Shown here piece after piece: positions 1-64,000 of a stretch of DNA of 64,000 nucleotides (positions are counted from its first letter, which is position 1; the number at the start of each line of letters is the position of its first letter). The position numbers and the translations under genes were made by a program. Source of the stretch: Salinisphaera sp. (GTDB lineage Bacteria; Pseudomonadota; Gammaproteobacteria; Nevskiales; Salinisphaeraceae). Under the pieces are notes generated by a model that was not told the DNA's origin, ran no database searches, and saw only the letters and a program-made list of their open reading frames with translations. Location: assembly GCA_027858915.1 (NCBI GenBank), contig JAQIBT010000092.1, positions 35,947-99,946 on the forward strand. Reading direction: 5' to 3'.

Positions 1-127
1 GCCGACCGGCCGGCCCGAAACCGGCGCTGCAAACCAAGACAGGTCATCGACCCTGGATGATCAGTCATTGATCAGGCTATAGCCCTACCCATGCGCCGAA
101 CCATCTGCGCACTGACAGAGAAAAACC

Positions 128-1171
128 ATGAGACACGGAGATATATCCAGCAGCGCCGACACGGTTGGCGTGGCAGTAGTCAACTACAAGATGCCGCGTC
201 TGCATACTCGTGAGCAGGTCGCCGACAACGCACGCCACATTGCCGAGATGATCAAGGGCATGAAGACCGGCCTGCCCGGGATGGACCTGGTCATCTTCCC
301 CGAGTACTCAACTCAGGGAATCATGTACGACCGCGACGAGATGATGGCCACCGCCGCGCCGATCCCGGGCGACGAAACCGAGATCTTCTCGGCCGCCTGC
401 CGCGCAGCAGACACCTGGGGCGTGTTCTCGATCACCGGCGAGCGGCACGAGGATCATCCAAACAAATCGCCTTACAACACGCTCATTCTCATCAACAACA
501 CCGGCGAAATCGTCCAGAAATACCGCAAATGCATTCCCTGGTGTCCGATCGAGGGCTGGTACCCGGGCGATGACACGTATGTCTGCGACGGGCCCAAAGG
601 CCTCAAGATCAGCCTCATCATCTGCGACGACGGCAATTATCCCGAGATCTGGCGCGACTGCGCGATGAAGGGGGCCGAACTGATCATTCGCTGCCAAGGC
701 TATATGTACCCGGCCAAGGAACAGCAGATCATGATGTCCAAGTGCATGGCCTGGGCCAACAACTCGTACGTGGCGGTAGCGAACGCTGCCGGCTTCGACG
801 GTGTTTATTCTTATTTCGGCCACTCCGCTATCGTCGGTTTCGACGGCCGCACGCTCGGCGAATGCGGCACCGAGGAGAACGGCATCCAGTATGCCCAGCT
901 GTCGGTGTCGGCGATCCGAGACGCACGCGCCAATGACCAGTCGCAGAATCATCTTTTCAAGCTGCTGCACCGCGGCTATACCGGTATTCATGATTCGGGC
1001 GACGGCGACGCCGGCCTGGCCGCCTGCCCGTTCAGCTTTTATCGGGAGTGGATCAACGACCCAGAGGCAACGCGCCAGAAGGTCGAGGCACTCACGCGAT
1101 CGACGTCCGGGGTGGCGGATTGCCCGGTAGGGGACCTGCCAACACAGCAGAAAACCGGTACGGTCGGCTGA
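128..1171 (+). CDS. amiE: Aliphatic amidase
   Basis: This 347-residue protein belongs to the nitrilase superfamily and should hydrolyse short aliphatic amides such as acetamide to the acid and ammonia in the cytosol. The catalytic triad sits at the numbering known for AmiE: Glu59 (in [10 protein letters not shown]), Lys134 (KYRKCIPW) and Cys166 ([11 protein letters not shown]). Length matches the family (about 345). The ATG is preceded by a purine-rich GAGAAAAACC stretch. The gene stands alone: no amiC/amiR regulator or urea transporter is visible nearby, and what lies left of the window is unknown. A formamidase (AmiF) is the main alternative, but the N terminus and triad numbering favour AmiE. 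Confidence 0.93.
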
Positions 1172-1432
1172 CAGGCTGTGTGGGACTGACCGGCAGCGGA
1201 CTTTCCGGCCAGGGGCTGTCATGCAACCAACCAAAACCTGAGCCACTGCGTGTCCGACAGTCGCGCCGCAGAGGGGCCGAGGCAGCTCGCCTTATTACTT
1301 CGAAAACAATTGTCTATTTTATCGCAAGAATAATATTTACGGTGGCGGTCGGTCGAGACCGACGGAGCGCTGCCGTGCGCGCGTTGTGATACGGTCGGAT
1401 CAGTATTTTCGCGACCTAATCTTGGAGACCAA
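1172..1432. other. Intergenic region with AT-rich patch
   Basis: 261 bases without a convincing gene. An AT-rich patch at about 1290-1340 (several A/T runs, TATTTTATCG, AATAATATTTAC) stands out from the GC-rich surroundings. It may hold the promoter of the following papain-like gene. No hairpin followed by a T run was seen behind amiE. Confidence 0.4.
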
Positions 1433-3418
1433 TTGCCTCAGGCAGATCCAGCGGAAGCCGGACTACGCTCTCGCTTCAAGGACGACTTTGAGCGCGCGTT
1501 GTCGCGCCTCGAGTCATCGCCCAGCTTTTCCAAGATTACACATCAGTCTCAGGTGCTGGCACGAGCTCAGAAGCTGCTTAAGGACGAAGACGGCATCGCT
1601 GCGCTTTACACGCATGCCGCGCGTTTTGATCCGGCCGGCGTATTCACTGGAAGCGACTGGGATTACCCGCAGATTCTCGAGCCATCTCTGGCCGGTTCCA
1701 CCCTGCGACAGCGCGGGCCTAGCGCTACGCTTGAGTGCCTTAGCGAGCTGCGTCTGCTGGCGATTTCCCAACGGAAGGCCACGCACGCGGCGATCGACGC
1801 AGAGCACGCGCGCAGGTTCCTGGAGCAGGTGCTGGCGGCGAACCTGGATATGCTCTTCCCGGTCGCCACAGAAACCGCACGGGCGCTGGATAGCGGCGCA
1901 CTGGAGCGCGTGCAGTCTCTTTTTGGCTTCATTCTCTCGCGGATCGGTACGCAGGCAATTATCGCCGAGGTGCTTGCCGAGGTGGAACGGGTTCTGCTGC
2001 AGCGACCGATCATGGTTGAGCGAGCCGAATCCCTGTTGCGCTCAGCCGAGAAAGGGCTTGAACAATTCGCCGGGGAAGACACCACCGTTCGCGTCGCACG
2101 GCACTGGATCGGCGCGCTTCGTGGGCCGAGCGTTCTCGCCCAGACCTACTCGGCTGAGGCGTACTCCAGCGCACTCGCCGAGTGTGACGATGAATCTCTG
2201 GCAGCCGAGGCCGGTGTCTTCGGCGCGTCAATGAACGAAACCGGCCTGGTTTCAGCTCAACACGCCGACCTGCTGCGTCACCTGGTCGATATGGCCCCCG
2301 ATCTGCTGCCATTGGCGCTGGCGCTCAACGATGTCGGCAAGGTCAGCATCGAAGCGTTTGCATCGCAGGTTGCCGAAATCATCCAGTTCGCGATTGTCCC
2401 GCAGACCGCGCGCTCGATTTACGGCCTGTCGCGTCTGTTGAATGCCGGCACGTTGTTTTCGAGGCCAGTTCTACCCGGGCTTCGGCGCATCATGCTGCTG
2501 GACATCGATGCCGAGGTTGCCAGCGAGCTGCAGGCGGGCAGTGAATGGCAACACCCGCCTTCGGCCAACGTCTTGTTGCTGGCTGGAACTCTTTCCGTAT
2601 TGGGCCGGCCACGCGGTGTGGACCAGGGGTTCAACCCGACCTGTCAGTCGGCACGTGCGATCAGCCTCTGGGCCCAAAACGATATCGGCTATCTGCTGGA
2701 GTTGATCGCCTATGCGGCACGCGAAGACGACATGGTCGTACAGTTCGAGGCAAAAACCCTGTGTTCCAGCGAGCTGGCCACCGGTATGGCCAAGGAGCTG
2801 CATACCGAGCTCGATACGGTTTCGCTTTTGCTCACGCCGCACATCGACCGGCTTTATGTCGAAATGGGCCGGCTGACCATCGGCCGCCCCGGCGACGGCC
2901 ATCGATGGGTCAACCCGGAGTTGCATGGTTGGTGGGTCAGCCGCGGGTTCGCGCAGTTGATCGATATCGCCAACGGCGCGATCCACGACCTGGACGGCTT
3001 CGCGCGGCTGTTCTACAGCGCTTATCACCCGTTGTACAACGGCGGCCGGGACCTGGTCTATGCTCAGCCCTGCGGCATCGCCTCGACCGATACGACCGGC
3101 GTATTCCTGGGCTGGCACGCGATATCCATACAGCGCGTCGCACCGGATCCGGACGGCCGATGGCGCGTGTACTTCTTCAATCCAAACCGCGAAAAAGGCC
3201 AGAACTGGGGCCAGGGCATCGTAACCTCGACCAACGATGCAGACGAGCTGGAAGGCGAGTCGTCGCTTGTGTTCGAGCAGTTCCTTTCGCGACTGTACGT
3301 CTTTCATTACAAGCCCAGCGAGCTGGGTGATCCGGACGCCGTACCCTCGGAACTTGTCGAGCCGGTGCGTGAGCTGGTCGTCAACGGCTGGGGCGTCCAA
3401 TTCGGTTGGTCCGAATAG
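1433..3418 (+). CDS. Putative papain-like cysteine peptidase with large helical N-terminal domain
   Basis: Unrecognised 661-residue protein. Residues 1-390 are Leu/Ala/Glu-rich and probably helical, with no signal peptide or membrane span. The C-terminal 265 residues carry what I read as a clan CA layout: Gln398 lies six residues before Cys404 (VDQGFNPTCQSARAISLW), the spacing of papain Gln19/Cys25. His562 is in GWHAISI. Asn583 is in FFNPN, followed by GQNWGQG, like the papain Asn-Ser-Trp-Gly segment. This suggests a cytosolic cysteine peptidase or transferase; the substrate is unknown. The start is TTG, chosen because GGAG sits 5 bases upstream (1424-1427) and no better in-frame start exists. 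It is monocistronic, ending before a bidirectional terminator. Function is inference only. Confidence 0.8.
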   Translation: MPQADPAEAGLRSRFKDDFERALSRLESSPSFSKITHQSQVLARAQKLLKDEDGIAALYTHAARFDPAGVFTGSDWDYPQILEPSLAGSTLRQRGPSATLECLSELRLLAISQRKATHAAIDAEHARRFLEQVLAANLDMLFPVATETARALDSGALERVQSLFGFILSRIGTQAIIAEVLAEVERVLLQRPIMVERAESLLRSAEKGLEQFAGEDTTVRVARHWIGALRGPSVLAQTYSAEAYSSALAECDDESLAAEAGVFGASMNETGLVSAQHADLLRHLVDMAPDLLPLALALNDVGKVSIEAFASQVAEIIQFAIVPQTARSIYGLSRLLNAGTLFSRPVLPGLRRIMLLDIDAEVASELQAGSEWQHPPSANVLLLAGTLSVLGRPRGVDQGFNPTCQSARAISLWAQNDIGYLLELIAYAAREDDMVVQFEAKTLCSSELATGMAKELHTELDTVSLLLTPHIDRLYVEMGRLTIGRPGDGHRWVNPELHGWWVSRGFAQLIDIANGAIHDLDGFARLFYSAYHPLYNGGRDLVYAQPCGIASTDTTGVFLGWHAISIQRVAPDPDGRWRVYFFNPNREKGQNWGQGIVTSTNDADELEGESSLVFEQFLSRLYVFHYKPSELGDPDAVPSELVEPVRELVVNGWGVQFGWSE

Positions 3419-3600
3419 ACGCGAATCGCAGCCACAGCGATGGGCGCGACAAGCAAGGCAAGGACCGTATACAAACGCAGCAAACTGCTTTTCGTCTTGT
3501 TTGCGCTGCGCTGGCGTTCATCGGCGGACAAGCGTTCTGTCGTTCCTGATAGATCACTCAGCAGTCCTGCCTTGCGGTAAGACGCGCAAAGAACCATAAA

Positions 3601-3636
3601 AAAACCCCGAACCGATCAGCACCGGTTCGGGGTTTT
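3601..3636. terminator. Bidirectional rho-independent terminator
   Basis: A perfect 14-bp inverted repeat (AAAACCCCGAACCG and its complement) encloses an 8-base loop, with A/T runs at both outer ends, so it can act on both strands. It lies between the convergent papain-like gene and the ATP-grasp gene. Confidence 0.92.
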
Positions 3637-3654
3637 ATTCATGCGCCGGGAAGG

Positions 3655-4881
3655 CTAGACGTAGTAGTCGAGCTCTTCCTGATGCTTGAGCAGATCACGC
3701 ATTGTGTGCGCGTCCTCACCGAAGAAGAACACCAGGCCCCAGTGGGTACCGAAGGCGTTGCGCTTGGTGACGGTTTCCTGCATTGGCGCCGTGAGTTCGT
3801 GGAAATCGAAATACGGATGATCTTCGACTTCCGACGGAATCTCCAGCTTGCTGACCACGCGCTTGCGCGGATACACGCCGAAACAACCAGCCACGCCCTT
3901 GGCCCCGGTCACTTCTTCCGGGAAGAATGCCTCCACTTCCTCGGCCGTCGTCTTCGGGTCGAATACGAGGATCGATGCCTGATAGGCATTGAAGCCATAG
4001 GCACGCTCGATCAGCTCGAACGCCTTGAAGCCCGGTGGGCGATAAGCCACTTCACCAAAGTACATGGTGCCATCGCTGGTCACAAAGTACTCCGGATGAA
4101 TCTGACCAAACCTGATATCGAACGCCTCGATCAGCAATTCAATCTGCTTGGTGATCAGATTACGCCAGGATTCGAGCTCCGGCGTGGCCGGCACGAATAC
4201 CGAATACCCGAGCGTCACGTATTCCGAGATATTCAGGAATTGGATCTTGCCATCCCAGATCCAGGCTTCGACCGCGAACTCCCAGCCGTCGAGATGGCTT
4301 TCCATCAACAACGGATATTCGGAATCCGGGATCAGCTCGATCTCGTCGGCCGACTTGATCATGCGATGACCCAGGCAACCCGCCTTGTCGAACGCCTTCA
4401 GATGGATCGGATCCTCGGGGTCGCCGTCCAGCTTGAGCAGGGTCTGATTGACTCGCTTGAAGAAGCGTACAACATCGTCTTTTTCGTGGGCTTCCTCGAA
4501 GATGCCGACACGAATCCCGCCCAGCTGTGCGCGGCGTTTCATCAACGCCTTGTCGCGGAACAGCACCGCCTGGCCGTGCAGCCGCGGGTTCTTCATGATC
4601 ACGGCGTTGATCGCACCGGCCCACTCGACCACCTCCTCGAACAACGGCACGGCAGCATCCACGCCCTCGTCCCGTAGTCGTTCCGCGATCTCCAGCGAGC
4701 GGTCATTCAGACGCTCGAAGTTCCACGGGATATAAGGAATGTCGTGTTCCTTGCAGTAGTCCTCGGCCCACTCCGGAGCGACCACCACAAAGCGACGATC
4801 AAAGTTTTCTGCGGCCTCGATCGCGCCGATCGACCAACCTAGCAAGGCTATATAGCCTTTATCCGGGTTTTTCTCTGCCAT
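3655..4881 (-). CDS. ATP-grasp domain protein
   Basis: A 408-residue protein with the layout of an ATP-grasp ligase. It has an N-terminal pre-ATP-grasp region, a central nucleotide-binding region (LLKLDGDPEDPIHLKAFDK, then MESHLDGWEFAVEAW) and a C-terminal metal-binding motif (YFGEVAYRPPG). The family joins a carboxylate to an amine or thiol through an acyl-phosphate; the substrate cannot be told from sequence. The ATG at 4881 is preferred over the GTG at 4914 because GGAG lies 5 bases ahead of it. No pathway neighbour is adjacent: it is separated from the Sir2 gene by about 430 bases and ends at the shared bidirectional terminator. Confidence 0.82.
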   Translation of the reverse strand: MAEKNPDKGYIALLGWSIGAIEAAENFDRRFVVVAPEWAEDYCKEHDIPYIPWNFERLNDRSLEIAERLRDEGVDAAVPLFEEVVEWAGAINAVIMKNPRLHGQAVLFRDKALMKRRAQLGGIRVGIFEEAHEKDDVVRFFKRVNQTLLKLDGDPEDPIHLKAFDKAGCLGHRMIKSADEIELIPDSEYPLLMESHLDGWEFAVEAWIWDGKIQFLNISEYVTLGYSVFVPATPELESWRNLITKQIELLIEAFDIRFGQIHPEYFVTSDGTMYFGEVAYRPPGFKAFELIERAYGFNAYQASILVFDPKTTAEEVEAFFPEEVTGAKGVAGCFGVYPRKRVVSKLEIPSEVEDHPYFDFHELTAPMQETVTKRNAFGTHWGLVFFFGEDAHTMRDLLKHQEELDYYV

Positions 4882-5317
4882 TTTTGCTCCATTGGGAACG
4901 ATTTGTAATTCCACGGTAGCACACTAAGCCGACGTAGCCGGCCCGACGTCGGTCGTGCAGTTCGCGAAGAGGCACTTGTCGTCTGCGGCCGATGGCCCGC
5001 GCATCTGCTTTCGACCAGCCGGGACAGAGCGGTGCCGCGGACGGCGGATATTTCACCGTGGCTGGCCGGCAACAACCGCTCCGAACCTCAGGCCGCCAAT
5101 ATAGATACCGAATCTGTATTGACTCATGCCATCCCCGGTAACGATGCGCCACAGCCGCGCCGGTCTTGATACCCAAGTCAACCAACATGCCCGATAGTCA
5201 ATAGCTGCTCAGCAGTCGCGGAGGCTCACGAACTCAAGATTGATCAAGCGCCTGTTGGGCTTTGGCATTCCGTAGCGGGCAAACCAGGTTCGACCTCCGA
5301 CAGGCAGATCGGAAGAC
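4882..5317. other. Intergenic region, no gene recognised
   Basis: About 435 bases between the divergently ended Sir2 gene and the ATP-grasp gene, both on the minus strand. Short open frames here have no SD and no recognisable protein features. The part near 4882-4960 should hold the promoter of the ATP-grasp gene. I see no repeat or RNA structure. Confidence 0.4.
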
Positions 5318-6166
5318 TCAATCTATCGCGGCATCGAGCGAAGCGCCGCAGTCGGCATCAATCTTCTCGTTAATCAGCTCGTCGGCACGCGTACGACCGC
5401 GATTGACCGATAAGATCGGCAGCCCCTGACGCGCCGCCTCGCGGACAAAACGGAAACCCGACCAGACCATCAACGACGAACCGGCGACCAGCACCGCGTC
5501 GGAGCCAGCCAGCCCTGACCAGCCTCGTGCCACGCGCGTGCCCGGGACCGCACCGCCGAAAAACACGACATCCGGTTTGAGAATGCCACCGCATAAGGGG
5601 CAATCGGGCACGTTGAATGCCTCATAATCGACATCGCCCAGCTCGATGTCCCCATCTGGTCGCATGGCATCTGCATCGTGCAACCAGCCCGCATTCATAT
5701 CGATCAGCATATCCTGCACACGATGCCGCGACAGGCGATTGTCACATTGCAGACAGACCACGCGATCCAGCCGACCATGCAGATCCACAACGCCGCGGCT
5801 ACCCGCGCTCTGGTGCAGTCCGTCGACGTTCTGGGTCACCAGCATCGACAGACCGCCCCGAGCCCCCAGCCGTGCGACTGCATGATGGCCGGGGTTGGGC
5901 GTGGCGCGTGCCACCGGTGGCCAACCTGCCATGCTGCGCGCCCAGTAACGACGCCGTTTGGACAGCTGATTTACGAAGGCCTGGTGCTGGATTGGCGCCG
6001 CCCCTTTCCAGCCACCGTCGCGATCCCGATAATCAGGAATGCCGGAGCCAGTGCTGATGCCGGCACCGGTTAGTACGAAAATCCGTTTATATGTCGTCAG
6101 AAAGGCTGTCAGCCGTTCGACCTGTTCTGCGGTAGGCATCACCATCTGCGCTTTCGCGCAGCTCAT
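5318..6166 (-). CDS. Sir2-family NAD-dependent protein deacylase
   Basis: A 282-residue sirtuin that removes acyl groups from lysines using NAD+. Visible elements are the NAD-binding GAGIS (34-38) followed by [17 protein letters not shown] (111-118), the catalytic His130 in DLHG, and two zinc-binding Cys pairs (Cys138/Cys141 and Cys189/Cys192). The [15 protein letters not shown] segment resembles class II (SIRT4-like) sirtuins. The open frame runs much further upstream, but its ATG at 6166 overlaps the stop of the HAD gene as ATGA and the upstream part is not sirtuin-like, so 6166 is chosen. The overlap implies translational coupling to the HAD hydrolase. Confidence 0.9.
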
Positions 6167-6870
6167 TGTCCGCACCGCCGGCAAACACCGCGCGCTGCAA
6201 GATCTGCGGCCAGGGTGTGGGCATCGGTAAACAGCAGAGCCTGCCAGCCGGCCTCGATAGCGCCGTCGATATTGATCTGACGATCGTCGATGAGCAGGCA
6301 ATGCTCCGGGACACTGCTCAGCCCAGCGGCCACTGCGTCGTAACCCCGCCGGTCGGGCTTCGCGTAGCCGATTTCCTGAGAGGCATACGCGTATTCGATA
6401 TACTCGAAAAAACCGTAGTGACGGCGCATATACGCCCAATGCACCGGGTTGGTGTTGCTGTAGCAGGCGATCCGCCAGTCAGCGGCGAGTTCTGCCAGCA
6501 AGGCAACCATATCGGCTTTTTCACCCCGCAGGATTTCCTCGATCGCCTGTTCAAGGATCGTCGTGCTAATCGGTTTACGCAGCGTTCGATTGAGCTCGTC
6601 AGCGAAGCGATTCAGATTCAGCTCGCCGAGCTGGAACCGTTCGGCCGCCGAAAACGGCTTCTCCACGAAACGCTCGCGCAGAAGGTCGGCGAGAACAGCC
6701 GGGTCGGTCGCCGTGCGTCGGGCCAGTTCGGCAATGATTTCTGCGCCCGGCGCGACCTCGACCAACACGCCGCCAAGGTCGAACACCAGCCATTCGACGG
6801 CTGGAGCATGGGAGTTGTGCGATGGATGCGGGCTCGTCGGCATAGCATGCAGAATACGCCGGGCCGACAC
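6163..6870 (-). CDS. HAD-superfamily hydrolase, subfamily IA
   Basis: A 235-residue (or 226-residue) haloacid-dehalogenase-like phosphatase. Motif I is FDLGGVL, in which the usual second aspartate is Gly, as in YihX-type sugar-phosphate phosphatases. Motif II is the SNTNP segment, motif III AKPDRRGY and motif IV LIDDRQIN. A sugar phosphate or nucleotide substrate is likely but not deducible. Start is uncertain between GTG 6870 and ATG 6843; neither has a clear SD. It lies 16 bases after the acyl-CoA-binding protein gene and its stop overlaps the Sir2 start, so the three probably form one transcript. Confidence 0.87.
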   Translation of the reverse strand: MSARRILHAMPTSPHPSHNSHAPAVEWLVFDLGGVLVEVAPGAEIIAELARRTATDPAVLADLLRERFVEKPFSAAERFQLGELNLNRFADELNRTLRKPISTTILEQAIEEILRGEKADMVALLAELAADWRIACYSNTNPVHWAYMRRHYGFFEYIEYAYASQEIGYAKPDRRGYDAVAAGLSSVPEHCLLIDDRQINIDGAIEAGWQALLFTDAHTLAADLAARGVCRRCGQ

Positions 6871-6886
6871 GGTCCAGATGCAGCGA

Positions 6887-7153
6887 TCAGCGATCGGCCG
6901 CCAGCAGCGACTGCACCTTGGTCACATAGCCATCCATGGCCGTCTCGCTGTCCAATCCCTTGAGCCTGGCCCAGGCGTCGTACTTCGCACGGCCCTTGAA
7001 GTCGGTCATGCCGGGGCGCTTGCCTTCGATGTCGCCCCGGGTTGCCTGCTTGTAATGAGCGTACAACGCCAGCAGGTCGTTATTGGCGGGCCGCGAAGAC
7101 AGCGTCTTTGCATCTTTCTGCGCCTGTTCGAAATCAGCCTTGATGTCGGTCAT
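6887..7153 (-). CDS. Acyl-CoA-binding protein
   Basis: An 88-residue four-helix ACBP that binds medium- to long-chain acyl-CoA esters in the cytosol. Typical features are the N-terminal DFEQAQKDAKTL helix, LLALYAHYKQATRGDI, the GKRPGMTDFKGRAKYDAW core with the conserved ligand-binding Lys/Tyr/Trp residues, and the final helix YVTKVQSLL. Length is standard. The ATG is preceded by a strong AGGAG. It is the first gene of an ACBP-HAD-Sir2 set; the pairing of an acyl-CoA buffer with a protein deacylase is suggestive but unproven. Confidence 0.92.
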   Translation of the reverse strand: MTDIKADFEQAQKDAKTLSSRPANNDLLALYAHYKQATRGDIEGKRPGMTDFKGRAKYDAWARLKGLDSETAMDGYVTKVQSLLAADR

Positions 7154-7201
7154 GGATCTCCTCTGGCCTGGTCGGCCTGGTCGTTCTGATTGGCCTTGAG
7201 T

Positions 7202-7765
7202 CTAACCGGCTTTGCGCTGCCAGGTCATGAACCGATGAGCCGGCATCTGATCGTCACCGGTCTGCCTGATCTCGTCGACCAGCAACCAGGCCGGCCAGTC
7301 GACCTCAGGGAAAAACGTGTCGCCCGCGTAGTTGCTGTCGATTCGGGTAACAATCAGTCGCGAGGCCCGTGGCAGCGCCAGCTGATAGATCTGGGCGCCG
7401 CCAATGATCATCAGCTCCGACGCATCCGCCACGCGCTGTATGGCCTCGTCCAGCGAGCTCACTGCTTCGACGTCGGCAGACCCGAGCTTGTCTGGATGCC
7501 GGCTAAGCACCAGATTGCGACGCCTGGGCAGCGGCCGGCCAATCGATTCGAACGTGCGTCGCCCCATGAGGATCGGCTTGTTCAGCGTCTGCTGTTTGAA
7601 CCAACGCAGATCGCCCGGAATATGCCATGGCATGCCGCCATCGGCACCGATCACGCGATTGCGATCCATGGCGACGATCAGGGTGAGGCCTGGTGTGTTG
7701 ATGCGTGCTCTCCGCTGTGGGTCATGATTGATGCTTTCTGAGGCGCGCGCACCGCAATCAGTCAA
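7202..7765 (-). CDS. folA: Dihydrofolate reductase
   Basis: NADPH-dependent reduction of dihydrofolate to tetrahydrofolate. The core VAMDRNRVIGADGGMPWHIP is canonical, with the substrate-binding Asp in PGDLRWFK, then ILMGRRTFESIGRPLP and IIGGAQIY for cofactor binding. The N terminus is uncertain: no in-frame ATG exists before the conserved core, and the TTG at 7765 gives 187 residues with an N-terminal tail of about 25 residues beyond the E. coli protein. thyA, which creates the dihydrofolate that this enzyme recycles, lies just upstream on the same strand. Confidence 0.92.
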   Translation of the reverse strand: MTDCGARASESINHDPQRRARINTPGLTLIVAMDRNRVIGADGGMPWHIPGDLRWFKQQTLNKPILMGRRTFESIGRPLPRRRNLVLSRHPDKLGSADVEAVSSLDEAIQRVADASELMIIGGAQIYQLALPRASRLIVTRIDSNYAGDTFFPEVDWPAWLLVDEIRQTGDDQMPAHRFMTWQRKAG

Positions 7766-7801
7766 TCCCGCCGCGAGCCGTCCGCTTCACGGCAAGAACG
7801 A

Positions 7802-8617
7802 TTACACGGCAATCGGCGCCCGTATAGCCGGATGGCAGACATAATCGCGCAGTTCGATATCGTCGAAAGTAAATGCGAAGACATCATCGACCGCGGGGTT
7901 CAGCCAAAGCTGGGGTGCTCGCTGGGGTTCGCGTGCCAGCTGGGTATCCACCTGCTCGAGATGATTCAGATACAGATGGGCATCGCCGAGCGTATGCACG
8001 AACTCACCGACCTGCAGCTCGCAGACCTGGGCAATCATATGCGTCAGCAGTGCATAAGAGGCTATATTGAACGGCACGCCGAGAAAGATATCCGCGCTGC
8101 GCTGATACAGCTGGCACGACAACCTGCCCTCGGCCACGTAGAACTGGAATAGCGCATGGCAAGGCGGCAACGCCATGTCGTCTATCTGGGCCGGATTCCA
8201 GGCCGTGACCAGGTGACGTCGCGAGTTCGGATGGTGTTTGATGGAATCAATCACGCGCGCGAGCTGATCAATACTCTGGCCGTTGGGCGCAGGCCAGCTG
8301 CGCCATTGATAACCATAAACCGGGCCCAGATCACCGTTGTCGTCGGCCCACTCGTCCCAGATCGAGACTTTGTTGGTCTTGAGATAAGCGATATTCGTAT
8401 CACCGGCGATGAACCACAGTAGTTCGTGGATCACCGAGCGCAGAAACAGCCTCTTGGTGGTGACGGCCGGAAAACCACGGGCCAGATCAAAACGCATCTG
8501 GCGGCCAAACACCGATCGTGTGCCGGTTCCTGTGCGATCGCTCTTGGTCACCCCAAAGTCGCGCACTTCGCGCATCAGATCCAGATACGGCTGTTCGATG
8601 GGCGCAACTGTATTCAT
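7802..8617 (-). CDS. thyA: Thymidylate synthase
   Basis: Makes dTMP from dUMP with methylenetetrahydrofolate, producing dihydrofolate for the adjacent folA. 271 residues against 264 in E. coli. The catalytic Cys153 is in [12 protein letters not shown]. Other conserved segments are the N-terminal KSDRTGTGT phosphate-binding loop, [19 protein letters not shown] and the dUMP-binding [15 protein letters not shown]. Its ATG overlaps the stop of lgt as ATGA, as in other gammaproteobacteria where lgt and thyA are translationally coupled. Confidence 0.97.
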
Positions 8618-9420
8618 CGGCTGCTTGCCTGGGCAACGCGGTCTCGGCGCCTATAGGCCCAGATCATCAAAGCGATTCCGACTACGACCATGGGTGCCGA
8701 ATAGACCTGGCCGAGTGTCATCCACCCGAAGGCTACAAAGCCAGCAAACGCATCGGGCTGGCGGAAGAACTCGCAGAAGAACCGGAAACAGCCGTAGCCG
8801 ATCAGAAACAGCCCAGACACCGCCATCCGCGGGCGCGGCTTGGCCGAGTAGAACCAGAGAATCGCAAACAGCGCCAGGCCTTCCAGCGATGCTTCATACA
8901 ACTCGGAAGGATGGCGCGGCTGCATGTCGACGTGCGGATAGATCATGGCCCACGGCACGTCGGTGACCCGGCCGATCAACTCGCCGTTGATGAAATTGGC
9001 AATACGCCCGAAGAACAGCCCGATCGGGACGATGGGCGCCACGAAATCGGTGATCTCGAAGAAGCTGTGGCCGGTCTTGCGACCAAATAGCCAGGACGCG
9101 ATGAAAACACCGATCATCCCGCCGTGAAACGACATTCCCCCCTGCCAGATATAGGCGATCTCCCACGGGTGGTGAAAAAACAGATCCGGCTGGTAGAGCA
9201 CGACATAGCCCAGCCGCCCGCCCAGCACCACGCCGAGCACGACATAAAACAGGAAATCGCCGACCTCGTCGCGAGTCCAGTGGATAAACGGCTGACGGAT
9301 ACGCACCGTCGCCATTCCCCAGCCGACAAGGAAAGACAGCAGGTACATCAGACCGTACCAGTGCACGGCAAGCGGTCCGATCGAAAACGCGATCGGGTCG
9401 AAATCGGGGCGTACAAACAT
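8614..9420 (-). CDS. lgt: Prolipoprotein diacylglyceryl transferase
   Basis: Inner-membrane enzyme that transfers diacylglycerol from phosphatidylglycerol to the lipobox cysteine of prolipoproteins. The 268-residue protein has about seven hydrophobic spans, the family HGG segment ([11 protein letters not shown]) and the Lgt signature [14 protein letters not shown]. The start ATG at 9420 follows a short intergenic region. Its product would act on lipoproteins such as the predicted Tat lipoprotein at 63189. It is coupled to thyA through an ATGA overlap. Confidence 0.95.
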
Positions 9421-9528
9421 GGGCGAGAATTTTAGCAGTTAGGGCCGGCTGCCGTTTCCTACGGCAGGCGGCCATTGATCGACCGGCAGTGAGAGTATCT
9501 GGTTTGGCCCGGATGGCCCGAACACGCC

Positions 9529-10056
9529 CTAGCGCGTTAGCGCATAAACTTCGACATCACGCGGCACGCCACCGCCGAGATTCGGCCGCGGCGACCAGCG
9601 CGCCAATCGCGCTTCGCGGCACATACCGATCTTTTCGAGGACGCGTACCGAAGCCAGGTTGTCGACGTCGACGGTAGCCCAGAAGCGATAGAGATCATCA
9701 ATCTGCCAGGCCTCATCGCGCAGCGCCTGGGCCGCTTCAGTAGCCAGCCCCTGGCCCCAGTGTGCGGCGGCCACGATATATCCCAGCGACGCACCGTGCT
9801 CGTCAAACTGCACCGACGCCGCGCCGACCAACTCCTCGGTGTCGCGGCGCGCCAGTACATAGCAGTAATCGTCGCCGTCATCCCATCCCTCTGCCACTGC
9901 CTCGACGAATTCCTCGGTATCAGCCTGATCAACGTGCGTCGGCCATTCCATGAATCGAGTAACGTCCGGATCGCCCGCATAGGCAAAAATCGCCAATACG
10001 TCGGCCGGATTCGGCGCGCGCATGTGCAGACGCGCGGTCACCAGGGTGTCAGGCAT
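9529..10056 (-). CDS. GNAT-family N-acetyltransferase (RimJ/RimL-like)
   Basis: A 175-residue acetyl-CoA-dependent acetyltransferase of the RimJ/RimL type. It opens with TARLHMRAPNPADVLAIFAY, has the acetyl-CoA pyrophosphate loop AHWGQGLATEAAQAL, and ends with the typical VDVDNLASVRVLEKIGM. Targets in this group range from ribosomal protein N termini to small amines, so the substrate is not assigned. Start at ATG 10056 (MPDTL) is preferred over GTG 10065; neither has a strong SD. It lies just downstream of the PfkB kinase gene on the same strand. Confidence 0.85.
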   Translation of the reverse strand: MPDTLVTARLHMRAPNPADVLAIFAYAGDPDVTRFMEWPTHVDQADTEEFVEAVAEGWDDGDDYCYVLARRDTEELVGAASVQFDEHGASLGYIVAAAHWGQGLATEAAQALRDEAWQIDDLYRFWATVDVDNLASVRVLEKIGMCREARLARWSPRPNLGGGVPRDVEVYALTR

Positions 10057-10089
10057 GACAATCACGAGCGCTAGGCGTCGTCGGCTCGA

Positions 10090-11025
10090 TCAAACCAGAT
10101 CGTGGCCGAATTCGCTTCGATATCGGCCCTTGAACTCGTCCATGGTGAAGCGATGGTTCTGAGTACCCGGACGCTCGATCTTGATGGTGCCCATCAACGA
10201 TGCCACGCGACCGATGGTTTCCCAGTCCAGACCGTTCTGCAGGCCATAGATCAACCCGGCACGAAACGCATCGCCGCAGCCAGTGGGATCAGCCAGCGCC
10301 GCCGGGCTGCACACCGGGATCTCGTAAGTCTTGCTGTCGGCATGGATCACCGAACCCTTGGCGCCCTTGGTGACAATCAAGGCCTTGAGCTTGCCGGCAA
10401 TCTCTTTCTCCGACAGGCCCGTGCGCTCACGAACCAACTGCGACTCGTAGTCGTTGACGGTCAGATAGCAGGCCTGATCGATGATCGCGCGCAGCTCGGA
10501 ACCGTTGAACATCGGCAGTCCCTGGCCCGGGTCGAAGATGAAGTCGATGCTGGCCTCGGCGAACTGCTGTGCGTGCTCGACCATGCCCTCCTTGCCGTCG
10601 GGCGAGACGAGACCGAGCGTGATGCCTGCATCGGTCGGCACCTTCTGGACATGCGCCTGGGCCATCGCGCCGGGATGAAAAGCCGTAATCTGATTGTCAT
10701 CCAGATCGGTGGTGATATAAGCCTGCGCGGTATAGGCATCATCGATCACCTTGATGTACTCGCGGCTGATGCCGTGCTCGTCCATCCAGTCGGCGTAGTC
10801 GTCGAAATCCTTGCCCACCGTGCCCATCGCCTGGCCTTCGCCACCGAGCAACGCCAGGGAGTAGGCAATGTTGCCAGCACAGCCGCCGAATTCACGACGT
10901 AGTTCGGGCACCAGGAACGACACATTCAGCATGTGGACCTGGTTGGGCAGGATCTCGTTCTTGAACTGGCCCGAATAGACCATGATGGTGTCGAAGGCAA
11001 AAGAGCCACAGATCAACGCAGACAT
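10090..11025 (-). CDS. PfkB-family carbohydrate kinase, probably adenosine kinase
   Basis: A 311-residue ribokinase-like kinase. The N-terminal substrate region contains FGGCAGNIAYSLALLG, and the C-terminal signature is DPTGCGDAFRAG with the catalytic Asp and the anion hole. The opening LICGSFAFDTIMVY and the overall pattern match the proteobacterial group annotated as adenosine kinase, which makes AMP from adenosine with ATP. Inosine or guanosine kinase activity cannot be excluded. It is preceded by a 160-base gap and followed by the GNAT gene. Confidence 0.85.
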   Translation of the reverse strand: MSALICGSFAFDTIMVYSGQFKNEILPNQVHMLNVSFLVPELRREFGGCAGNIAYSLALLGGEGQAMGTVGKDFDDYADWMDEHGISREYIKVIDDAYTAQAYITTDLDDNQITAFHPGAMAQAHVQKVPTDAGITLGLVSPDGKEGMVEHAQQFAEASIDFIFDPGQGLPMFNGSELRAIIDQACYLTVNDYESQLVRERTGLSEKEIAGKLKALIVTKGAKGSVIHADSKTYEIPVCSPAALADPTGCGDAFRAGLIYGLQNGLDWETIGRVASLMGTIKIERPGTQNHRFTMDEFKGRYRSEFGHDLV

Positions 11026-11191
11026 ATAACGTCCTTGAAAACTATGAAAATCGGGCGCCGTAGCACCCGAGGCAAATCAAATACAGGCCACTTACCGGCA
11101 TCGCCCATCAAGGCCGATCCGAACGCTTGCGCGCCCCGCTGAGGAGAGCCGGCAATTGCAAGAGCGCCCAAGCCTACCGCAAACCGGCGCG

Positions 11192-12697
11192 CTACGCCGC
11201 CGAGCGGCTGGACTGATCATCCGGGCGATAGCACAGATCCAGCGACTTGGCAGCCGCTACCTCGTCCAGCCGACGCACCGGCAGGTTGACGGGTGCCTGT
11301 TTGAGAATCGCCGGATCCTGTTTTGCTTCATTCCAGATCGCGATCATTGCCTCGACAAAGCCGTCGAGCGTCTCGCGCGACTCGCTTTCGGTCGGCTCGA
11401 TGAGGAAACACTCGGGCACCAGCAACGGGAAATAGATGGTGGGGGCGTGATAGCCGTAGTCGAGCAGACGCTTGGCAAAATCGGTCGCACTGACGTCCAG
11501 CTCCTGTTTCTGGCGCTTGAGCGTGACGATGAACTCGTGGCTGGCTCGGCGATCGGCAAACGCGACGTCAAAGCCAGCACCCTTGAGACGCGCCATCAGA
11601 TAGTTCGAGTTCAAGGTGGCAAACTCGGCTACTCGTGTCATGCCATCGCGGCCCAGGAGTCGCGCGTAGATGTATGCACGCAGCAATACGCCGGCGTTGC
11701 CCATAAAGGCCGACAGTCGGCCAATGGTATGCGGCACATCGGCCTCGGTGAGCCAGCGATAGGTCACAGCCCCACTCTCGGCGTCGCCCTGGCCTTCGCG
11801 CCCGACCACTGGGATGGGCATGAAATCACGCAGGCGCTTGCTCACGCCGACCGCTCCGGAGCCGGGCCCGCCGCCGCCATGCGGCGTCGAGAACGTCTTG
11901 TGCAGATTCATATGGATGACATCGAAGCCCATATCACCGGGACGCACCTTGCCGAGAATCGCGTTCAGGTTGGCGCCATCGTAATACAGCAATCCGCCAG
12001 CTTCATGCACCAGCTGGGCAATCTCGAGAATATCCTGCTCAAACACGCCGAGCGTCGACGGATTGGTGAGCATGATCCCGGCGGTCTTCGGGCCGAGCTT
12101 TTCGCGCAGCACGGCAATATCGACGTCGCCATCCTTGTCGGTCGGAATCTCCACGACCTTGCAGCCACACATCACGGCGGTCGCCGGGTTGGTGCCGTGG
12201 GCGGCATCCGGCACCAGGATCTCGTTGCGCTCGGTGTCGCCGCGCGATTCGTGATACGCCTTGATCATTGCCACGCCGGTGAATTCACCCTGCGCGCCGG
12301 CCATCGGCGTCAGCGATACCGCCGCCATTCCAGTGACCGTCCTGAGCATTTCCTGCAATTCGAACAGACAGGCCAGAAACCCCTGGCCGTGGCTGGCTGG
12401 CGCCAGCGGATGCCGGTTCAGGAAACCCGGCAGCGAGGCCAGCGTATTACAGGCCCGCGGGTTGTGCTTCATGGTGCACGAGCCCAGCGGATAGAAATGC
12501 GTATCGATCGAGAAATTACGCTGCGAGAGGCGCGTGTAGTGACGCACGACATCGAGCTCGGAGACTTCTGGCAGGCCGGGCAACGTCTTGCGACGCAGCT
12601 TGGCCGGAATATCGTCTATTGTCGGCGCCGCGCTCGGCGCCTGGGCAACCGCACGACGACCGGCACGGCTGTGTTCGAAGATCAGAGGTTCAGACAT
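11192..12697 (-). CDS. gcvPB: Glycine dehydrogenase (decarboxylating), subunit 2
   Basis: C-terminal half of the split P-protein of the glycine cleavage system, carrying the pyridoxal phosphate site: the Lys in [18 protein letters not shown] binds [13 protein letters not shown] and the [12 protein letters not shown] segment are also diagnostic. It pairs with GcvPA to decarboxylate glycine and load the aminomethyl group on GcvH. The frame extends to an ATG at 12790, but family proteins begin near [13 protein letters not shown], so ATG 12697 (501 residues) is chosen. Neither start has a strong SD. It is the last gene of the riboswitch-controlled operon, separated from tpx by about 270 bases holding an inverted repeat pair. 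Confidence 0.95.
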
Positions 12698-12790
12698 GAG
12701 AGTCACGCATCGTGCAGATTTGTTTTGGGCGTTCCATTCGGCGATTTTTTCCGCCAATGGACGCAAATAAGACTGAAAGGCAGAAGACAT

Positions 12791-12823
12791 TCATCCGTAG
12801 ATTTGTGCCGATTTCCGCAGATT
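12791..12823 (-). repeat. Imperfect inverted repeat, left copy
   Basis: A 33-base unit whose reverse complement begins AATCTGCGG and ends CTACGGATGA. It matches the unit at 12907-12939 in 24 of 33 positions, in opposite orientation, 83 bases apart. It lies between tpx and gcvPB. The pattern resembles degenerate ATCTG...CGGAT repeats scattered in other bacterial genomes, though I cannot check copy number. Confidence 0.55.
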
Positions 12824-12906
12824 CAAAAGAGTAAGAAAAAAACAGCAAAACAAAGTCTTAAATCTCGAACTCATCGTCTCAGATGTCATGTTTCAATGGC
12901 TTTCAA

Positions 12907-12939
12907 AATCTGTGTCAATCGGCGTTGATCTGCGGATAA
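12907..12939 (+). repeat. Imperfect inverted repeat, right copy
   Basis: A 33-base unit (AATCTGTGTCAATCGGCG followed by TTGATCTGCGGATAA) that pairs with the inverted unit at 12791-12823. Together they could form a long imperfect stem in the transcript between tpx and gcvPB. The intervening DNA is unusually A-rich for this window. Confidence 0.55.
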
Positions 12940-12968
12940 AACCGTCTGTATCGTCTGTCCGTCGGTGT

Positions 12969-13478
12969 TCAGAGCGATTCAAGCGCGTTCAGCGCGGCTT
13001 GGTAGTCGGGTTCTTCGGCGATATCGGCGACAAGCTGGCTGTAGACCACCTGGTCGTCGGCGTCGGCGACGATCACGGCGCGCGCACACAAACCAGCCAT
13101 CGAGCCGCTCTCGATCAATACGCCGTAGTCTTCCGCAAACGACTTGTCGCGCATCATCGAGAGCGTGACGCCGTTGGTCAGCCCTTCAGCCGAGCAGAAA
13201 CGCTTCTGGGCAAACGGCAGATCGGCCGATACCTGAAGCAGCACGGCGTTTGGAAACGACTCGATATGCCGGTTGAACTGGCCTACCGACAAGGCACAGG
13301 TCGGCGTATCCAGGCTGGGGAAAATATTGAAGACCTTGGCCCGACCGGCAAATTCGGCCAGCCCCATGTCCTCGAGCCCGTCATTGGTCAGGCGGAACGC
13401 CGGCAGGCGGTCGCCCGGGCCGACCAGCTGGCCTGCGACCGACAAGGGCTCGCCACGGCGGGTGATCTGCTGGCTCAT
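12969..13478 (-). CDS. tpx: Thiol peroxidase
   Basis: A 169-residue atypical 2-Cys peroxiredoxin that reduces alkyl hydroperoxides with thioredoxin. The peroxidatic Cys61 lies in [17 protein letters not shown] and the resolving Cys95 in KRFCSAEG, the exact Tpx spacing. The C-terminal [14 protein letters not shown] is also typical. Its start overlaps the stop of gcvPA by four bases (ATGA), so it is translated as part of the glycine cleavage operon. This is unusual, because tpx is normally a separate gene. Possible link: protection of lipoyl and thiol chemistry, which is inference. Confidence 0.96.
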
Positions 13479-14902
13479 GCGGTTTCCTTGGCTTTAGCAC
13501 TGGTAAGGGTCATGGAATCGTCTTGCGCCAGGCCTGATAGCACATCGGCCAGCGTCTGGGCATAGGCCGCCAGATCGGCGTCGGTCTTGGTTTCGGTGGC
13601 ACAGACGACGATCGCGTTGCCTATCTCGGGATAGAACTCGGCCAGAGCCAGGCCACCGAAGATGCCGCGTTCTGCCAGCGCCGCCAGTACGGTTTTGGCA
13701 TCGGCCGGCAGTCGCAGTACGCATTCGTGGAAGCAGGCGCCGCTGAATACGGCCTCGACGCCGTCTATATCGGTCAGTCGCGCCACCAGGTCGCGAGTTG
13801 TCGCCGCACAGGTCGCTGCCACGTTCTCCAGCCCCTGCGGGCCCAGCAGGCTCATATGGATGGTGGCTGCGGTTACCAGCAGGCCTTGGTTGGTACAGAT
13901 ATTCGAGGTCGCCTTGGAACGACGGATGTGTTGTTCGCGCGGCTGCAACGTCAATACATAGCCGGTTTCGCCATCGAGATCGTGCGTCCGGCCTACTACG
14001 CGCCCCGGCATCTGCCGGACGTGTTTCTTGCGGCAGCATAGAATGCCGAAATACGGCCCGCCGCCGGCCATCGGTGCGCCGAGCGGCTGTCCTTCGCCGA
14101 CCACGATATCCGCGCCTTCACTGCTTTCGTCGCTGCCCCATTCGCCGGGCGGGCTCAGCAACGCCAGTGCCAACGGATTGACTACACCGATTGCCAGCGC
14201 GCCGTTGTCGTGCGCCCAATCGGTGAGCCGATCAACATCTTCGATCTGGCCAAAGAAATTGGGCTGAGGGATGACGAGCGCGGTGACGTCTTCGCCCGCC
14301 CAGCGCGCCAGTGCATCGCGGTCCACGGTGCCGGTCGACCGATCAAAATCGATCGTTTCGAACACGATTTTCTGATTCGCACAGATATTGCGCGCCACTT
14401 GCCGATAGTAGGGATGCACGCTGGTCGGCATGAGGATACGCGCCGCCTTGGACTGCCGATTGGCGCGCACCGCCATCAGCACGCCCTCGGCCAGCGCCGA
14501 CGCGCCGTCGTAGAGCGAGGCGTTGGAAACATCCATGCCGGTCAGGCCACACATCATGGTCTGATATTCATAGACCACCTGCAGCGTGCCCTGGCTGGCT
14601 TCTGGCTGATACGGCGTATAGGCGCTGTAGAACTCTCCGCGAGTGGTGATTTCCCACACCGCCGCCGGAATATGATGCTCGTAGGCACCGGCGCCGATGA
14701 AGCACAGGCCACCGCTATCCTGAGCGGCGCGCTCATGCATCAGGCGCGTGACTGCCTGTTCGCTGGTGCGATCAGGCAGCGCGGAAATATCGACGTCGCG
14801 CAGGCTCGGATCGATCTCGTCGAACAGCGAATCGATGCTGTCGGCGCCAATCGCGGCCAGCATGGCTTCGATGTCGGTCTGGGTATGAGGAATGAACGGC
14901 AT
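13475..14902 (-). CDS. gcvPA: Glycine dehydrogenase (decarboxylating), subunit 1
   Basis: N-terminal half of the split glycine-cleavage P-protein, 475 residues against about 445-450 usually. It begins [19 protein letters not shown], the standard GcvPA opening, and contains [15 protein letters not shown] and [19 protein letters not shown], both family hallmarks. It has no PLP lysine; that is on GcvPB. It follows gcvH by about 100 bases and overlaps tpx at its 3' end. The split P-protein contrasts with the single GcvP of enterobacteria, although the surrounding gene order is the same. Confidence 0.95.
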
Positions 14903-14999
14903 GCAGTATCTTACGCGTTTGGGCGAGTATTGGATCAGGCGCCAGGCCGAGCCATGGGTAGGGCCGTGAATATGGCCTTGAACCCGGCCTCGACGAGAG

Positions 15000-15395
15000 T
15001 CAGTCCTGCTCTTCTTCGACCACCGCCTGATAGGCGTCGGCGTCGAGCAGGTTTTCCAGGTGCTCGGGCTCGTTGACCGTCATCTTGAACAGCCAGCCTT
15101 CTCCGAACGGATCTTCGTTGACGCGCTCGGGCGAATCGCTCAGTGCCTCGTTGATCTCGACGATCTCGCCGTCTACCGGCGCATAGATGTCCGAGGCTGC
15201 CTTGACCGACTCCACCACCGCAACGACATCACCGGCGCTGAACTTGTCGCCCATGGCCGGCAATTCCACAAAGACCAGATCGCCCAGCGACGACTGCGCA
15301 TACTCGCTGATGCCCACCGTAATCGTGCCGTCTCCGTCGTTGCCGACCCATTCGTGGGTCTTGGCGTAAGACAACTCCTTGGGAATATCGCTCAT
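15000..15395 (-). CDS. gcvH: Glycine cleavage system H protein
   Basis: A 131-residue lipoyl carrier that shuttles the aminomethyl group between GcvPA/PB, GcvT and the lipoamide dehydrogenase. The lipoylated Lys65 is in the conserved [12 protein letters not shown] turn. KTHEWV near the N terminus and [13 protein letters not shown] near the C terminus are typical. It lies between gcvT and gcvPA with gaps of about 85 and 97 bases. Size and motifs are standard. Confidence 0.97.
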
Positions 15396-15480
15396 CGGTC
15401 AATCTCTCTCTAGTGGCCTGTGTCTTGACTGGGTTTGTTGTATTGATTCGGCCGGCGTTCGGCGCGACATGTCTGCGGTT

Positions 15481-16620
15481 TTATAGGCTGATGCGGATCT
15501 TGCCCTCGCGAACGAATGGCGGCTTGACCACGCGCGCGGCGTGCCAGCGATCACGGATCCACACTTCCAACGCGTCTTGCTCGGCCCAGTCGGCGGGCAC
15601 CCGCGCCAACGCGATCGAACGCGACAGAGTCGGCGCAAAGCTGCCGCTGGTGACCTGTCCCTCGGCCTCATCCGGATCGACTTCGCGGCCACCGTCCTCG
15701 CCCTCGTCGCCCGGGCGCTCGCGCACGGGCGCCCCATCGCGGATCACGCCGCGCCCGTCGAGTACCAGCCCGACCAATCGCCGGGAATGCCCGGATTCCT
15801 GTGCCATCAGCAGGGCTTCGCGACCGACGAAATGCCGGTCTTCATCGTTCATCGCCACGGTCCAGCCCAGGTTGGATTCGCCCGGCGTGGTGTCTTCGTT
15901 CATGTCGTGGCCGTAGAGATTCAGGCCTGCCTCCAGACGCAGCGTATCCCGCGCGCCCAGACCCACTGGCTGCACACCTGCCTCAAGCAGCGCTTTCCAG
16001 CATTCTGCAGCCGACGCGGCCGGCAGCACGATCTCGAACCCGTCTTCACCGGTATAACCGGTGCGGCCAACTGACCAGTCGCCTTCGGCTGCCGCCCGGA
16101 AGCGGGACAACGCCATGGCGGCCTCGGCCAACGATTCGCCAAGCACGCCGGCTGCCAGTTCGCGTGCATTGGGACCCTGCACGGCAATGATCGCCAGATC
16201 CTCGCGGGCCGTGACCTCGACGCCGAAATCCTCGGCCTGGCTCTTGAGCCACGCCATGTCTTTCTCGGTCGTGGCCGCATTCACCACCACGCGATACCAG
16301 TTTTCGGCCAGATGATAGACGATCAGATCGTCGACCACGCCGCCGCGGGCGTTGAGCATGCAGGAATACAGCGCGCGGCCTGGCTCGTCGATCTTGGCCA
16401 CATCGTTGGCCAGAACGCGGCGCAAAAAGTCGCGCGCGTTGGCGCCTTCGATATCCACCGGCCGCATATGCGACACATCGAACATGCCAGCCGCTTCGCG
16501 CACGACCTTGTGCTCCTCGATCTGCGAGCCGTAGTTGATCGGCATATCCCAGCCGGCGAAATTCACCAGCTTGGCGCCCGAGGCTACGTGGTGGTCATAG
16601 ATCGGCGTTTGCTTGGCCAT
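15481..16620 (-). CDS. gcvT: Aminomethyltransferase (glycine cleavage T protein)
   Basis: A 379-residue tetrahydrofolate-dependent aminomethyltransferase. It begins with TPIYDHHVASGAKLVNFAGWDMP and contains the conserved MFDVSHM and the C-terminal GPSR-like folate region. Conserved YTGEDGFEIV and LRLEAGLNLYGHDM segments support the call. The frame extends upstream to 16704, but that part overlaps the leader, so ATG 16620 is chosen. It is first in the operon gcvT-gcvH-gcvPA-tpx-gcvPB and lies about 65 bases downstream of a tandem glycine riboswitch. A short acidic stretch (RPGDEGEDGGREVDPDEAEG) interrupts the C-terminal barrel, an insertion I do not recall in other GcvT proteins. Confidence 0.95.
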   Translation of the reverse strand: MAKQTPIYDHHVASGAKLVNFAGWDMPINYGSQIEEHKVVREAAGMFDVSHMRPVDIEGANARDFLRRVLANDVAKIDEPGRALYSCMLNARGGVVDDLIVYHLAENWYRVVVNAATTEKDMAWLKSQAEDFGVEVTAREDLAIIAVQGPNARELAAGVLGESLAEAAMALSRFRAAAEGDWSVGRTGYTGEDGFEIVLPAASAAECWKALLEAGVQPVGLGARDTLRLEAGLNLYGHDMNEDTTPGESNLGWTVAMNDEDRHFVGREALLMAQESGHSRRLVGLVLDGRGVIRDGAPVRERPGDEGEDGGREVDPDEAEGQVTSGSFAPTLSRSIALARVPADWAEQDALEVWIRDRWHAARVVKPPFVREGKIRISL

Positions 16621-16684
16621 GCGATCAACCCGATTTGCAGAGAACAATGAGGTCAGATTACAGCAGCCATTGAACTGCCGTCTG

Positions 16685-16868
16685 TCGCCCCTCTGTCCTG
16701 GCACCTGAGAGATTTGCCCCTTCGGTGAGCCACGCCAGGCGCAGCTGCTCTCCAGAGTCGATCCTGACCGGCTGACGTTGCCGGTCGACGTGTGGTCCTT
16801 TGGCCTGAGCGTTTCCGGGCGGTGTGCGCCTTCGGCGGCGGGCCGAACCCGCGCTCTCCCACACGCTG
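16685..16868 (-). promoter_or_regulatory. Tandem glycine riboswitch
   Basis: Read on the minus strand, two glycine aptamers follow each other. The first (about 16866-16791) has GGGAGAGCGC, CGCCGAAGGCGCA and CGCTCAGGCCAAAGGAC. The second (about 16757-16687) has TCTGGAGAG, CACCGAAGGGGCAAAT and TCTCAGG, ending CCAGGACAGAGGGG. These are the conserved cores of both aptamers in the cooperative tandem class, placed directly upstream of gcvT. No T-rich terminator follows in the 65-base spacer, so the switch may act on translation or through a hairpin I cannot fold by eye. Confidence 0.93.
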
Positions 16869-16978
16869 TGCGATCGCGAGCAGACTATACCGGGGCCTTC
16901 AACGCAATCCAAGAGCAGATTATCGGTAAAACGCCCCAAGCAGGCGGATCCGCATCGTAGAGGGCTGCCGGAACGGCG

Positions 16979-18181
16979 CTAACGCAGCAATGGTGCTCCA
17001 TCAGTCGACAGGCCAACCGCGTGATGAATCATGATCTGGCGGATCGGTGACAGCCGTGACGCGCTGTCCACTGCCAGCCCGCGCAGATGACGCAGCAGCG
17101 GATTGCGACTGCCGAACAAGCGCTTCAGGCCGTCGGTCGCGCCCAGCATCATCAGGTTCTCGGCCATGCGCGCGCGCTGATAGCGGCGCAGATACACGAG
17201 TTCGCCGGCATCGGCGCCGGCCGCGCGTCCGGCTTCCAGCGCGCAAACCAGTTCGGCGACGTCGAGCAAGCCCAGATTCACGCCCTGTCCGGCCATCGGG
17301 TGCAGCACGTGGGCAGCATCGCCAGCCAGTGCGACCCGAGCATCGCAGTAGCGCTGGGCATGCATCAGCTTGAGCGGAAAAGCCGCGCGCCTGTCCATCT
17401 TCTGTACGCGCCCCAGCACGCCAGCGCTGGCTTCGGTGAGGCGCTCGCAGAATGCATCGTGCTCCAGCTCCTTTAGCTCAGCGGCGAGTGCATCGTCTGC
17501 ATGCCAGGCCAGCGAGCAACGGCCGTCGGCCAGTGGCAGGAAAGCGACCGGGCCAGTTTCAGTGAACCGCTGCCAGGCAATATGCCGATGATGGCGTTCG
17601 GTGGTCACCGCACCGACCGTGCAGCGCTGGCCATAGCCCCAGCCCGTGGTCGGAATGCCAACCGCCTGCCGAACCGCCGAATTTGCACCTTCGGCGCCTA
17701 CCACCAGTCGCGCGGTGATTTCGCTTTCATCATCGAGCGTCAGACGTGCGAAGTCGGGCTTGATCGACAGACTCGCGAGCAGCGCCGGGCAGTAGACATC
17801 AACGTTGGCCAGCTGCTGCCAGGCCGCATCCACGATCAGGCCGTTCTCGACGATATGCCCGAGTTCGGGCAGACCGATCGCGGTATGCTCGAGAAAGAGT
17901 TCGTCGGTCTGGCCGGCATCCCAGACTTTCATGCCGGTAAACGGACAGATCCGCTGGGCCGCGACCGTATCCCAGATGCCGAGATTCGACAACACGCGGC
18001 GCGGTCCGGGTGCGATCGCGGACTGGCGCAGATCGAACTCGCCTTGCGGGTCGAAACTGTCGGGCTGCTGGGCTTCGATCAGCGCTACGGAGAACTTTGC
18101 CTGCGAGAGTGCGACCGCCAGCACCGCGCCCACCATGCCGCCGCCGACTACGGCGACATCGAACTGCACGTGCTGAGTCAT
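16979..18181 (-). CDS. ubiI: Ubiquinone biosynthesis FAD monooxygenase, UbiI-like
   Basis: A 400-residue FAD-dependent hydroxylase of the UbiH/UbiF/UbiI family that adds a hydroxyl to the octaprenylphenol ring during ubiquinone synthesis. The Rossmann motif VVGGGMVGAVLA opens the protein, LVGAEGANSAVR lies mid-protein, and the second FAD motif is LAGDAAHVLHPMAGQGVNLG. The frame extends to 18304, but the family start is MTQHVQFDVAVVGG, ATG 18181. The UbiI choice rests on position (directly after ubiH and before gcvT, as in E. coli ygfB-pepP-ubiH-ubiI); UbiF is the alternative. Confidence 0.88.
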   Translation of the reverse strand: MTQHVQFDVAVVGGGMVGAVLAVALSQAKFSVALIEAQQPDSFDPQGEFDLRQSAIAPGPRRVLSNLGIWDTVAAQRICPFTGMKVWDAGQTDELFLEHTAIGLPELGHIVENGLIVDAAWQQLANVDVYCPALLASLSIKPDFARLTLDDESEITARLVVGAEGANSAVRQAVGIPTTGWGYGQRCTVGAVTTERHHRHIAWQRFTETGPVAFLPLADGRCSLAWHADDALAAELKELEHDAFCERLTEASAGVLGRVQKMDRRAAFPLKLMHAQRYCDARVALAGDAAHVLHPMAGQGVNLGLLDVAELVCALEAGRAAGADAGELVYLRRYQRARMAENLMMLGATDGLKRLFGSRNPLLRHLRGLAVDSASRLSPIRQIMIHHAVGLSTDGAPLLR

Positions 18182-18230
18182 GCGAAAAAGGTTCCTCGAT
18201 TGAACACTCGTGGGAAATTTACCGCGGCGA

Positions 18231-18317
18231 TTATCGCCGACTCTCGCGATCCAGCATGTAAACGGTAAAACCAAGTGCTCCGACCAGCGCGCTAGCTGTA
18301 ACAATGGCCCATATCAT
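18231..18317 (-). CDS. Tiny single-span membrane protein
   Basis: A 28-residue open frame, MIWAIVTASALVGALGFTVY plus a charged tail ending DRESRR. One hydrophobic helix fills most of it. It has a strong SD (GGAG, 7 bases ahead of the ATG), and its ATG overlaps the TGA of the preceding 73-residue membrane gene. Both facts argue that it is really translated. Function unknown; it probably partners the upstream protein. Confidence 0.65.
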   Translation of the reverse strand: MIWAIVTASALVGALGFTVYMLDRESRR

Positions 18318-18535
18318 GATGTATCTCCTAAACGACGTAGCTGCCGCGTTGCCGCGATTGTAATCCAGACTAGCCCTGCAGACAGCACAAGCGCAACAAG
18401 AACAACCGCGACAACGGCCGTAGTTGTGGCCGTACCAGAGTGCTGGAAAATCCAAGCGATTAGGGACGCATCGAGCACAGCGGCTAACGCAAAGACAGTA
18501 CGCAGCCAAGCCAGCGTTTCTTTTGTTCTATCCAT
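18314..18535 (-). CDS. Small two-span membrane protein
   Basis: A 73-residue protein with two clear transmembrane helices (about residues 9-29 and 37-57) and a basic C terminus. The opening MDRTKETLAWLRTVFALAAV reminds me of a conserved unnamed small membrane family, usually followed by an even shorter membrane gene, which is the case here. ATG 18535 is chosen over GTG 18553 because a purine-rich GAGA lies ahead. It is inserted between ubiH and ubiI, which adjoin directly in enterobacteria. No function can be assigned. Confidence 0.72.
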   Translation of the reverse strand: MDRTKETLAWLRTVFALAAVLDASLIAWIFQHSGTATTTAVVAVVLVALVLSAGLVWITIAATRQLRRLGDTS

Positions 18536-18598
18536 TATTTTTCTCGTATTCACTCAGCGAGCACATGCAGCAGACCGCGTAAACACGACCCCAGAGAC

Positions 18599-19852
18599 TC
18601 AGGGCTTCTTCATGCTCGCGGTCGAGCTGGCATCTTCGACCAGCGCCAGGCCCATGCTGCGCCGTGCCATGTCATGCCGGATACCGGGCGCCAGCGACAG
18701 ACCGAACAAGCCCATCGAGCGGACATGGCCCAGGCCGGGCACGCGATTGGAGAACACACGCACGATCGCATCGGTGAAGTTGGCGACCCGATGCTGATCG
18801 GGGCGACGGCCTTCGGCCCAGCCGGCGAGCATGTCGGCGTCGCCCGGATCGAAGCCATGGCCTTTGAGCGCCTGATGTTCACGTAGCGTAGCGGCCAGGC
18901 CCAACGCATCGCGGATTGCCAGATTGAACCCCTGGGCAGCCGCGGGATGCAGCGAATGCCCGGCATTGCCGATCAGCGCCGCCCGCGTGCTCGCCGCCTT
19001 GTCACAGAGCACGCGCGCCAGCGGATAGGATCCGCGCGGCCCGGCCAGCGATAGCCGCCCCAGTCGTTCGCCGAATACATTCTGCAGACGCGTTATGAAA
19101 TCCGTGTCGTCAGTCGCACACAGATCACGCGCCATGTCGGTCGGAACGGTCCAGACACAGGCACAGCTGTCGGCGGTACGCGGCAACAAGGCCACCGGGC
19201 CGTCGGCGTTGAAACGCTCATAGGCACAGCCGTCGTGCGCGCGTTCGGGCTCGATGATCGTAATCACGGCCGACTGATGATAATCGTCAATCTGTGCCCC
19301 AATACCGAGCGCCTCGCGGACGCTGGATCGGGCGCCGTCGGCGCCAATTAACAGCCGGGTGCTCACGGTCGAGGGTTGGTCGTCTTCGTCTGTGAGCGAC
19401 AACTCGATGCGATCATAGTCCATGTAACGCAGCATCTGAAAACGCGCGGGCGCTATCACGTCGACCGAGTCCAGGCCGGCGAGTCGGTTCCGCAAGGCCT
19501 CGATCATCACCAGATTAGGCACGACATAGCCCAGCGCCGGCAGGCCGTATTCCTCGGCCGCAACCTGCACGCGACCAAAATGGCCCCGTTGGGAGACATG
19601 CAGGCGCTTGATTGGCGCGGCGGACTCGGCCATCTCGCCCCACAGGCCCAACTCATCGAACATGGCGCGCGTCCCCCAGGCCAGTGCCGTAGTACGCGCA
19701 CGCATGTTGTCGTCGGCCGGCGCGTCGAAGGCCTGGGCTTCGATCAGCGCAATCTGCAATCCGGTGTTGGCCAGGGCACAGGCCAGACTGGCCCCGGCCA
19801 GGCCGCCACCAACCACGGCGATATCGTATTTGATCGGGTTAGCGCTGCTCAC
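18599..19852 (-). CDS. ubiH: 2-octaprenyl-6-methoxyphenol hydroxylase
   Basis: A 417-residue FAD monooxygenase of ubiquinone biosynthesis. It has the N-terminal dinucleotide motif VVGGGLAGASLACAL, the ARTTALAWGTRAMFDELGLW segment typical of UbiH, LIGADGARSSVREALG, and the second FAD motif LIGNAGHSLHPAAAQGFNLAIRD. The Asp usual in the GD motif is Asn here (GNAGH), as commonly seen in UbiH. It overlaps pepP by four bases (ATGA), giving translational coupling. Confidence 0.93.
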   Translation of the reverse strand: MSSANPIKYDIAVVGGGLAGASLACALANTGLQIALIEAQAFDAPADDNMRARTTALAWGTRAMFDELGLWGEMAESAAPIKRLHVSQRGHFGRVQVAAEEYGLPALGYVVPNLVMIEALRNRLAGLDSVDVIAPARFQMLRYMDYDRIELSLTDEDDQPSTVSTRLLIGADGARSSVREALGIGAQIDDYHQSAVITIIEPERAHDGCAYERFNADGPVALLPRTADSCACVWTVPTDMARDLCATDDTDFITRLQNVFGERLGRLSLAGPRGSYPLARVLCDKAASTRAALIGNAGHSLHPAAAQGFNLAIRDALGLAATLREHQALKGHGFDPGDADMLAGWAEGRRPDQHRVANFTDAIVRVFSNRVPGLGHVRSMGLFGLSLAPGIRHDMARRSMGLALVEDASSTASMKKP

Positions 19853-21231
19853 CGCGCCTGGCCTTGCTGCATCAAGGCTTCGATTCGCTCGGCCTGTTTG
19901 GGAACGTCGGAGGTCATGACTTCGCAGCCGTCGTCGGTAATGATCACATCATCCTCGATGCGCACGCCGATACCCCAGTAGTCGGCCGACGCGTGCTCGG
20001 TATTAGGCCGGATATAAAGGCCTGGCTCGATGGTCAGGGTCATGCCGGACTCCAGCATGCGCCATTCGCCGTCGATCTTGTAGCGGCCGACGTCATGGAC
20101 GTCCATACCCAGCCAGTGGCTGGTGCCGTGCATGAAAAATTCGCGATAGGTCTCGTCTGCGATCGCCTGCTCGCGCGGGCCTGCGAGCAAGCCACGTTCA
20201 ATCAGGCCATCGACCAGCACGCCCAATGCGGTTTCGTGCGGTGTATTGGCCGGCACGCCCGGCTTGCAGGCGGCAATCGCAGCTTCGTTGGCCGCCAGCA
20301 CGATATCGTAGACCTCACGCTGGCAATCGCTGAAACAGCCGTTGGCAGGAAAAGTCCGCGTGATATCACCAGCATAGCCGCGATATTCTGCCCCCGAGTC
20401 GATCAGCACCAGGTCGCCGGCGGCCAGCGGCGAGGCGTTTTCCACATAATGCAGGATGCAGCCGTTCTCGCCGGCGCCGACAATCGTTGGATAAGCCCAA
20501 TGCAGGCCGTGCAGGCCGAAGCAGTGGTGCAGCGTGGCTTCGAGCTGATACTCAAAGACACCCGGCGCGGCTGCCTGCATCGCGGCGACGTGGCCAGCGG
20601 CCGATACCCTGGCCGCCTGGCGCATCAGGTCCTGTTCCAGCGGCGACTTGCGCAGCCGCATTTCGTGCAGGACGCTGTTGAGATTCACTATATGATCGGG
20701 CGCCGCGGCATGCTTGCCGCGGGTCCGCAGCGCGTTGACCCGCTCGGTGAGATACGGCTCGAACGCCGAGTCTGCCCCCTGTGTCATGTAGAGCGTCTGG
20801 CGACCGGCCAGCAGATCCAGGATTCGCGTTTCGAACTCATCGATCGGAAAAGCGCTGTCAGCACGATAGACGCTCGTGGCGCCCTCGGTGCCGGCACGGC
20901 GGCCAATCCAGGTTTCGGCATCGCGATCGCGCTCACGACAGAACAGGATGTACTCGCCGCCCTGCTCGGTCCCGGCGCCCGGCACCAGCACTGCAATGGC
21001 ACGGGGTTCGGTGAAACCGGTGAGGTAGCGGAAATCGCTGTTCGGCCGATACGGATAATCGACGTCGTTATTGCGATTGCGTTCGGGCGTAGCCGCAATG
21101 ACCGCAACCGCATCGCCGCCGATTTGCTCGGCCAGTCGACGCCGGCGAGCCGCGGCTTCGTCCTGGCTGTCCTGATGGTCGAGATGCGACGTGTCCGGGA
21201 TCGGCAGTTGGGGCATCAACGAATGAGCCAT
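19849..21231 (-). CDS. pepP: Xaa-Pro aminopeptidase
   Basis: A 460-residue dinuclear metal peptidase removing N-terminal residues before proline. The N-terminal creatinase-like domain (PYRPNSDFRYLTGF) is followed by the pita-bread fold with the metal ligands: the Asp pair in LIDSGAEYRGYAGDITRTFP, the His in HGTSHWLGMDVHDVG, and Glu in TIEPGLYI and IGVRIEDDVI. Its ATG overlaps the stop of ygfB by one base (TGATG). The pepP-ubiH linkage is conserved in gammaproteobacteria. Confidence 0.96.
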   Translation of the reverse strand: MAHSLMPQLPIPDTSHLDHQDSQDEAAARRRRLAEQIGGDAVAVIAATPERNRNNDVDYPYRPNSDFRYLTGFTEPRAIAVLVPGAGTEQGGEYILFCRERDRDAETWIGRRAGTEGATSVYRADSAFPIDEFETRILDLLAGRQTLYMTQGADSAFEPYLTERVNALRTRGKHAAAPDHIVNLNSVLHEMRLRKSPLEQDLMRQAARVSAAGHVAAMQAAAPGVFEYQLEATLHHCFGLHGLHWAYPTIVGAGENGCILHYVENASPLAAGDLVLIDSGAEYRGYAGDITRTFPANGCFSDCQREVYDIVLAANEAAIAACKPGVPANTPHETALGVLVDGLIERGLLAGPREQAIADETYREFFMHGTSHWLGMDVHDVGRYKIDGEWRMLESGMTLTIEPGLYIRPNTEHASADYWGIGVRIEDDVIITDDGCEVMTSDVPKQAERIEALMQQGQAR

Positions 21232-21776
21232 CAGTGCAGCGTCTCTCTTGCGACCGGGCCTTCGCGCCTGGGTTGATGCTCGAGAAATATCATCTGCACG
21301 CCGACGCGTGTGTATTCCACCAGTTCGGCGTAATCCGATTCGGCCGATTCGCTGTCGCTGTCCTCGGCCGTCAGATCGGCCTTGGACAGTTCAGTCAGAT
21401 CGGCAACGACTTCCTGTACCTCGGCCGACAACTGGGCCGGTGCGAAGCGACCTTCGCAGCTCAGACCATAGAGAAAGCCCGCGCACCAGCGCGCCAGTGC
21501 GCGCACGCGATCCTCCAGCGGCGCCTCATCGCTGGGCAGCAAGGGGCGAAAGCTCAGGTCCGGGTCGAACAGACCCTCGAGCGTCATCTCGCGCAAGGCA
21601 TCAAGCGCCTCGGCCAGCATGTCAGAGTGGTTGTCGGTCACCGCGCCCACAGCCGAAGCTTCGTTATCGACACAGAGCATGCCGGTGAGCGTGCCATGGG
21701 TTTCTCCCGGCGTCTGTGCGGAACCCGCTTCGGTCAGGCCGTGCGCTAGCACGCTGAAAATATCGGTCTGGCTCAT
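21231..21776 (-). CDS. ygfB: UPF0149 family protein YgfB
   Basis: A 181-residue YgfB/YecA-type helical protein. Conserved features are the N-terminal GETHGTLTGMLC, the central LPSDEAPLEDRVRALARWCAGFLYGL and the acidic C-terminal DYAELVEYTRVGVQMIF. In Pseudomonas, YgfB has been reported to modulate AmpDh3 expression, but in general its role is poorly known. ATG 21776 matches the family start; the longer frame to 21866 is not conserved. First gene of the ygfB-pepP-ubiH-ubiI set. Confidence 0.92.
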   Translation of the reverse strand: MSQTDIFSVLAHGLTEAGSAQTPGETHGTLTGMLCVDNEASAVGAVTDNHSDMLAEALDALREMTLEGLFDPDLSFRPLLPSDEAPLEDRVRALARWCAGFLYGLSCEGRFAPAQLSAEVQEVVADLTELSKADLTAEDSDSESAESDYAELVEYTRVGVQMIFLEHQPRREGPVARETLH

Positions 21777-21841
21777 ATTGGCTGCTTGCTGGTGTCGGCG
21801 CGTAGCCGATTGATCAGGCCCACTATGGTAGCAAAGCGCGC

Positions 21842-22288
21842 CTATCCACTCGCGCCGAGGAGGCACAGATAAGCGGCGTTATAGGCAGCATGGACCAGCA
21901 TCGGAGTGCGTAATTGCCGCCGGCGCTCGTAAAGCGCACCGAAAACCAGCGACGGCAAGAAGATGCCGGCCGCCCACAGCGGCGGATGATGCAACAGATG
22001 CGCCAGGGCAAAGACCAGTGACGTCGCCAGATTGGGAAGGCTTATGATGGAACGTGTGCCCGGGCGATGATGCCTGCAGCGGAGCAGCCATTCCTGCAGG
22101 CCGCCGCGAAACACGAGTTCCTCCAGCGCCGGCGCCATGACAACGCCAATCAGCACCGCCCGGCTTCCCGGCCAGTGTGGCAGCCAGACCAGCGGCGTAC
22201 CGGCGGCGATCAGCCATATCGTCGGCAGTGCAGCCGCGAGCGCCAGCCATAACGCCGGATCGTTCGCCCAGGCGCGGTGCCGCGTCAT
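21842..22288 (-). CDS. CPBP-family glutamic intramembrane protease, probable JDVT-CTERM sorting enzyme (MrtJ-like)
   Basis: A 148-residue membrane protein of the CAAX/CPBP (Abi) protease family. The three active-site motifs are intact: Glu56-Glu57-x3-Arg61 (ALEELVFRGG), His97 in FALAHLL, and His133/Asn137 in LVHAAYN. About four hydrophobic spans are present. It starts 15 bases after the stop of a secreted protein whose C terminus fits the JDVT-CTERM tripartite signal. A known short glutamic protease class is dedicated to such signals, so it likely cleaves or anchors that neighbour. The substrate assignment is inference from adjacency. Confidence 0.8.
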   Translation of the reverse strand: MTRHRAWANDPALWLALAAALPTIWLIAAGTPLVWLPHWPGSRAVLIGVVMAPALEELVFRGGLQEWLLRCRHHRPGTRSIISLPNLATSLVFALAHLLHHPPLWAAGIFLPSLVFGALYERRRQLRTPMLVHAAYNAAYLCLLGASG

Positions 22289-22303
22289 GCTGGCGACGTC
22301 CGT

Positions 22304-23527
22304 TCAAACCAGCGGTCGACGGCGCCGCCAGACACAGGTCGTCGCAGCGCCCAGCAGCAATACAAACCACAGTGGATCGAATAGGGCATCCGGGTCGATC
22401 GTACAGCCACCGCCACTGCTGCTTGCGCTTTTGCCACCGTTCACAGCGATCGGCTTGTCAGCAGCGCGATCGCCTGCAATCGTTGCACTGCCGGTATCCG
22501 GACAGCGGGTATTGTTGATCAATTGCCAGCCGATGTTCTCCAGCACGCAGGCCGCCATGCCGATCCCGGAGAGCACGCTGGAATCCGGGTTGGCGCGTGG
22601 CTCCATGATCTGATCGGGTGACAGCGAGGTATCCCAGTGCGACAGCGAGCTGCCGATGTCCACCGGCGACGGTGCATACAGCCGGACTCGGCCCTGGGTG
22701 AAGCCGTCACTGAGCAAGCCGGCCGCTGCGTTGCTGGTCACCGAGTCGCTCCAGACGACATAGGGTCCATCATCGATCGCTCGGGCGCGCTCGGCGTCGG
22801 TCAGGTCGGTCAACAGCGGCTGACCGGCTATCGACAGATCCTGGATGAAGCGCGAGAAGATATCCGGATATCGGGCTCCGTCTGCGGCATGTGGGAACTG
22901 GCCCACCGTGCTGCTGGTGCTGTTGGTCAACAGTACGGTCGAGACAAACCCGAAGCCGTGGATCAGCTCGTGCACGGCGGTGGCCAGGAAATCGATGCGG
23001 CCAACCGGCACGTTGCCGTCCAGACCGTAATACCAGCGATCACCGTGCAGACAATTATCGCCGCCGGCATCCAGCTGCGGATTGAAACGCAGCGCGATAT
23101 CGTTGCGATCTGCGATACGTGACCCGGCCAAAGCATTCGCCAACGCCAGCGGATACAGCGTGTCGGAACGCGGCGCGCCGGCAAAATTGACCGAGTACTG
23201 AGTCGGCCTGGCGGTGCCCAGCGTGGCGCTGTTCCGCTGACAGGGCAACGAGTTATCGGCATTGGCAAAACTTGCCGCAATACGCACCGGTACGCTGCTG
23301 CCCAACCGGCTGGCCAGGATGCTCGCGGCGTATGCCAGGGCTTGCCGACGCTGTGCGCCAAGCGTCGTACCGGTGTTTCCGCCTACCGGGGCGACCGCCG
23401 TTGAATCATTCAGGCCAACGCCGGAGGCGTCCTGATTGATGAACTGTACGGTCGCAGCGTGGGCGCCTGCCATGTATGCACACAACCCCAGTCCCACGCT
23501 GATCGCCAGCATTGCGGCAGTCTTCAT
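22304..23527 (-). CDS. Secreted HExxH metallopeptidase-like protein with JDVT-type CTERM sorting signal
   Basis: A 407-residue exported protein: signal peptide at 1-24 (ends AHAA), a metallopeptidase-like domain with His186-Glu187-x2-His190 followed by GFGF (AVHELIHGFGF), and a possible further ligand in SHWD (His297). The C terminus has a Ser/Gly linker, then GGGCTIDPDALFDP (Cys375), a hydrophobic helix and RRRRP. That arrangement is the JDVT-CTERM type of surface-sorting signal. Cysteines at 96, 159, 327 and 342 could form disulfides in the mature protein. The adjacent intramembrane protease is the likely processing enzyme. Peptidase activity is plausible but untested; I do not recognise a named subfamily. 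Confidence 0.82.
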   Translation of the reverse strand: MKTAAMLAISVGLGLCAYMAGAHAATVQFINQDASGVGLNDSTAVAPVGGNTGTTLGAQRRQALAYAASILASRLGSSVPVRIAASFANADNSLPCQRNSATLGTARPTQYSVNFAGAPRSDTLYPLALANALAGSRIADRNDIALRFNPQLDAGGDNCLHGDRWYYGLDGNVPVGRIDFLATAVHELIHGFGFVSTVLLTNSTSSTVGQFPHAADGARYPDIFSRFIQDLSIAGQPLLTDLTDAERARAIDDGPYVVWSDSVTSNAAAGLLSDGFTQGRVRLYAPSPVDIGSSLSHWDTSLSPDQIMEPRANPDSSVLSGIGMAACVLENIGWQLINNTRCPDTGSATIAGDRAADKPIAVNGGKSASSSGGGCTIDPDALFDPLWFVLLLGAATTCVWRRRRPLV

Positions 23528-23620
23528 TCGGATATCCCCTTGCGGCCGTTCCCTGAGCCCAGCCGCCTGCGTGGTGTTATTGATTGATTGCGATGACCGG
23601 CTTCAAAGTGCTGGCGTCAA

Positions 23621-24004
23621 TCAGTGCCTGGCACAGAGCGTTGACGCCTCATCGTTGCCTGGCTCATCGCTGCGGCTCGCGTGGCCCATGCGCAGGCTGC
23701 CATCCGGACAGCGCACGACCTGCTCTTTCACCGCCGAGGACGGATCGGTGGCAATCATCTGGGTGCCATCCTTGGTCTGCCAGCTGGTATAGCCGTCGGC
23801 GTCGCGGGCTGGCTTGCCGTCCGGGCCGGTCTTGATCTGCTGCGCCGGTACCTGCGTGACATCGCCGGTATCCGGGTCCAGTAGGATTTCCTGTTTGGCG
23901 TTGCCGTGCTCGCCGCTCGCGCTATCGGCAAGCACGGTGCTGGAAGCAAACAGCAGCGCGCTGGCAGCCAGCAACAGCATCGGCGTGGCGTATCGGATTG
24001 TCAT
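23621..24004 (-). CDS. Small exported protein of unknown function
   Basis: A 127-residue protein with an N-terminal signal peptide (about residues 1-26, MTIRYATPMLLLAASALLFA then ASSTVLA). The mature part is hydrophilic, with two cysteines (RCPDGSLRMGH and the C-terminal LCARH) that may form a disulfide. ATG 24004 is chosen because AGGAG lies 4 bases upstream; the frame continues to 24046 without a better start. It lies upstream of the JDVT-CTERM gene on the same strand with a 93-base gap. Not recognised. Confidence 0.65.
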   Translation of the reverse strand: MTIRYATPMLLLAASALLFASSTVLADSASGEHGNAKQEILLDPDTGDVTQVPAQQIKTGPDGKPARDADGYTSWQTKDGTQMIATDPSSAVKEQVVRCPDGSLRMGHASRSDEPGNDEASTLCARH

Positions 24005-24197
24005 GCGACTCCTGCTTTCGGTAGGGCGTGTATCGATCATCGACACGCAAAAATTCGCGCATCGACTTCGGCCTTGTATCTCAGCCGGTTATATCACGGC
24101 TGTACACCTGCCAACTCACACCCACCCCTTGGCGGCAGGCCTGGGCCACAACGTATGATGAAGCACCACCGACAAGGCTGCCCCGGAGCATAGACCG

Positions 24198-25358
24198 ATG
24201 AAACCCATCGACTGGCGCGACACCATGGCCGAGCTGATTGCGCAGTGCACGATCAGCAGCGACAACCCAACACTCGATACCGCCAATCGGCCGGCAGTCG
24301 AGGCATTGGCCGAGCGGCTGGACGGCGTTGGCTTCGACTGCGAGATCCAGGCACTGCCGGGGCGCGAAGACAAGGTCAATCTCATCGCCCGGCTGGGGGA
24401 TGCCGAGCAGGCTGCTGAGTGTGGTCTGGCATTCGCCGGACATATCGATACCGTGCCCTATGACGCCGCAGGCTGGGATTCGGACCCGTTTGAACTGATC
24501 GAGCGCGACGACAAACTATTCGGACTGGGCAGCACCGATATGAAAGGCTTTCTGGCGCTCGCTGCGGGTGTGGCCAGCGAGTACGCCGGTCGCCGCCTGC
24601 AGGCGCCGTTGTCGCTGGTCATTAGCGCGGACGAGGAATGCGGCATGGATGGCGCACGGGCGATGCTGGAACGCGGGCAGGCACCCGCGCGCTTCTGCGT
24701 CATCGGCGAGCCCACTAACCTGGTGCCGATTCGTCGCCACAAGGGCATCTTCATGGAGACGATCGAGACAATCGGTGCTTCCGGTCATTCCAGCAATCCG
24801 GCGTTGGGCGCCAACGCGATCGAGGCCATGTACCGGGCCATGGCCGCCGTGCGTGCGCTGCGCGATGAGTTGGTCGAGCGCCAGACCGCCGACGGCTTTC
24901 CCTTACGCCACGCCACGCTCAACCTGGGCGCGATCAACGGCGGCGATGCGGCCAACCGGATTCCTGCGCGCTGCCGTCTGGATATCGACCTGCGTTTCCT
25001 GCCCGGCATGGAAATCGATGCCCTGCGCGCGGAGCTCCGTCAGCGCGTACACAGCGCCCTTGAGGGCAGCGACTGCGCGGTGGCTTTTACCGACCTGTTC
25101 GCCGGGACGCCAGCGTTCGAGACCCATACCGAGTCGTCGATCGTAACGGCCTGCGAGCAATTATCAGGCAACCGCGCAGCCGCGGTGGATTTCGGCACCG
25201 AAGGGGCTTTTTACAATGCCATGGGCATGGAAAGCGTAATCCTGGGGCCGGGCGACATCGCCGATGCGCACCAGCCCAATGAATACCTGGCGATAGAGCG
25301 TATTGCGCCCATGCAGCAAATCATGCGCGGGCTGGTCGAGCGTTTCTGTTTATCATGA
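24198..25358 (+). CDS. argE: Acetylornithine deacetylase
   Basis: A 386-residue M20-family zinc hydrolase releasing ornithine from N-acetylornithine. Metal-site residues are visible: His82-x-Asp84 in AGHIDTVPYD, Asp114 in GSTDMKG, catalytic Glu146 and ligand Glu147 in DEECGMDG, Glu in CVIGEPTNL, and a final His in DIADAHQPNEY. The ArgE-type length and the GIFMETIETIGASGHSSNPALG dimerisation segment support the call. It is followed within 5 bases by argA, so both ends of the linear arginine route are co-transcribed. Confidence 0.94.
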   Translation: MKPIDWRDTMAELIAQCTISSDNPTLDTANRPAVEALAERLDGVGFDCEIQALPGREDKVNLIARLGDAEQAAECGLAFAGHIDTVPYDAAGWDSDPFELIERDDKLFGLGSTDMKGFLALAAGVASEYAGRRLQAPLSLVISADEECGMDGARAMLERGQAPARFCVIGEPTNLVPIRRHKGIFMETIETIGASGHSSNPALGANAIEAMYRAMAAVRALRDELVERQTADGFPLRHATLNLGAINGGDAANRIPARCRLDIDLRFLPGMEIDALRAELRQRVHSALEGSDCAVAFTDLFAGTPAFETHTESSIVTACEQLSGNRAAAVDFGTEGAFYNAMGMESVILGPGDIADAHQPNEYLAIERIAPMQQIMRGLVERFCLS

Positions 25359-25362
25359 CGTC

Positions 25363-26727
25363 ATGAATCCCGACCCTATGCACAACGAAGAGATAGCTGC
25401 CGATGAGACCGGCACCGCTCTCGTCGCCTCCCTGCGAGCCTCGGCACCTTATGTTCACGCTCATCGCGGGCGAACGTTCGTCATCTATCTGCCGGGCGAG
25501 GCGGCTGCGTCGCCCCGCTTTGCCGACCTGGTGTACGACATCGCGTTGCTGCACAGCTTGGGGGTCAGACTGGTCGTGGTATTCGGCGCGCGTCCGCAGA
25601 TCGATACCGCGCTCGGCGCTGCCGGCGTGGAGACCTGTTTTGTGGATGATGTGCGCGTCACCGACGCGGTATCGCTCGGCTTGATAAAACATGCGGTCGG
25701 CGCCCTGCAGATGGATCTGGAGGCCCTGCTGTCGACCAGCCTGGCCAGCACACCCATGGGCGGCGCGCGTATTGCGACGGTCAGCGGCAATCTGGTTACG
25801 GCCCGGCCGGTCGGCATATCGCGCGGGGTCGATCACGGCCATACCGGCGAGGTCCGTCGCCTGGATACGACGAGCATCAATGCGCATCTGGCCCGCGGGC
25901 ATATTGTGTTGCTGTCCTGTATCGGCTACTCGCCGTCCGGCGAGATATTCAATCTGCGGGCCGAGGAAGTAGCCAGTGCCGCGGCCACCGCCCTGTCTGC
26001 CGACAAGTTCGTCCTGCTGCATCCGGGGGCCGCAATGCACGAACGCTTTGCCGATACGCCGCCAGGCCTTGCCGTGGAAGCGGCCCGAGCACTGATGGAT
26101 CGCGGCGATACGCCGCTGTCGCCCGCCGACCGTGCGCGTCTGGGCGCGGCCGTCGCGGCCTGTCAGGCCGGCGTGGAACGCAGCCATCTGGTGAGCTTCG
26201 AGTCCGACGGCGCGTTGCTGCGCGAGCTGTATTCACGCGACGGCGTCGGCACCATGGTGGCCGGCGATCGCTACGACGATATTCGTACCGCCAGCCCGGA
26301 GGATCTGGGGGGCGTGCTGGCCCTGATCGAGCCGCTGGCCGATGCCGGGCTGCTCGTGGCCCGCTCGCGCGAGGTGATCGAACTGGATATCGATCACTAC
26401 ATCGTGACCGCACGCGATGGGCTGGTGACCGCCTGTTGTGCGCTCATGCCCTATCCCGACGAAGCAATCGGCGAGCTGGCCTGCGTGGCGGTCCACCCGT
26501 CATATCGGGGCCAGAACCGTGCCGCGGCACTGCTGGACGAGGTCGAAGGCCGTGCGCGTGAAATAGGTCTCGACCGATTGTTCGTACTTACCACCAAGGC
26601 CCCGCACTGGTTTATCGAGCACGGATTCAAGGCGTCGTCTCTCGACGCGCTGCCGGTGGCCAAGCGTGCGCTCTACAACTATCAGCGCAACTCGGCGGTC
26701 TTCATCAAGACGCTCACCAGGCGCTGA
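25363..26727 (+). CDS. argA: N-acetylglutamate synthase
   Basis: A 454-residue (from ATG 25363) two-domain enzyme making N-acetylglutamate, the first step of arginine synthesis. The N-terminal amino-acid-kinase-like domain includes VVVFGARPQIDTAL and THSGRTGEV-like sequence (VDHGHTGEVRRLD). The C-terminal GNAT domain has CVAVHPSYRGQNRAAALLDEVE and ends with YNYQRNSAVFIKTL. Regulation by arginine through the kinase-like domain is expected for the family. An ATG at 25378 is an alternative start; neither has a clear SD. It follows argE closely and precedes rsmE by 5 bases. Confidence 0.93.
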   Translation: MNPDPMHNEEIAADETGTALVASLRASAPYVHAHRGRTFVIYLPGEAAASPRFADLVYDIALLHSLGVRLVVVFGARPQIDTALGAAGVETCFVDDVRVTDAVSLGLIKHAVGALQMDLEALLSTSLASTPMGGARIATVSGNLVTARPVGISRGVDHGHTGEVRRLDTTSINAHLARGHIVLLSCIGYSPSGEIFNLRAEEVASAAATALSADKFVLLHPGAAMHERFADTPPGLAVEAARALMDRGDTPLSPADRARLGAAVAACQAGVERSHLVSFESDGALLRELYSRDGVGTMVAGDRYDDIRTASPEDLGGVLALIEPLADAGLLVARSREVIELDIDHYIVTARDGLVTACCALMPYPDEAIGELACVAVHPSYRGQNRAAALLDEVEGRAREIGLDRLFVLTTKAPHWFIEHGFKASSLDALPVAKRALYNYQRNSAVFIKTLTRR

Positions 26728-26732
26728 GCGCG

Positions 26733-27497
26733 GTGGCTCGAGCCAAGTCACGGCAGAAACACGTGTCCCGTGTATTCGTCGATCAGCCGCTTCGCGTTGA
26801 TGCCGGTCCGATTACGCTGGCGCAAGACAAGCGTCATCATCTGACCACTGTGCTGCGTCTGGGCGCGGGCGCAGCGATCAAGCTGTTCAACGGCGACGGC
26901 CACGAGTACGCTGCGCGTATCGATCAGGCCAATCGGAAGACGCTGACCGTGGTCGTGGAATCCCGCGCAACGCCGATCCGCGAATCCCGTCTCGACGTCA
27001 CGCTGGTACAGGCCGTGGCCCGCGGCGACCGCATGGATTTTGCCCTGGCCAAGGCCGTTGAGCTCGGCGTGACGCGTATTCAGCCGGTTTTCACCATCCG
27101 CGGCCAGGTCAGGCTCGATGACGAGCGCCTGGCCAAGAAGGAGCTGCACTGGCAGCGACTTGTCGAATCCGCTGCCGAACAGAGCGGCCGACTGGTCTGT
27201 CCGGCAATCGCACCTACGCTTGAGCTGACCGATATTCTAAGTCGACCCGTCGAAAGCGGTCGCTCATATCTGATGCTGGCGCCCACCGCATCGCACAGCA
27301 TCAATCATATGCCGGCCGCCCAGCAGGTCACACTGCTCATCGGCCCGGAGTCGGGCCTGTCGCCGGAGGAAATCGAGCGTGCCGCAGCTAGCGGCTGGCA
27401 AGCGTTGACGCTCGGCCCGCGCATCCTGCGCACAGAAACAGCCGGCATGGCAGCCCTCGCGGCACTACAAACCGTCTGGGGAGATCTTGCAGGGTAG
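26733..27497 (+). CDS. rsmE: 16S rRNA (uracil-1498-N3)-methyltransferase
   Basis: A SPOUT-class methyltransferase of about 245-254 residues that methylates U1498 of 16S rRNA. It has the N-terminal PUA-like domain (SRVFVDQPLRVDAGPITL), then VQAVARGDRMDFALAKAVELGV, and the knotted SAM site LLIGPESGLSPEEIERA and LGPRILRTETAGMAAL. Start is uncertain: GTG 26733 gives 254 residues, but a GTG at 26763 just before SRVFVD would match the usual family N terminus. It is probably in the same transcript as argE-argA. Confidence 0.93.
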   Translation: MARAKSRQKHVSRVFVDQPLRVDAGPITLAQDKRHHLTTVLRLGAGAAIKLFNGDGHEYAARIDQANRKTLTVVVESRATPIRESRLDVTLVQAVARGDRMDFALAKAVELGVTRIQPVFTIRGQVRLDDERLAKKELHWQRLVESAAEQSGRLVCPAIAPTLELTDILSRPVESGRSYLMLAPTASHSINHMPAAQQVTLLIGPESGLSPEEIERAAASGWQALTLGPRILRTETAGMAALAALQTVWGDLAG

Positions 27498-27525
27498 TCC
27501 ATAGGCTTGGTTGATCCTGCCTGCA

Positions 27526-28701
27526 TTACTCAGGCTCGCCCTCACCCAACAGGTCCCGGAACTGCGCCGGCAGCTCCTCGCCTTCTACCAGATTGGCGAG
27601 CAGACGCGTGCCGACATCGATGGGGGCAAACACGACATCGGCCCGCGCCAGTTTCAAGCGTCGGATCGCGCGCCGCGAGCTGGCGACGGCCAACACCTTG
27701 AGATCGGGGTTGATGTCCTTGGCGGCCAGACAAATGAAGGCATTCTCGCCGTCGTCGTCATCCGCCGCAATCAACAGCCGTGCTTTTGAAATACCGGCCT
27801 TGTGGAGCACCTTGTCATCACTGGTATCACCGCGGACCGATGGCTGATCGCTCAAGGGCGGCTCTTCGTCGCTATCCACCAGTTGCACGAACGTCAGGCC
27901 GCGCCGCAGTAGTTCGTGTGCGGTGTTGGTAGCCACCAGCCCAGCGCCCATCAGGATCACGTGATTCTTTTCCATTCGCCGCGTGCCTCCAGGCGTGATG
28001 AAGTGGGTGAGATGGCCGGCCAGCGCCGAGCCGGCGATCGACGCCAGCGCAGTGGCAAACACGCTAAGCCCGAACACCCAGAGCGTGATCATGTACCCCT
28101 GGGCAAGCGGGGTCACCGGATGATAGTCACCGTAACCCGTAGTGGTCAGCGTCTCCACCAGAAAATAAAGCGCCGCGGTCAGCGTGGATATCGCTGGATC
28201 GAACTGGCTGCCCAATAGATACAGCCCGAGTGTGCCGTAGGCCAGAACCGAGAAAACACCGACCAGCGACATCAGGCTGTTGCCCAGCATCGTGCGGCGC
28301 TGAAAGTGATGTTTGTAGGCAAACAGAGCGAACAGCACCACGCCCGGTACCACCAGCACGCTGCCGAAATGAAACTTGGCCACGTTGATACCGATCGTGA
28401 TCAGCAACAGCAGCACGGCGAACGTCCAGGCAATGCGGACGCGCCAGAACACCCCGATGCCGGTAGCAATCAACCCACATCCGAACACCACCTGGGCGCC
28501 ACTGCCGAGTACGCCCAGCGATACCTGTTGCCCCAGCTCAGGAAGCGGCGTCCCAGCAACGAAGTGAAACAGGCGGGGCGCCTGAACGCCGGCGATTACG
28601 TTCATCGCACCAGCAAGCACCAGGAACAGCCCGATAGGAATATGCGGCCATAGGGTGCGCCACAGCCGGATCAGAAAACGGTGGATTCGCTTGATCACCA
28701 T
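27526..28701 (-). CDS. Kch-like potassium channel with RCK (TrkA-N) domain
   Basis: A 391-residue membrane protein. About five to six hydrophobic spans in the first 235 residues end with a pore loop and selectivity filter TTTGYGDYHP, flanked by two helices. The C-terminal region (from residue 245, KNHVILMGAGLVATNTAHEL) is a Rossmann-type RCK/TrkA-N domain that would gate the channel by ligand binding. The layout resembles E. coli Kch (417 residues). It is convergent with rsmE (28-base gap) and divergent from the winged-helix gene. Confidence 0.88.
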   Translation of the reverse strand: MVIKRIHRFLIRLWRTLWPHIPIGLFLVLAGAMNVIAGVQAPRLFHFVAGTPLPELGQQVSLGVLGSGAQVVFGCGLIATGIGVFWRVRIAWTFAVLLLLITIGINVAKFHFGSVLVVPGVVLFALFAYKHHFQRRTMLGNSLMSLVGVFSVLAYGTLGLYLLGSQFDPAISTLTAALYFLVETLTTTGYGDYHPVTPLAQGYMITLWVFGLSVFATALASIAGSALAGHLTHFITPGGTRRMEKNHVILMGAGLVATNTAHELLRRGLTFVQLVDSDEEPPLSDQPSVRGDTSDDKVLHKAGISKARLLIAADDDDGENAFICLAAKDINPDLKVLAVASSRRAIRRLKLARADVVFAPIDVGTRLLANLVEGEELPAQFRDLLGEGEPE

Positions 28702-28891
28702 GTCATCCGGCGTGGATACGGCGCTGGGTACCTATTGTCGAGTGGGTGGATCATTGTCTTCGAATCGGGCGGACGCCTTGAGGGTAGCCTGTTTCTGCAA
28801 GCGAGTCGCAATCCGATGCGTCTAAACGGCAACGGACAATGCCGCTGGGCGTTCGTGCTACCGTCAGGGTCGCAGAGGCAGTGGGGTTGTC

Positions 28892-30499
28892 GTGTCTGAA
28901 CGTCTTCAATTCTCCACCTGGAGTTTCGGTCCTGATCTGGTCAACGCGTATCACCGGGAAACCGGCGAGGCAATCCACTTCACGCGCACTGAGCGCGCGT
29001 TATTGCTGGCATTCATCGAGAGCAGCGGCCGGGTACTACAACGAGAACTGCTGCTGGACGTGGTATCCGGCCTCGATTCCGAGGTGGCTGACCGCAGCAT
29101 CGACTTTGTCATCCATCGGCTGCGGCGAAAACTGCAGGATTCCGCGCGTGATCCAAGCTATATCGCGACCCAGTACGGAGAAGGTTATGTCTGGATTGCC
29201 GAGCCGATTTCGATACCGCAGCCCGCAAGCGGCGCATTCGTTGTCGTCGGTCCGTTACGCGGCCTGGGGTTTGCGCCGCGCCTGGCAGACCGCGGCCGCC
29301 AATTTGCCAAAATGCTCACTGACGAAATCGATCGACTTACAGCGCCCGAGAACCGGACTGTACTCGATCGTCATTGCCCAGCACCCGAGACCTTTGACGG
29401 CGAGCCACCACAACTGGCGGTGACGCTCAGTTTTCTGGAAACCAGCGACGGCCGGCTGGAATGTGCGCTGTCGCTGCGCCGCTTTGCGAGCGGCACCATC
29501 ATCAAGATCGACCGCATCATGGTTTGCGACGAAAAGACAGACCGAACCGCAGAGCGTGACCGGGCCGTTCAATTGGCACGCAAGCTCACCGATGCCATCT
29601 GGTTCAGTCTGCATGACGGTCGCGGCAGCGACGCATCGCCCGACGTTGCCCCGTTGTCGATCAGCCTGCACGAGGCATCGGAAAGACTGGTGGGTTCACG
29701 TGAAACCTGGCTCGACGCCGAGCAACGCCTGCGCCTGGCACTCCGCGAGGCGCCAGATGATTATCAGGCAAAGCTCATGCTGGCTTCGGCACTGCACTCT
29801 CGATATGTCCTTTCCGACCCAACCGTGCCGATCGCCTCCGCCGTGCGCCGGCGCGACGAAGCCGAGATCGAAACGCTGGTGACGAGCGCTTTGCCGCATC
29901 TGCAGGATAATGGGATCTACGCGCTGACCGCCGCTAAACTGCTGTATTTCGTCAACAAGACACATCGCAAGCTATCGATGGAGCTGGCTGAATGCGCCTT
30001 TGCTTCCACTACCGCATTCGCCACGGCGTTTGCCCTGCTCGCACAGCTGCACATGTGGGAAGGCCAGATGGACGAAGCCCGGACGCTGTATGAGCAAGGA
30101 CAAGAGCTGGCGACGCGCGGCAGCCACTTCCATTTGTATATCCTTGTTCTGAAGGCGCATGCGCATATGGCCATGGGGTTTGACGGCTCGCCGGCAGCCG
30201 ACGAGATATACAGCGTCAAGCCGGTGACGCGCAGCCAGCTCGCGCTTTTTCTGGCGCCTACGCATCGGATAGATCTGAGCGCAGAAATAACCGCGTTCCT
30301 GAATCATATTGACGAAACTGGCGCGCGTGCCTGTATCCGCCATCTGCACTATATCGCTGCGCGTCATTTTCAATTCGGCACACATCGGAAAAACCTGTTG
30401 CGCCGCCCGGTACGGCTATTACTGGAGCGCTTCGGTAGCCGATTCATACCCGAGGATATACGAGCTGACATACCGAGCGATCTACTGCTGCCTCGCTAG
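28892..30499 (+). CDS. OmpR-type winged-helix regulator with TPR-like C-terminal region
   Basis: A 535-residue protein. Residues about 10-105 form an OmpR/PhoB-type winged helix (FTRTERALLLAFIESSGRVL, then RSIDFVIHRLRRKLQD and YIATQYGEGYVW). There is no receiver domain and no transmembrane helix, so it is neither a classic response regulator nor membrane-bound like CadC. The remaining 400 residues are helical, with TPR-like stretches around residues 280-470 (YQAKLMLASALHSRYVL, FALLAQLHMWEGQMDEARTLY). A soluble one-component regulator is likely; ligand and targets are unknown. The start is a GTG. Confidence 0.75.
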   Translation: MSERLQFSTWSFGPDLVNAYHRETGEAIHFTRTERALLLAFIESSGRVLQRELLLDVVSGLDSEVADRSIDFVIHRLRRKLQDSARDPSYIATQYGEGYVWIAEPISIPQPASGAFVVVGPLRGLGFAPRLADRGRQFAKMLTDEIDRLTAPENRTVLDRHCPAPETFDGEPPQLAVTLSFLETSDGRLECALSLRRFASGTIIKIDRIMVCDEKTDRTAERDRAVQLARKLTDAIWFSLHDGRGSDASPDVAPLSISLHEASERLVGSRETWLDAEQRLRLALREAPDDYQAKLMLASALHSRYVLSDPTVPIASAVRRRDEAEIETLVTSALPHLQDNGIYALTAAKLLYFVNKTHRKLSMELAECAFASTTAFATAFALLAQLHMWEGQMDEARTLYEQGQELATRGSHFHLYILVLKAHAHMAMGFDGSPAADEIYSVKPVTRSQLALFLAPTHRIDLSAEITAFLNHIDETGARACIRHLHYIAARHFQFGTHRKNLLRRPVRLLLERFGSRFIPEDIRADIPSDLLLPR

Positions 30500-30881
30500 G
30501 GCCTTAGAAACCTATGCGGCTGCGAAAATGCCCCATCATCAAAAATTTCCGTGAAATCCGACGATTGAACCCCGGCACGTATTGTTCAAGCCGCCCTGGC
30601 CATGAAGCGCCCTATTGGCTGAAAACGCAGCGGCTCTTGCCATATCCGGTCTACGCTAATAATTCGGCAACAACCTCCCCTTACGATTTGGCTTGGCCAA
30701 CCAGCCGGGAAAGCGAGGGCAGGCTAATGCGTCGTCACTGCGGCTCACCAAACCATCATCTCGAGACACTTGGGCCTTGCTGGGAGCGCGGCTGGTGGAA
30801 TGACGGCGGTTGCTTTTGCGACTCACGGCAGCTCGTCCCATGGATGGCAGTCAGGCACACGTTGAACAGACCGGAGGCACT
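30500..30881. other. Intergenic region, no gene recognised
   Basis: About 380 bases between the winged-helix gene and the diguanylate cyclase. It is slightly AT-richer near 30530-30580. No open frame with an SD, hairpin or repeat was noticed. The last part carries the GGAGG that sets the next start. Confidence 0.4.
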
Positions 30882-32174
30882 GTGAACTTCGATAGCCTGG
30901 CGCCTCAGCTGGCATCACTTGACTCACCGGAGCCGCTACAGACCGAGTGCGATCAGCCGGCAACGGACACAATGTCTGCTGAGGCGACACCCTCATTCGA
31001 GCTGTCGCGGTGGCGCGCGGAGTTCCTTGATCGGCAAACTGAGCGGAATTTCGTGCAGCGGGATTGTCGGCAGTCTACCGCCTATGTGCGCCGCCACATC
31101 CTGCTGACCGGTCTATTCTTCATGCTGTGTGCTGCCAGCCACGCCGCGTCGACGGATTCGATGCCGACCAGCGGAATACTGCTGGCTCTGTGCGGCATCA
31201 CCGTCGTCGTGGTCCTGGGAATGCTCCTGTGGGTCGGCAGGAGGCCGCAGATCATTGCGTCCGGTCTGGCGAGCACCCTCTTCGTTTTATGGCTGATTGC
31301 CGGCTTTGGCGTGATGCTCAAGCTGGAGCCTGAATCACTCGGCACCTATGCGATGGGCCTGGTGTTATTAGTTGCTATCATCTATCTGTTCCTCCCCAAT
31401 CGCTTGCACTGCATGGCAGCGCTTGCCGCCATCGCAACGCTGGAATTTACCCTGACCTTATGGCCTGAGTGGCACCATGCGCCGCTGTTTTTGGATTTTG
31501 CGCTGATGCTGATTGTAGTCAACGCTCTGGGGTACAGTGCAGCACGCCGCCTGGCGGTGACACGCCGCGAACAGTATTGCCTGCTCATACAATCCGAGGC
31601 CGCGCAGCACGACTTGCGCGAGGAAATCCAACGGCGGCGCGCGGCAGAGGCCGAACTGGAGCATCGGGCGACCACCGACTGTCTGACCGGGCTCAAAAGA
31701 CGCTGCGCCTATCTGGAAGCGAGTGCTCAGGAACTGGATCGAGCCGAACGCTACGGACACCCCATGGCATTGATCATGCTCGACGTTGATCATTTCAAGC
31801 ATGTCAACGATCGCTGGGGCCATGCCGCCGGTGACCATGCACTCCAGCGGGTCGCCAATATCGTGCGTGAAGAACTGCGAAGCCACGATATTGCTGGCAG
31901 GCTGGGTGGCGAAGAGTTTGCCATCAATCTGCCCCAGACCGACCTGGTTGCAGCCAAGAAAACCGCCGACCGACTTTGCCAACGGATTGAGCGCGCAAGG
32001 CTGGAACAATGGCCCGACATCACACTATCCGTTACCGTCGGGATCACCATGTTCCAGCCCGGTGACGCCGTGTCTGCAATGCTTTCCCGGGCCGATGCCG
32101 CACTGTATCTGGGCAAGCGTCGTGGTCGCGGCTGCGTGGTCGTGGCGCCCGAGCGTATTTTGGCCAACGCATGA
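30882..32174 (+). CDS. Membrane diguanylate cyclase (GGEEF)
   Basis: A 430-residue protein with six hydrophobic spans (about residues 68-225) forming an integral sensor, a short coiled-coil linker (REEIQRRRAAEAELEHR), and a GGDEF domain with intact GGEEF at about residues 342-346. An RxxD inhibitory site (RSHD) lies five residues before GGEEF, so product inhibition by cyclic di-GMP is expected. The GTG start at 30882 is chosen because GGAGG lies 4 bases upstream; in-frame ATGs further upstream lack an SD. It is convergent with a second GGDEF gene about 220 bases away. Confidence 0.87.
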   Translation: MNFDSLAPQLASLDSPEPLQTECDQPATDTMSAEATPSFELSRWRAEFLDRQTERNFVQRDCRQSTAYVRRHILLTGLFFMLCAASHAASTDSMPTSGILLALCGITVVVVLGMLLWVGRRPQIIASGLASTLFVLWLIAGFGVMLKLEPESLGTYAMGLVLLVAIIYLFLPNRLHCMAALAAIATLEFTLTLWPEWHHAPLFLDFALMLIVVNALGYSAARRLAVTRREQYCLLIQSEAAQHDLREEIQRRRAAEAELEHRATTDCLTGLKRRCAYLEASAQELDRAERYGHPMALIMLDVDHFKHVNDRWGHAAGDHALQRVANIVREELRSHDIAGRLGGEEFAINLPQTDLVAAKKTADRLCQRIERARLEQWPDITLSVTVGITMFQPGDAVSAMLSRADAALYLGKRRGRGCVVVAPERILANA

Positions 32175-32393
32175 ATCGAAGCCGACAATCTCGCTAGACG
32201 AAAGTGGCAGGTCGCCAACCCTGAAATCGATCCGGGCCGATTCAGCACACGCGCTCGGGGACGGCGCAGTGGCCGCAACTCATTGGCAAGACTCGACACG
32301 TGCAAAAATACACAGGCAGCGGAATATCCTGCGGTTTTTCGCTGATCGTTGGCGCCGGCGCGTTCAAAGAAAACCGACGATAGGACGGTCGTC

Positions 32394-33485
32394 TCAAACC
32401 ATTCGAATATTGCGCTTTTGCTCAACGGTACCAACCGATCCGTCAAACAAGGACTCCAACACCAACTGCTCCGAGGCATCGTTGGTGTCGCCACCAGCTC
32501 CTGGCGGGTCGTTATCCAGGAATGATGGCGGCGCACCGGGCTTGGACTTCTGGGCGGCCAATGTCTGCCTATTGATCAGATAATGAAGACTTTGGTTGCG
32601 CCCTTCGGACTTGCAGCGATACAGCGCTGAATCGGCGCAGGAGATCAGTGTCTCTACGTCAATACGAGTGCCGGGCTCGACCGTTGCCACGCCGATGCTC
32701 ACAGTGACGACACCCGCCGTCGACGATTTCTCATGAGGAATAGCCACGAACTGAAGCATGCCGCGCATCGCCTCGGCCATTTGCAAAGCATCGATAGAAT
32801 CGACGTCCAGCAGCACGACCAGAAACTCTTTGCCGCCCAGGCGCACCAGAATATCTGTATCCCGGCGGAACGTGTCTCGCAGGACGTTGGCGATCTCCAA
32901 CAAACAGTCGTCACCCGCTGGATGGCCGTAATAATCGTTATATGCCTTGAAATGGTCGACATCTATCATCAAGGCCGAAACCGGCGCCATACTTCGGCGA
33001 CTCATCGGCAACGCCGTCTCAAGACGCTGATCGAGCAAACGGCGATTGCCCAGGCCGGTCAGAGGATCATTCAGTGTCTGCGCCAGCAGCTTTTCGTTCT
33101 GCTCTCGCAGCGTCGCGAGCATCCGACGAATTTCCTTCGTGAGGATGCCTATCTCATCTTTCCTCCCGCATAGAATCGACGGCGGATCATCGCTCGCCGC
33201 CGCCGTAATCTGTCCTTGCACATACTCAGACAGCTTATGTAACGGTTTGATGACACGACGACGAATCAGATCGAGCGTAACCAGCAACGTTGCGCCGAGC
33301 ACGCAAGCGATGGCCGCAGCGCGCACCCCTGAGCCGATATCACCCAGCAGTCTCAGTGGCCAGACTCCAGACGGCACGGTGAACTGCCAGAGCACGATAC
33401 CGCAAGCGCCGTACAGAACGAACAGCCCGATCGAAAGGCGGAGACGTAGCGAGCGTAGAGCTGGCATATTCCATCGCATGGACAC
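32394..33485 (-). CDS. HAMP-GGDEF protein with variant GGKEF motif
   Basis: A 363-residue protein with two N-terminal transmembrane helices (about residues 15-35 and 52-72) enclosing a very short periplasmic loop. A HAMP-like segment follows (RRRVIKPLHKLSEYVQGQI), then a GGDEF domain with LNDPLTGLGNRRLL and the active-site variant GGKEF. An RxxD site (RDTD) precedes it by five residues. The Lys replacing Asp/Glu in the third position may weaken cyclase activity, although the metal-binding Glu is kept. The C-terminal 50 residues are a polar tail of unknown role. Confidence 0.82.
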   Translation of the reverse strand: MSMRWNMPALRSLRLRLSIGLFVLYGACGIVLWQFTVPSGVWPLRLLGDIGSGVRAAAIACVLGATLLVTLDLIRRRVIKPLHKLSEYVQGQITAAASDDPPSILCGRKDEIGILTKEIRRMLATLREQNEKLLAQTLNDPLTGLGNRRLLDQRLETALPMSRRSMAPVSALMIDVDHFKAYNDYYGHPAGDDCLLEIANVLRDTFRRDTDILVRLGGKEFLVVLLDVDSIDALQMAEAMRGMLQFVAIPHEKSSTAGVVTVSIGVATVEPGTRIDVETLISCADSALYRCKSEGRNQSLHYLINRQTLAAQKSKPGAPPSFLDNDPPGAGGDTNDASEQLVLESLFDGSVGTVEQKRNIRMV

Positions 33486-34117
33486 CTCGGGATATTATTG
33501 TTATCCGGCCGCTCCCGTGAGACGGCGATTCTGATACGCAACTATCGGCCACGGAGTCCCATGCTTTAGAAAAGGCTTGAAAGACGGTATAAAGAGGAAT
33601 TAGCCGCGCGCTATCATTGCCGCAACCCGCACTAGCGCTTGGTTCGCGCCGTCGATCTGGTTTTCGTCGAGGAGGCAATAGGACTCAAGCGATGGTAGCG
33701 AGCAAGGCAAGAGAATGAGCGCAAACGAGTCGGTTTCTGAGGCCAATAGCGGTTCTACCTAACGAAAAAGCGGCTTATTTTCGCCGTTATCTCGTCGGCG
33801 CAGTAGATTGGCCTTGAATCCGACAGCCTCCTGGCAAGAGTTTGTCGGCGTTATTGCCCTGAGCGCGTTGGTAGCGCTTATTCCCGAGCTTGATCCGGCC
33901 GCATGCCGGGTGAGCCGGCGCCCTGGTGCTCAGTATTTGCACTGATAGGCTCAGCCTCGCCGAGATCAGATAATATGCTTTACATGCGCTTTAGGCGGGA
34001 GAGCGCATCGAGACCTTAGTTGTCTATTTGCTCACGGCTACGGTGTTCCATGAGCTGACCAGAGGCGACGTCTTGAAGGGTCGTGTCAATCCCGATCGAT
34101 TCTTTGGGGGCATTGAG
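33486..34117. other. Long intergenic region, no gene recognised
   Basis: About 630 bases between the divergent GGDEF gene and the esterase gene. A short frame at roughly 33811-33950 (starting TTG, ending at a TGA) encodes a hydrophobic peptide with no recognised homology and no SD; it may be the debris of an older gene. Promoters for both flanking genes should lie here. Confidence 0.4.
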
Positions 34118-35860
34118 ATGTTCAGATTTTGGTCACTGTACGCAGCACGCTGCACACGCATGATTCTGCCGGCGCTCTGCATCGGGCTGGTCGTATCGAC
34201 AATCGCACGGGCCCACGAAACAGACCGGCATCATGGATATCACAGCCTGGTTGTGTCCACTGACAAGGGCCGAGTCAAAGGCATCCGCCGAAATGCCATG
34301 CGCGAATTTCTCGGCATGCCCTACGCTGCGCCGCCGGTAGGTCACAATCGCTGGGCGCCGCCCCAGCCAGTGCCTGCCTGGCACGGCGTGCACAAGGCCG
34401 ACACCTTCGCCAGTAACTGTCCGCAAAAGCCTTCTCCGTTCGGCAACCCGAGCACGAGCGAGGATTGTCTCTACCTCAACGTGTTCACGCCCGACGATCG
34501 TGGCGATCATCGCAGGCATGGTGGTGATCGAGATGATCATGGCAAGGGACATCCCCACCATAATCCGCGGCGCCACCCGGGCGAATATCCCGTTATGGTC
34601 TGGCTCCACGGCGGCGCCTTCGTCTATGGCGAAGGCAGTGACTACGATCCTGCGCCGCTGGTGCACAACGGCGTGATCGTCGTGACTATCAATTATCGAT
34701 TGGGAATGCTTGGCTTCTTGAGTACGCCCGGACTCTCGGCCGAGTCACCGGATCATGCCTCCGGCGATTATGGCTTGATGGACCAGCAAGCGGCGCTGCA
34801 GTGGGTTCAACGCAACATCGGGCGCTTTGGCGGCGATCCAAAGAATGTCACCCTCTTTGGCGTCTCGGCGGGTGGCCTGAGCGTGCTGTCGCAGATCGCC
34901 TCTCCCACAGCCCACGGCCTGTTCGACAAGGCGATTGTCGAAAGCGGAAGCTACTCGGCTGCCCTGCCAGGTCTGCAACCCAATCTGACAACGGCCGAAG
35001 CGCGGGGCAGCGTTTTTGCGCAGGCAGTCGGCTGCGCAGCGCAGGACGTCTCCTGTCTGCGAAAGCTGCCCGTATCGACCATCCTGGCCAATCAGGGGGG
35101 CGGGCCGCTTAGCGTTGTACCCAATACCGGCACCGCGATTCTTCCAAATTCGATCACCGACGCGCTATCGACCGGCAGCATCAATCATGTGCCGGTCATC
35201 GAAGGCAGCAATGCCACGGAGTGGCGGTTGTTCACCGCTCTGGCCTATGACCTGACGCCCAAGGGCCCGGTCACCGCCAGTAGCTACCTGCAGGCCATTC
35301 AGGACAGCTTTCATATACCCGAGCCGGTCGCGAGAGTCGTCGCGTCCCGTTATCCGGTATCGGCTTACAACAACGCCGACCTGGCTTTGTCGGCGGCCGG
35401 CACCGCAGCGGCCTTTGCCTGTCCTGCACGCCGGGAAATTGGACTGCTCTCGCAGCGCGTACCTACCTACGCCTACGAGTTTGCCGATCCCGACGCGCCG
35501 CAGATTTTCGTCCCGCCAGTGCCTTCGTTCAAGTACGGCCCCACGCACACATCGGAAATCCAGTACTTTCTCAACTTCACATCCAGTGCAAATTTGTATA
35601 AAAAGCCGTCTTTCACGCCGGATCAACAGCGATTGGCCAAGATCATGACCGACTACTGGACTCAATTCGCTCGTTCGGGCAACCCGAATTCCCGGCTCGG
35701 GGACGCCCCGTTCTGGCCACAGTACAATGATCACCAAAGTTATATATCGCTGGTTCCACCTGTCCCACAAGTAATCTCGGACGATCAATTCGCCGGCGAA
35801 CATCAGTGTGCATTCTGGGACCAGCTCGTGAACCGCCTGTCGGGCGCCGCGCCCGGCTAA
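34118..35860 (+). CDS. Secreted type-B carboxylesterase with His-rich insert
   Basis: A 580-residue alpha/beta hydrolase of the carboxylesterase type B family. A signal peptide covers about residues 1-32 (ILPALCIGLVVSTIARAHE). Landmarks are GMPYAAPPVG, SEDCLYLNVFTP, VMVWLHGGAFVYG (oxyanion hole) and the nucleophile Ser250 in GVSAGGLS. Between the second and third landmarks is a His/Arg/Asp-rich insert of about 33 residues (about residues 125-157) that is unusual. ATG 34118 is chosen, with GGGGG 6 bases ahead; the frame runs to 34028. Substrate unknown; it should hydrolyse esters in the periplasm or outside the cell. Confidence 0.88.
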   Translation: MFRFWSLYAARCTRMILPALCIGLVVSTIARAHETDRHHGYHSLVVSTDKGRVKGIRRNAMREFLGMPYAAPPVGHNRWAPPQPVPAWHGVHKADTFASNCPQKPSPFGNPSTSEDCLYLNVFTPDDRGDHRRHGGDRDDHGKGHPHHNPRRHPGEYPVMVWLHGGAFVYGEGSDYDPAPLVHNGVIVVTINYRLGMLGFLSTPGLSAESPDHASGDYGLMDQQAALQWVQRNIGRFGGDPKNVTLFGVSAGGLSVLSQIASPTAHGLFDKAIVESGSYSAALPGLQPNLTTAEARGSVFAQAVGCAAQDVSCLRKLPVSTILANQGGGPLSVVPNTGTAILPNSITDALSTGSINHVPVIEGSNATEWRLFTALAYDLTPKGPVTASSYLQAIQDSFHIPEPVARVVASRYPVSAYNNADLALSAAGTAAAFACPARREIGLLSQRVPTYAYEFADPDAPQIFVPPVPSFKYGPTHTSEIQYFLNFTSSANLYKKPSFTPDQQRLAKIMTDYWTQFARSGNPNSRLGDAPFWPQYNDHQSYISLVPPVPQVISDDQFAGEHQCAFWDQLVNRLSGAAPG

Positions 35861-36198
35861 GAGCCAGTTCCCGGCGCGGTGAAGCTGGGGCGGTCCAATG
35901 ATCCGGTTGATGCGCGAACCGGACGGCCAAGGTCGGAAATCGCACAGGATGCGCACGAAAGAGCAGATTCGGTCACAGGAGCCGATCGACCTGCCTAGCC
36001 ATCACGCGAGGCACCCCGGATGCGTCGGTTCTGGACGCGCGTGCTTGTCGGCGGCGAATGCCTCGAATAGTTCGCTATCTCGACTGAATCGAACCAGTCG
36101 CTCGTCAACGGCTCTATCGGGGCGCTGCCTTGCCCATGCGATATCATGCCGCTCGACCAGACATATTATGTGCCGATCCCCGGCACGAAGGAGCCCGC
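35861..36198. other. Intergenic region, no gene recognised
   Basis: About 338 bases between the esterase and gshB. Small frames are present but lack an SD and any family resemblance. The gshB SD (AAGGAG) lies at its right end. No terminator hairpin was seen. Confidence 0.35.
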
Positions 36199-37152
36199 AT
36201 GGCCTACCGGCTTGGCGTTGTGATGGATCCGATCGAGGACATCACACCCTATAAGGACACGACACTGGCCCTGCTGCTGGAAGCCCAGCAGCGCGGCTAC
36301 GAAATTCATTACTTCACAATGTCCGATCTGTTCGTATCGGCCGGCGCCGGCTACGCACACAGCCGCAGGCTGACCGTTGCCGACGATAATCAGCACTGGT
36401 TCGAGTACGCCAGCGAATCCACAGTACTGCCGCTGTCGGAACTCGACGTCATTCTGATGCGCAAGGACCCGCCGTTCGATACCGAATACATCTACGCGAC
36501 CTATATCCTGGAGTTGGCCGAGAATCAGGGCACGCTGGTGGTCAATCGCTGCGCTGCGCTGCGCGACGTCAACGAGAAGATGGCCATCAATCGTTTTGCT
36601 CATCTCTGCGGGCCGACGCTCGTGGCACGGCGTGCGGCGGATTTCAAACGATTCATTGCCGAACACAAGGATGTCGTCCTCAAACCGCTGGACGGCATGG
36701 GCGGCGCACGTATCTTCCGTGTCGTGCAAGGCAACGACAACACCAGCGTTATTCTCGAAGTGCTGACCGAGCACGGGACGAACTACGCCATGGCCCAGGC
36801 GTATCTGCCCGAGATCAAGGACGGCGACAAGCGCGTGTTGCTGGTCGACGGCGAAACCGTCGGCTACGCCTTGGCGCGAGTACCCGCCGAGGGCGAATTG
36901 CGCGGCAACCTCGCTGCTGGTGGCCGCGGTGTCGGGCGCAAACTGACCGACAGCGACAAGGCGATCGCAGCAGAGGTCGGCCCCTACGTTCGCGACAAGG
37001 GCCTGCTGTTCGTAGGCCTTGACGTGATCGGCGACAAGCTCACCGAGATCAATGTCACCAGCCCCACGTGCGTGCGCGAACTCGACCAGCAGTTCGGTAT
37101 CAATATTGCTGAGAAACTGTTCGTTGCGATCGAAAAACGTCTGCCTCGATGA
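36199..37152 (+). CDS. gshB: Glutathione synthetase
   Basis: A 317-residue ATP-grasp enzyme that joins gamma-glutamylcysteine and glycine. Conserved elements are the N-terminal VVMDPIEDITPYKDTTLALLL, the MRKDPPFDTEYIYATYILE segment, LKPLDGMGGARIFRV for ATP binding, and INVTSPTCVRELDQQFG near the C terminus. ATG 36199 has AAGGAG 7 bases upstream and matches the E. coli start. It overlaps by four bases the start of the decayed glucose dehydrogenase. gshA is not in the window. Confidence 0.96.
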   Translation: MAYRLGVVMDPIEDITPYKDTTLALLLEAQQRGYEIHYFTMSDLFVSAGAGYAHSRRLTVADDNQHWFEYASESTVLPLSELDVILMRKDPPFDTEYIYATYILELAENQGTLVVNRCAALRDVNEKMAINRFAHLCGPTLVARRAADFKRFIAEHKDVVLKPLDGMGGARIFRVVQGNDNTSVILEVLTEHGTNYAMAQAYLPEIKDGDKRVLLVDGETVGYALARVPAEGELRGNLAAGGRGVGRKLTDSDKAIAAEVGPYVRDKGLLFVGLDVIGDKLTEINVTSPTCVRELDQQFGINIAEKLFVAIEKRLPR

Positions 37153-39150
37153 ACAGGACACACCGCTTTACCGTCGCCATGGGCGTCGCCACATTCATTT
37201 TTGGTCTGTTGCTGGCCACCGAGGCTGGCTGGCATCGGTTGGCGGGACGCCGGCTTATCTGATCGGTGGACTGGGCTACATCATCGTCGGCGCTCTGCTG
37301 GTCGCACGACGACCGATCGCGTTCTGGCTCCATCTGTTGCTGTTCGGCGCTGTCCTGATCTGGTCGTTCTATGGACCGGCTTCAACCAGTGGACGGTATT
37401 CATGGCGTTGCCGCGGCTGGATGTCACCCTGGTTATCGCGATTGCGCTGATGTTTCCGTGGGCTTGGCGCGGCTTGTCTTCGGCTGCCGTACCCGCGTTG
37501 ACAACTGGTCTGGCGTCCATTGCTTTGATCGTCATCGGTGTTGCGGTAATGCTCTCGATGCCCTGGGTACATCATCCCTCGGGCAGCATGCAGGCATCCG
37601 GCGATCAGCCGCACGTCACCCTGCCAGCGGCTGCCATGAACGACCCGGACGATTGGCCATCCTGGGCACGTACGCCAGGCCAGAGCCGTTATTCGCCGCT
37701 CAAGCAGATCAGCGCCAAGAACGTCGGCAAGTTGGAAAAAGTCTGGTCGTATCAGAGCGGGGACATGAACCACGCCTACGACGAGTCGCCACACTGGGGC
37801 TCGGAGGCAACACCAATCAAGATCGGCGATACCACGTATACCTGCACGCCCAATGCCTGGGTGGTGGCACTTGATGCCGCCACCGGCAAGCAGAAATGGA
37901 AATTCAAGCCGACCAGCGTCGACGATTCGGTCAACAACTTCGTCAATTGCCGCGGCGTTGCCTACTACAAGGCGCCAAAAGACTATACCGCGCCGGACGG
38001 CAGCCAGATGTGCGCCACCCGCATCATTGCACCCACGATGGGCCCGTACATCGTGGCGCTGGATGCCAAGACCGGCAAAAAGTGCCCAGGCTTCGGCAAG
38101 AATGGCATGCTGAACCTCAAGGATCATATCGGCCGAATGGCTCCGGGTACGCTGGTGCAGACCTCGGCGCCTCTGGTCATGGATGGATTGATCTTTACCG
38201 GCGGCAACGTATTCGACAACTGGTACTGGGGTAAACCCTCGGGCGTAATTCGCGCCTGGACTGCCACAACCGGCAAGGAAGTCTGGCACTGGGATCTCGG
38301 CAAGCCGGATCCGATCGCGGCGCTCGCCAAGGGCGAAACGCATACACACGACACGCCAAACGCCTGGGGCCGGTTCACCGGCGATCCAAAGACCGACACG
38401 GTCTATATTGGCCTGGCTAACTCCGCGCCGGATTAATTCAATGAAAATCGGTCAGCCAAGGATAACGAGTACACCGACTCCATACTCGCTCTGAATGCCA
38501 AAACGGGTAAGGAAAAATGGCATTTTCAAGAAGTGCATCACAATCTGTGGGACTTCGATATTCCGGTCGGTCCGACGCTGGTCAGCTGGCCGGACGGACA
38601 CGGCGGTCATATCCCGGCGCTGGTCTCAACGACCAAGCAGGGCTCGATCATGTATCCCGCCTTCGATGGGGTCACCGACTGGTACGGCGCGTCCTACAAT
38701 CCGAACGGCACGATGAATATCGTCACCAACTATCTGCCTTTCTACGGCACACTGATTCCGCGCAAGCATGCCTTGCATCCGCCGGGCATCAAGAAATGGA
38801 ATGGCAAGTGGCCGGTGCCGCAGGGTTACGGCGGCGGCACATGGAAGCCGCAGTATGGTTTGCCCTATGCCATCCACCTCCGCCCGTTTCTTAGCCCGAT
38901 CCAGATGCCTTGCAACGCACCGCCTTGGGCGGCTCTCAAGCAGATCGATCTGGCCAGCGGCAAGGTGCTGTGGTCGACCTATCTGCCAGCAGGCGGCCAG
39001 GCCAACCCGGCCATCTACAAGGTGAACGGGCGCGAGTATGTGGTGATCACGGCTGGCGGCCATGAGCCGCTTGGCACCAAACGCGGCGATTACACCGTGG
39101 CTTTTGTATTGCCGAAACAGGCAATAAAACAAGGCGCCGCGTCGCAGTAA
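37149..39150 (+). pseudogene. Decayed membrane-bound PQQ glucose/quinate-type dehydrogenase
   Basis: Remnant of a membrane quinoprotein dehydrogenase (Gcd-like), which oxidises sugars in the periplasm and passes electrons to ubiquinone. The five-helix anchor is split over three frames. The first frame ends near EAGW, the second carries VGGTPAYLIGGLGYIIVGAL through LIWSFY, and the third resumes at TGFNQWTVF and continues into the catalytic propeller. The first break lies at a tandem CTGG repeat (37225-37232); adding one CTGG unit would restore EAGWLASVGG. The second is near 37361-37375. A TAA at 38434-38436 then interrupts an otherwise continuous propeller frame (SAPD-stop-FNENRSAK). The end (AGGHEPLGTKRGDY) is intact. 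Sequencing error for all three breaks is possible but less likely. Confidence 0.85.
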
Positions 39151-39177
39151 CGCCAAGTCGCCTCTAGCCGGCTGTAG

Positions 39178-39210
39178 AACGTCGGGCGTGATCACGACCG
39201 ACGTTTTTTT
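39178..39210 (+). terminator. Rho-independent terminator
   Basis: An 8-bp stem (AACGTCGG and CCGACGTT) around a 12-base loop, followed directly by a run of seven T. It follows the decayed dehydrogenase and precedes yqgE. Confidence 0.82.
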
Positions 39211-39256
39211 GTCGGTCGGTTGCCGTCAGCGCAGCCCAAAGCTGATAATTGTGGGC

Positions 39257-39811
39257 ATGCAACAAGGACTATTCCGAAACCAACTTCTGCTGGCCATGCC
39301 GGGCGTGGTCGGCGGTGAATTCGATGGCAGTGTCACGTTCATCGTCGAACACAACGACGACGGCGCCATGGGGCTGGTCATCAACAAGCCGACCGACCTG
39401 ACAGTCGCCGATATTCTGTCGCAGATGGATATCGAGACCCATGTCGACGGCCGTATGCCGGTGTACTGGGGCGGCCCGGTACAGCCCGAGCGTGGATTTG
39501 TGCTGCATACAGGCGCGGGCGACTGGGAGTCCACGCTCCGAGTGGACGACGATCTGGCCATCACCACCTCACGCGATATCCTGGAAGCGATTGGCAACGG
39601 CTTTGGCCCAGCGGACTATCTCGTCACGCTCGGCTACGCCGGCTGGGGTGACGGCCAGCTGGAGTCGGAGATGCTTGCCAACAGCTGGCTCAGCACGCCG
39701 GCCAGTCATGCGATCATCTTCGAGTCGCCGGTCGCCAGCCGCTGGGCAGACGCCGCCGGTCTGCTGGGGCTCAAGGCCCATCAGCTGTCGAGCCTCGTCG
39801 GTCATGCCTAG
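39257..39811 (+). CDS. UPF0301 protein YqgE/AlgH
   Basis: A 184-residue YqgE/AlgH family protein. It opens with GLFRNQLLLAMPGVVGGEFDGSV and has GAMGLVINKP, VYWGGPVQPERGFVLH and LGYAGWGDGQLESEM, all family signatures. AlgH was linked to alginate regulation in Pseudomonas, but the molecular role is unsettled. ATG 39257 is chosen; a GTG six bases earlier is possible. It overlaps ruvX by 8 bases, the conserved yqgE-ruvX order. Confidence 0.93.
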   Translation: MQQGLFRNQLLLAMPGVVGGEFDGSVTFIVEHNDDGAMGLVINKPTDLTVADILSQMDIETHVDGRMPVYWGGPVQPERGFVLHTGAGDWESTLRVDDDLAITTSRDILEAIGNGFGPADYLVTLGYAGWGDGQLESEMLANSWLSTPASHAIIFESPVASRWADAAGLLGLKAHQLSSLVGHA

Positions 39812-40271
39812 TACAATCTGTGGCATCCCGGACGTCTCGCTGGGCTTCGACTACGGACAGCGACGCGTCGGTATTGCCGTTGGCAATGCGATTACCGGCC
39901 AGGCGCAGCCGCTGGACACGTTGACGCATCATGACGGTATTCCGGACTGGGAAGCGCTCGCCGGATTGATTGCCGAATGGCAGCCCGGTGCGCTGATTGT
40001 GGGCCTGCCGCTGAACAACGACGGCACCATTCAGAAAATGACCAACCGCGCACAGAATTTCATGAATGAGCTGCGCGGGCGTTTCAAACTGCCGGTGTAT
40101 GCCGTCGACGAACGATTCTCTACCATCGAAGCGCGCGAGCGTCTGCGTAGCGCCCGGGCATCAGGCAGTCGCGGCAAGCGGCTCGCCAAGGGCGACTCGG
40201 ATGCCATGGCTGCACAGGTCATACTGGAAAGCTGGCTGATGGGCACAATCAACAGCAGCAACCAAGGATAG
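39804..40271 (+). CDS. ruvX: Putative pre-16S rRNA nuclease / Holliday junction resolvase RuvX (YqgF)
   Basis: A 155-residue RNase H-fold protein. It has the catalytic Asp in LGFDYGQRRVGIAVGN, IVGLPLNNDGT and the C-terminal VDERFSTIEARERLR with DSDAMAAQVILESWL. YqgF is required for processing of 16S rRNA 5' ends in E. coli. The ATG at 39804 overlaps the 3' end of yqgE. It is followed after 6 bases by pyrR, so yqgE-ruvX-pyrR appear to be one transcript. Confidence 0.93.
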   Translation: MPSTICGIPDVSLGFDYGQRRVGIAVGNAITGQAQPLDTLTHHDGIPDWEALAGLIAEWQPGALIVGLPLNNDGTIQKMTNRAQNFMNELRGRFKLPVYAVDERFSTIEARERLRSARASGSRGKRLAKGDSDAMAAQVILESWLMGTINSSNQG

Positions 40272-40277
40272 CCATCC

Positions 40278-40787
40278 ATGACGTCATCAACGAACACCCC
40301 ACATACCTACGATGTCGATGCCGCGCTGTCCGCACTGACCGCGCAAATTCAGTCGATCATCGCAGCCGAGCCGGGCGCCGTCATCGTCGGCGTGGAAACC
40401 GGCGGCGCCTGGCTGGCCCAGCGCCTGCACCAGCATTTCCAGCTCGCCGCGCCGCTGTGTACGATCAATATCAGCTTCTATCGCGATGATTTCTCGATGG
40501 TTGGCCTGCATCCCAGCGTGGGGCCCTCGCATATTCCCGCTGATATCGACGGCAAGACAGTCATCCTGGTCGACGATGTACTCTATACGGGCCGCACAGT
40601 GCGCGCCGCGCTCAATGAGCTGTTCGACTATGGCCGCCCAGCCGCCGTGCGGCTCGCAGTGCTGGTCGACCGCGGTGCCCGCGAGCTGCCCTTCACGCCG
40701 GATGCCGTCGGTCTGAAACTCGATATCGAGGACGGGAGGCGCATCAAGCTCACGGGGCCGGAGCCGCTGCGCCTGATCATGCGTTGA
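40278..40787 (+). CDS. pyrR: PyrR: pyrimidine regulator / uracil phosphoribosyltransferase homologue
   Basis: A 169-residue type I phosphoribosyltransferase-fold protein. The PRPP loop is VILVDDVLYTGRTVRAAL, and ISFYRDDFS and VLVDRGARELPFTPDAVG are typical of PyrR. In Gram-positive bacteria it binds pyr mRNA. In gammaproteobacteria the homologue sits before pyrB and its regulatory role is less clear. It overlaps the next frame by four bases if the TTG start is used there. Confidence 0.93.
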   Translation: MTSSTNTPHTYDVDAALSALTAQIQSIIAAEPGAVIVGVETGGAWLAQRLHQHFQLAAPLCTINISFYRDDFSMVGLHPSVGPSHIPADIDGKTVILVDDVLYTGRTVRAALNELFDYGRPAAVRLAVLVDRGARELPFTPDAVGLKLDIEDGRRIKLTGPEPLRLIMR

Positions 40788-40792
40788 TCAAT

Positions 40793-41233
40793 ATGGCAGG
40801 CGACCATCATCTGGCCCGATTGCTGGTGCATATGGCGCCCAAGCGCCAGCCCGGAATCTATCGGTTTGCCACTCTGCCCTACGGCACGCCCTTCGATCCC
40901 GGCAAGTGTGTCTGCGTGATGCGCGAGCCTGAAGGCGTATCGATCGTCGCCGAGACTGCCTGTCTGCCTGTCGACGCCAATGTGCTCGACTACTACGCGG
41001 TATGGATTGTGCTCAGCGTCCATTCGGCGCTCGAAGCCGTGGGCCTGACGGCTGCCGTATCCGGCGCGCTCGCCGGGATAGGGATCAGTTGCAACGTGAT
41101 TGCCGGCGCCCGTCATGATCATCTGTTCGTGTCGGAAACCGAGGCCGAACGCGCTATGGAGTGTCTGCAAAGACTGCAGTGCGCGGCGATCACAGCCAAC
41201 GTTTCATCCACAGAGGGGCCGACCAGCTCATGA
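40793..41233 (+). CDS. ACT-domain protein inserted between pyrR and pyrB
   Basis: A 146-residue protein with the ACT-like pattern ITLTVHSSLEAVGLTAA-type: here WIVLSVHSALEAVGLTAAV, then GISCNVIAGARHDHLFV. ACT domains bind amino acids or related small ligands. It resembles the stand-alone ACT_7-type proteins rather than an enzyme regulatory subunit. ATG 40793 is likely, although a TTG at 40784 would overlap the pyrR stop. Its TGA overlaps the pyrB ATG (ATGA). It could tune pyrimidine synthesis, but this is inference from position. Confidence 0.82.
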   Translation: MAGDHHLARLLVHMAPKRQPGIYRFATLPYGTPFDPGKCVCVMREPEGVSIVAETACLPVDANVLDYYAVWIVLSVHSALEAVGLTAAVSGALAGIGISCNVIAGARHDHLFVSETEAERAMECLQRLQCAAITANVSSTEGPTSS

Positions 41234-42213
41234 CCGACATCCAGCTCGACGCCGACGGCCGGCTTCGTCATCTGATCACCACCCAAGGCCTGCCGCGCGC
41301 CCTGATCAGCCAGATATTGGATACTGCAGAAAGTTTCGTCCCCGAAGTCGGCAGGCCGGCCAGGAAAGTCCCACTGTTACGGGGAAAGACAGTCTTCAAT
41401 CTGTTCTTCGAGAACTCTACCCGCACGCGCACCACCTTTGAGCTGGCCGCCAAACGGCTGTCTGCCGACGTTATCAATATGGACGTGGCGCACTCCTCGC
41501 GATCCAAGGGCGAGGACGATCTGGATACGCTGTTCACCCTGCAGGCCATGGGCGCAGACATCTTCGCGATCCGACATCCCGACAACGGTGCCGCCGCTCG
41601 ATTTGCCGAACACGCCGCACCGCACGTGGCCATCATCAACGCTGGGGATGGCAGCCACGCTCATCCCACCCAGGCACTGCTGGATGTATTTACCATCCGC
41701 CGGCATCGTCCGGATTTTGCCAATCTGCGAGTCGCTATTGTCGGCGACGTGGCTCATTCGCGGGTGGCGCATTCGACTATCTACGCCCTGCGCACGCTGG
41801 GCACAACCGATATCCGCGTCATCGGCCCTGAGCTTTTTTTGCCGGCGGACCCGCAGGCGCTAGGCGTCTCCGCGACCACCGATACACACGCCGGGCTGGA
41901 CAGCGCCGATATAGTCATGGGCTTGCGCATCCAGCGCGAGCGGATCGAGGGCGATATCCTGGCCGAAGTCGCCGACTACCACGCCCGCTTCGGCCTGACC
42001 GCCGCCAATCTCTCGCATGCCAACGACCGAGCGCTGATCATGCATCCAGGGCCGATCAACCGTGGGGTCGAAATCACCGCCGATATCGCCTACGGCGAGC
42101 AGTCGGTGATTCTGGAACAAGTGCGCAACGGAATAGCCGTTCGCATGGCCGTGATGGCATTGATTGCCGGCAAACGCGACAGCCGCAGCCAGCGCGCAAA
42201 CAGTCAAACGTAA
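41230..42213 (+). CDS. pyrB: Aspartate carbamoyltransferase catalytic chain
   Basis: A 327-residue enzyme joining carbamoyl phosphate and aspartate in pyrimidine synthesis. The carbamoyl-phosphate loop is FFENSTRTRTTFE; HPTQALLD and the C-terminal MHPGPINRGVEI are also conserved. The length and the opening resemble the Pseudomonas-type class A chain, which usually forms a complex with an inactive dihydroorotase (pyrC') encoded just downstream. No such gene follows here; a PEP-CTERM gene on the other strand does. ATG 41230 overlaps the ACT gene. Confidence 0.96.
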   Translation: MTDIQLDADGRLRHLITTQGLPRALISQILDTAESFVPEVGRPARKVPLLRGKTVFNLFFENSTRTRTTFELAAKRLSADVINMDVAHSSRSKGEDDLDTLFTLQAMGADIFAIRHPDNGAAARFAEHAAPHVAIINAGDGSHAHPTQALLDVFTIRRHRPDFANLRVAIVGDVAHSRVAHSTIYALRTLGTTDIRVIGPELFLPADPQALGVSATTDTHAGLDSADIVMGLRIQRERIEGDILAEVADYHARFGLTAANLSHANDRALIMHPGPINRGVEITADIAYGEQSVILEQVRNGIAVRMAVMALIAGKRDSRSQRANSQT

Positions 42214-42234
42214 TATCAGCGAGCAGAAACGCTG

Positions 42235-42278
42235 AGCCTGAAGGCCGATGCCTAGTTATCGCTCTCGACCTTCAGGCT
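42235..42278. terminator. Possible transcription terminator hairpin
   Basis: A 10-bp perfect inverted repeat (AGCCTGAAGG and CCTTCAGGCT) separated by 24 bases, between convergent pyrB and the PEP-CTERM gene. T runs are short (TTTG on the plus side), so termination strength is uncertain. Confidence 0.55.
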
Positions 42279-42300
42279 TTGTCATCATCCCGCAATATCA

Positions 42301-42963
42301 TCAAGCGCGAGAATCAGGCATCCCCGCTTCAGGCTTACGTTTTCGCCAGACGAAGCCGAGCAGCGCCAAACCCAAGCCAAGCAGCCCCAGGCTGCTGGGT
42401 TCAGGTACAGCACTCGACCCGCCACCGCCGCTGGGGGTGATAGTCAAACCGTTCGGCGACGACTCCAGCGAGAAGTACAGCGAACTGTTATCGGCGAGAC
42501 CGTTCAGGAAGTTCACCATACCGGTATCGTTGGAAACAGTTGTTGTCGTTATATTGCTGAAGTATGTGCCGGGGCCTTCGTAGCCGGTTGGGCTATAGCC
42601 GGTCGGATAGCTGTAGGGGCCAACGGGCGCACCAGTGTATCCCTGCAGGCCGTCGTTATCAAAAGCAAATAAACCGCCTCCGTTGCCCGATCCGGTGAGC
42701 GTTATCGAGTTGACCGTCCCACCGGAGTTATTCAACACACCAACGAGCACGTCGTCGGATCCATCATAGGGGGAAGCGGCGTTGTTCGTTGTAGTGGAAA
42801 TGCCCCCATTGGCACCGAACGTAAAGAGAATCGCACAGCCCGAGCTGTAACCAATATTCGGACACTGCGAAATGGTTGTCGCCGATACCGAACCAGCGTA
42901 AACACCGGCACCCAGACCGCCGGCAAGCAACAGCGACAACGCAAGGCCTTGTTGTGTTTTCAT
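42301..42963 (-). CDS. PEP-CTERM sorting domain protein
   Basis: A 220-residue exported protein. A signal peptide covers about residues 1-29, followed by a low-complexity Gly/Ser/Thr/Asn-rich mature region. The C terminus is a textbook PEP-CTERM signal: VPEPSSLGLLGLGLALLGFV then WRKRKPE. Exosortase (EpsH/XrtA) recognises such signals and sorts proteins to the envelope, often with exopolysaccharide. No exosortase gene is in the window. The function of the mature part is unknown. A sigma-54-like site lies about 110 bases upstream. Confidence 0.9.
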   Translation of the reverse strand: MKTQQGLALSLLLAGGLGAGVYAGSVSATTISQCPNIGYSSGCAILFTFGANGGISTTTNNAASPYDGSDDVLVGVLNNSGGTVNSITLTGSGNGGGLFAFDNDGLQGYTGAPVGPYSYPTGYSPTGYEGPGTYFSNITTTTVSNDTGMVNFLNGLADNSSLYFSLESSPNGLTITPSGGGGSSAVPEPSSLGLLGLGLALLGFVWRKRKPEAGMPDSRA

Positions 42964-43316
42964 TTTCTTTGCCTCTTAGTAGGCTTTGGATAAGCACGCG
43001 ACCCTTGTCAAGGCACGATGCCTGCACGCCCCCCCCCTCAAAGACTTGCATGACACGGCCTGGTGGTATCTGTTCAAAAAACGTGCCAGGATATTATTTC
43101 TCATTGAAACAATATCTTATATTTCGTGCGTTGATGAAGTGTATGCTGGACTTTACAGCTCAAAATTCAGGTTCCTTAGTCTCCGCAGCAACTATATGAA
43201 AAAGTTTCGGAAAAATTTTCACGCGTTTTTTTTCCGCTGTAATATTTCCCGACACCGTGCCTAATACTGTTGTTGCCACAGCTTCGCTGTGCTTTTTTTT
43301 GGCGGCTCTTTCGACC
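42964..43316. other. Divergent intergenic region, AT-rich
   Basis: About 350 bases between the divergent PEP-CTERM and sulfotransferase genes. It includes a run of nine C near 43028-43037 and an AT-rich part (about 43080-43240) with several T runs. Both promoters should be here. Confidence 0.45.
43073..43088 (-). promoter_or_regulatory. Candidate sigma-54 promoter of the PEP-CTERM gene
   Basis: Read on the minus strand: TGGCAC, 5 bases, TTGAA. The consensus is TGGCAC-N5-TTGCA, so only the usual C of the -12 element is replaced. PEP-CTERM genes in several proteobacteria are controlled by sigma-54 with PrsK/PrsR. The imperfect -12 element keeps this tentative. Confidence 0.4.
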
Positions 43317-45353
43317 ATGCCCACTATCGGACGTAATCAACCGTGCGCCTGCGGAAGCGGGCGCAAGTTCAAGCGTTGCTGTGGCGCCTCGCGCGGGGGC
43401 ACGCTATCGGCGGCCGCCTGCGACCGACTCCTGCAGCAGGCGGGCGAACAGCACCGGGCTGGTCAATTGTCCAGGGCCGATCAGCTATGCAGCGAGGTGT
43501 TGCAACTGTCTCCCGCCAGCGCGGAAGCGATGCATCTCCGTGGGGTGATCGCAGGCCAGCAAGGTGACTATGAGCTCGCCGTCAAATGGATGCGCCGCGC
43601 CATCAGGATGAGTCCGCAACTGGTTCAGGCCTATAATAATCTCGGCCTGTTCCTGCAGCCGCTGGCGCGGCGGCAAGAAGCTGAACACAGTTTTCGCGAA
43701 GCGCTGCGGCGGTCGCCACAATACGCCGAAGTGCATAACAACCTGGCCAATCTGTTGCTGGCTAGTGGGCGCGCCGAGGACGCCATTACGCATTATCGGC
43801 AGGCGGCATTGCTGCAGCCACGTTATGCCGACGCCCATTTCAATCTGGGTCTAGCCTTGCAGAAGACGGGCGAAGTCCGGGGCGCTAGCGAGTCGCTGCG
43901 GAAGGCGGTCGCACTTCGCCCTGGGTGGGCTGCTGCCCGGCAGGCGCTTGCGGTCGCAGAGTATGCGCTCGGAGACGTCGATGCGGCCCAGATCAGCTTT
44001 CAGAAGGCGCTGGCGATCGAACCCCGCTTGCCGGAAGCGCACAATGGATTGGGCAACGTGTGCTTCGCGCAGGGCCGTCTGGCGGAAGCGCTAGCGTTCT
44101 ACGATGACGCCATTCGGCTTGATCCGGACTGTGTCGAGGCCTATCAGAACAGAGGCCTCATCCGTGAAGAGCTCGATCAGCCATCCGCGGCCCTGTGCGA
44201 TTATCAAACCGCCGCCGACGCCCGGCCCGGCTTCATGCCCGCGCTGCTCGGGATGGCCCGCGTGCACCAGGCTCGTGGCGAATTTCTGCAGGCCGAAGCA
44301 TTATATCGGCGCGTGATAGCGCAGGACGATGGCAATGTCGATGCCTATGTCGGGTTGTTGGGCTGCAAGCGCATCGAAGAACGGGATCGGCCTGTTCTGG
44401 AGCAGATGGCATCGCTGCTTGACCCAGACTTGCCCGCAGAAAAGCAAGCTCTTCTGCACGGGGCGCTGGGCAGAGCCTACGACAGGCTCGAAGAGTACCC
44501 GCGAGCGTTCGAACATTTTGCTGCCGCCAAAAACACCCGCCCGCGTGATGTTTTCGATCGCCGCGCACACGCGGACGACATTACGGCTCGGATTAAATTC
44601 TACTGCGAGCCTGCGCCGGTCGCCGCAAGACGGGTTGCCTGCTCATCGGAACTGCCGGTGTTTGTCGTGGGCATGCCGCGATCAGGCACAACCCTGGTCG
44701 AGCAGATCCTGGCTGGCCATCCACAGATTGCGACCGTAGGGGAATCGCCGTTCTGGGCTCGCTATGAAAGCGAGATGTACGGAACGGGATGGCATCGATT
44801 CGACCAGGCTGCCGACGAAGATGCGGGCCGGCACTATGTGCAAATGATGACCGCCACGAACCCGTCGGCACTGCGGGTTGTCGACAAGCTGACGACCAAT
44901 TTCCTCCGCCTGGGCATGCTCGTCGACGCCCTTCCCGGCGCCCGTGTTGTCCACTGTTGCCGGCACCCGCTGGATACCTGCCTGTCGGTCTACTTCACCC
45001 AGTTTCGCGGCGGCCATCCCTATGCCGCCGATCTGGCAGATATCGGTTTCTACTACCGAGAGTACAACCGCCTGATGGCGCACTGGCGGTCAATACTACC
45101 GGACGATGCACTGTACAAAGTGCAATACGAACAGCTCGTCACAGACGTAGAACATACCGCCCGCAGGTTAATCGATTTCCTCGGATTACCGTGGAATGAA
45201 CAATGCCTTGCCTTCCAGCACAACTCGACCGCAATACGAACGGCGAGCAAATGGCAGGTGCGTCAGCCTGTTTATACCCACTCGATGGATCGCTGGCGAC
45301 ACTATCGCCGTTTCATCGGACCTCTGATGGATGAGCTCGGCGTCCTCACATAA
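43317..45353 (+). CDS. SEC-C / TPR / sulfotransferase fusion protein
   Basis: A 678-residue three-part protein. Residues 1-25 hold a SEC-C zinc knuckle (NQPCACGSGRKFKRCCG). Residues about 35-400 are tandem TPR repeats (AYNNLGLFLQPLARRQEAE, AHFNLGLALQKTGEVRGAS and others). From about residue 449 a sulfotransferase domain starts with the PAPS phosphate loop VVGMPRSGTTLVEQIL. HPLDTCLSVYF and YEQLVTD also fit sulfotransferases. It should transfer sulfate from PAPS to a protein or glycan. ATG 43317 precedes the zinc motif directly; the upstream ATG at 43257 would add an unlikely 20-residue extension. It is divergent from the PEP-CTERM gene. Confidence 0.88.
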   Translation: MPTIGRNQPCACGSGRKFKRCCGASRGGTLSAAACDRLLQQAGEQHRAGQLSRADQLCSEVLQLSPASAEAMHLRGVIAGQQGDYELAVKWMRRAIRMSPQLVQAYNNLGLFLQPLARRQEAEHSFREALRRSPQYAEVHNNLANLLLASGRAEDAITHYRQAALLQPRYADAHFNLGLALQKTGEVRGASESLRKAVALRPGWAAARQALAVAEYALGDVDAAQISFQKALAIEPRLPEAHNGLGNVCFAQGRLAEALAFYDDAIRLDPDCVEAYQNRGLIREELDQPSAALCDYQTAADARPGFMPALLGMARVHQARGEFLQAEALYRRVIAQDDGNVDAYVGLLGCKRIEERDRPVLEQMASLLDPDLPAEKQALLHGALGRAYDRLEEYPRAFEHFAAAKNTRPRDVFDRRAHADDITARIKFYCEPAPVAARRVACSSELPVFVVGMPRSGTTLVEQILAGHPQIATVGESPFWARYESEMYGTGWHRFDQAADEDAGRHYVQMMTATNPSALRVVDKLTTNFLRLGMLVDALPGARVVHCCRHPLDTCLSVYFTQFRGGHPYAADLADIGFYYREYNRLMAHWRSILPDDALYKVQYEQLVTDVEHTARRLIDFLGLPWNEQCLAFQHNSTAIRTASKWQVRQPVYTHSMDRWRHYRRFIGPLMDELGVLT

Positions 45354-45472
45354 TCGCTGTCGAGACGGTTTCCTGGCATGAGATACATCGCCGGATGCCC
45401 ATGGCCCCGACACATCGGCGATCCCCTTAGTAGCGAAAGCCTGCAAGGCGCCGGACGCGCCGGGTGGCTCGG

Positions 45473-46555
45473 CTAGACCACCGGCGGCTCACCGGACGCG
45501 CCGCGATCATCGAAATGATCCGGTTCATTAGCCGACTGATAGGCCTCCACACGGTTGGCCAGTTCTTCGGCACCTTTCACTCGGGCAACGTGATACAGCG
45601 CATCGCCGGCGTGCACCAGCGGCAGGTAGGAACGTCCGATCACGATGCCGGCATGCTCGGACCGGACCTCGATCTCGGCGGCGCCGAACGGATCGGCGAC
45701 ATACGCCAGCACCTGATCCTTCTTGACGTATTCGCCAAGCTCTACCAGCGAACGCAGGATCCCGGATTCCGGCGCGCGTTCCCAGGACGAGTCCTCGGCC
45801 ACCACCGGTTTGGGCGGGCTCTTCTTGGTAGGCCTGCGCTTGGGCAGCATGCCCAGATGGCGCATTACGCCCATCACCCCGCGCACCCCGGCCCGAATCG
45901 AGAACTCGTCGAAACGCAAGGCTTCGCCTGCCTCATAGAGAAGCAGTGGCACGCCCTTGCGATCAGCATATTCACGCAGCGAGCCCTCGCGCAGACCGGC
46001 ATCAATGAGCAACGGACAGCCAAAGGCATCTGCCATGGCGCGCACGGTCTTCTGCGACAGATCGGCCCGAATCTGCGGCAGGTTGGCGCGATGGATCGCA
46101 CCGGTGTGCAGATCGATCCCGTAATCGGCTTTCATCACGATCTCATCGATGAAGACCTTGGCCAGGCGTGCTGCCACCGAGCCATTGGCCGAACCGGGGA
46201 ACGAGCGGTTGAGGTCGCGGCGATCAGGCAGATAGCGCGAATTACGCAGGAAACCGTGCACGTTGACGATCGGCACGGCAATCAGCGTGCCGCGCAGTCT
46301 GTCTAACTGCTTTAGCCGCAGTACCCGGCGGATGATCTCCACGCCGTTGAGTTCGTCTCCGTGCACTGCTGCCGATACGAACAGGGTGGGGCCGGGCCGT
46401 CGGCTGCGGATGACGTTGACCGGCATGGTGAGCTTGGCGTGGGTATACAGATCGGCGACCGGAATATCGATCGTGGTTGTCTGGCCGGGCTCGATTTTCT
46501 GGCCTGCTATCTCCAGCGCCTTGCCGTTTCTTATGCCGTTCTTGCCTTCGCTCAT
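45473..46555 (-). CDS. Succinylglutamate desuccinylase/aspartoacylase-family protein (RimK-associated)
   Basis: A 360-residue M14-like zinc hydrolase. Zinc ligands are visible in SAAVHGDELNGVEIIRR (HxxE) and IDLHTGAIHRANLPQIR (later His). The C-terminal part has a beta-barrel extension (SGILRSLVELGEYVKKDQVL). Proteins of this type occur with RimK, where an aspartoacylase-like enzyme may edit or supply glutamylated products. It lies 85 bases after rimK, behind a strong terminator, so its expression may be only partly linked. Substrate is unknown. Confidence 0.85.
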   Translation of the reverse strand: MSEGKNGIRNGKALEIAGQKIEPGQTTTIDIPVADLYTHAKLTMPVNVIRSRRPGPTLFVSAAVHGDELNGVEIIRRVLRLKQLDRLRGTLIAVPIVNVHGFLRNSRYLPDRRDLNRSFPGSANGSVAARLAKVFIDEIVMKADYGIDLHTGAIHRANLPQIRADLSQKTVRAMADAFGCPLLIDAGLREGSLREYADRKGVPLLLYEAGEALRFDEFSIRAGVRGVMGVMRHLGMLPKRRPTKKSPPKPVVAEDSSWERAPESGILRSLVELGEYVKKDQVLAYVADPFGAAEIEVRSEHAGIVIGRSYLPLVHAGDALYHVARVKGAEELANRVEAYQSANEPDHFDDRGASGEPPVV

Positions 46556-46585
46556 CTGTTTGCTATTCCTGCCGCTGCGGAGCCC

Positions 46586-46615
46586 AAAAAAAACGGCAGC
46601 GAGGAATCGCTGCCG
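46586..46615 (-). terminator. Rho-independent terminator after rimK
   Basis: On the minus strand, a perfect 9-bp stem (CGGCAGCGA and its complement) with a 4-base loop is followed directly by eight T. It lies between the rimK-type gene and the downstream aspartoacylase gene and should cut or attenuate read-through between them. Confidence 0.9.
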
Positions 46616-46640
46616 CCGTCAATCATACGCCGCTGCCGGT

Positions 46641-47546
46641 TCAGCCGCCGCCGCGGGTGCGGGTCTTGCCGCGTTTCGAGTGGTTTTCGATGAAATTGAT
46701 GATCTGACCGGCAATATCCTTGCCGGTAGCGCCTTCAATTCCTTCCAGGCCGGGGGAAGAGTTGACTTCCATCACCACCGGGCCGTGGTTGGAGCGCAGC
46801 AGATCGACACCGGCCACATTCAGACCCATGATCTTGGCCGCGCGCACCGCGGTTGAGCGTTCTTCGGGAGTGATCTTGATAACGGTGGCCGAACCGCCGC
46901 GATGCAGATTGGAACGGAACTCGCCTTCCTTGCCTTGGCGCTTCATGGAAGCGACGACCTTGTCGCCGATGACAAAGCAACGGATATCCGCGCCCTTGGC
47001 TTCCTTGACGAACTCCTGCACCAGGAAATGGGCGTCGAGACCACGAAAGGCGTCAATCACCGATTCCGCAGCGCCGCGTGTTTCGGTGAGTACTACGCCC
47101 TTGCCCTGCGTGCCTTCGGTCAGCTTGATCACATACTGATTGCCGCCGACCAGATCCAACAGATCGTCGGTGTCGTCGGGCGAATGCGCAAAACCGGTCA
47201 CCGGCAGTCCAATCCCCTTGCGGCACAGCAGTTGCATGGAGCGAAGCTTGTCGCGCGAACGCGAGATGGCGACCGATTCATTGAGCGGATACACGCCGAT
47301 CATCTCGAATTGCCGCAGCACCGCCGTGGCATAGAAGGTGATAGACGCACCGATGCGTGGAATGACCGCATCGATGTTCTCGATTTTCTTGCCCTTGTAA
47401 TGCATCTCGGGCGCATGCGGCACGATATTCATGTAGCAGCGCAGCGGATCGACCACCGTCATCTCGTGGCCTTTGTCCTTTCCGGCCTCGATCAGCCGCC
47501 GCGTCGAATACAGATTGCGGTTGCGAGACATGATGACGATATTCAT
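46641..47546 (-). CDS. rimK: RimK-type alpha-L-glutamate ligase
   Basis: A 301-residue ATP-grasp ligase that adds glutamate residues to a C terminus, ribosomal protein S6 in E. coli. It opens with [18 protein letters not shown] and has [29 protein letters not shown] (ATP binding) and the metal-binding [14 protein letters not shown]. The length matches E. coli RimK (300). It is preceded by a retropepsin-like zinc protease gene and followed by an aspartoacylase gene, the usual partners in proteobacteria. Confidence 0.94.
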
Positions 47547-47714
47547 TAAGACCTCTTTAGCTTACGTGGGTCGTTTGTGGCGCCCGGGCTGGGAGGGGCA
47601 GACCACGCCACCATGATAAAGGTATCTTGAGGCAAACACGCAGCCATCGACAAAGAAAGATGACGCAGCATCCAGAGGGTCGGTAATGTCGAGAATAGCC
47701 GCTCGCTGGAAACG

Positions 47715-48170
47715 TCAGGTCGCCGGCCGCCCGGTGAGAAACGAGGCTGTGGGATCCACACGCAGTACCGACATGGCTGTTCGCCCTACCAGCATCCGAA
47801 ACAGCATGGTATCGCGAGATGTCAAGGTAATCTCAACCGGCCACTGACGCCCACCGAGGGCCAGCGGGGTCTCGATCACGTAGCGCCATTCGCGATGGCC
47901 GCCTGAATCGCGCACGTTGCGCTCATCGACGATCGGTGCCACACACCGGACGATTTCGTCGACGTTGCGCTGCAGCGGATGCACACCGAAATGCACGCAA
48001 CGCACACCCTTGTCGCGACCCGTCTCGAGCGAAAACGCATGTAGCGCAGACGTACGCGCGCCGGTGTCGATCTTGGCCTTGATGTGATCTATGCCCAGCT
48101 CGGGCAGGCACACCCATTCTCGCCAGCCAATGACGGTCTTGTCCGACGATGTACGGGGCATGTCTGTCAT
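47715..48170 (-). CDS. RimK-associated retropepsin-like zinc protease (RimB-like)
   Basis: A 151-residue protein with the aspartyl-protease-like core AKIDTGARTSALHA, followed by VHPLQRN and the second lobe VVEIT..RD.MLFRMLVGRTAM pattern. This group is annotated as ATP-dependent zinc protease or RimB. In Pseudomonas RimB trims glutamate tails from S6 after RimK adds them. It lies upstream of rimK on the same strand, with 168 bases between them. Confidence 0.88.
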   Translation of the reverse strand: MTDMPRTSSDKTVIGWREWVCLPELGIDHIKAKIDTGARTSALHAFSLETGRDKGVRCVHFGVHPLQRNVDEIVRCVAPIVDERNVRDSGGHREWRYVIETPLALGGRQWPVEITLTSRDTMLFRMLVGRTAMSVLRVDPTASFLTGRPAT

Positions 48171-48230
48171 GTCGATCCGTCAAAGACGCGAGATTAGCAC
48201 GGCCGCGAGTCTCTTCACTGAGCCTGCGCC

Positions 48231-49292
48231 TTATGTCTCGAAAGCCAGACGGCTCTGCAGGTTGTCGCGCGAGTCAGCCTGCGCCAGCGCCTCGTCGGCA
48301 CTGATGCGTTTTTGCTTGACCAGTTCCAGCAGCGAATCATCAAAGGTGGTCGCGCCGTCGGCTCGGTCGGCATCGGCCAGCGCTTCGGCCACCGAATCGA
48401 TGCGGCCCTGCAGAATCAGATCGGCAATATAAGCCGTATTGAGCAGTATCTCGTAAACCGCGACGCGTTTGCCGTCGCGGCCAGTCACCAGCCGTTGCGA
48501 CACGATCGCGCGCAGGTTGAGCGACAGATCCATATACAAAGACTGGCGCATGGCCTCGGGAAACAGCGACACCAGCCGCTGCAGGCACTGATAGGCATTC
48601 GAGGCATGCAGCGTCGACATGGCTAGATGGCCGGTACCAGCCAGTTGCAGACAGGCCTGCGCGGTCGCCAGATCACGGATTTCGCCGACCTGAACGACGT
48701 CTGGCGCCTCCCGCATGGCTGAACGCAGCGCGCGTGGAAAATCGTGCGTGTCAATGCCTAACTCACGCTGATTGATGATCGAACGCTTGTGGCGGTGCAG
48801 GAACTCGATCGGATCCTCGATCGTGAGGATATGCCCCGTCGCATGTTCGTTGCGGTGGTTGAGCATGGCAGCCATCGTGGTTGACTTGCCGGAGCCGGTC
48901 GCGCCGACTACGAGCACTAGCCCTCGCTTGTGCATGGCCAGGCGCTTGAGCACCGCCGGCATGTCAAAATCGTCAAACGTCGGCACGTTACCAATGTTGC
49001 GCAGGACCATGGCCACTGAACCGCGCTGGCGAAACACGTTCACGCGGAATCGACCGTGGCGGCCGAAGCGAAACGAGAAGTCGAGCTCGCGCTCTGCTTC
49101 GAATGTCGTGCGCTGGCGCTCACTCATCAGCCCGTAGGCCAGATCCTCGATCGATTCCGGCGTCATGGCGGCGCCGTCGCCGGATTTGACGGGGTAAGTC
49201 TGGCCTTCTACGCGTAGCATCACCGGCGCATGGGTCGTGAAATATATATCGGCCGCGCCCTTGTCGATGGCCAGCTGCAGATACGGCTCCAT
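48231..49292 (-). CDS. Third PilT/PilU-family ATPase
   Basis: A 353-residue (from ATG 49292) type IV pilus retraction-type ATPase. The Walker A motif is GATGSGKSTT (about 130-138), the Asp box ILTIEDPIEFLHRHK, and the Walker B region VVQVGEIRD. The His box STLHASNA is present. It is more divergent than its two neighbours, with KGAADIYFTTHAPVMLRV at the N terminus instead of the usual ASDLHL. ATG 49292 lies 7 bases after the pilU stop; GTG codons at 49310 and 49322 are alternatives. It may be an accessory or specialised retraction motor. Confidence 0.87.
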   Translation of the reverse strand: MEPYLQLAIDKGAADIYFTTHAPVMLRVEGQTYPVKSGDGAAMTPESIEDLAYGLMSERQRTTFEAERELDFSFRFGRHGRFRVNVFRQRGSVAMVLRNIGNVPTFDDFDMPAVLKRLAMHKRGLVLVVGATGSGKSTTMAAMLNHRNEHATGHILTIEDPIEFLHRHKRSIINQRELGIDTHDFPRALRSAMREAPDVVQVGEIRDLATAQACLQLAGTGHLAMSTLHASNAYQCLQRLVSLFPEAMRQSLYMDLSLNLRAIVSQRLVTGRDGKRVAVYEILLNTAYIADLILQGRIDSVAEALADADRADGATTFDDSLLELVKQKRISADEALAQADSRDNLQSRLAFET

Positions 49293-49299
49293 GCGGATG

Positions 49300-50472
49300 C
49301 TATCGGTCACGTGAACGCCCACTCGCCGGTGCGAGTTCGTCGTGCATTCTCAATGCCTGCACCTTGGGGTCGGCTGAGATATTGGAAGCCGCACGCTTGC
49401 TGTTGAGCTTGATGTTCAGCCTCAGCTCATTCTGCGAATCGGCGTTACGCAACGCTTCGGTGAAATCGATCAGCCCGGCTTCGAACAGCTGGAACAGATG
49501 CTGGTCGAAGGTCTGCATGCCCTGGTCTTTGCCCCGCGCCATGGCGTCCTTGATGTCGGTGACCTTGCCCTTGAAAATCAGATCGCTCACCAAGGGCGTA
49601 TTCAGGAGAATTTCCATCGCCGCACAGCGGCCGCCGCCGATCTGGCGCACCAACCGCTGCGATATGATCGATCGTACATTGAGCGACAGGTCCATCAACA
49701 CCTGTTCGCGCTTGCCTTCATCAAAGAAATTGATCACGCGGTCCAGCGCCTGATTGGCGGAGTTCGCATGCAGCGTGCACAGCACTAGATGACCGGTCTC
49801 GGCGAAGTTGATGGCGTATTCCATCGTCTCGCGGGTTCGTACCTCGCCCACCAGAATCACGTTCGGTGCTTGCCGAAGGGTATTCTTCAGCGCGTTTTCC
49901 CATGACTGGGTATCGACGCCCACCTCACGCTGGGTGACGATCGACTTGCGATGTGGATGCACAAACTCGATCGGATCCTCGATGGTAATGATATGCCCCG
50001 CCGAGTTAGCGTTGCGATAACCCAGCATGGCCGCCAGCGAAGTGGATTTACCGGAACCGGTAGCGCCGGCGAAGATCACCAGGCCGCGCTCGCTCATCAC
50101 GACATCCTGTAGCGTCTTAGGCAATCCAAGATCGTCGAAATCCGGAATCTCGGTATTGATCACGCGCAGCACCGCGCCGGTCCGCCCCTGCTGGACAAAC
50201 GCCGACACGCGGAAACGTCCAGACGGCGGTGAGATCGCGAACTGGGCTTCCTTGAACTCGTCAAACTCGCGAGTCTGGCGGTCGTTCATGATCGACCGCA
50301 CCATCAAGGCCGATTGCTCGTGGGTCAGCGGCCGGTCCATCAGCGGTACGATCTGACCGTCTTTCTTCACCGCCGGCGCAAAGCCGCTGGTAATGAACAG
50401 GTCCGAGCCACCCTCGGCGATCAATTTCTCCAGCAATACGGTGACGAGCTTGGTTGCCTGGGCACGATCCAT
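49300..50472 (-). CDS. pilU: Type IV pilus accessory retraction ATPase
   Basis: A 390-residue PilU-type hexameric ATPase working with PilT in pilus retraction. It has GGSDLFITSGFAPAVKKDG at the N terminus, Walker A GATGSGKSTS, ITIEDPIEFVHPHRKS, VGEVRTRETMEY and LCTLHANSANQ. The VGEVRTRE sequence and the longer C-terminal tail (about 380-390 residues) are PilU-like. ATG 50472 starts 22 bases after pilT; the frame upstream to 50601 overlaps pilT and is not used. Confidence 0.92.
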   Translation of the reverse strand: MDRAQATKLVTVLLEKLIAEGGSDLFITSGFAPAVKKDGQIVPLMDRPLTHEQSALMVRSIMNDRQTREFDEFKEAQFAISPPSGRFRVSAFVQQGRTGAVLRVINTEIPDFDDLGLPKTLQDVVMSERGLVIFAGATGSGKSTSLAAMLGYRNANSAGHIITIEDPIEFVHPHRKSIVTQREVGVDTQSWENALKNTLRQAPNVILVGEVRTRETMEYAINFAETGHLVLCTLHANSANQALDRVINFFDEGKREQVLMDLSLNVRSIISQRLVRQIGGGRCAAMEILLNTPLVSDLIFKGKVTDIKDAMARGKDQGMQTFDQHLFQLFEAGLIDFTEALRNADSQNELRLNIKLNSKRAASNISADPKVQALRMHDELAPASGRSRDR

Positions 50473-50494
50473 GGATTGTCTTCCTGCGATGCGA

Positions 50495-51529
50495 CTAGAT
50501 CGCATCCTTGTTGGCGGCCTTGCGAACGGCCTCGTCGCGTGCCACCACGCCGCGCTTGACCAGATTCTGCAAACATTGATCAAGCGTCTGCATGCCGACA
50601 TTGTTGCCGGTCTGGATCGACGAATACATCTGGGCGGTCTTGCCTTCGCGGATCAGATTCCGGATCGCCGGCGTGCCGATCATGATTTCGTGGGCGGCGA
50701 TTCGGCCGCCGCCCTTTTTCCTGAGCAATGACTGCGAGATCACCGCACGCAGAGACTCCGACAGCATGGCCCGAACCATTTCTTTTTCGGTTCCCGGGAA
50801 TACGTCGATCACGCGATCGATGGTCTTGGCCGCCGAACTGGTATGCAGCGTACCGAACACCAGATGACCGGTCTCGGCCGCCGTCAGCGCCAGACGTATG
50901 GTTTCCAGGTCACGCAGCTCACCGACCAGAATCGTGTCGGGGTCTTCGCGCAGCGCCGATCGCAGCGCGGCCGCAAAGGAGTGGGTGTCGCGCGAGACTT
51001 CACGCTGATTGATCAAACACTTGCGCGAGCTGTGAACAAACTCGATCGGATCCTCAACGGTAAGAATATGACCGAGCTCCGTGTCGTTCTTGTGATCGAT
51101 CATGGCGGCCAGCGTGGTCGACTTGCCCGAGCCTGTCGGCCCGGTGACCAGGACCAGCCCGCGTGGCAGCTCGGAAATTTCGCGAAAAATATTGGGCGCT
51201 TCCAATGTCTCGAGCGACAGCACCTCCGACGGAATGGTCCGAAACACCGCAGCCGCCCCGCGATTCTGGTTGAACGCATTCACACGAAAACGCGCGAGCC
51301 TGGGAATCTCGAACGAGAAATCGGTTTCCAGATGCTCGTCGAAATCCTTGCGCTGCCGATCATTCATGATGTCGTAGATCAGATCGAAGACTTCCTTGTC
51401 TTCCATCGGCGGTAGATTGACCCGACGCACGTCGCCGTCGACCCGAATCATCGGCGGCAGACCCGCCGACAGATGCAGATCGGAGGCTTTCTGCTTGACC
51501 GAAAACGCAAGCAGCTGCGAAATATCCAT
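50495..51529 (-). CDS. pilT: Type IV pilus retraction ATPase
   Basis: A 344-residue hexameric motor that depolymerises the type IV pilus for twitching motility. Canonical features are the N-terminal KQKASDLHLSAGLPPMIRVDG, Walker A GPTGSGKSTT (130-138), the Asp box VEDPIEFVHSSRK, Walker B VGELRDLET and the His box GTLHTSSAAKTIDR, plus AIRNLIREGK near the C terminus. ATG 51529 has AGGGAG 7 bases ahead. It is divergent from yggS, a widely conserved pairing. Confidence 0.95.
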   Translation of the reverse strand: MDISQLLAFSVKQKASDLHLSAGLPPMIRVDGDVRRVNLPPMEDKEVFDLIYDIMNDRQRKDFDEHLETDFSFEIPRLARFRVNAFNQNRGAAAVFRTIPSEVLSLETLEAPNIFREISELPRGLVLVTGPTGSGKSTTLAAMIDHKNDTELGHILTVEDPIEFVHSSRKCLINQREVSRDTHSFAAALRSALREDPDTILVGELRDLETIRLALTAAETGHLVFGTLHTSSAAKTIDRVIDVFPGTEKEMVRAMLSESLRAVISQSLLRKKGGGRIAAHEIMIGTPAIRNLIREGKTAQMYSSIQTGNNVGMQTLDQCLQNLVKRGVVARDEAVRKAANKDAI

Positions 51530-51659
51530 GAATACTCCCTGGCATGACGAGCGCACGGTGATTAGTGAACGACTCGTTGACCGCGCCTGACCCTATATCG
51601 TCCGGTGCGGGCGTATCCTAAGGAGACGCCACTGTTTTTTTCGCGATGAGCCACAACCT

Positions 51660-52385
51660 ATGGTCGACACGAGCCCTTCCGAATTCAGCCCTGACGATCC
51701 GGACGCAGTCGCGCCGCGCCTGGCCGCGGTACATGCGCGTATCCAAGCAGCAGCCAAGCGCTTCGATCGCGATCCGCAAACGATCAGACTGGTCGCCATC
51801 AGCAAGAAGAAACCGGCTGACATGATCCGGGCTGCGCTGGCAGCCCACCAGATCGATTTTGGCGAGAATTATCTACAGGACGCCCTGGCCAAGATAGCGG
51901 CGCTAGTCGATACCGACGCCATATGGCATTTTGTGGGCGATATTCAGTCCAACAAGACGCGGGATATCGCCGCGAATTTCACCTGGGCGCATGCCATTGA
52001 TCGGTTCAAGATTGCGCGCCGGCTGTCCGATCAGCGGCCCGATGGCATGCCGCCGATCAGCATCTGCATCCAGGTCAATATCGACGACGAAGACAGCAAG
52101 TCGGGCATCGCGCCCGCCGAGGCCGAGACGCTCGCGGCCCAGATTGCCGAGTTGCCCAACCTGCGGCTGCGCGGATTGATGACCATCCCTGCCTACAGCG
52201 ACGATTTCGAATCTCAGCGCAAGCCTTTTGCGGCCCTGCGCGCTATCTACGATCAGCTGAACAAGGCGGGGCACAAGCTGGATACGTTGTCGATCGGCAT
52301 GAGCGCCGATCTGGAAGCCGCGATCGCCGAGGGCGCTACGCATGTTCGCGTGGGCACCGATATCTTTGGCACTCGACCGACATAG
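51660..52385 (+). CDS. YggS-family PLP homeostasis protein
   Basis: A 241-residue PLP-binding protein of alanine-racemase fold that maintains pyridoxal phosphate balance. The PLP lysine is in RLVAISKKKPADM; GENYLQDALAKI, WHFVGDIQSNKTRDI and LSIGMSADLEAAIAEGATHVRVGTDIFG are all family marks. ATG 51660 has no strong SD; an AAGGAG about 36 bases ahead does not lead to an in-frame start. It is divergent from pilT with a 130-base shared promoter region. Confidence 0.94.
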   Translation: MVDTSPSEFSPDDPDAVAPRLAAVHARIQAAAKRFDRDPQTIRLVAISKKKPADMIRAALAAHQIDFGENYLQDALAKIAALVDTDAIWHFVGDIQSNKTRDIAANFTWAHAIDRFKIARRLSDQRPDGMPPISICIQVNIDDEDSKSGIAPAEAETLAAQIAELPNLRLRGLMTIPAYSDDFESQRKPFAALRAIYDQLNKAGHKLDTLSIGMSADLEAAIAEGATHVRVGTDIFGTRPT

Positions 52386-52446
52386 ACGTGCTCGGAGCGC
52401 GTCGCAAACCGCTACACTGCACTCCGTCACGAATGCCGGTATCGAG

Positions 52447-53109
52447 ATGAACAAGCAGGAAGCACAGAAACGCGCTGCGGCCGAGGCCGCCTACGAATAC
52501 GTCCGCCAGGGCGAGTATCTGGGCGTTGGAACGGGCTCGACGGTCAGTCATTTCATTGACGTACTGGCCGAGCGCCGCCCGACCCTCAAGGGCTGTGTGT
52601 CGAGCTCGCAGGTCACGACCGATCGGCTCAGAAAAGCCGGCTTCGACGTGGAAGAGCTCAACTACAGCGGCGATCTGCCGGCGTACGTCGACGGCGCGGA
52701 TGAGGTCAACCCACATCTTGAGCTGATCAAGGGCGGCGGTGGCGCGCTGACGCGCGAGAAGATCATTGCCGGCTCGTCCCGTCAGTTCGTTTGCATGGTC
52801 GATGCGTCGAAACAGGTCGAGCGGCTTGGCCGATTCCCGCTGCCGGTCGAGGTCATCGATATGGGACGCAGCAGTGTCGCTCGCGCGCTGGTCCGCATGG
52901 GCGGCAATCCCGAGCTGCGCGAAGGCTTTCGCAGCGACAACGGGCATCCGATCATCGATGTCTACAACCTGGACATCGGTAATCCGATCGCCATGGAGGA
53001 AGAGATCAACAACCTGCCCGGCGTGGTCGCTGTGGGGCTGTTCGCGCGTCGGCCGGCCGATATTCTTATCGTGGCCGGCAAAGATGGCGCACAGACGATC
53101 ACCCGCTGA
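52447..53109 (+). CDS. rpiA: Ribose-5-phosphate isomerase A
   Basis: A 220-residue isomerase interconverting ribose-5-phosphate and ribulose-5-phosphate. The phosphate loop is VGTGSTVSHFID, the active-site Asp and Lys lie in YVDGADEVNPHLELIKGGGGALTREKI, and FPLPVEVI and LPGVVAVGLFA complete the pattern. ATG 52447 matches the family start (MNKQEAQK). It follows yggS by about 60 bases on the same strand. Confidence 0.96.
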   Translation: MNKQEAQKRAAAEAAYEYVRQGEYLGVGTGSTVSHFIDVLAERRPTLKGCVSSSQVTTDRLRKAGFDVEELNYSGDLPAYVDGADEVNPHLELIKGGGGALTREKIIAGSSRQFVCMVDASKQVERLGRFPLPVEVIDMGRSSVARALVRMGGNPELREGFRSDNGHPIIDVYNLDIGNPIAMEEEINNLPGVVAVGLFARRPADILIVAGKDGAQTITR

Positions 53110-53240
53110 TCATTCCTGATCGTGGGCTCGCACTCTGCGATGTCGACTCTGCCGATGGCCCACTAAATTGCGTCGATTACGGGCCGCCCTCGCTCTATTA
53201 ATCAGCGGCTTGCGCAAAGCGTAGTACGAATGGATTAATT

Positions 53241-53966
53241 ATGCCCCAAACCATTGATATCAAACTCGAATGCCACGGCGCGCTAAGCGCTCAGATGGGC
53301 GGCGACCAGATCGAGCTGGCGTTGGCCGAGCCACACACGCCGGCATCGCTGCTGAGCCAGGCGGCTGCGCAATGGCCAACGGCGACAGGCCTGCTGTCGC
53401 GTACTGCATGCGCCCGCGGCGACCGACTGCTCGCTCCGAATGAAGCCTTGGCCGCTGGCGATACGATCGCACTGATCCCGCCGGTCTCCGGCGGGTCCGG
53501 CGAGCCCGCGACGGACGTGATCAACCACCATCTCAGCCCAGACAAGCTGGATCTCGACGCGCTGATGGCAGAAACCGCAGACGATAGCTGCGGCGCGCTG
53601 GTCGTGTTCGGCGGCTCGGTACGGCTGACGAACAACGCCCGAGAAGTCGTGTCCATGGATTATTCGGCCTATGGTCCGCTGGCTGCGCGCACGCTCGCCG
53701 ATATCGAGCGTGAAACCCTGCAAGCGTTCGATATACAAGTCTGTCGACTTCAGCACCGCACTGGCCGGCTGACCCTCGGCGAGATCAGCGTATACGTGGT
53801 GGTAAGAGCCGTACACCGCAGGCCGGCCTTCGACGCGGCCAGCCATGCCCTGGAGGAATTGAAGGCCCGCGTGGCGGTCTGGAAGAATGAAACCTATGCC
53901 GACGGCAGCAGCGCTTATCTCGAAGGCACGGCAGTGCCACAGCCCGAGCGTCCACGCGACGCTTGA
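53241..53966 (+). CDS. Fused MoaD-MoaE molybdopterin synthase
   Basis: A 241-residue fusion. Residues 1-85 are a MoaD-like ubiquitin-fold sulfur carrier ending in PPVSGG (Gly84-Gly85). Residues about 90-230 are MoaE, with VFGGSVRLTNN, the EYSAYGPLA-type segment (MDYSAYGPLAARTL), HRTGRLTLGEISV and the active-site region WKNETYADGS. Molybdopterin synthase transfers sulfur from a MoaD C-terminal thiocarboxylate, so the internal Gly-Gly presumably must be exposed by cleavage, as reported for mycobacterial MoaX. The MoaE part has lost the usual Lys in some positions (it reads WKNET instead of WKKE). It is followed after 36 bases by moaCB. Confidence 0.88.
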   Translation: MPQTIDIKLECHGALSAQMGGDQIELALAEPHTPASLLSQAAAQWPTATGLLSRTACARGDRLLAPNEALAAGDTIALIPPVSGGSGEPATDVINHHLSPDKLDLDALMAETADDSCGALVVFGGSVRLTNNAREVVSMDYSAYGPLAARTLADIERETLQAFDIQVCRLQHRTGRLTLGEISVYVVVRAVHRRPAFDAASHALEELKARVAVWKNETYADGSSAYLEGTAVPQPERPRDA

Positions 53967-54002
53967 ACCCGGCCCCTATCGTCTCTTGAACGGACCAACC
54001 TG

Positions 54003-54923
54003 ATGAAAGACGTCGGCATGAAACCCGATACCCTGCGCTCGGCCACCGCCGCCGCGCGCTTCTATGCGCCCCGCCATTGTCTGGACCGGATTGCTGCACG
54101 CGATACCGAAAAAGGCGACCCGCAGGCCACGGCGCGCATCGCCGGCATTCTGGCTGCCAAGCGTACCGACGAACTGCTGCCCCTGTGCCATCCGCTGCCC
54201 ATCCATGCAGCAGAAGTCCATTTCACGGTCGAGGCAGACCACGTTGCCATCATGGCAGAAGTCCATACTATCGGACCGACCGGCGTAGAGATGGAAGCAC
54301 TGACCGCTGCCAGCATGGCTGCGCTTACGCTCTACGACATGCTCAAGCCTTATGCCGAACCAGAGGAACTTTCGATCGGCAATACCCTTCTGATCGACAA
54401 AATTGGCGGCAAGAGCCATTACAGCCGTAGGCTGCGTGCGCCGCTGTCAGCAACCGTGCTGATGGTGTCCGACCCAGTCGCCGACGGCAACAAACCCGAT
54501 ACCGCCGGGCGCCAGGTCGTTGACGGACTAACCCAAGCCGGCTTTGAGCCGCTGGATTATCAGATCCTGGCCGACAACCCGGACCAGGTCAGCGCGGCGG
54601 TTGAAGCGGCGGTCGAGCGTGGCGTGCACTTGATCATCACGGTCGGCGGAACCGGCATCGGACCCAGGGACCGCGTGGTCGAAACCGTCGAACCGAAACT
54701 GACCACGCCCATGCCCGGGCTGATGGAAGCCGCCCGCGCCTTCGGGCAGAAACGTACGCCTTACGCCGTGCTGTCGCGCGGCGTATCGGGCTTTATTGGC
54801 AACTCACTGACGCTGACTTTTCCAGGCAGCCGAGCGGGCTCGGAGGAAACGCTGGTCGCGCTGCTGCCGAGCCTGATTCACGTGCTGGAAATCCACCAGC
54901 GGTTTGCCAGCCACGCCGGTTGA
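54003..54923 (+). CDS. Fused MoaC-MoaB molybdenum cofactor biosynthesis protein
   Basis: A 306-residue bifunctional protein. Residues 1-150 are MoaC, cyclic pyranopterin monophosphate synthase, with KGDPQATARIAGILAAKRT, LPLCHPLPI and GPTGVEMEALTAASMAALTL. Residues about 155-300 are MoaB/Mog-like, the molybdopterin adenylyltransferase fold, with VLMVSDPVADGNKPDTAG, ITVGGTGIGPRDRV and the C-terminal LTFPGSRAGSEETL. The fusion type is known in other bacteria (MoaC/MoaB bifunctional). It pairs with the MoaD-MoaE fusion just upstream. moaA is missing from the window. Confidence 0.9.
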   Translation: MKDVGMKPDTLRSATAAARFYAPRHCLDRIAARDTEKGDPQATARIAGILAAKRTDELLPLCHPLPIHAAEVHFTVEADHVAIMAEVHTIGPTGVEMEALTAASMAALTLYDMLKPYAEPEELSIGNTLLIDKIGGKSHYSRRLRAPLSATVLMVSDPVADGNKPDTAGRQVVDGLTQAGFEPLDYQILADNPDQVSAAVEAAVERGVHLIITVGGTGIGPRDRVVETVEPKLTTPMPGLMEAARAFGQKRTPYAVLSRGVSGFIGNSLTLTFPGSRAGSEETLVALLPSLIHVLEIHQRFASHAG

Positions 54924-54943
54924 TATCGCGTAACGCAACGCGC

Positions 54944-55114
54944 TCAGAGAAACTCGAGCGATTTCAATTGGGCCAACAGCGACTCGCCGTCGGTAAAACG
55001 GATCGCTTGCCCAAACCCGGCAGCGCGGGCGCCCGCGACGTTCGCCGGCGCATCGTCGATGTGGACGCCGCCGATATCAAGGACTACGGCGCTGTGTGCC
55101 TCATTACAGGTCAT
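54944..55114 (-). pseudogene. HAD-hydrolase C-terminal remnant (56-residue frame)
   Basis: A 56-residue frame on the minus strand that resembles only the last third of a HAD phosphatase: HIDDAPANVAGARAAGFGQA (motif IV) followed by FTDGESLLAQLKSLEFL. The nucleophile domain is absent. Yet the ATG has a good SD (AGGAG, 5 bases upstream), so the frame could still be translated. It lies back to back with an MFS transporter remnant. HAD and MFS genes are neighbours in other bacteria, so both may derive from one deleted pair. Confidence 0.65.
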
Positions 55115-55180
55115 GGTCACTCCTCTGGATTGTCGACTCGTCCCGATTTCACGATCGTGAGTTGGACAAGTCGGTAGGCG

Positions 55181-55540
55181 TTGCGCTGTCTAGCCGGCGG
55201 TGTGATGCTGTGCGCGCTGGCAAGCAGCGGTAGCATGGCACGCGTGGGTTTCGCCGTGATTGGGCTGGGACTTGCCAGCGTATTTCCGCTGGCCATCAGC
55301 GCTGCGGCTCAGCGCCGCGATCGCCCCGCGGCGGCCGCGGTAGCAGCTATTTCAACCGCCGGCTATAGCGGTTTTCTTGCCGGCCCGGCCATTATCGGCC
55401 TGCTGGCCAGCCTGTTCGGCTTGCGGGCCGGGCTCGGCGTACTCGTGCTGCTGGGTGCGGTCATTGCCTGGTGTTGTCTTCAAGGATATCCCAGAGGCTG
55501 TCGGCAGCCAACGATCGCAGCGAGCCGGGAGGGGGAATGA
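55181..55540 (+). pseudogene. MFS transporter C-terminal remnant
   Basis: About 120 codons matching the final three to four helices of a sugar-type MFS transporter: VGFAVIGLGLASVFPLAISA, then AVAAISTAGYSGFLAGPAII and LFGLRAGLGVLVLLGAVIAW. The first eight or so helices are absent and the frame starts only at a TTG with no SD. The piece most resembles the C terminus of YbjJ/FucP-like transporters. The deletion endpoint should lie between 55120 and 55181. Confidence 0.75.
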
Positions 55541-55629
55541 ACGCAAATGACCTGATTGTGGCGGCGAGTAATGATTTTATCAGAACAGCAATATACCTTT
55601 AGACCCACTCCCATCGAAGAGACAATCTC

Positions 55630-56574
55630 ATGCATGTCATAGTCACCGGCGGCGCCGGCTTTCTCGGCACGCAACTCATTCAGCGACTGCTCGCGAACGA
55701 CACCACTGGCATCCAAGTCACCTCGCTTGATCGCGTCTCCTGCCCTATTGATTCCAACCAGGTCGAATCGGTTGTGGGCGACGTCGGCGACGCGGCTGCG
55801 CTTGGCCAGGCTTTTCGAGCCGATACGGCGGCCGTCTATCACTTGGCCGCCATTGTCAGCGGCGAGGCAGAACAGAATTTTGATCTGGGCATGAAGGTCA
55901 ATCTCGACGCCACGCGCGCCCTGCTGGAGGTTTGTCGCAGTCGTTCTGCGCCAGTGCGCTTCATCTTCGCCAGCTCGATAGCGGTGTTCGGCCCCAACAT
56001 GCCAACTCCGCTGGATCACAACACGGCGACCCAACCACGCTCTTCTTATGGCACACAAAAAGCCATGTCCGAATTACTCATCAACGATTACAGCCGGCGT
56101 GGCTTCATCGATGCCATGGTCTGCCGCCTACCCACCATCTCGGTTCGGCCCGGCCGGCCCAATCAGGCAACCACGTCGTTCGCCAGCTCGATCATCCGCG
56201 AGCCACTGGTCGGTAAGACAGCTGTATGCCCGGTCGATCCTGCATTGGCGATGTGGCTGTCCTCGCCAGAGACCGTCATAACCAATCTGGTCCATGCCCT
56301 GAAGATAGACGGACAGGCGCTCGGTGTATATCGCACGTTCAATCTGCCCGGCATAACCGTCAGCGTTAAGCAGATGATCGAAGCATGCCAGCGCGCCGGC
56401 GGACACGACGCCGTTGAGAAAATCGAATACAAGCGTGACCCGGCGATCGAGGCCATCGTCGCCAGCTTTCCGGCCGTATTCGATACCGCACCTGAACAGC
56501 ATCTTGGATTCATCAAGGACGCCGACTTCGACGACATCGTCGCCAAGTATCTGCAGACCCGTCTACCGGCCTGA
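55630..56574 (+). CDS. denD: NAD-dependent epimerase/dehydrogenase, probable D-erythronate dehydrogenase
   Basis: A 314-residue extended SDR enzyme. The NAD motif is VTGGAGFLGTQL, YHLAAIVSGEAEQNFD follows, and the catalytic YxxxK is SSYGTQKAMSE. Segments such as NDYSRRGFIDAMVCRLPTI, SVRPGRPN, SFASSIIREPL and AVCPVDPALAMWLSSP match the DenD group, which oxidises D-erythronate at C2. The rest of the denD pathway (kinase, isomerases) is not in the window. A MoaC/B gene and two remnants lie upstream and an unrelated methyltransferase lies downstream. Confidence 0.86.
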   Translation: MHVIVTGGAGFLGTQLIQRLLANDTTGIQVTSLDRVSCPIDSNQVESVVGDVGDAAALGQAFRADTAAVYHLAAIVSGEAEQNFDLGMKVNLDATRALLEVCRSRSAPVRFIFASSIAVFGPNMPTPLDHNTATQPRSSYGTQKAMSELLINDYSRRGFIDAMVCRLPTISVRPGRPNQATTSFASSIIREPLVGKTAVCPVDPALAMWLSSPETVITNLVHALKIDGQALGVYRTFNLPGITVSVKQMIEACQRAGGHDAVEKIEYKRDPAIEAIVASFPAVFDTAPEQHLGFIKDADFDDIVAKYLQTRLPA

Positions 56575-56823
56575 TAACGCCAAGCCCCGCCGCTTGATCC
56601 CGGCGTGCATGCGCTCGCCGGATTTCGACTCCACTGAAGCTTCCTCGCTCGTTGCCGATACAGAATGAGCTGGCACACATCTGTCGCAGATCGTCCCACT
56701 ATTCCCGGTCCGTCGATGATTATTCCTGTGCCAAATTCCCACCCCGGCTTTTTTTGAAAACTCCGTATTTCGATAATGGCCAGGAAATACGAGTCGTAAA
56801 TGTCCAACAAGGGAGCTCAGACT

Positions 56824-57921
56824 ATGCATGGTTTGGCAAAGCGAACGAGCCAGAAGTTAAAAATGTTCTGGCAACTTAATGTATTGGAGAAAATTCTGAT
56901 CCGAGGAACAGCCGAGAGATTTTATCTGATCATCGGCGGACATATTTATTTCCAGACCGTGGCAGCGGCTGTCCAGCTTGATCTGTTCACTTTTCTACAC
57001 GACTCGGGCGGCGCAACGAAAGAACAACTATGCAAGCAGTTGAATATTGCTGAGCAACCGTGCCGGATACTGCTCCTAGGATTAACCAGCACAAAGTTGC
57101 TTTGCAAGAAAGGCGACGTATACACGAATAGACATGTCGCGAATATCTTCCTGAGTAGAAAAAGCCCCAAGAACATCGCTGATGTCGTCATGTGGCAGCA
57201 CTTCATCAATTACAAAGCAATGTACCATTTTCATGCAGCCCTGCTGCAGAACAAGAACGTGGGGCTCGACGAAATCCCGGGTGCAGCGAACAATCTTTAT
57301 GAGCGGCTCCAGCAGCAACCGGAGTTGGAAAAGACGTTCCAGAGCGCAATGCAACAGATCTCTGTACAAGCGAACCAGATATTTGCAGACAACGTAGACC
57401 TAGCGGATATCGTAACTCTGATCGATGTCGGCGGCGGCAACGGCAGCAACGTCAAGCAGTTGGTCCAAAAATTTCCGACATTGAAAGCCTACGTATTCGA
57501 TTCAGCCACCGTGTGCCAGAAAGCAGAAGAAAATTTTGCGGCCTCGGAGCACAAAGAGCGGCTAGGAAGCTTTGTTGGGGATTGTTTTAAAGATCCGTTT
57601 CCGCAAACCGAGTGCATTCTATTTTGTCATTTCTTCACAATTTGGTCTAAAGAAGAAAACCTTTCTTTATTGAAAAAAGCCTACGCAGCACTGCCTTCCG
57701 GTGGAAAAGCCATTATCTTCAATATGATGCAAAACGATTCCGAGGATGGTCCACTCGGTGCGTCGATGGGCTCACCGTATTTCCTGACCTTGGCCACGGG
57801 CAAGGGAATGCTTTATTCGTGGCAAGAATACCGACAGTTGTTCAACGAAGCGGGATTCGATCAAGTTAAAAGTCAAAAACTGCCAATGCAGCATGGCTGT
57901 ATCATCGGGACCAAGCGGTAG
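56824..57921 (+). CDS. SAM-dependent O-methyltransferase (plant/polyketide type)
   Basis: A 365-residue class I methyltransferase with an N-terminal helical dimerisation domain (HIYFQTVAAAVQLDLFTFLH) as in hydroxyneurosporene or antibiotic O-methyltransferases. The SAM motif is LIDVGGGNGSNVKQLVQKFP; FKDPFPQTECILFCHFF and GKAIIFNMM follow. ATG 56824 has GGGAG 8 bases upstream; an ATG at 56800 is the alternative. Base composition and codon use are visibly AT-richer than the neighbours, which suggests horizontal acquisition. The substrate is unknown and no biosynthetic partner is adjacent. Confidence 0.87.
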   Translation: MHGLAKRTSQKLKMFWQLNVLEKILIRGTAERFYLIIGGHIYFQTVAAAVQLDLFTFLHDSGGATKEQLCKQLNIAEQPCRILLLGLTSTKLLCKKGDVYTNRHVANIFLSRKSPKNIADVVMWQHFINYKAMYHFHAALLQNKNVGLDEIPGAANNLYERLQQQPELEKTFQSAMQQISVQANQIFADNVDLADIVTLIDVGGGNGSNVKQLVQKFPTLKAYVFDSATVCQKAEENFAASEHKERLGSFVGDCFKDPFPQTECILFCHFFTIWSKEENLSLLKKAYAALPSGGKAIIFNMMQNDSEDGPLGASMGSPYFLTLATGKGMLYSWQEYRQLFNEAGFDQVKSQKLPMQHGCIIGTKR

Positions 57922-58476
57922 CGGGCGGCAACAGTCAAGATAGCTGGTGCCTGACTTGATATTGCTGTCTGGGATCTGCAACTCAGCGCTTCTGGTACTC
58001 CACGACCAACATGGGACTCGGATCGCGTCCTGCGAGACGACATCCGCCAGCCAGGCTCTGCCGATGGCATGACCGCAGTGACTGGCTCTTTACCTGGCCG
58101 GCATATCTGAAGAAGTCTGACCCCAGGATTGATGCTATACAGTGATCGAGCCCAGGACTGCCACCAGGACAAGGGTAGTTCTTTCTTTCAAGAATGCGGC
58201 GGATATCCGTCTCCAGCGAGGCACATCTCGCTTCTCGGATTCCGACGCACCTCGCGAGAAGCATGTTAAGCCAGCGAGGTCGCCGCTTACCTTTCCATTT
58301 TGACGTCGATTTTTTCCATAAATCGCTTCACGCGTCGAATATCAAGCTTCGTATAACTCACGAAATTCAGATCGAATCATTTCCATGACTAAAAATATGT
58401 TTTAAAATGTATTATCGGCGTCCACACCTTCGATCAGCCCCTTGGCCCGGATGTCCTGGATCCAGTCGGATCCGAT
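57922..58476. other. Intergenic region with low-GC right half
   Basis: About 555 bases between the acquired methyltransferase and modC (convergent). No gene recognised. A stretch near 58380-58420 is strongly AT-rich. AGAAGTCTGACCCC at 58111-58124 recalls motifs seen next to transposase remnants in other genomes, but is too short to use as evidence. Confidence 0.4.
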
Positions 58477-59607
58477 CTACAGACCACCCAGCCGTTGCCA
58501 CGCCTGCTCGGCCAGCGCCAGCGACTTGATTACGGCGTGCATGGTTTCTCCTGGTCTGGGATCGAGCATCGCAGTTGAACGTCGTGTGATTCGGGCATCC
58601 AGGCGCTGGCCTTCGATATCCAGGACCACGTCTACGGCGTAACCGTTGGCTGCTGGACACACACTGACCACGGCGCCCACCAGGTGATTGAGCGCGCTGG
58701 TCTGCGATGGTGCCTCACGCGCCAGAATGACATCCCGTGCGTGCACGTGAACATAAACCTGATCGCCGGATGTCTGATCCGCCAGACGAGGAACATAGAG
58801 ACGCTGACCGCCGCAGGCCAGTACGCTCAGGCCATAGGCTGGTTCGTGTTCGACAAGTCGTGCGCACAACAACGCGCCGGCATCCTGACCGGCCTGGCCA
58901 GCCAGCAGTTCGGGACGTGCCAGAAACTCGGCTGTCGGCCCCGAAAACACGATCCGTCCGTCGCGAATTGCGGCCACGTGTCGGTTCGCCAGACGCAACA
59001 GTTCGTCGATTTGATGGCTGACGAATATGATCGGCAATTCGCTCTCGGCGCTCAGTCGTTCGAGATAGGGCAGGACTTCCTCCTTGCGACCAGCGTCCAG
59101 CGATGCCAGCGGTTCATCGAGCAAGAGCAAGGCCGGGTCGGACAGCAGCGCGCGTCCGATTGCGATCCGTTGCTGCTCACCGCCGGACAACCCTCCAATA
59201 CGCCGTTTGAGCAAGGCGCCGATGTCGAGCATCTCGACGATCTGATCGAAACTGGCGCGGGCCGACTGATGGCGTCTGAACCAGGTGCCATAAGTCAGGT
59301 TGTGACGTACGTTCAGATGCGGGAAAAGCCGCGCCTGCTGGAAGACATAGCCGATACGCCGGCGATACGCCGGCACATGAATCCCCAGCTCGCTGTCGAA
59401 TACACAGCGACCGGCGATCTCCACGCGGCCGCTGTCAGGCCGGACCAATCCACCGATTACGCGCAGAAGCGAACTCTTGCCGGCGCCGGACGGACCGAAC
59501 AGGCCGATCACGCGTTCCTGCGCGGCGAACTGACAGTCCAGCTCGAACTCGCCTTGACGCAGACGGATATCGAGAGAAATAGTCTTGTTTGCCACTGCTT
59601 TGGTCAC
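58477..59607 (-). CDS. modC: Molybdate ABC transporter ATPase
   Basis: A 376-residue ABC ATPase for molybdate uptake. Walker A GPSGAGKSS, signature LSGGEQQR, Walker B LLLLDEPLASLD and the switch His in IFVSHQIDE are intact. The C-terminal 120 residues form a TOBE/Mop-like domain (SALNHLVGAVVSV onward) that can bind oxyanions. GTG start overlaps the stop of modB (GTGA). Last gene of modABC. Confidence 0.94.
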   Translation of the reverse strand: MTKAVANKTISLDIRLRQGEFELDCQFAAQERVIGLFGPSGAGKSSLLRVIGGLVRPDSGRVEIAGRCVFDSELGIHVPAYRRRIGYVFQQARLFPHLNVRHNLTYGTWFRRHQSARASFDQIVEMLDIGALLKRRIGGLSGGEQQRIAIGRALLSDPALLLLDEPLASLDAGRKEEVLPYLERLSAESELPIIFVSHQIDELLRLANRHVAAIRDGRIVFSGPTAEFLARPELLAGQAGQDAGALLCARLVEHEPAYGLSVLACGGQRLYVPRLADQTSGDQVYVHVHARDVILAREAPSQTSALNHLVGAVVSVCPAANGYAVDVVLDIEGQRLDARITRRSTAMLDPRPGETMHAVIKSLALAEQAWQRLGGL

Positions 59608-60287
59608 GTCTGCAACCGCTTCACACGCCGCGCAATCAGCTCGGAGAAAAACAGTGCAGCGAGCGATACCACAATCGAGATCACGATCAGCTGGGCGGCC
59701 TGTGGCTCGCCGCCCGGTACCTGGATAAAGGTATAGATCGCCAGCGGCAAGGTCCGTGTTTCGCCCGGAATATTGGAGGCGAACGTAATGGTGGCTCCGA
59801 ACTCGCCGAGCGCTCGGGCAAAAGCCAGTACCAGACCGGCAATGATACCGGGCAAGGCGAGCGGCAGCGTGACGGTGATCCAGACCATGATCGGCCTCGC
59901 GCCGAGCGTCGTAGCGGCAGCTTCTACCCGCTCGTCGATCGCTTCCAGCGACAGCCGGATCGGTCGTACCATCAAGGGGAAACCCATGATGCCGCCGGCC
60001 AGTGCGGCGCCGGTCCAGTGAAAAGCAAAGCTCAGTCCCAGATGTTCATACAGCCAGCCACCCATCAGACCACGGCGGCCGAGCAGCACAAGCAGGAGAT
60101 AGCCGGTGACTACTGGCGGCAACACCAACGGCAGATGCACGATCGCATCCACGATCATCTTGCCTCGCCAGCGCGAACGGGCCAGAAACCAGGCCACGAT
60201 TAGCGCGAGCGGCAGGCTGAAGACAACCGCCGTACCGGCGACCTTCAGGCTGAGTTGCAGAACCTCGATCTGGGCGGCGTCCAGCAC
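59604..60287 (-). CDS. modB: Molybdate ABC transporter permease
   Basis: A 227-residue membrane permease with five to six hydrophobic spans and the cytoplasmic loop EAAATTLGARPIMVWITVTLPLALPGIIAG that couples to the ATPase. The length and the IVHLPLVLPPVVTGYLLL segment are typical of ModB. The start is a GTG at 60287, 87 bases after modA. It overlaps modC by four bases. Confidence 0.95.
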   Translation of the reverse strand: MLDAAQIEVLQLSLKVAGTAVVFSLPLALIVAWFLARSRWRGKMIVDAIVHLPLVLPPVVTGYLLLVLLGRRGLMGGWLYEHLGLSFAFHWTGAALAGGIMGFPLMVRPIRLSLEAIDERVEAAATTLGARPIMVWITVTLPLALPGIIAGLVLAFARALGEFGATITFASNIPGETRTLPLAIYTFIQVPGGEPQAAQLIVISIVVSLAALFFSELIARRVKRLQT

Positions 60288-60374
60288 CGGCAGTACCTGT
60301 CAGAAGAACCAAAGACGAGCGCGCCCGGCGGCATCAGACGCACGGCAGCATAACCGACACCCGTGTCCGCGTGC

Positions 60375-61199
60375 TCAGTTCCTGGATAGCACCTTGAAGC
60401 CCCACTGCTTGAAAACACGACCTGCCGCGACGCTCTTGAGGAATGTCAGAAACGATCCATCCTGCGGGTTGTGACTGGCTGCGATTGCGGCGACAGGATA
60501 GACGATCGGCTTGTGACTGGCGACGGGGAACGTATCCACGACGCGCACACCACCCTGGTCGGCCAGCGCGTCCGACGAATACACCACGCCCAGCGGCGAC
60601 TCGCCGCGCGAAACCAACGCCAGCGCGCCGCGCACATCGTCGCTCTGGGCGATGTGGCCCTGCAATGCCGACCAGTCATCCAGCCAGGTCAGCGCATGGC
60701 GGCCATAGATGCCTGCCGGCACCGCGTCCGTATTGGCCATGGCGAGATAGTTGCCCTGCCCCAGCTTGCCGAGCAGATCGACGTGCTTCCTGAGTGTGAC
60801 TTGAACCTTGCTCGACCGGGGTGCAATCAGCACAAGCGAATTACCCAGCAGATTGCTTCGGCTCGCGGAATCGATCAGGCCGGCTTTTTCGAGCTGATTC
60901 ATCCAACCCTGATTGGCCGAAACATAGATGTCAGCCGGCGCGCCGGCCTGAATCTGGCGCGCCAGCGTTGAGCTGCCGGCATAGCTGACGCGCACATCCG
61001 CTTGTGGATAGGTTTTCTCGTAGTCGCCAACCACGCCGTCCATCGCGTTCTTCAGGCTGGCGGCCGCAAACACGATAAGCGGCTTGTTCGCCGCCTGCGT
61101 GTTCTTGCTCGCAGCCTGAACAGACGCTGGACACAGGCAGACAAGAAGTGAGGCGCAGACAATGCGGCCAAAGCGCGCGGTTGGCCAAGATCGAGCCAT
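60375..61199 (-). CDS. modA: Molybdate ABC transporter substrate-binding protein
   Basis: A 274-residue periplasmic binding protein. The signal peptide covers about residues 1-29 (ending VQAA). The mature protein begins LIVFAAASLKNAMDGV and has YAGSSTLARQIQAGAPADIYVSAN and VPAGIYGRHAL, all ModA hallmarks for oxyanion coordination. It is the first gene of modABC. The transporter would supply molybdate for the Moco enzymes encoded nearby. No ModE gene or clear ModE site was seen. Confidence 0.95.
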   Translation of the reverse strand: MARSWPTARFGRIVCASLLVCLCPASVQAASKNTQAANKPLIVFAAASLKNAMDGVVGDYEKTYPQADVRVSYAGSSTLARQIQAGAPADIYVSANQGWMNQLEKAGLIDSASRSNLLGNSLVLIAPRSSKVQVTLRKHVDLLGKLGQGNYLAMANTDAVPAGIYGRHALTWLDDWSALQGHIAQSDDVRGALALVSRGESPLGVVYSSDALADQGGVRVVDTFPVASHKPIVYPVAAIAASHNPQDGSFLTFLKSVAAGRVFKQWGFKVLSRN

Positions 61200-61433
61200 G
61201 TGATTCTCCCATGCAGTGGCATCGCTTGAGTCCAGCAGGCGCCGAGCTTGCCTGTAGCGGCTAGCGAGCGATGTGAAGCCTACTAGACGTCGCTCGACAC
61301 GTCCTAGAATGAACTCGTTACCTTTCGACTGGTCAGTAGTGACACAAGAACATACGATTGGCTAGCGCTGGCCGTGTCCTGGCTGCAGGATATGAGCGTT
61401 CGGCGTCGTTCTACTACCCCCGAAGGAGCCGCG

Positions 61434-62201
61434 ATGCGTTCCGATCCGAAGCAGACCACCTCCGTGCTGTATGCCGTACTGGCAGCAGGCGCGCTGACAT
61501 TGAGTGTCAGTAGCGTTGCCATGGCTCAGTCCGACAACAGTAGCGCGGACATGTCCGGCGGCATGGGCGGACAATCCGGCTTGTCGAGCGGTGACGATAT
61601 GAATTCCCAGTCGGGTCGCGGCACGGCCGACAGCCGCACCGGCCGCCCGTCTACCCTCTCTGAACACAGCGGCGTGAATGGCCAATCCGGGGTGTCCGCT
61701 GGCCAGAAAGCCAGCCAGTCTGACCTGCAGGATGGGACCGGAAAGAGAGCTGCTGCGAGTAGCCAAAACGGCTCCGACTACGGTTCGTCCAGCTACAACA
61801 TGCCGAGTCCCAGCACGAGCGCAGGGCAATCCGGCGGTCCGGCTGGGCCCTCCGGCCCTGCGGGCACGCCTGACCTGTCGGGCCGCAACGGTGCCCGCGG
61901 ACAGTCCGATGCAACGGGCGACAATGGCATGAACGGCGCGGAGAGCAGTTCAACCGGTGATACAGCTGTGCCTGGCGACCAGAGAACGCGCAGTCAATCA
62001 AGTATTTCAGGCAACAGCGGCATCAGCAGTCAGCCCGGCGTATCTGCCGCCAGCAGCACGGACAGCCAGTCCGGCATGTCGCCAGATCAGACCAGCAGGC
62101 AAGGCGACACACCGGGCAACGACCGTTCGAAGGGTGCTTCGGACATGAGCGGCGACGGGGCCACCGGCGCATCGAACGGCGGCACCGGCGGCGGCTACTA
62201 A
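61434..62201 (+). CDS. Exported low-complexity Ser/Gly/Gln-rich protein
   Basis: A 255-residue protein. A signal peptide covers residues 1 to about 31 (LYAVLAAGALTLSVSSVAMA). The rest is a disordered low-complexity sequence with recurring SQSG, GQSG and QSGxS units, for example SSGDDMNSQSGRG, HSGVNGQSGVSAGQ and SSTDSQSGMSPDQ, and no cysteine. It has no recognised domain. ATG 61434 is chosen because AAGGAG lies 6 bases upstream. It may be a secreted matrix-like or stress-linked hydrophilic protein; no function can be assigned. Confidence 0.72.
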   Translation: MRSDPKQTTSVLYAVLAAGALTLSVSSVAMAQSDNSSADMSGGMGGQSGLSSGDDMNSQSGRGTADSRTGRPSTLSEHSGVNGQSGVSAGQKASQSDLQDGTGKRAAASSQNGSDYGSSSYNMPSPSTSAGQSGGPAGPSGPAGTPDLSGRNGARGQSDATGDNGMNGAESSSTGDTAVPGDQRTRSQSSISGNSGISSQPGVSAASSTDSQSGMSPDQTSRQGDTPGNDRSKGASDMSGDGATGASNGGTGGGY

Positions 62202-62329
62202 ACCCGACTACTGCGCAAATGCGTGGCGCAGATTCCGCCGATTTTCGGCCGAAGGCAACTTAGCTGTATCCGATTCTCGCCGCTTGTCGTATTAAATTCA
62301 TTGGATGATGCCTTGCCGATACAGCGCCC

Positions 62330-63196
62330 ATGACGACCGAAAATATGCCAGCCACGGGTCCCGCCAGGACTCACGACACTGAGGTCATCAAGCGCCACAG
62401 CATCGCCACGCGTCTGTGGCACTGGATCAACGCGCTGTGTCTGCTGGTCCTGCTGATGAGTGGTCTGCAGATATTCAATGCGCATCCGGCGCTTTACTGG
62501 GGCGAAGGCTCGCATTTTCAGGATCCCGTTCTGTCGATCGGCGCCAAGATGAGCGACGGGCAACCGATGGGATTTCTCGCAGTAGACGGGCATCAGTTCA
62601 CCACTACCGGCGTGCTCGGCTGGTCCAGCTTCAACGGCCAGATGCAGGCTCGCGCGTTTCCGGCCTGGGCCACCCTGCCGGATACGCAATGGCTGTCGCT
62701 CGGCCGGCAATGGCATTTCACCGCTGCCTGGGTATTCGGCGTGCTGCTTGTCGGATATCTGGTGTATTCGCTGATCAGCCGACGCCGACGCGGCACCATC
62801 CTCCCACGCGGCCGTGAGTTTCGTGAGATTCCACATACGGTGATAGAACATGCCAAGCTGCGCTTTCCGCGCGTGCGTAATTACAACATCGTGCAGAAAT
62901 TCACCTATCTGCTGGTGCTCTTCATTCTGCTACCGGGCATGGTGCTCACCGGACTGACCTTGTCACCGACCATGGACGCGGCCTGGCCGTGGCTGCTCAC
63001 CTTGTTCGGCGGGCATCAGAGCGCGCGTACCCTGCATTTCATCTTTGCATTCTCGCTGGTGGGGTTCTTCATCGTCCATCTGCTGCTCGTGCTTCTGTCT
63101 GGTGTGTTCAACAATATGCGTTCGATGCTCACCGGCGGGTATCGCGTCAATACCTCGGCAGACAACGCCCACGATTCGCAGGCCAACCATGAGTGA
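62330..63196 (+). CDS. Cytochrome b561-type membrane subunit
   Basis: A 288-residue membrane cytochrome b of the Ni/Fe-hydrogenase/thiosulfate-reductase type. Four main helices are visible, with candidate haem histidines in RHSIATRLWHWINALCLLVL, WHFTAAWVFGVLLV, and HFIFAFSLVGFFIVHLLLVL. It probably exchanges electrons between the quinone pool and the molybdoenzyme encoded next. Its stop overlaps the next gene by 8 bases, implying a complex. An N-terminal signal is not needed; the first helix acts as anchor. Confidence 0.88.
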   Translation: MTTENMPATGPARTHDTEVIKRHSIATRLWHWINALCLLVLLMSGLQIFNAHPALYWGEGSHFQDPVLSIGAKMSDGQPMGFLAVDGHQFTTTGVLGWSSFNGQMQARAFPAWATLPDTQWLSLGRQWHFTAAWVFGVLLVGYLVYSLISRRRRGTILPRGREFREIPHTVIEHAKLRFPRVRNYNIVQKFTYLLVLFILLPGMVLTGLTLSPTMDAAWPWLLTLFGGHQSARTLHFIFAFSLVGFFIVHLLLVLLSGVFNNMRSMLTGGYRVNTSADNAHDSQANHE

Positions 63197-63995
63197 TTCG
63201 GACCAGAACCCCGGCACTACCGCACCGCGCCCATCGATCGATCGCAGGCGGCGGCGTATTCTGGAAGGGCTCACCGCGGTAGGGGCAACCAGCCTGCTGG
63301 CCGGCTGCGACTGGACCAAGAGCCAGTCAGTGCAGGATTTTCTCGGCAAGACCGAAGATCTTACCCAGGCAGCGCAAGAGCTGATCGCGTCGCGCGAAGC
63401 TCTGGCGCGAGAGTTCCAACCCAGTGACATCGCGCCGACGTTCAAGCCCAACGGCACCATCCGACCACAGAGTGCTGCCTATCAGAACCTGGTGGAGAAC
63501 AATTTCGAAAATTATCGGCTGCGCGTCGGTGGCCTGGTCAATCAACCGCGAAGCTACTCGCTCGAAGAGTTCAAGTCGCTCCCCGCTCGGACGCAGATAA
63601 CGCGGCACGACTGCGTCGAGGGCTGGAGCTGCATCGGTCAGTGGACTGGGGTGCAGCTGAGTCGCGTACTGGCCCAGGTCAAGCCAAAGGGCAGTGCAAA
63701 ATACGTGGTCTTCCACTGCGCCGATCACTTGGATGGCGCCCCCAAGCCGTATTATGAAAGTCTGGACATGATCGAAGCCCATCATCCTCAGACCTTGCTG
63801 GCCTATGGGTTGAACGGCAGCAATCTGCCGGTCGCCAACGGCGCGCCAATTCGTCTGCGTGCGGAACGACAGCTCGGCTACAAGATGGCGAAATACGTCA
63901 TGCAGATCGAGCTGGTCGAGAACTTCAAGAACATTCAGGGCGGCAAGGGTGGATTCTGGGAAGATCGTGGCTATAACTGGTGGGCTGGAATCTGA
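63189..63995 (+). CDS. Tat-exported molybdopterin-dependent oxidoreductase (YedY/MsrP-like)
   Basis: A 268-residue oxidoreductase of the sulfite-oxidase molybdopterin fold. The N terminus has an Arg-rich Tat motif (IDRRRRRILEGLTAVGAT) followed by a lipobox LLAGC (Cys40), so it may be an exported lipoprotein. The Mo-ligating Cys is probably Cys142 in TRHDCVEGWSCIGQW, and the C-terminal VANGAPIRLRAERQLGYKMAKYV is typical of the family. ATG 63189 starts inside the last codons of the cytochrome gene. It differs from MsrP in having the lipobox and a b561-type partner rather than MsrQ. The frame ends five bases before the end of the window and is complete. Confidence 0.88.
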   Translation: MSDSDQNPGTTAPRPSIDRRRRRILEGLTAVGATSLLAGCDWTKSQSVQDFLGKTEDLTQAAQELIASREALAREFQPSDIAPTFKPNGTIRPQSAAYQNLVENNFENYRLRVGGLVNQPRSYSLEEFKSLPARTQITRHDCVEGWSCIGQWTGVQLSRVLAQVKPKGSAKYVVFHCADHLDGAPKPYYESLDMIEAHHPQTLLAYGLNGSNLPVANGAPIRLRAERQLGYKMAKYVMQIELVENFKNIQGGKGGFWEDRGYNWWAGI

Positions 63996-64000
63996 CCGGG

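Follow-up and report, generated by a model that had tools for sequence, protein, structure and literature searches.

A predicted papain-like enzyme of Salinisphaera and its constant ATP-grasp partner: a candidate two-enzyme module

What might a 661-residue protein do whose one recognizable trait is the residue pattern of a papain-like active center? The question is raised by a gene of Salinisphaera sp. lying in the 64,000-nucleotide stretch of DNA that we analyzed as a whole (the window). A first-pass annotation had seen in its product, here called Q, an undescribed papain-like peptidase module within an orphan protein. The diversity of the papain-like fold makes new members hard to find, according to a part of PMC10318531.

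The predicted catalytic domain of Q

The open reading frame and its translation place Q at positions 1433-3418 of the forward strand, the 661-residue frame originally reported, with a TTG start and a candidate ribosome-binding-like motif, GGAGA (1424..1428, +), a few bases 5' of it. Residues 1-371 (1433..2545, +) are all-helical, and residues 372-661 (2546..3415, +) make up a predicted papain-like catalytic domain. Directly upstream of Q lies an aliphatic amidase gene (128-1171, +; NCBIfam PRK13286 equivalog), 82-91% relatives of which occurred at three further fetched loci (L014, L022, and L103).

Gln398 (2624..2626), Cys404 (2642..2644) six residues after it, His562 opening a HAISI segment (3116..3118), Asn583 (3179..3181), and Trp592-Gly593 of an NWGQG segment (3206..3211), all encoded on the forward strand, lie exactly where the first-pass annotation had located them. 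The first four are the predicted oxyanion-hole residue, nucleophile, catalytic base, and third residue, respectively. All six positions were invariant in alignment A1, which comprised the window protein and 72 of its best 120 relatives (46-82% identical to Q; 73 sequences). We then used a wider set of 123 rows, consisting of the reference and 122 fetched rows of at least 450 aligned residues each, one of them the window's own gene and some from the same or near-identical genomes. Gln398, Cys404, His562, Asn583, and Trp592 were invariant in 123 of 123 rows, including nine diverged tandem paralogues, two of which accounted for the only changes at Gly593. The conservation on which the original proposal had been made to depend was thus found throughout.

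Altogether, 34 columns were invariant in the 123 rows. Residues 390-625, which represent 36% of the length of Q, held 33 of them (binomial probability about 4e-14, ignoring kinship), and the N-terminal part held a single one, G271. Besides the putative catalytic residues, the invariant positions included E439, D488, H490, R568, R578, Y580, N585, Q590, E605, E609, S611, and H625. The Gln-Cys-His-Asn pattern of Q is far beyond chance, and from the many invariant polar residues we infer that the catalytic domain binds one fixed, polar substrate.

Structure prediction pointed in the same direction. The model of full-length Q reached a pLDDT of 92.1 and, by DSSP assignment, displayed papain topology: Cys404 is the first residue of helix 404-416, His562 lies in strand 558-571, and Asn583 directly follows strand 577-582. 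Since a Foldseek search with the full model returned mostly large helical proteins and a few papain-like chains, we folded the C-terminal domain by itself. Modeled alone, it showed the same placement of Cys, His, and Asn, and its structural matches were led by calpains, followed by staphopains. The comparison with clan CA that had been proposed for Q therefore came out in favor of a papain-like domain, similar in predicted structure to solved papain-like members. The N-terminal helical region gave short structural matches to helical-repeat proteins, as judged from their titles.

Q is thus predicted to have a papain-like active center, with fold and active-site layout both taken from the model. 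Of the peptidase module first suggested, the papain-like part stands, backed by conservation, topology, and structural matches, whereas a general peptidase is disfavored. Because many non-catalytic polar residues are invariant and an ATP-grasp partner is constant (see below), we argue for a putative amidase or transacylase with one specific substrate.

Sequence searches placed Q in no described family. At E 10, it matched none of the families of Pfam, NCBIfam, or the PADLOC models, the Pfam profiles of peptidase C1 and calpain C2 included. Among the 73 family members, no Pfam family, C1 and C2 again included, recurred in a second member, even when matches up to E 0.1 were counted. Against the PDB, Q as a single sequence found only unrelated molecules at E 0.67-2.1, and profile A1 found nothing usable (E 6.6). 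The earlier remark that no other family is recognizable in Q was therefore correct, but the description of Q as an orphan was not: at least 734 proteins were related to it at E 0.001 (7996 best candidates scored), and a search with a distant Q paralogue as the query found 92 proteins. The named sources among the matches listed included Salinisphaera, Bacillaceae, and the actinobacteria Nocardia, Saccharopolyspora, and Hoyosella, together with a myxococcote, a Cyclobacteriaceae, and a Dehalococcoidia bacterium. Almost all matches listed were annotated as "hypothetical protein" or "uncharacterized protein". The family is apparently prominent in salt-loving bacteria, an impression gained from the record titles of the best 80 of 583 matches to a query from a Salinisphaera-like genome.

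Some individual records deserve mention. One relative (P0012) is automatically named in UniRef after a Zorya ZorC EH domain; the Pfam scan of the 73 members, P0012 among them, detected no such domain. P0174 is automatically named after a RelA/SpoT domain, and both names stand out as exceptions among those of the relatives. The 928-residue P0160 reads as a truncated ArgJ (residues 15-291) with a complete Q paralogue after it, which may be a natural fusion in frame or an error of assembly.

The ATP-grasp partner gene

Convergent with Q on the reverse strand lies a gene (3655..4914, -) whose product is a predicted ATP-grasp ligase. As a single sequence, this protein scored below the gathering cut-off of Pfam ATP-grasp_4 (19.7 vs 27 bits) and matched two L-amino acid ligases in the PDB at E 0.001-0.003. 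When an alignment of 33 ATP-grasp sequences (A3) was used as a profile against the PDB, most of the partner's length aligned to the L-amino acid ligase 4wd3 (E 3.5e-12), followed by a match to 4dim, deposited as a phosphoribosylglycinamide synthetase (E 1.1e-6), and by a partial alignment to BL00235, 3vot (E 1.9e-6).

The two genes keep close company. By tblastn of the fetched DNA, which replaced an ORF-based count of adjacency (70 loci), the ATP-grasp gene lay no more than 1.3 kb from Q in 83 of 100 loci, a few of them from the same or near-identical genomes. It was upstream on the same strand in 62 of these 83, downstream and convergent in 20, and downstream on the same strand in one. As for the other 17 loci, seven retain only 50-448 bases on one flank (L008, L013, L023, L024, L032, L067, and L086), four (L017-L020) are loci of the second Salinisphaera paralogue, with flanks of 1.5 kb, and six have longer flanks on both sides; all six genomes of the last group carry the ATP-grasp gene elsewhere. 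Among 15 locus genomes searched, Q was present in all and the ATP-grasp gene in 14, the exception being a metagenome-assembled genome (G067). Neighbor cluster 15 was discarded because it consists of ORFs antisense to the ATP-grasp gene in high-GC genomes, and several long neighbor ORFs look like the same artifact.

Q and the ATP-grasp gene also occurred in identical sets of genomes. Among 61 relatives, 17 had both (E ≤ 0.001); among 369 genomes of the class, 13 did, in 9 of 271 genera (E ≤ 1e-20 for Q, E ≤ 1e-60 for ATP-grasp); and in the family to which a Halobacillus locus belongs, both were present in 25 of 44 genomes (E ≤ 1e-20, with Q searched by the Halobacillus protein). At these thresholds, none of the genomes in the three sets, which have a few genomes in common, carried one gene alone. 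For the class set, the probability of such identity by chance is about 10^-23 counted by genomes and about 10^-16 counted by genera, uncorrected for phylogeny.

Copy numbers were followed as well. Four of the 25 genomes in the Halobacillus family set had two full copies of both genes, another (G458) had each gene once in full and once in part, and G453 had a single ATP-grasp gene and a Q split across two frames; its overlapping Q pieces (G453:C1:253728-255687), which share 95% and 99% identity with the Halobacillus query, lie just after the ATP-grasp gene. All 13 same-genus genomes searched contained Q. Most Salinisphaera genomes had a second Q (41-44% identity) that was not accompanied by a further ATP-grasp gene; in G005, this second Q was the only Q. 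In a tree built by a quick method and rooted at the midpoint, seven fetched second copies formed one group and nine tandem paralogues from Bacillota another; a tenth row, assigned to the tandem paralogues by the identity cut, fell elsewhere. On a contig recorded as cyanobacterial (Phormidium willei, L098), Q grouped among gammaproteobacterial sequences and the ATP-grasp protein was 73% identical to the window's, which reads as contamination or transfer. Both Q genes recorded for Chryseobacterium sp. ISL-80 (L058) grouped inside Bacillaceae, so that the organism label is doubtful.

Neighboring genes and the possible role of the pair

Several other gene families recur near the pair, three of them tied to the acylation of amines (AblB, ArgJ, and HDAC-like). 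An AblB-family acetyltransferase (TIGR03827, over cut-off) was linked to it at 9 of 133 loci. In six of these nine genomes the linked gene was the only AblB, so it looks like a dedicated copy; the other three have a second AblB beside AblA. AblA over its family cut-off was absent from six of the nine genomes (five without any match, one with a weak match), and the linked AblB therefore likely uses an amine other than beta-lysine. Two Q genes flank arginine genes in three loci from Bacillaceae: argC-argJ-argB-argD in L088 (argC, argJ, and argD by NCBIfam, argB by eye), argC-argJ-argB in L083, and argJ alone in L090.

In 7 of 45 loci, the pair had an HDAC-like gene next to it; these seven represent six lineages by their place in the tree and five gene orders. 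The protein from L052 matched HDAC6 in the PDB at E 2e-108 and no NCBIfam family. In one Salinisphaera genome (G012) the gene sits between Q and the ATP-grasp gene, whereas at the near-identical locus L021 no such gene occupies this position. G012 carries three HDAC-like genes in all, its relative G011 two. Since such genes were found in 15 of 15 genomes searched, their presence is uninformative and closeness is the only signal. A GNAT gene, which we take to resemble B. subtilis YjbC, occurred near the pair at 20 of 133 loci; it may reflect simple synteny and was given little weight. In the window, a SIR2-family gene (5318-6439, -) follows shortly past the ATP-grasp gene. Its relatives occurred at 6 of 133 loci, a number that counts the locus of the window itself and a match that is short and partial; in L022, L025, and L026 the pair has SIR2-like genes nearby. 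This neighbor was left out of the evidence for the model below.

Because the Q gene is constantly paired with a gene for an ATP-grasp ligase, the two enzymes likely act on the same amide, making and unmaking the same molecule. Our leading reading, to which we give slightly less than an even chance, is that Q, as a cytosolic cysteine amidase of papain fold, and the adjacent amino-acid ligase form a two-enzyme module for one conjugate. At the cost of ATP, the ligase would couple a carboxylate with an amine. In Q, Cys404 would attack the same kind of amide, His562 and Asn583 would activate this cysteine, and Gln398 would sit in the oxyanion hole; the amide would be hydrolyzed rather than its acyl group transferred. 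Ligase and amidase together would control how much of one specific conjugate is present. The gene neighbors point to an N-acylated diamino acid or polyamine, similar to ornithine or lysine, as the probable amine. A wider proposal, which we regard as rather unlikely, is that the pair constitutes an unrecognized pathway, spread over several phyla, that builds and cleaves an amide formed with an N-acetylated diamino acid (again similar to ornithine or lysine). The conjugate might be a compatible solute; Q would release it, and its acetyl group would be set by AblB, ArgJ, or the HDAC-like protein. Such a solute is a candidate substrate because Halobacillus halophilus accumulates N-delta-acetylornithine and N-epsilon-acetyllysine, as reported in a part of PMC2412884.

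Other readings of the pair have to be weighed against the proposed cycle of ligation and hydrolysis. Its constancy would suit an acyl-transfer relay equally well. In that case an acyl group, activated or loaded by the ATP-grasp enzyme, would move to Cys404 of Q and from there to an amine, so that Q would form the amide instead of breaking it. BtrJ and BtrH operate such a relay in butirosin synthesis; ATP-grasp amino-acid ligases, however, usually finish the amide alone, and we consider a relay fairly unlikely here. In its favor, papain-like folds include the transferases BtrH and phytochelatin synthase (in a part of PMC10318531), and papain-like transacylases in operons, perhaps with ATP-grasp enzymes, are discussed in a part of PMC2922099. 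Weakly against it, no carrier protein appeared among the recurrent neighbors, a survey that covered ORFs of at least 70 or at least 90 residues and in which few clusters were annotated. Distinctly unlikely, in our judgment, is a protein-tagging cycle like that of tubulin tyrosine ligase and vasohibin, whereby the ATP-grasp enzyme would add an amino acid to a protein, Q would remove it, and the helical N-terminus would dock the target. Vasohibin is indeed papain-like (in a part of PMC10318531), and the large N-terminal region of Q, with its short matches to helical-repeat proteins, would fit; but this region contributes just one of the 34 invariant positions, no third gene is as constant near the pair and hence none suggests a target, and the family names of the linked AblB and ArgJ denote enzymes that act on free amino acids.

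The same constant pairing could also mean that Q is a papain-fold glutaminase supplying ammonia to an ATP-grasp enzyme that makes a terminal amide, and pairs of this kind are familiar from carbamoyl phosphate synthetase. Such a role is improbable, for Q matched no amidotransferase family in Pfam or NCBIfam, and the two genes are sometimes apart and unequal in copy number. Calpain cores were the best structural matches of Q, as a general, calpain-like protease of the cytosol would predict, yet the missing Pfam match to calpains or C1, the constant partner, and the many invariant polar residues beyond the catalytic set make this highly improbable. That the pair serves anti-phage defense, as the ZorC in the UniRef name of P0012 might hint, is barely credible: Q matched no PADLOC model, the 73 members shared no consistent Pfam match, Q was found in 1 of 72,556 plasmid and 0 of 50,697 phage records, and its presence in 13 of 13 same-genus genomes is unlike that of patchy defense islands.

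Relation to known systems

Judged from listings, open-licence PubMed Central yielded no description of the Q/ATP-grasp pair. The fold of Q is already known; its family is in none of Pfam, NCBIfam, and PADLOC, and would be a new one within the papain-like fold. A 'New_papain' family is named among the papain-like transacylases in a part of PMC2922099. A large family of mostly "hypothetical proteins" thus gains a predicted fold, a predicted catalytic center, and a constant partner, which together amount to a testable two-enzyme pathway. If its substrate is an N-acetylated diamino acid, this pathway would bear on solute handling in salt-tolerant bacteria.

With papain, calpain, staphopain, and the cathepsins of clan CA, Q shares the predicted fold, the Gln-Cys-His-Asn order, the Cys at the start of a helix, and the Trp-Gly after the Asn. 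It departs from these peptidases in having no Pfam sequence match, a long helical N-terminal region, and a constant ATP-grasp partner. That partner is like the L-amino acid ligases 4wd3 and 3vot (BL00235) in profile alignment, and unlike them its single sequence falls under the ATP-grasp_4 cut-off. The loci recall the AblA/AblB pathway of N-epsilon-acetyl-beta-lysine through the linked acetyltransferase at 9 of 133 loci, but differ from it in the six of nine AblB-linked genomes where AblA is not over cut-off.

Papain-like acyltransferases of the BtrH type occur in small-molecule operons with peptide ligases, as parts of PMC10318531 and PMC2922099 describe. These operons resemble ours in combining a papain-like enzyme with ligase genes; Q, however, has no match to PF14399, and the BtrH-type operons, so far as those parts describe them, carry genes for aminoacyl-tRNA-synthetase-like or NRPS proteins.

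The nearest working analogy is the glutathionylspermidine synthetase/amidase (Gss) of E. coli. The second half of Gss is an ATP-grasp-type ligase for the same amide that its amidase cleaves. Its CHAP domain is papain-like (in a part of PMC10318531). Neither Q nor the ATP-grasp protein matched the CHAP or GSP-synthetase families of Pfam, so we speak of analogy and not of membership; moreover, Q and its partner are encoded by two separate genes, and the partner resembles L-amino acid ligases. Even so, in Gss and in the proposed module alike, a papain-like amidase and a ligase of the ATP-grasp type would share one amine-derived amide as their target.
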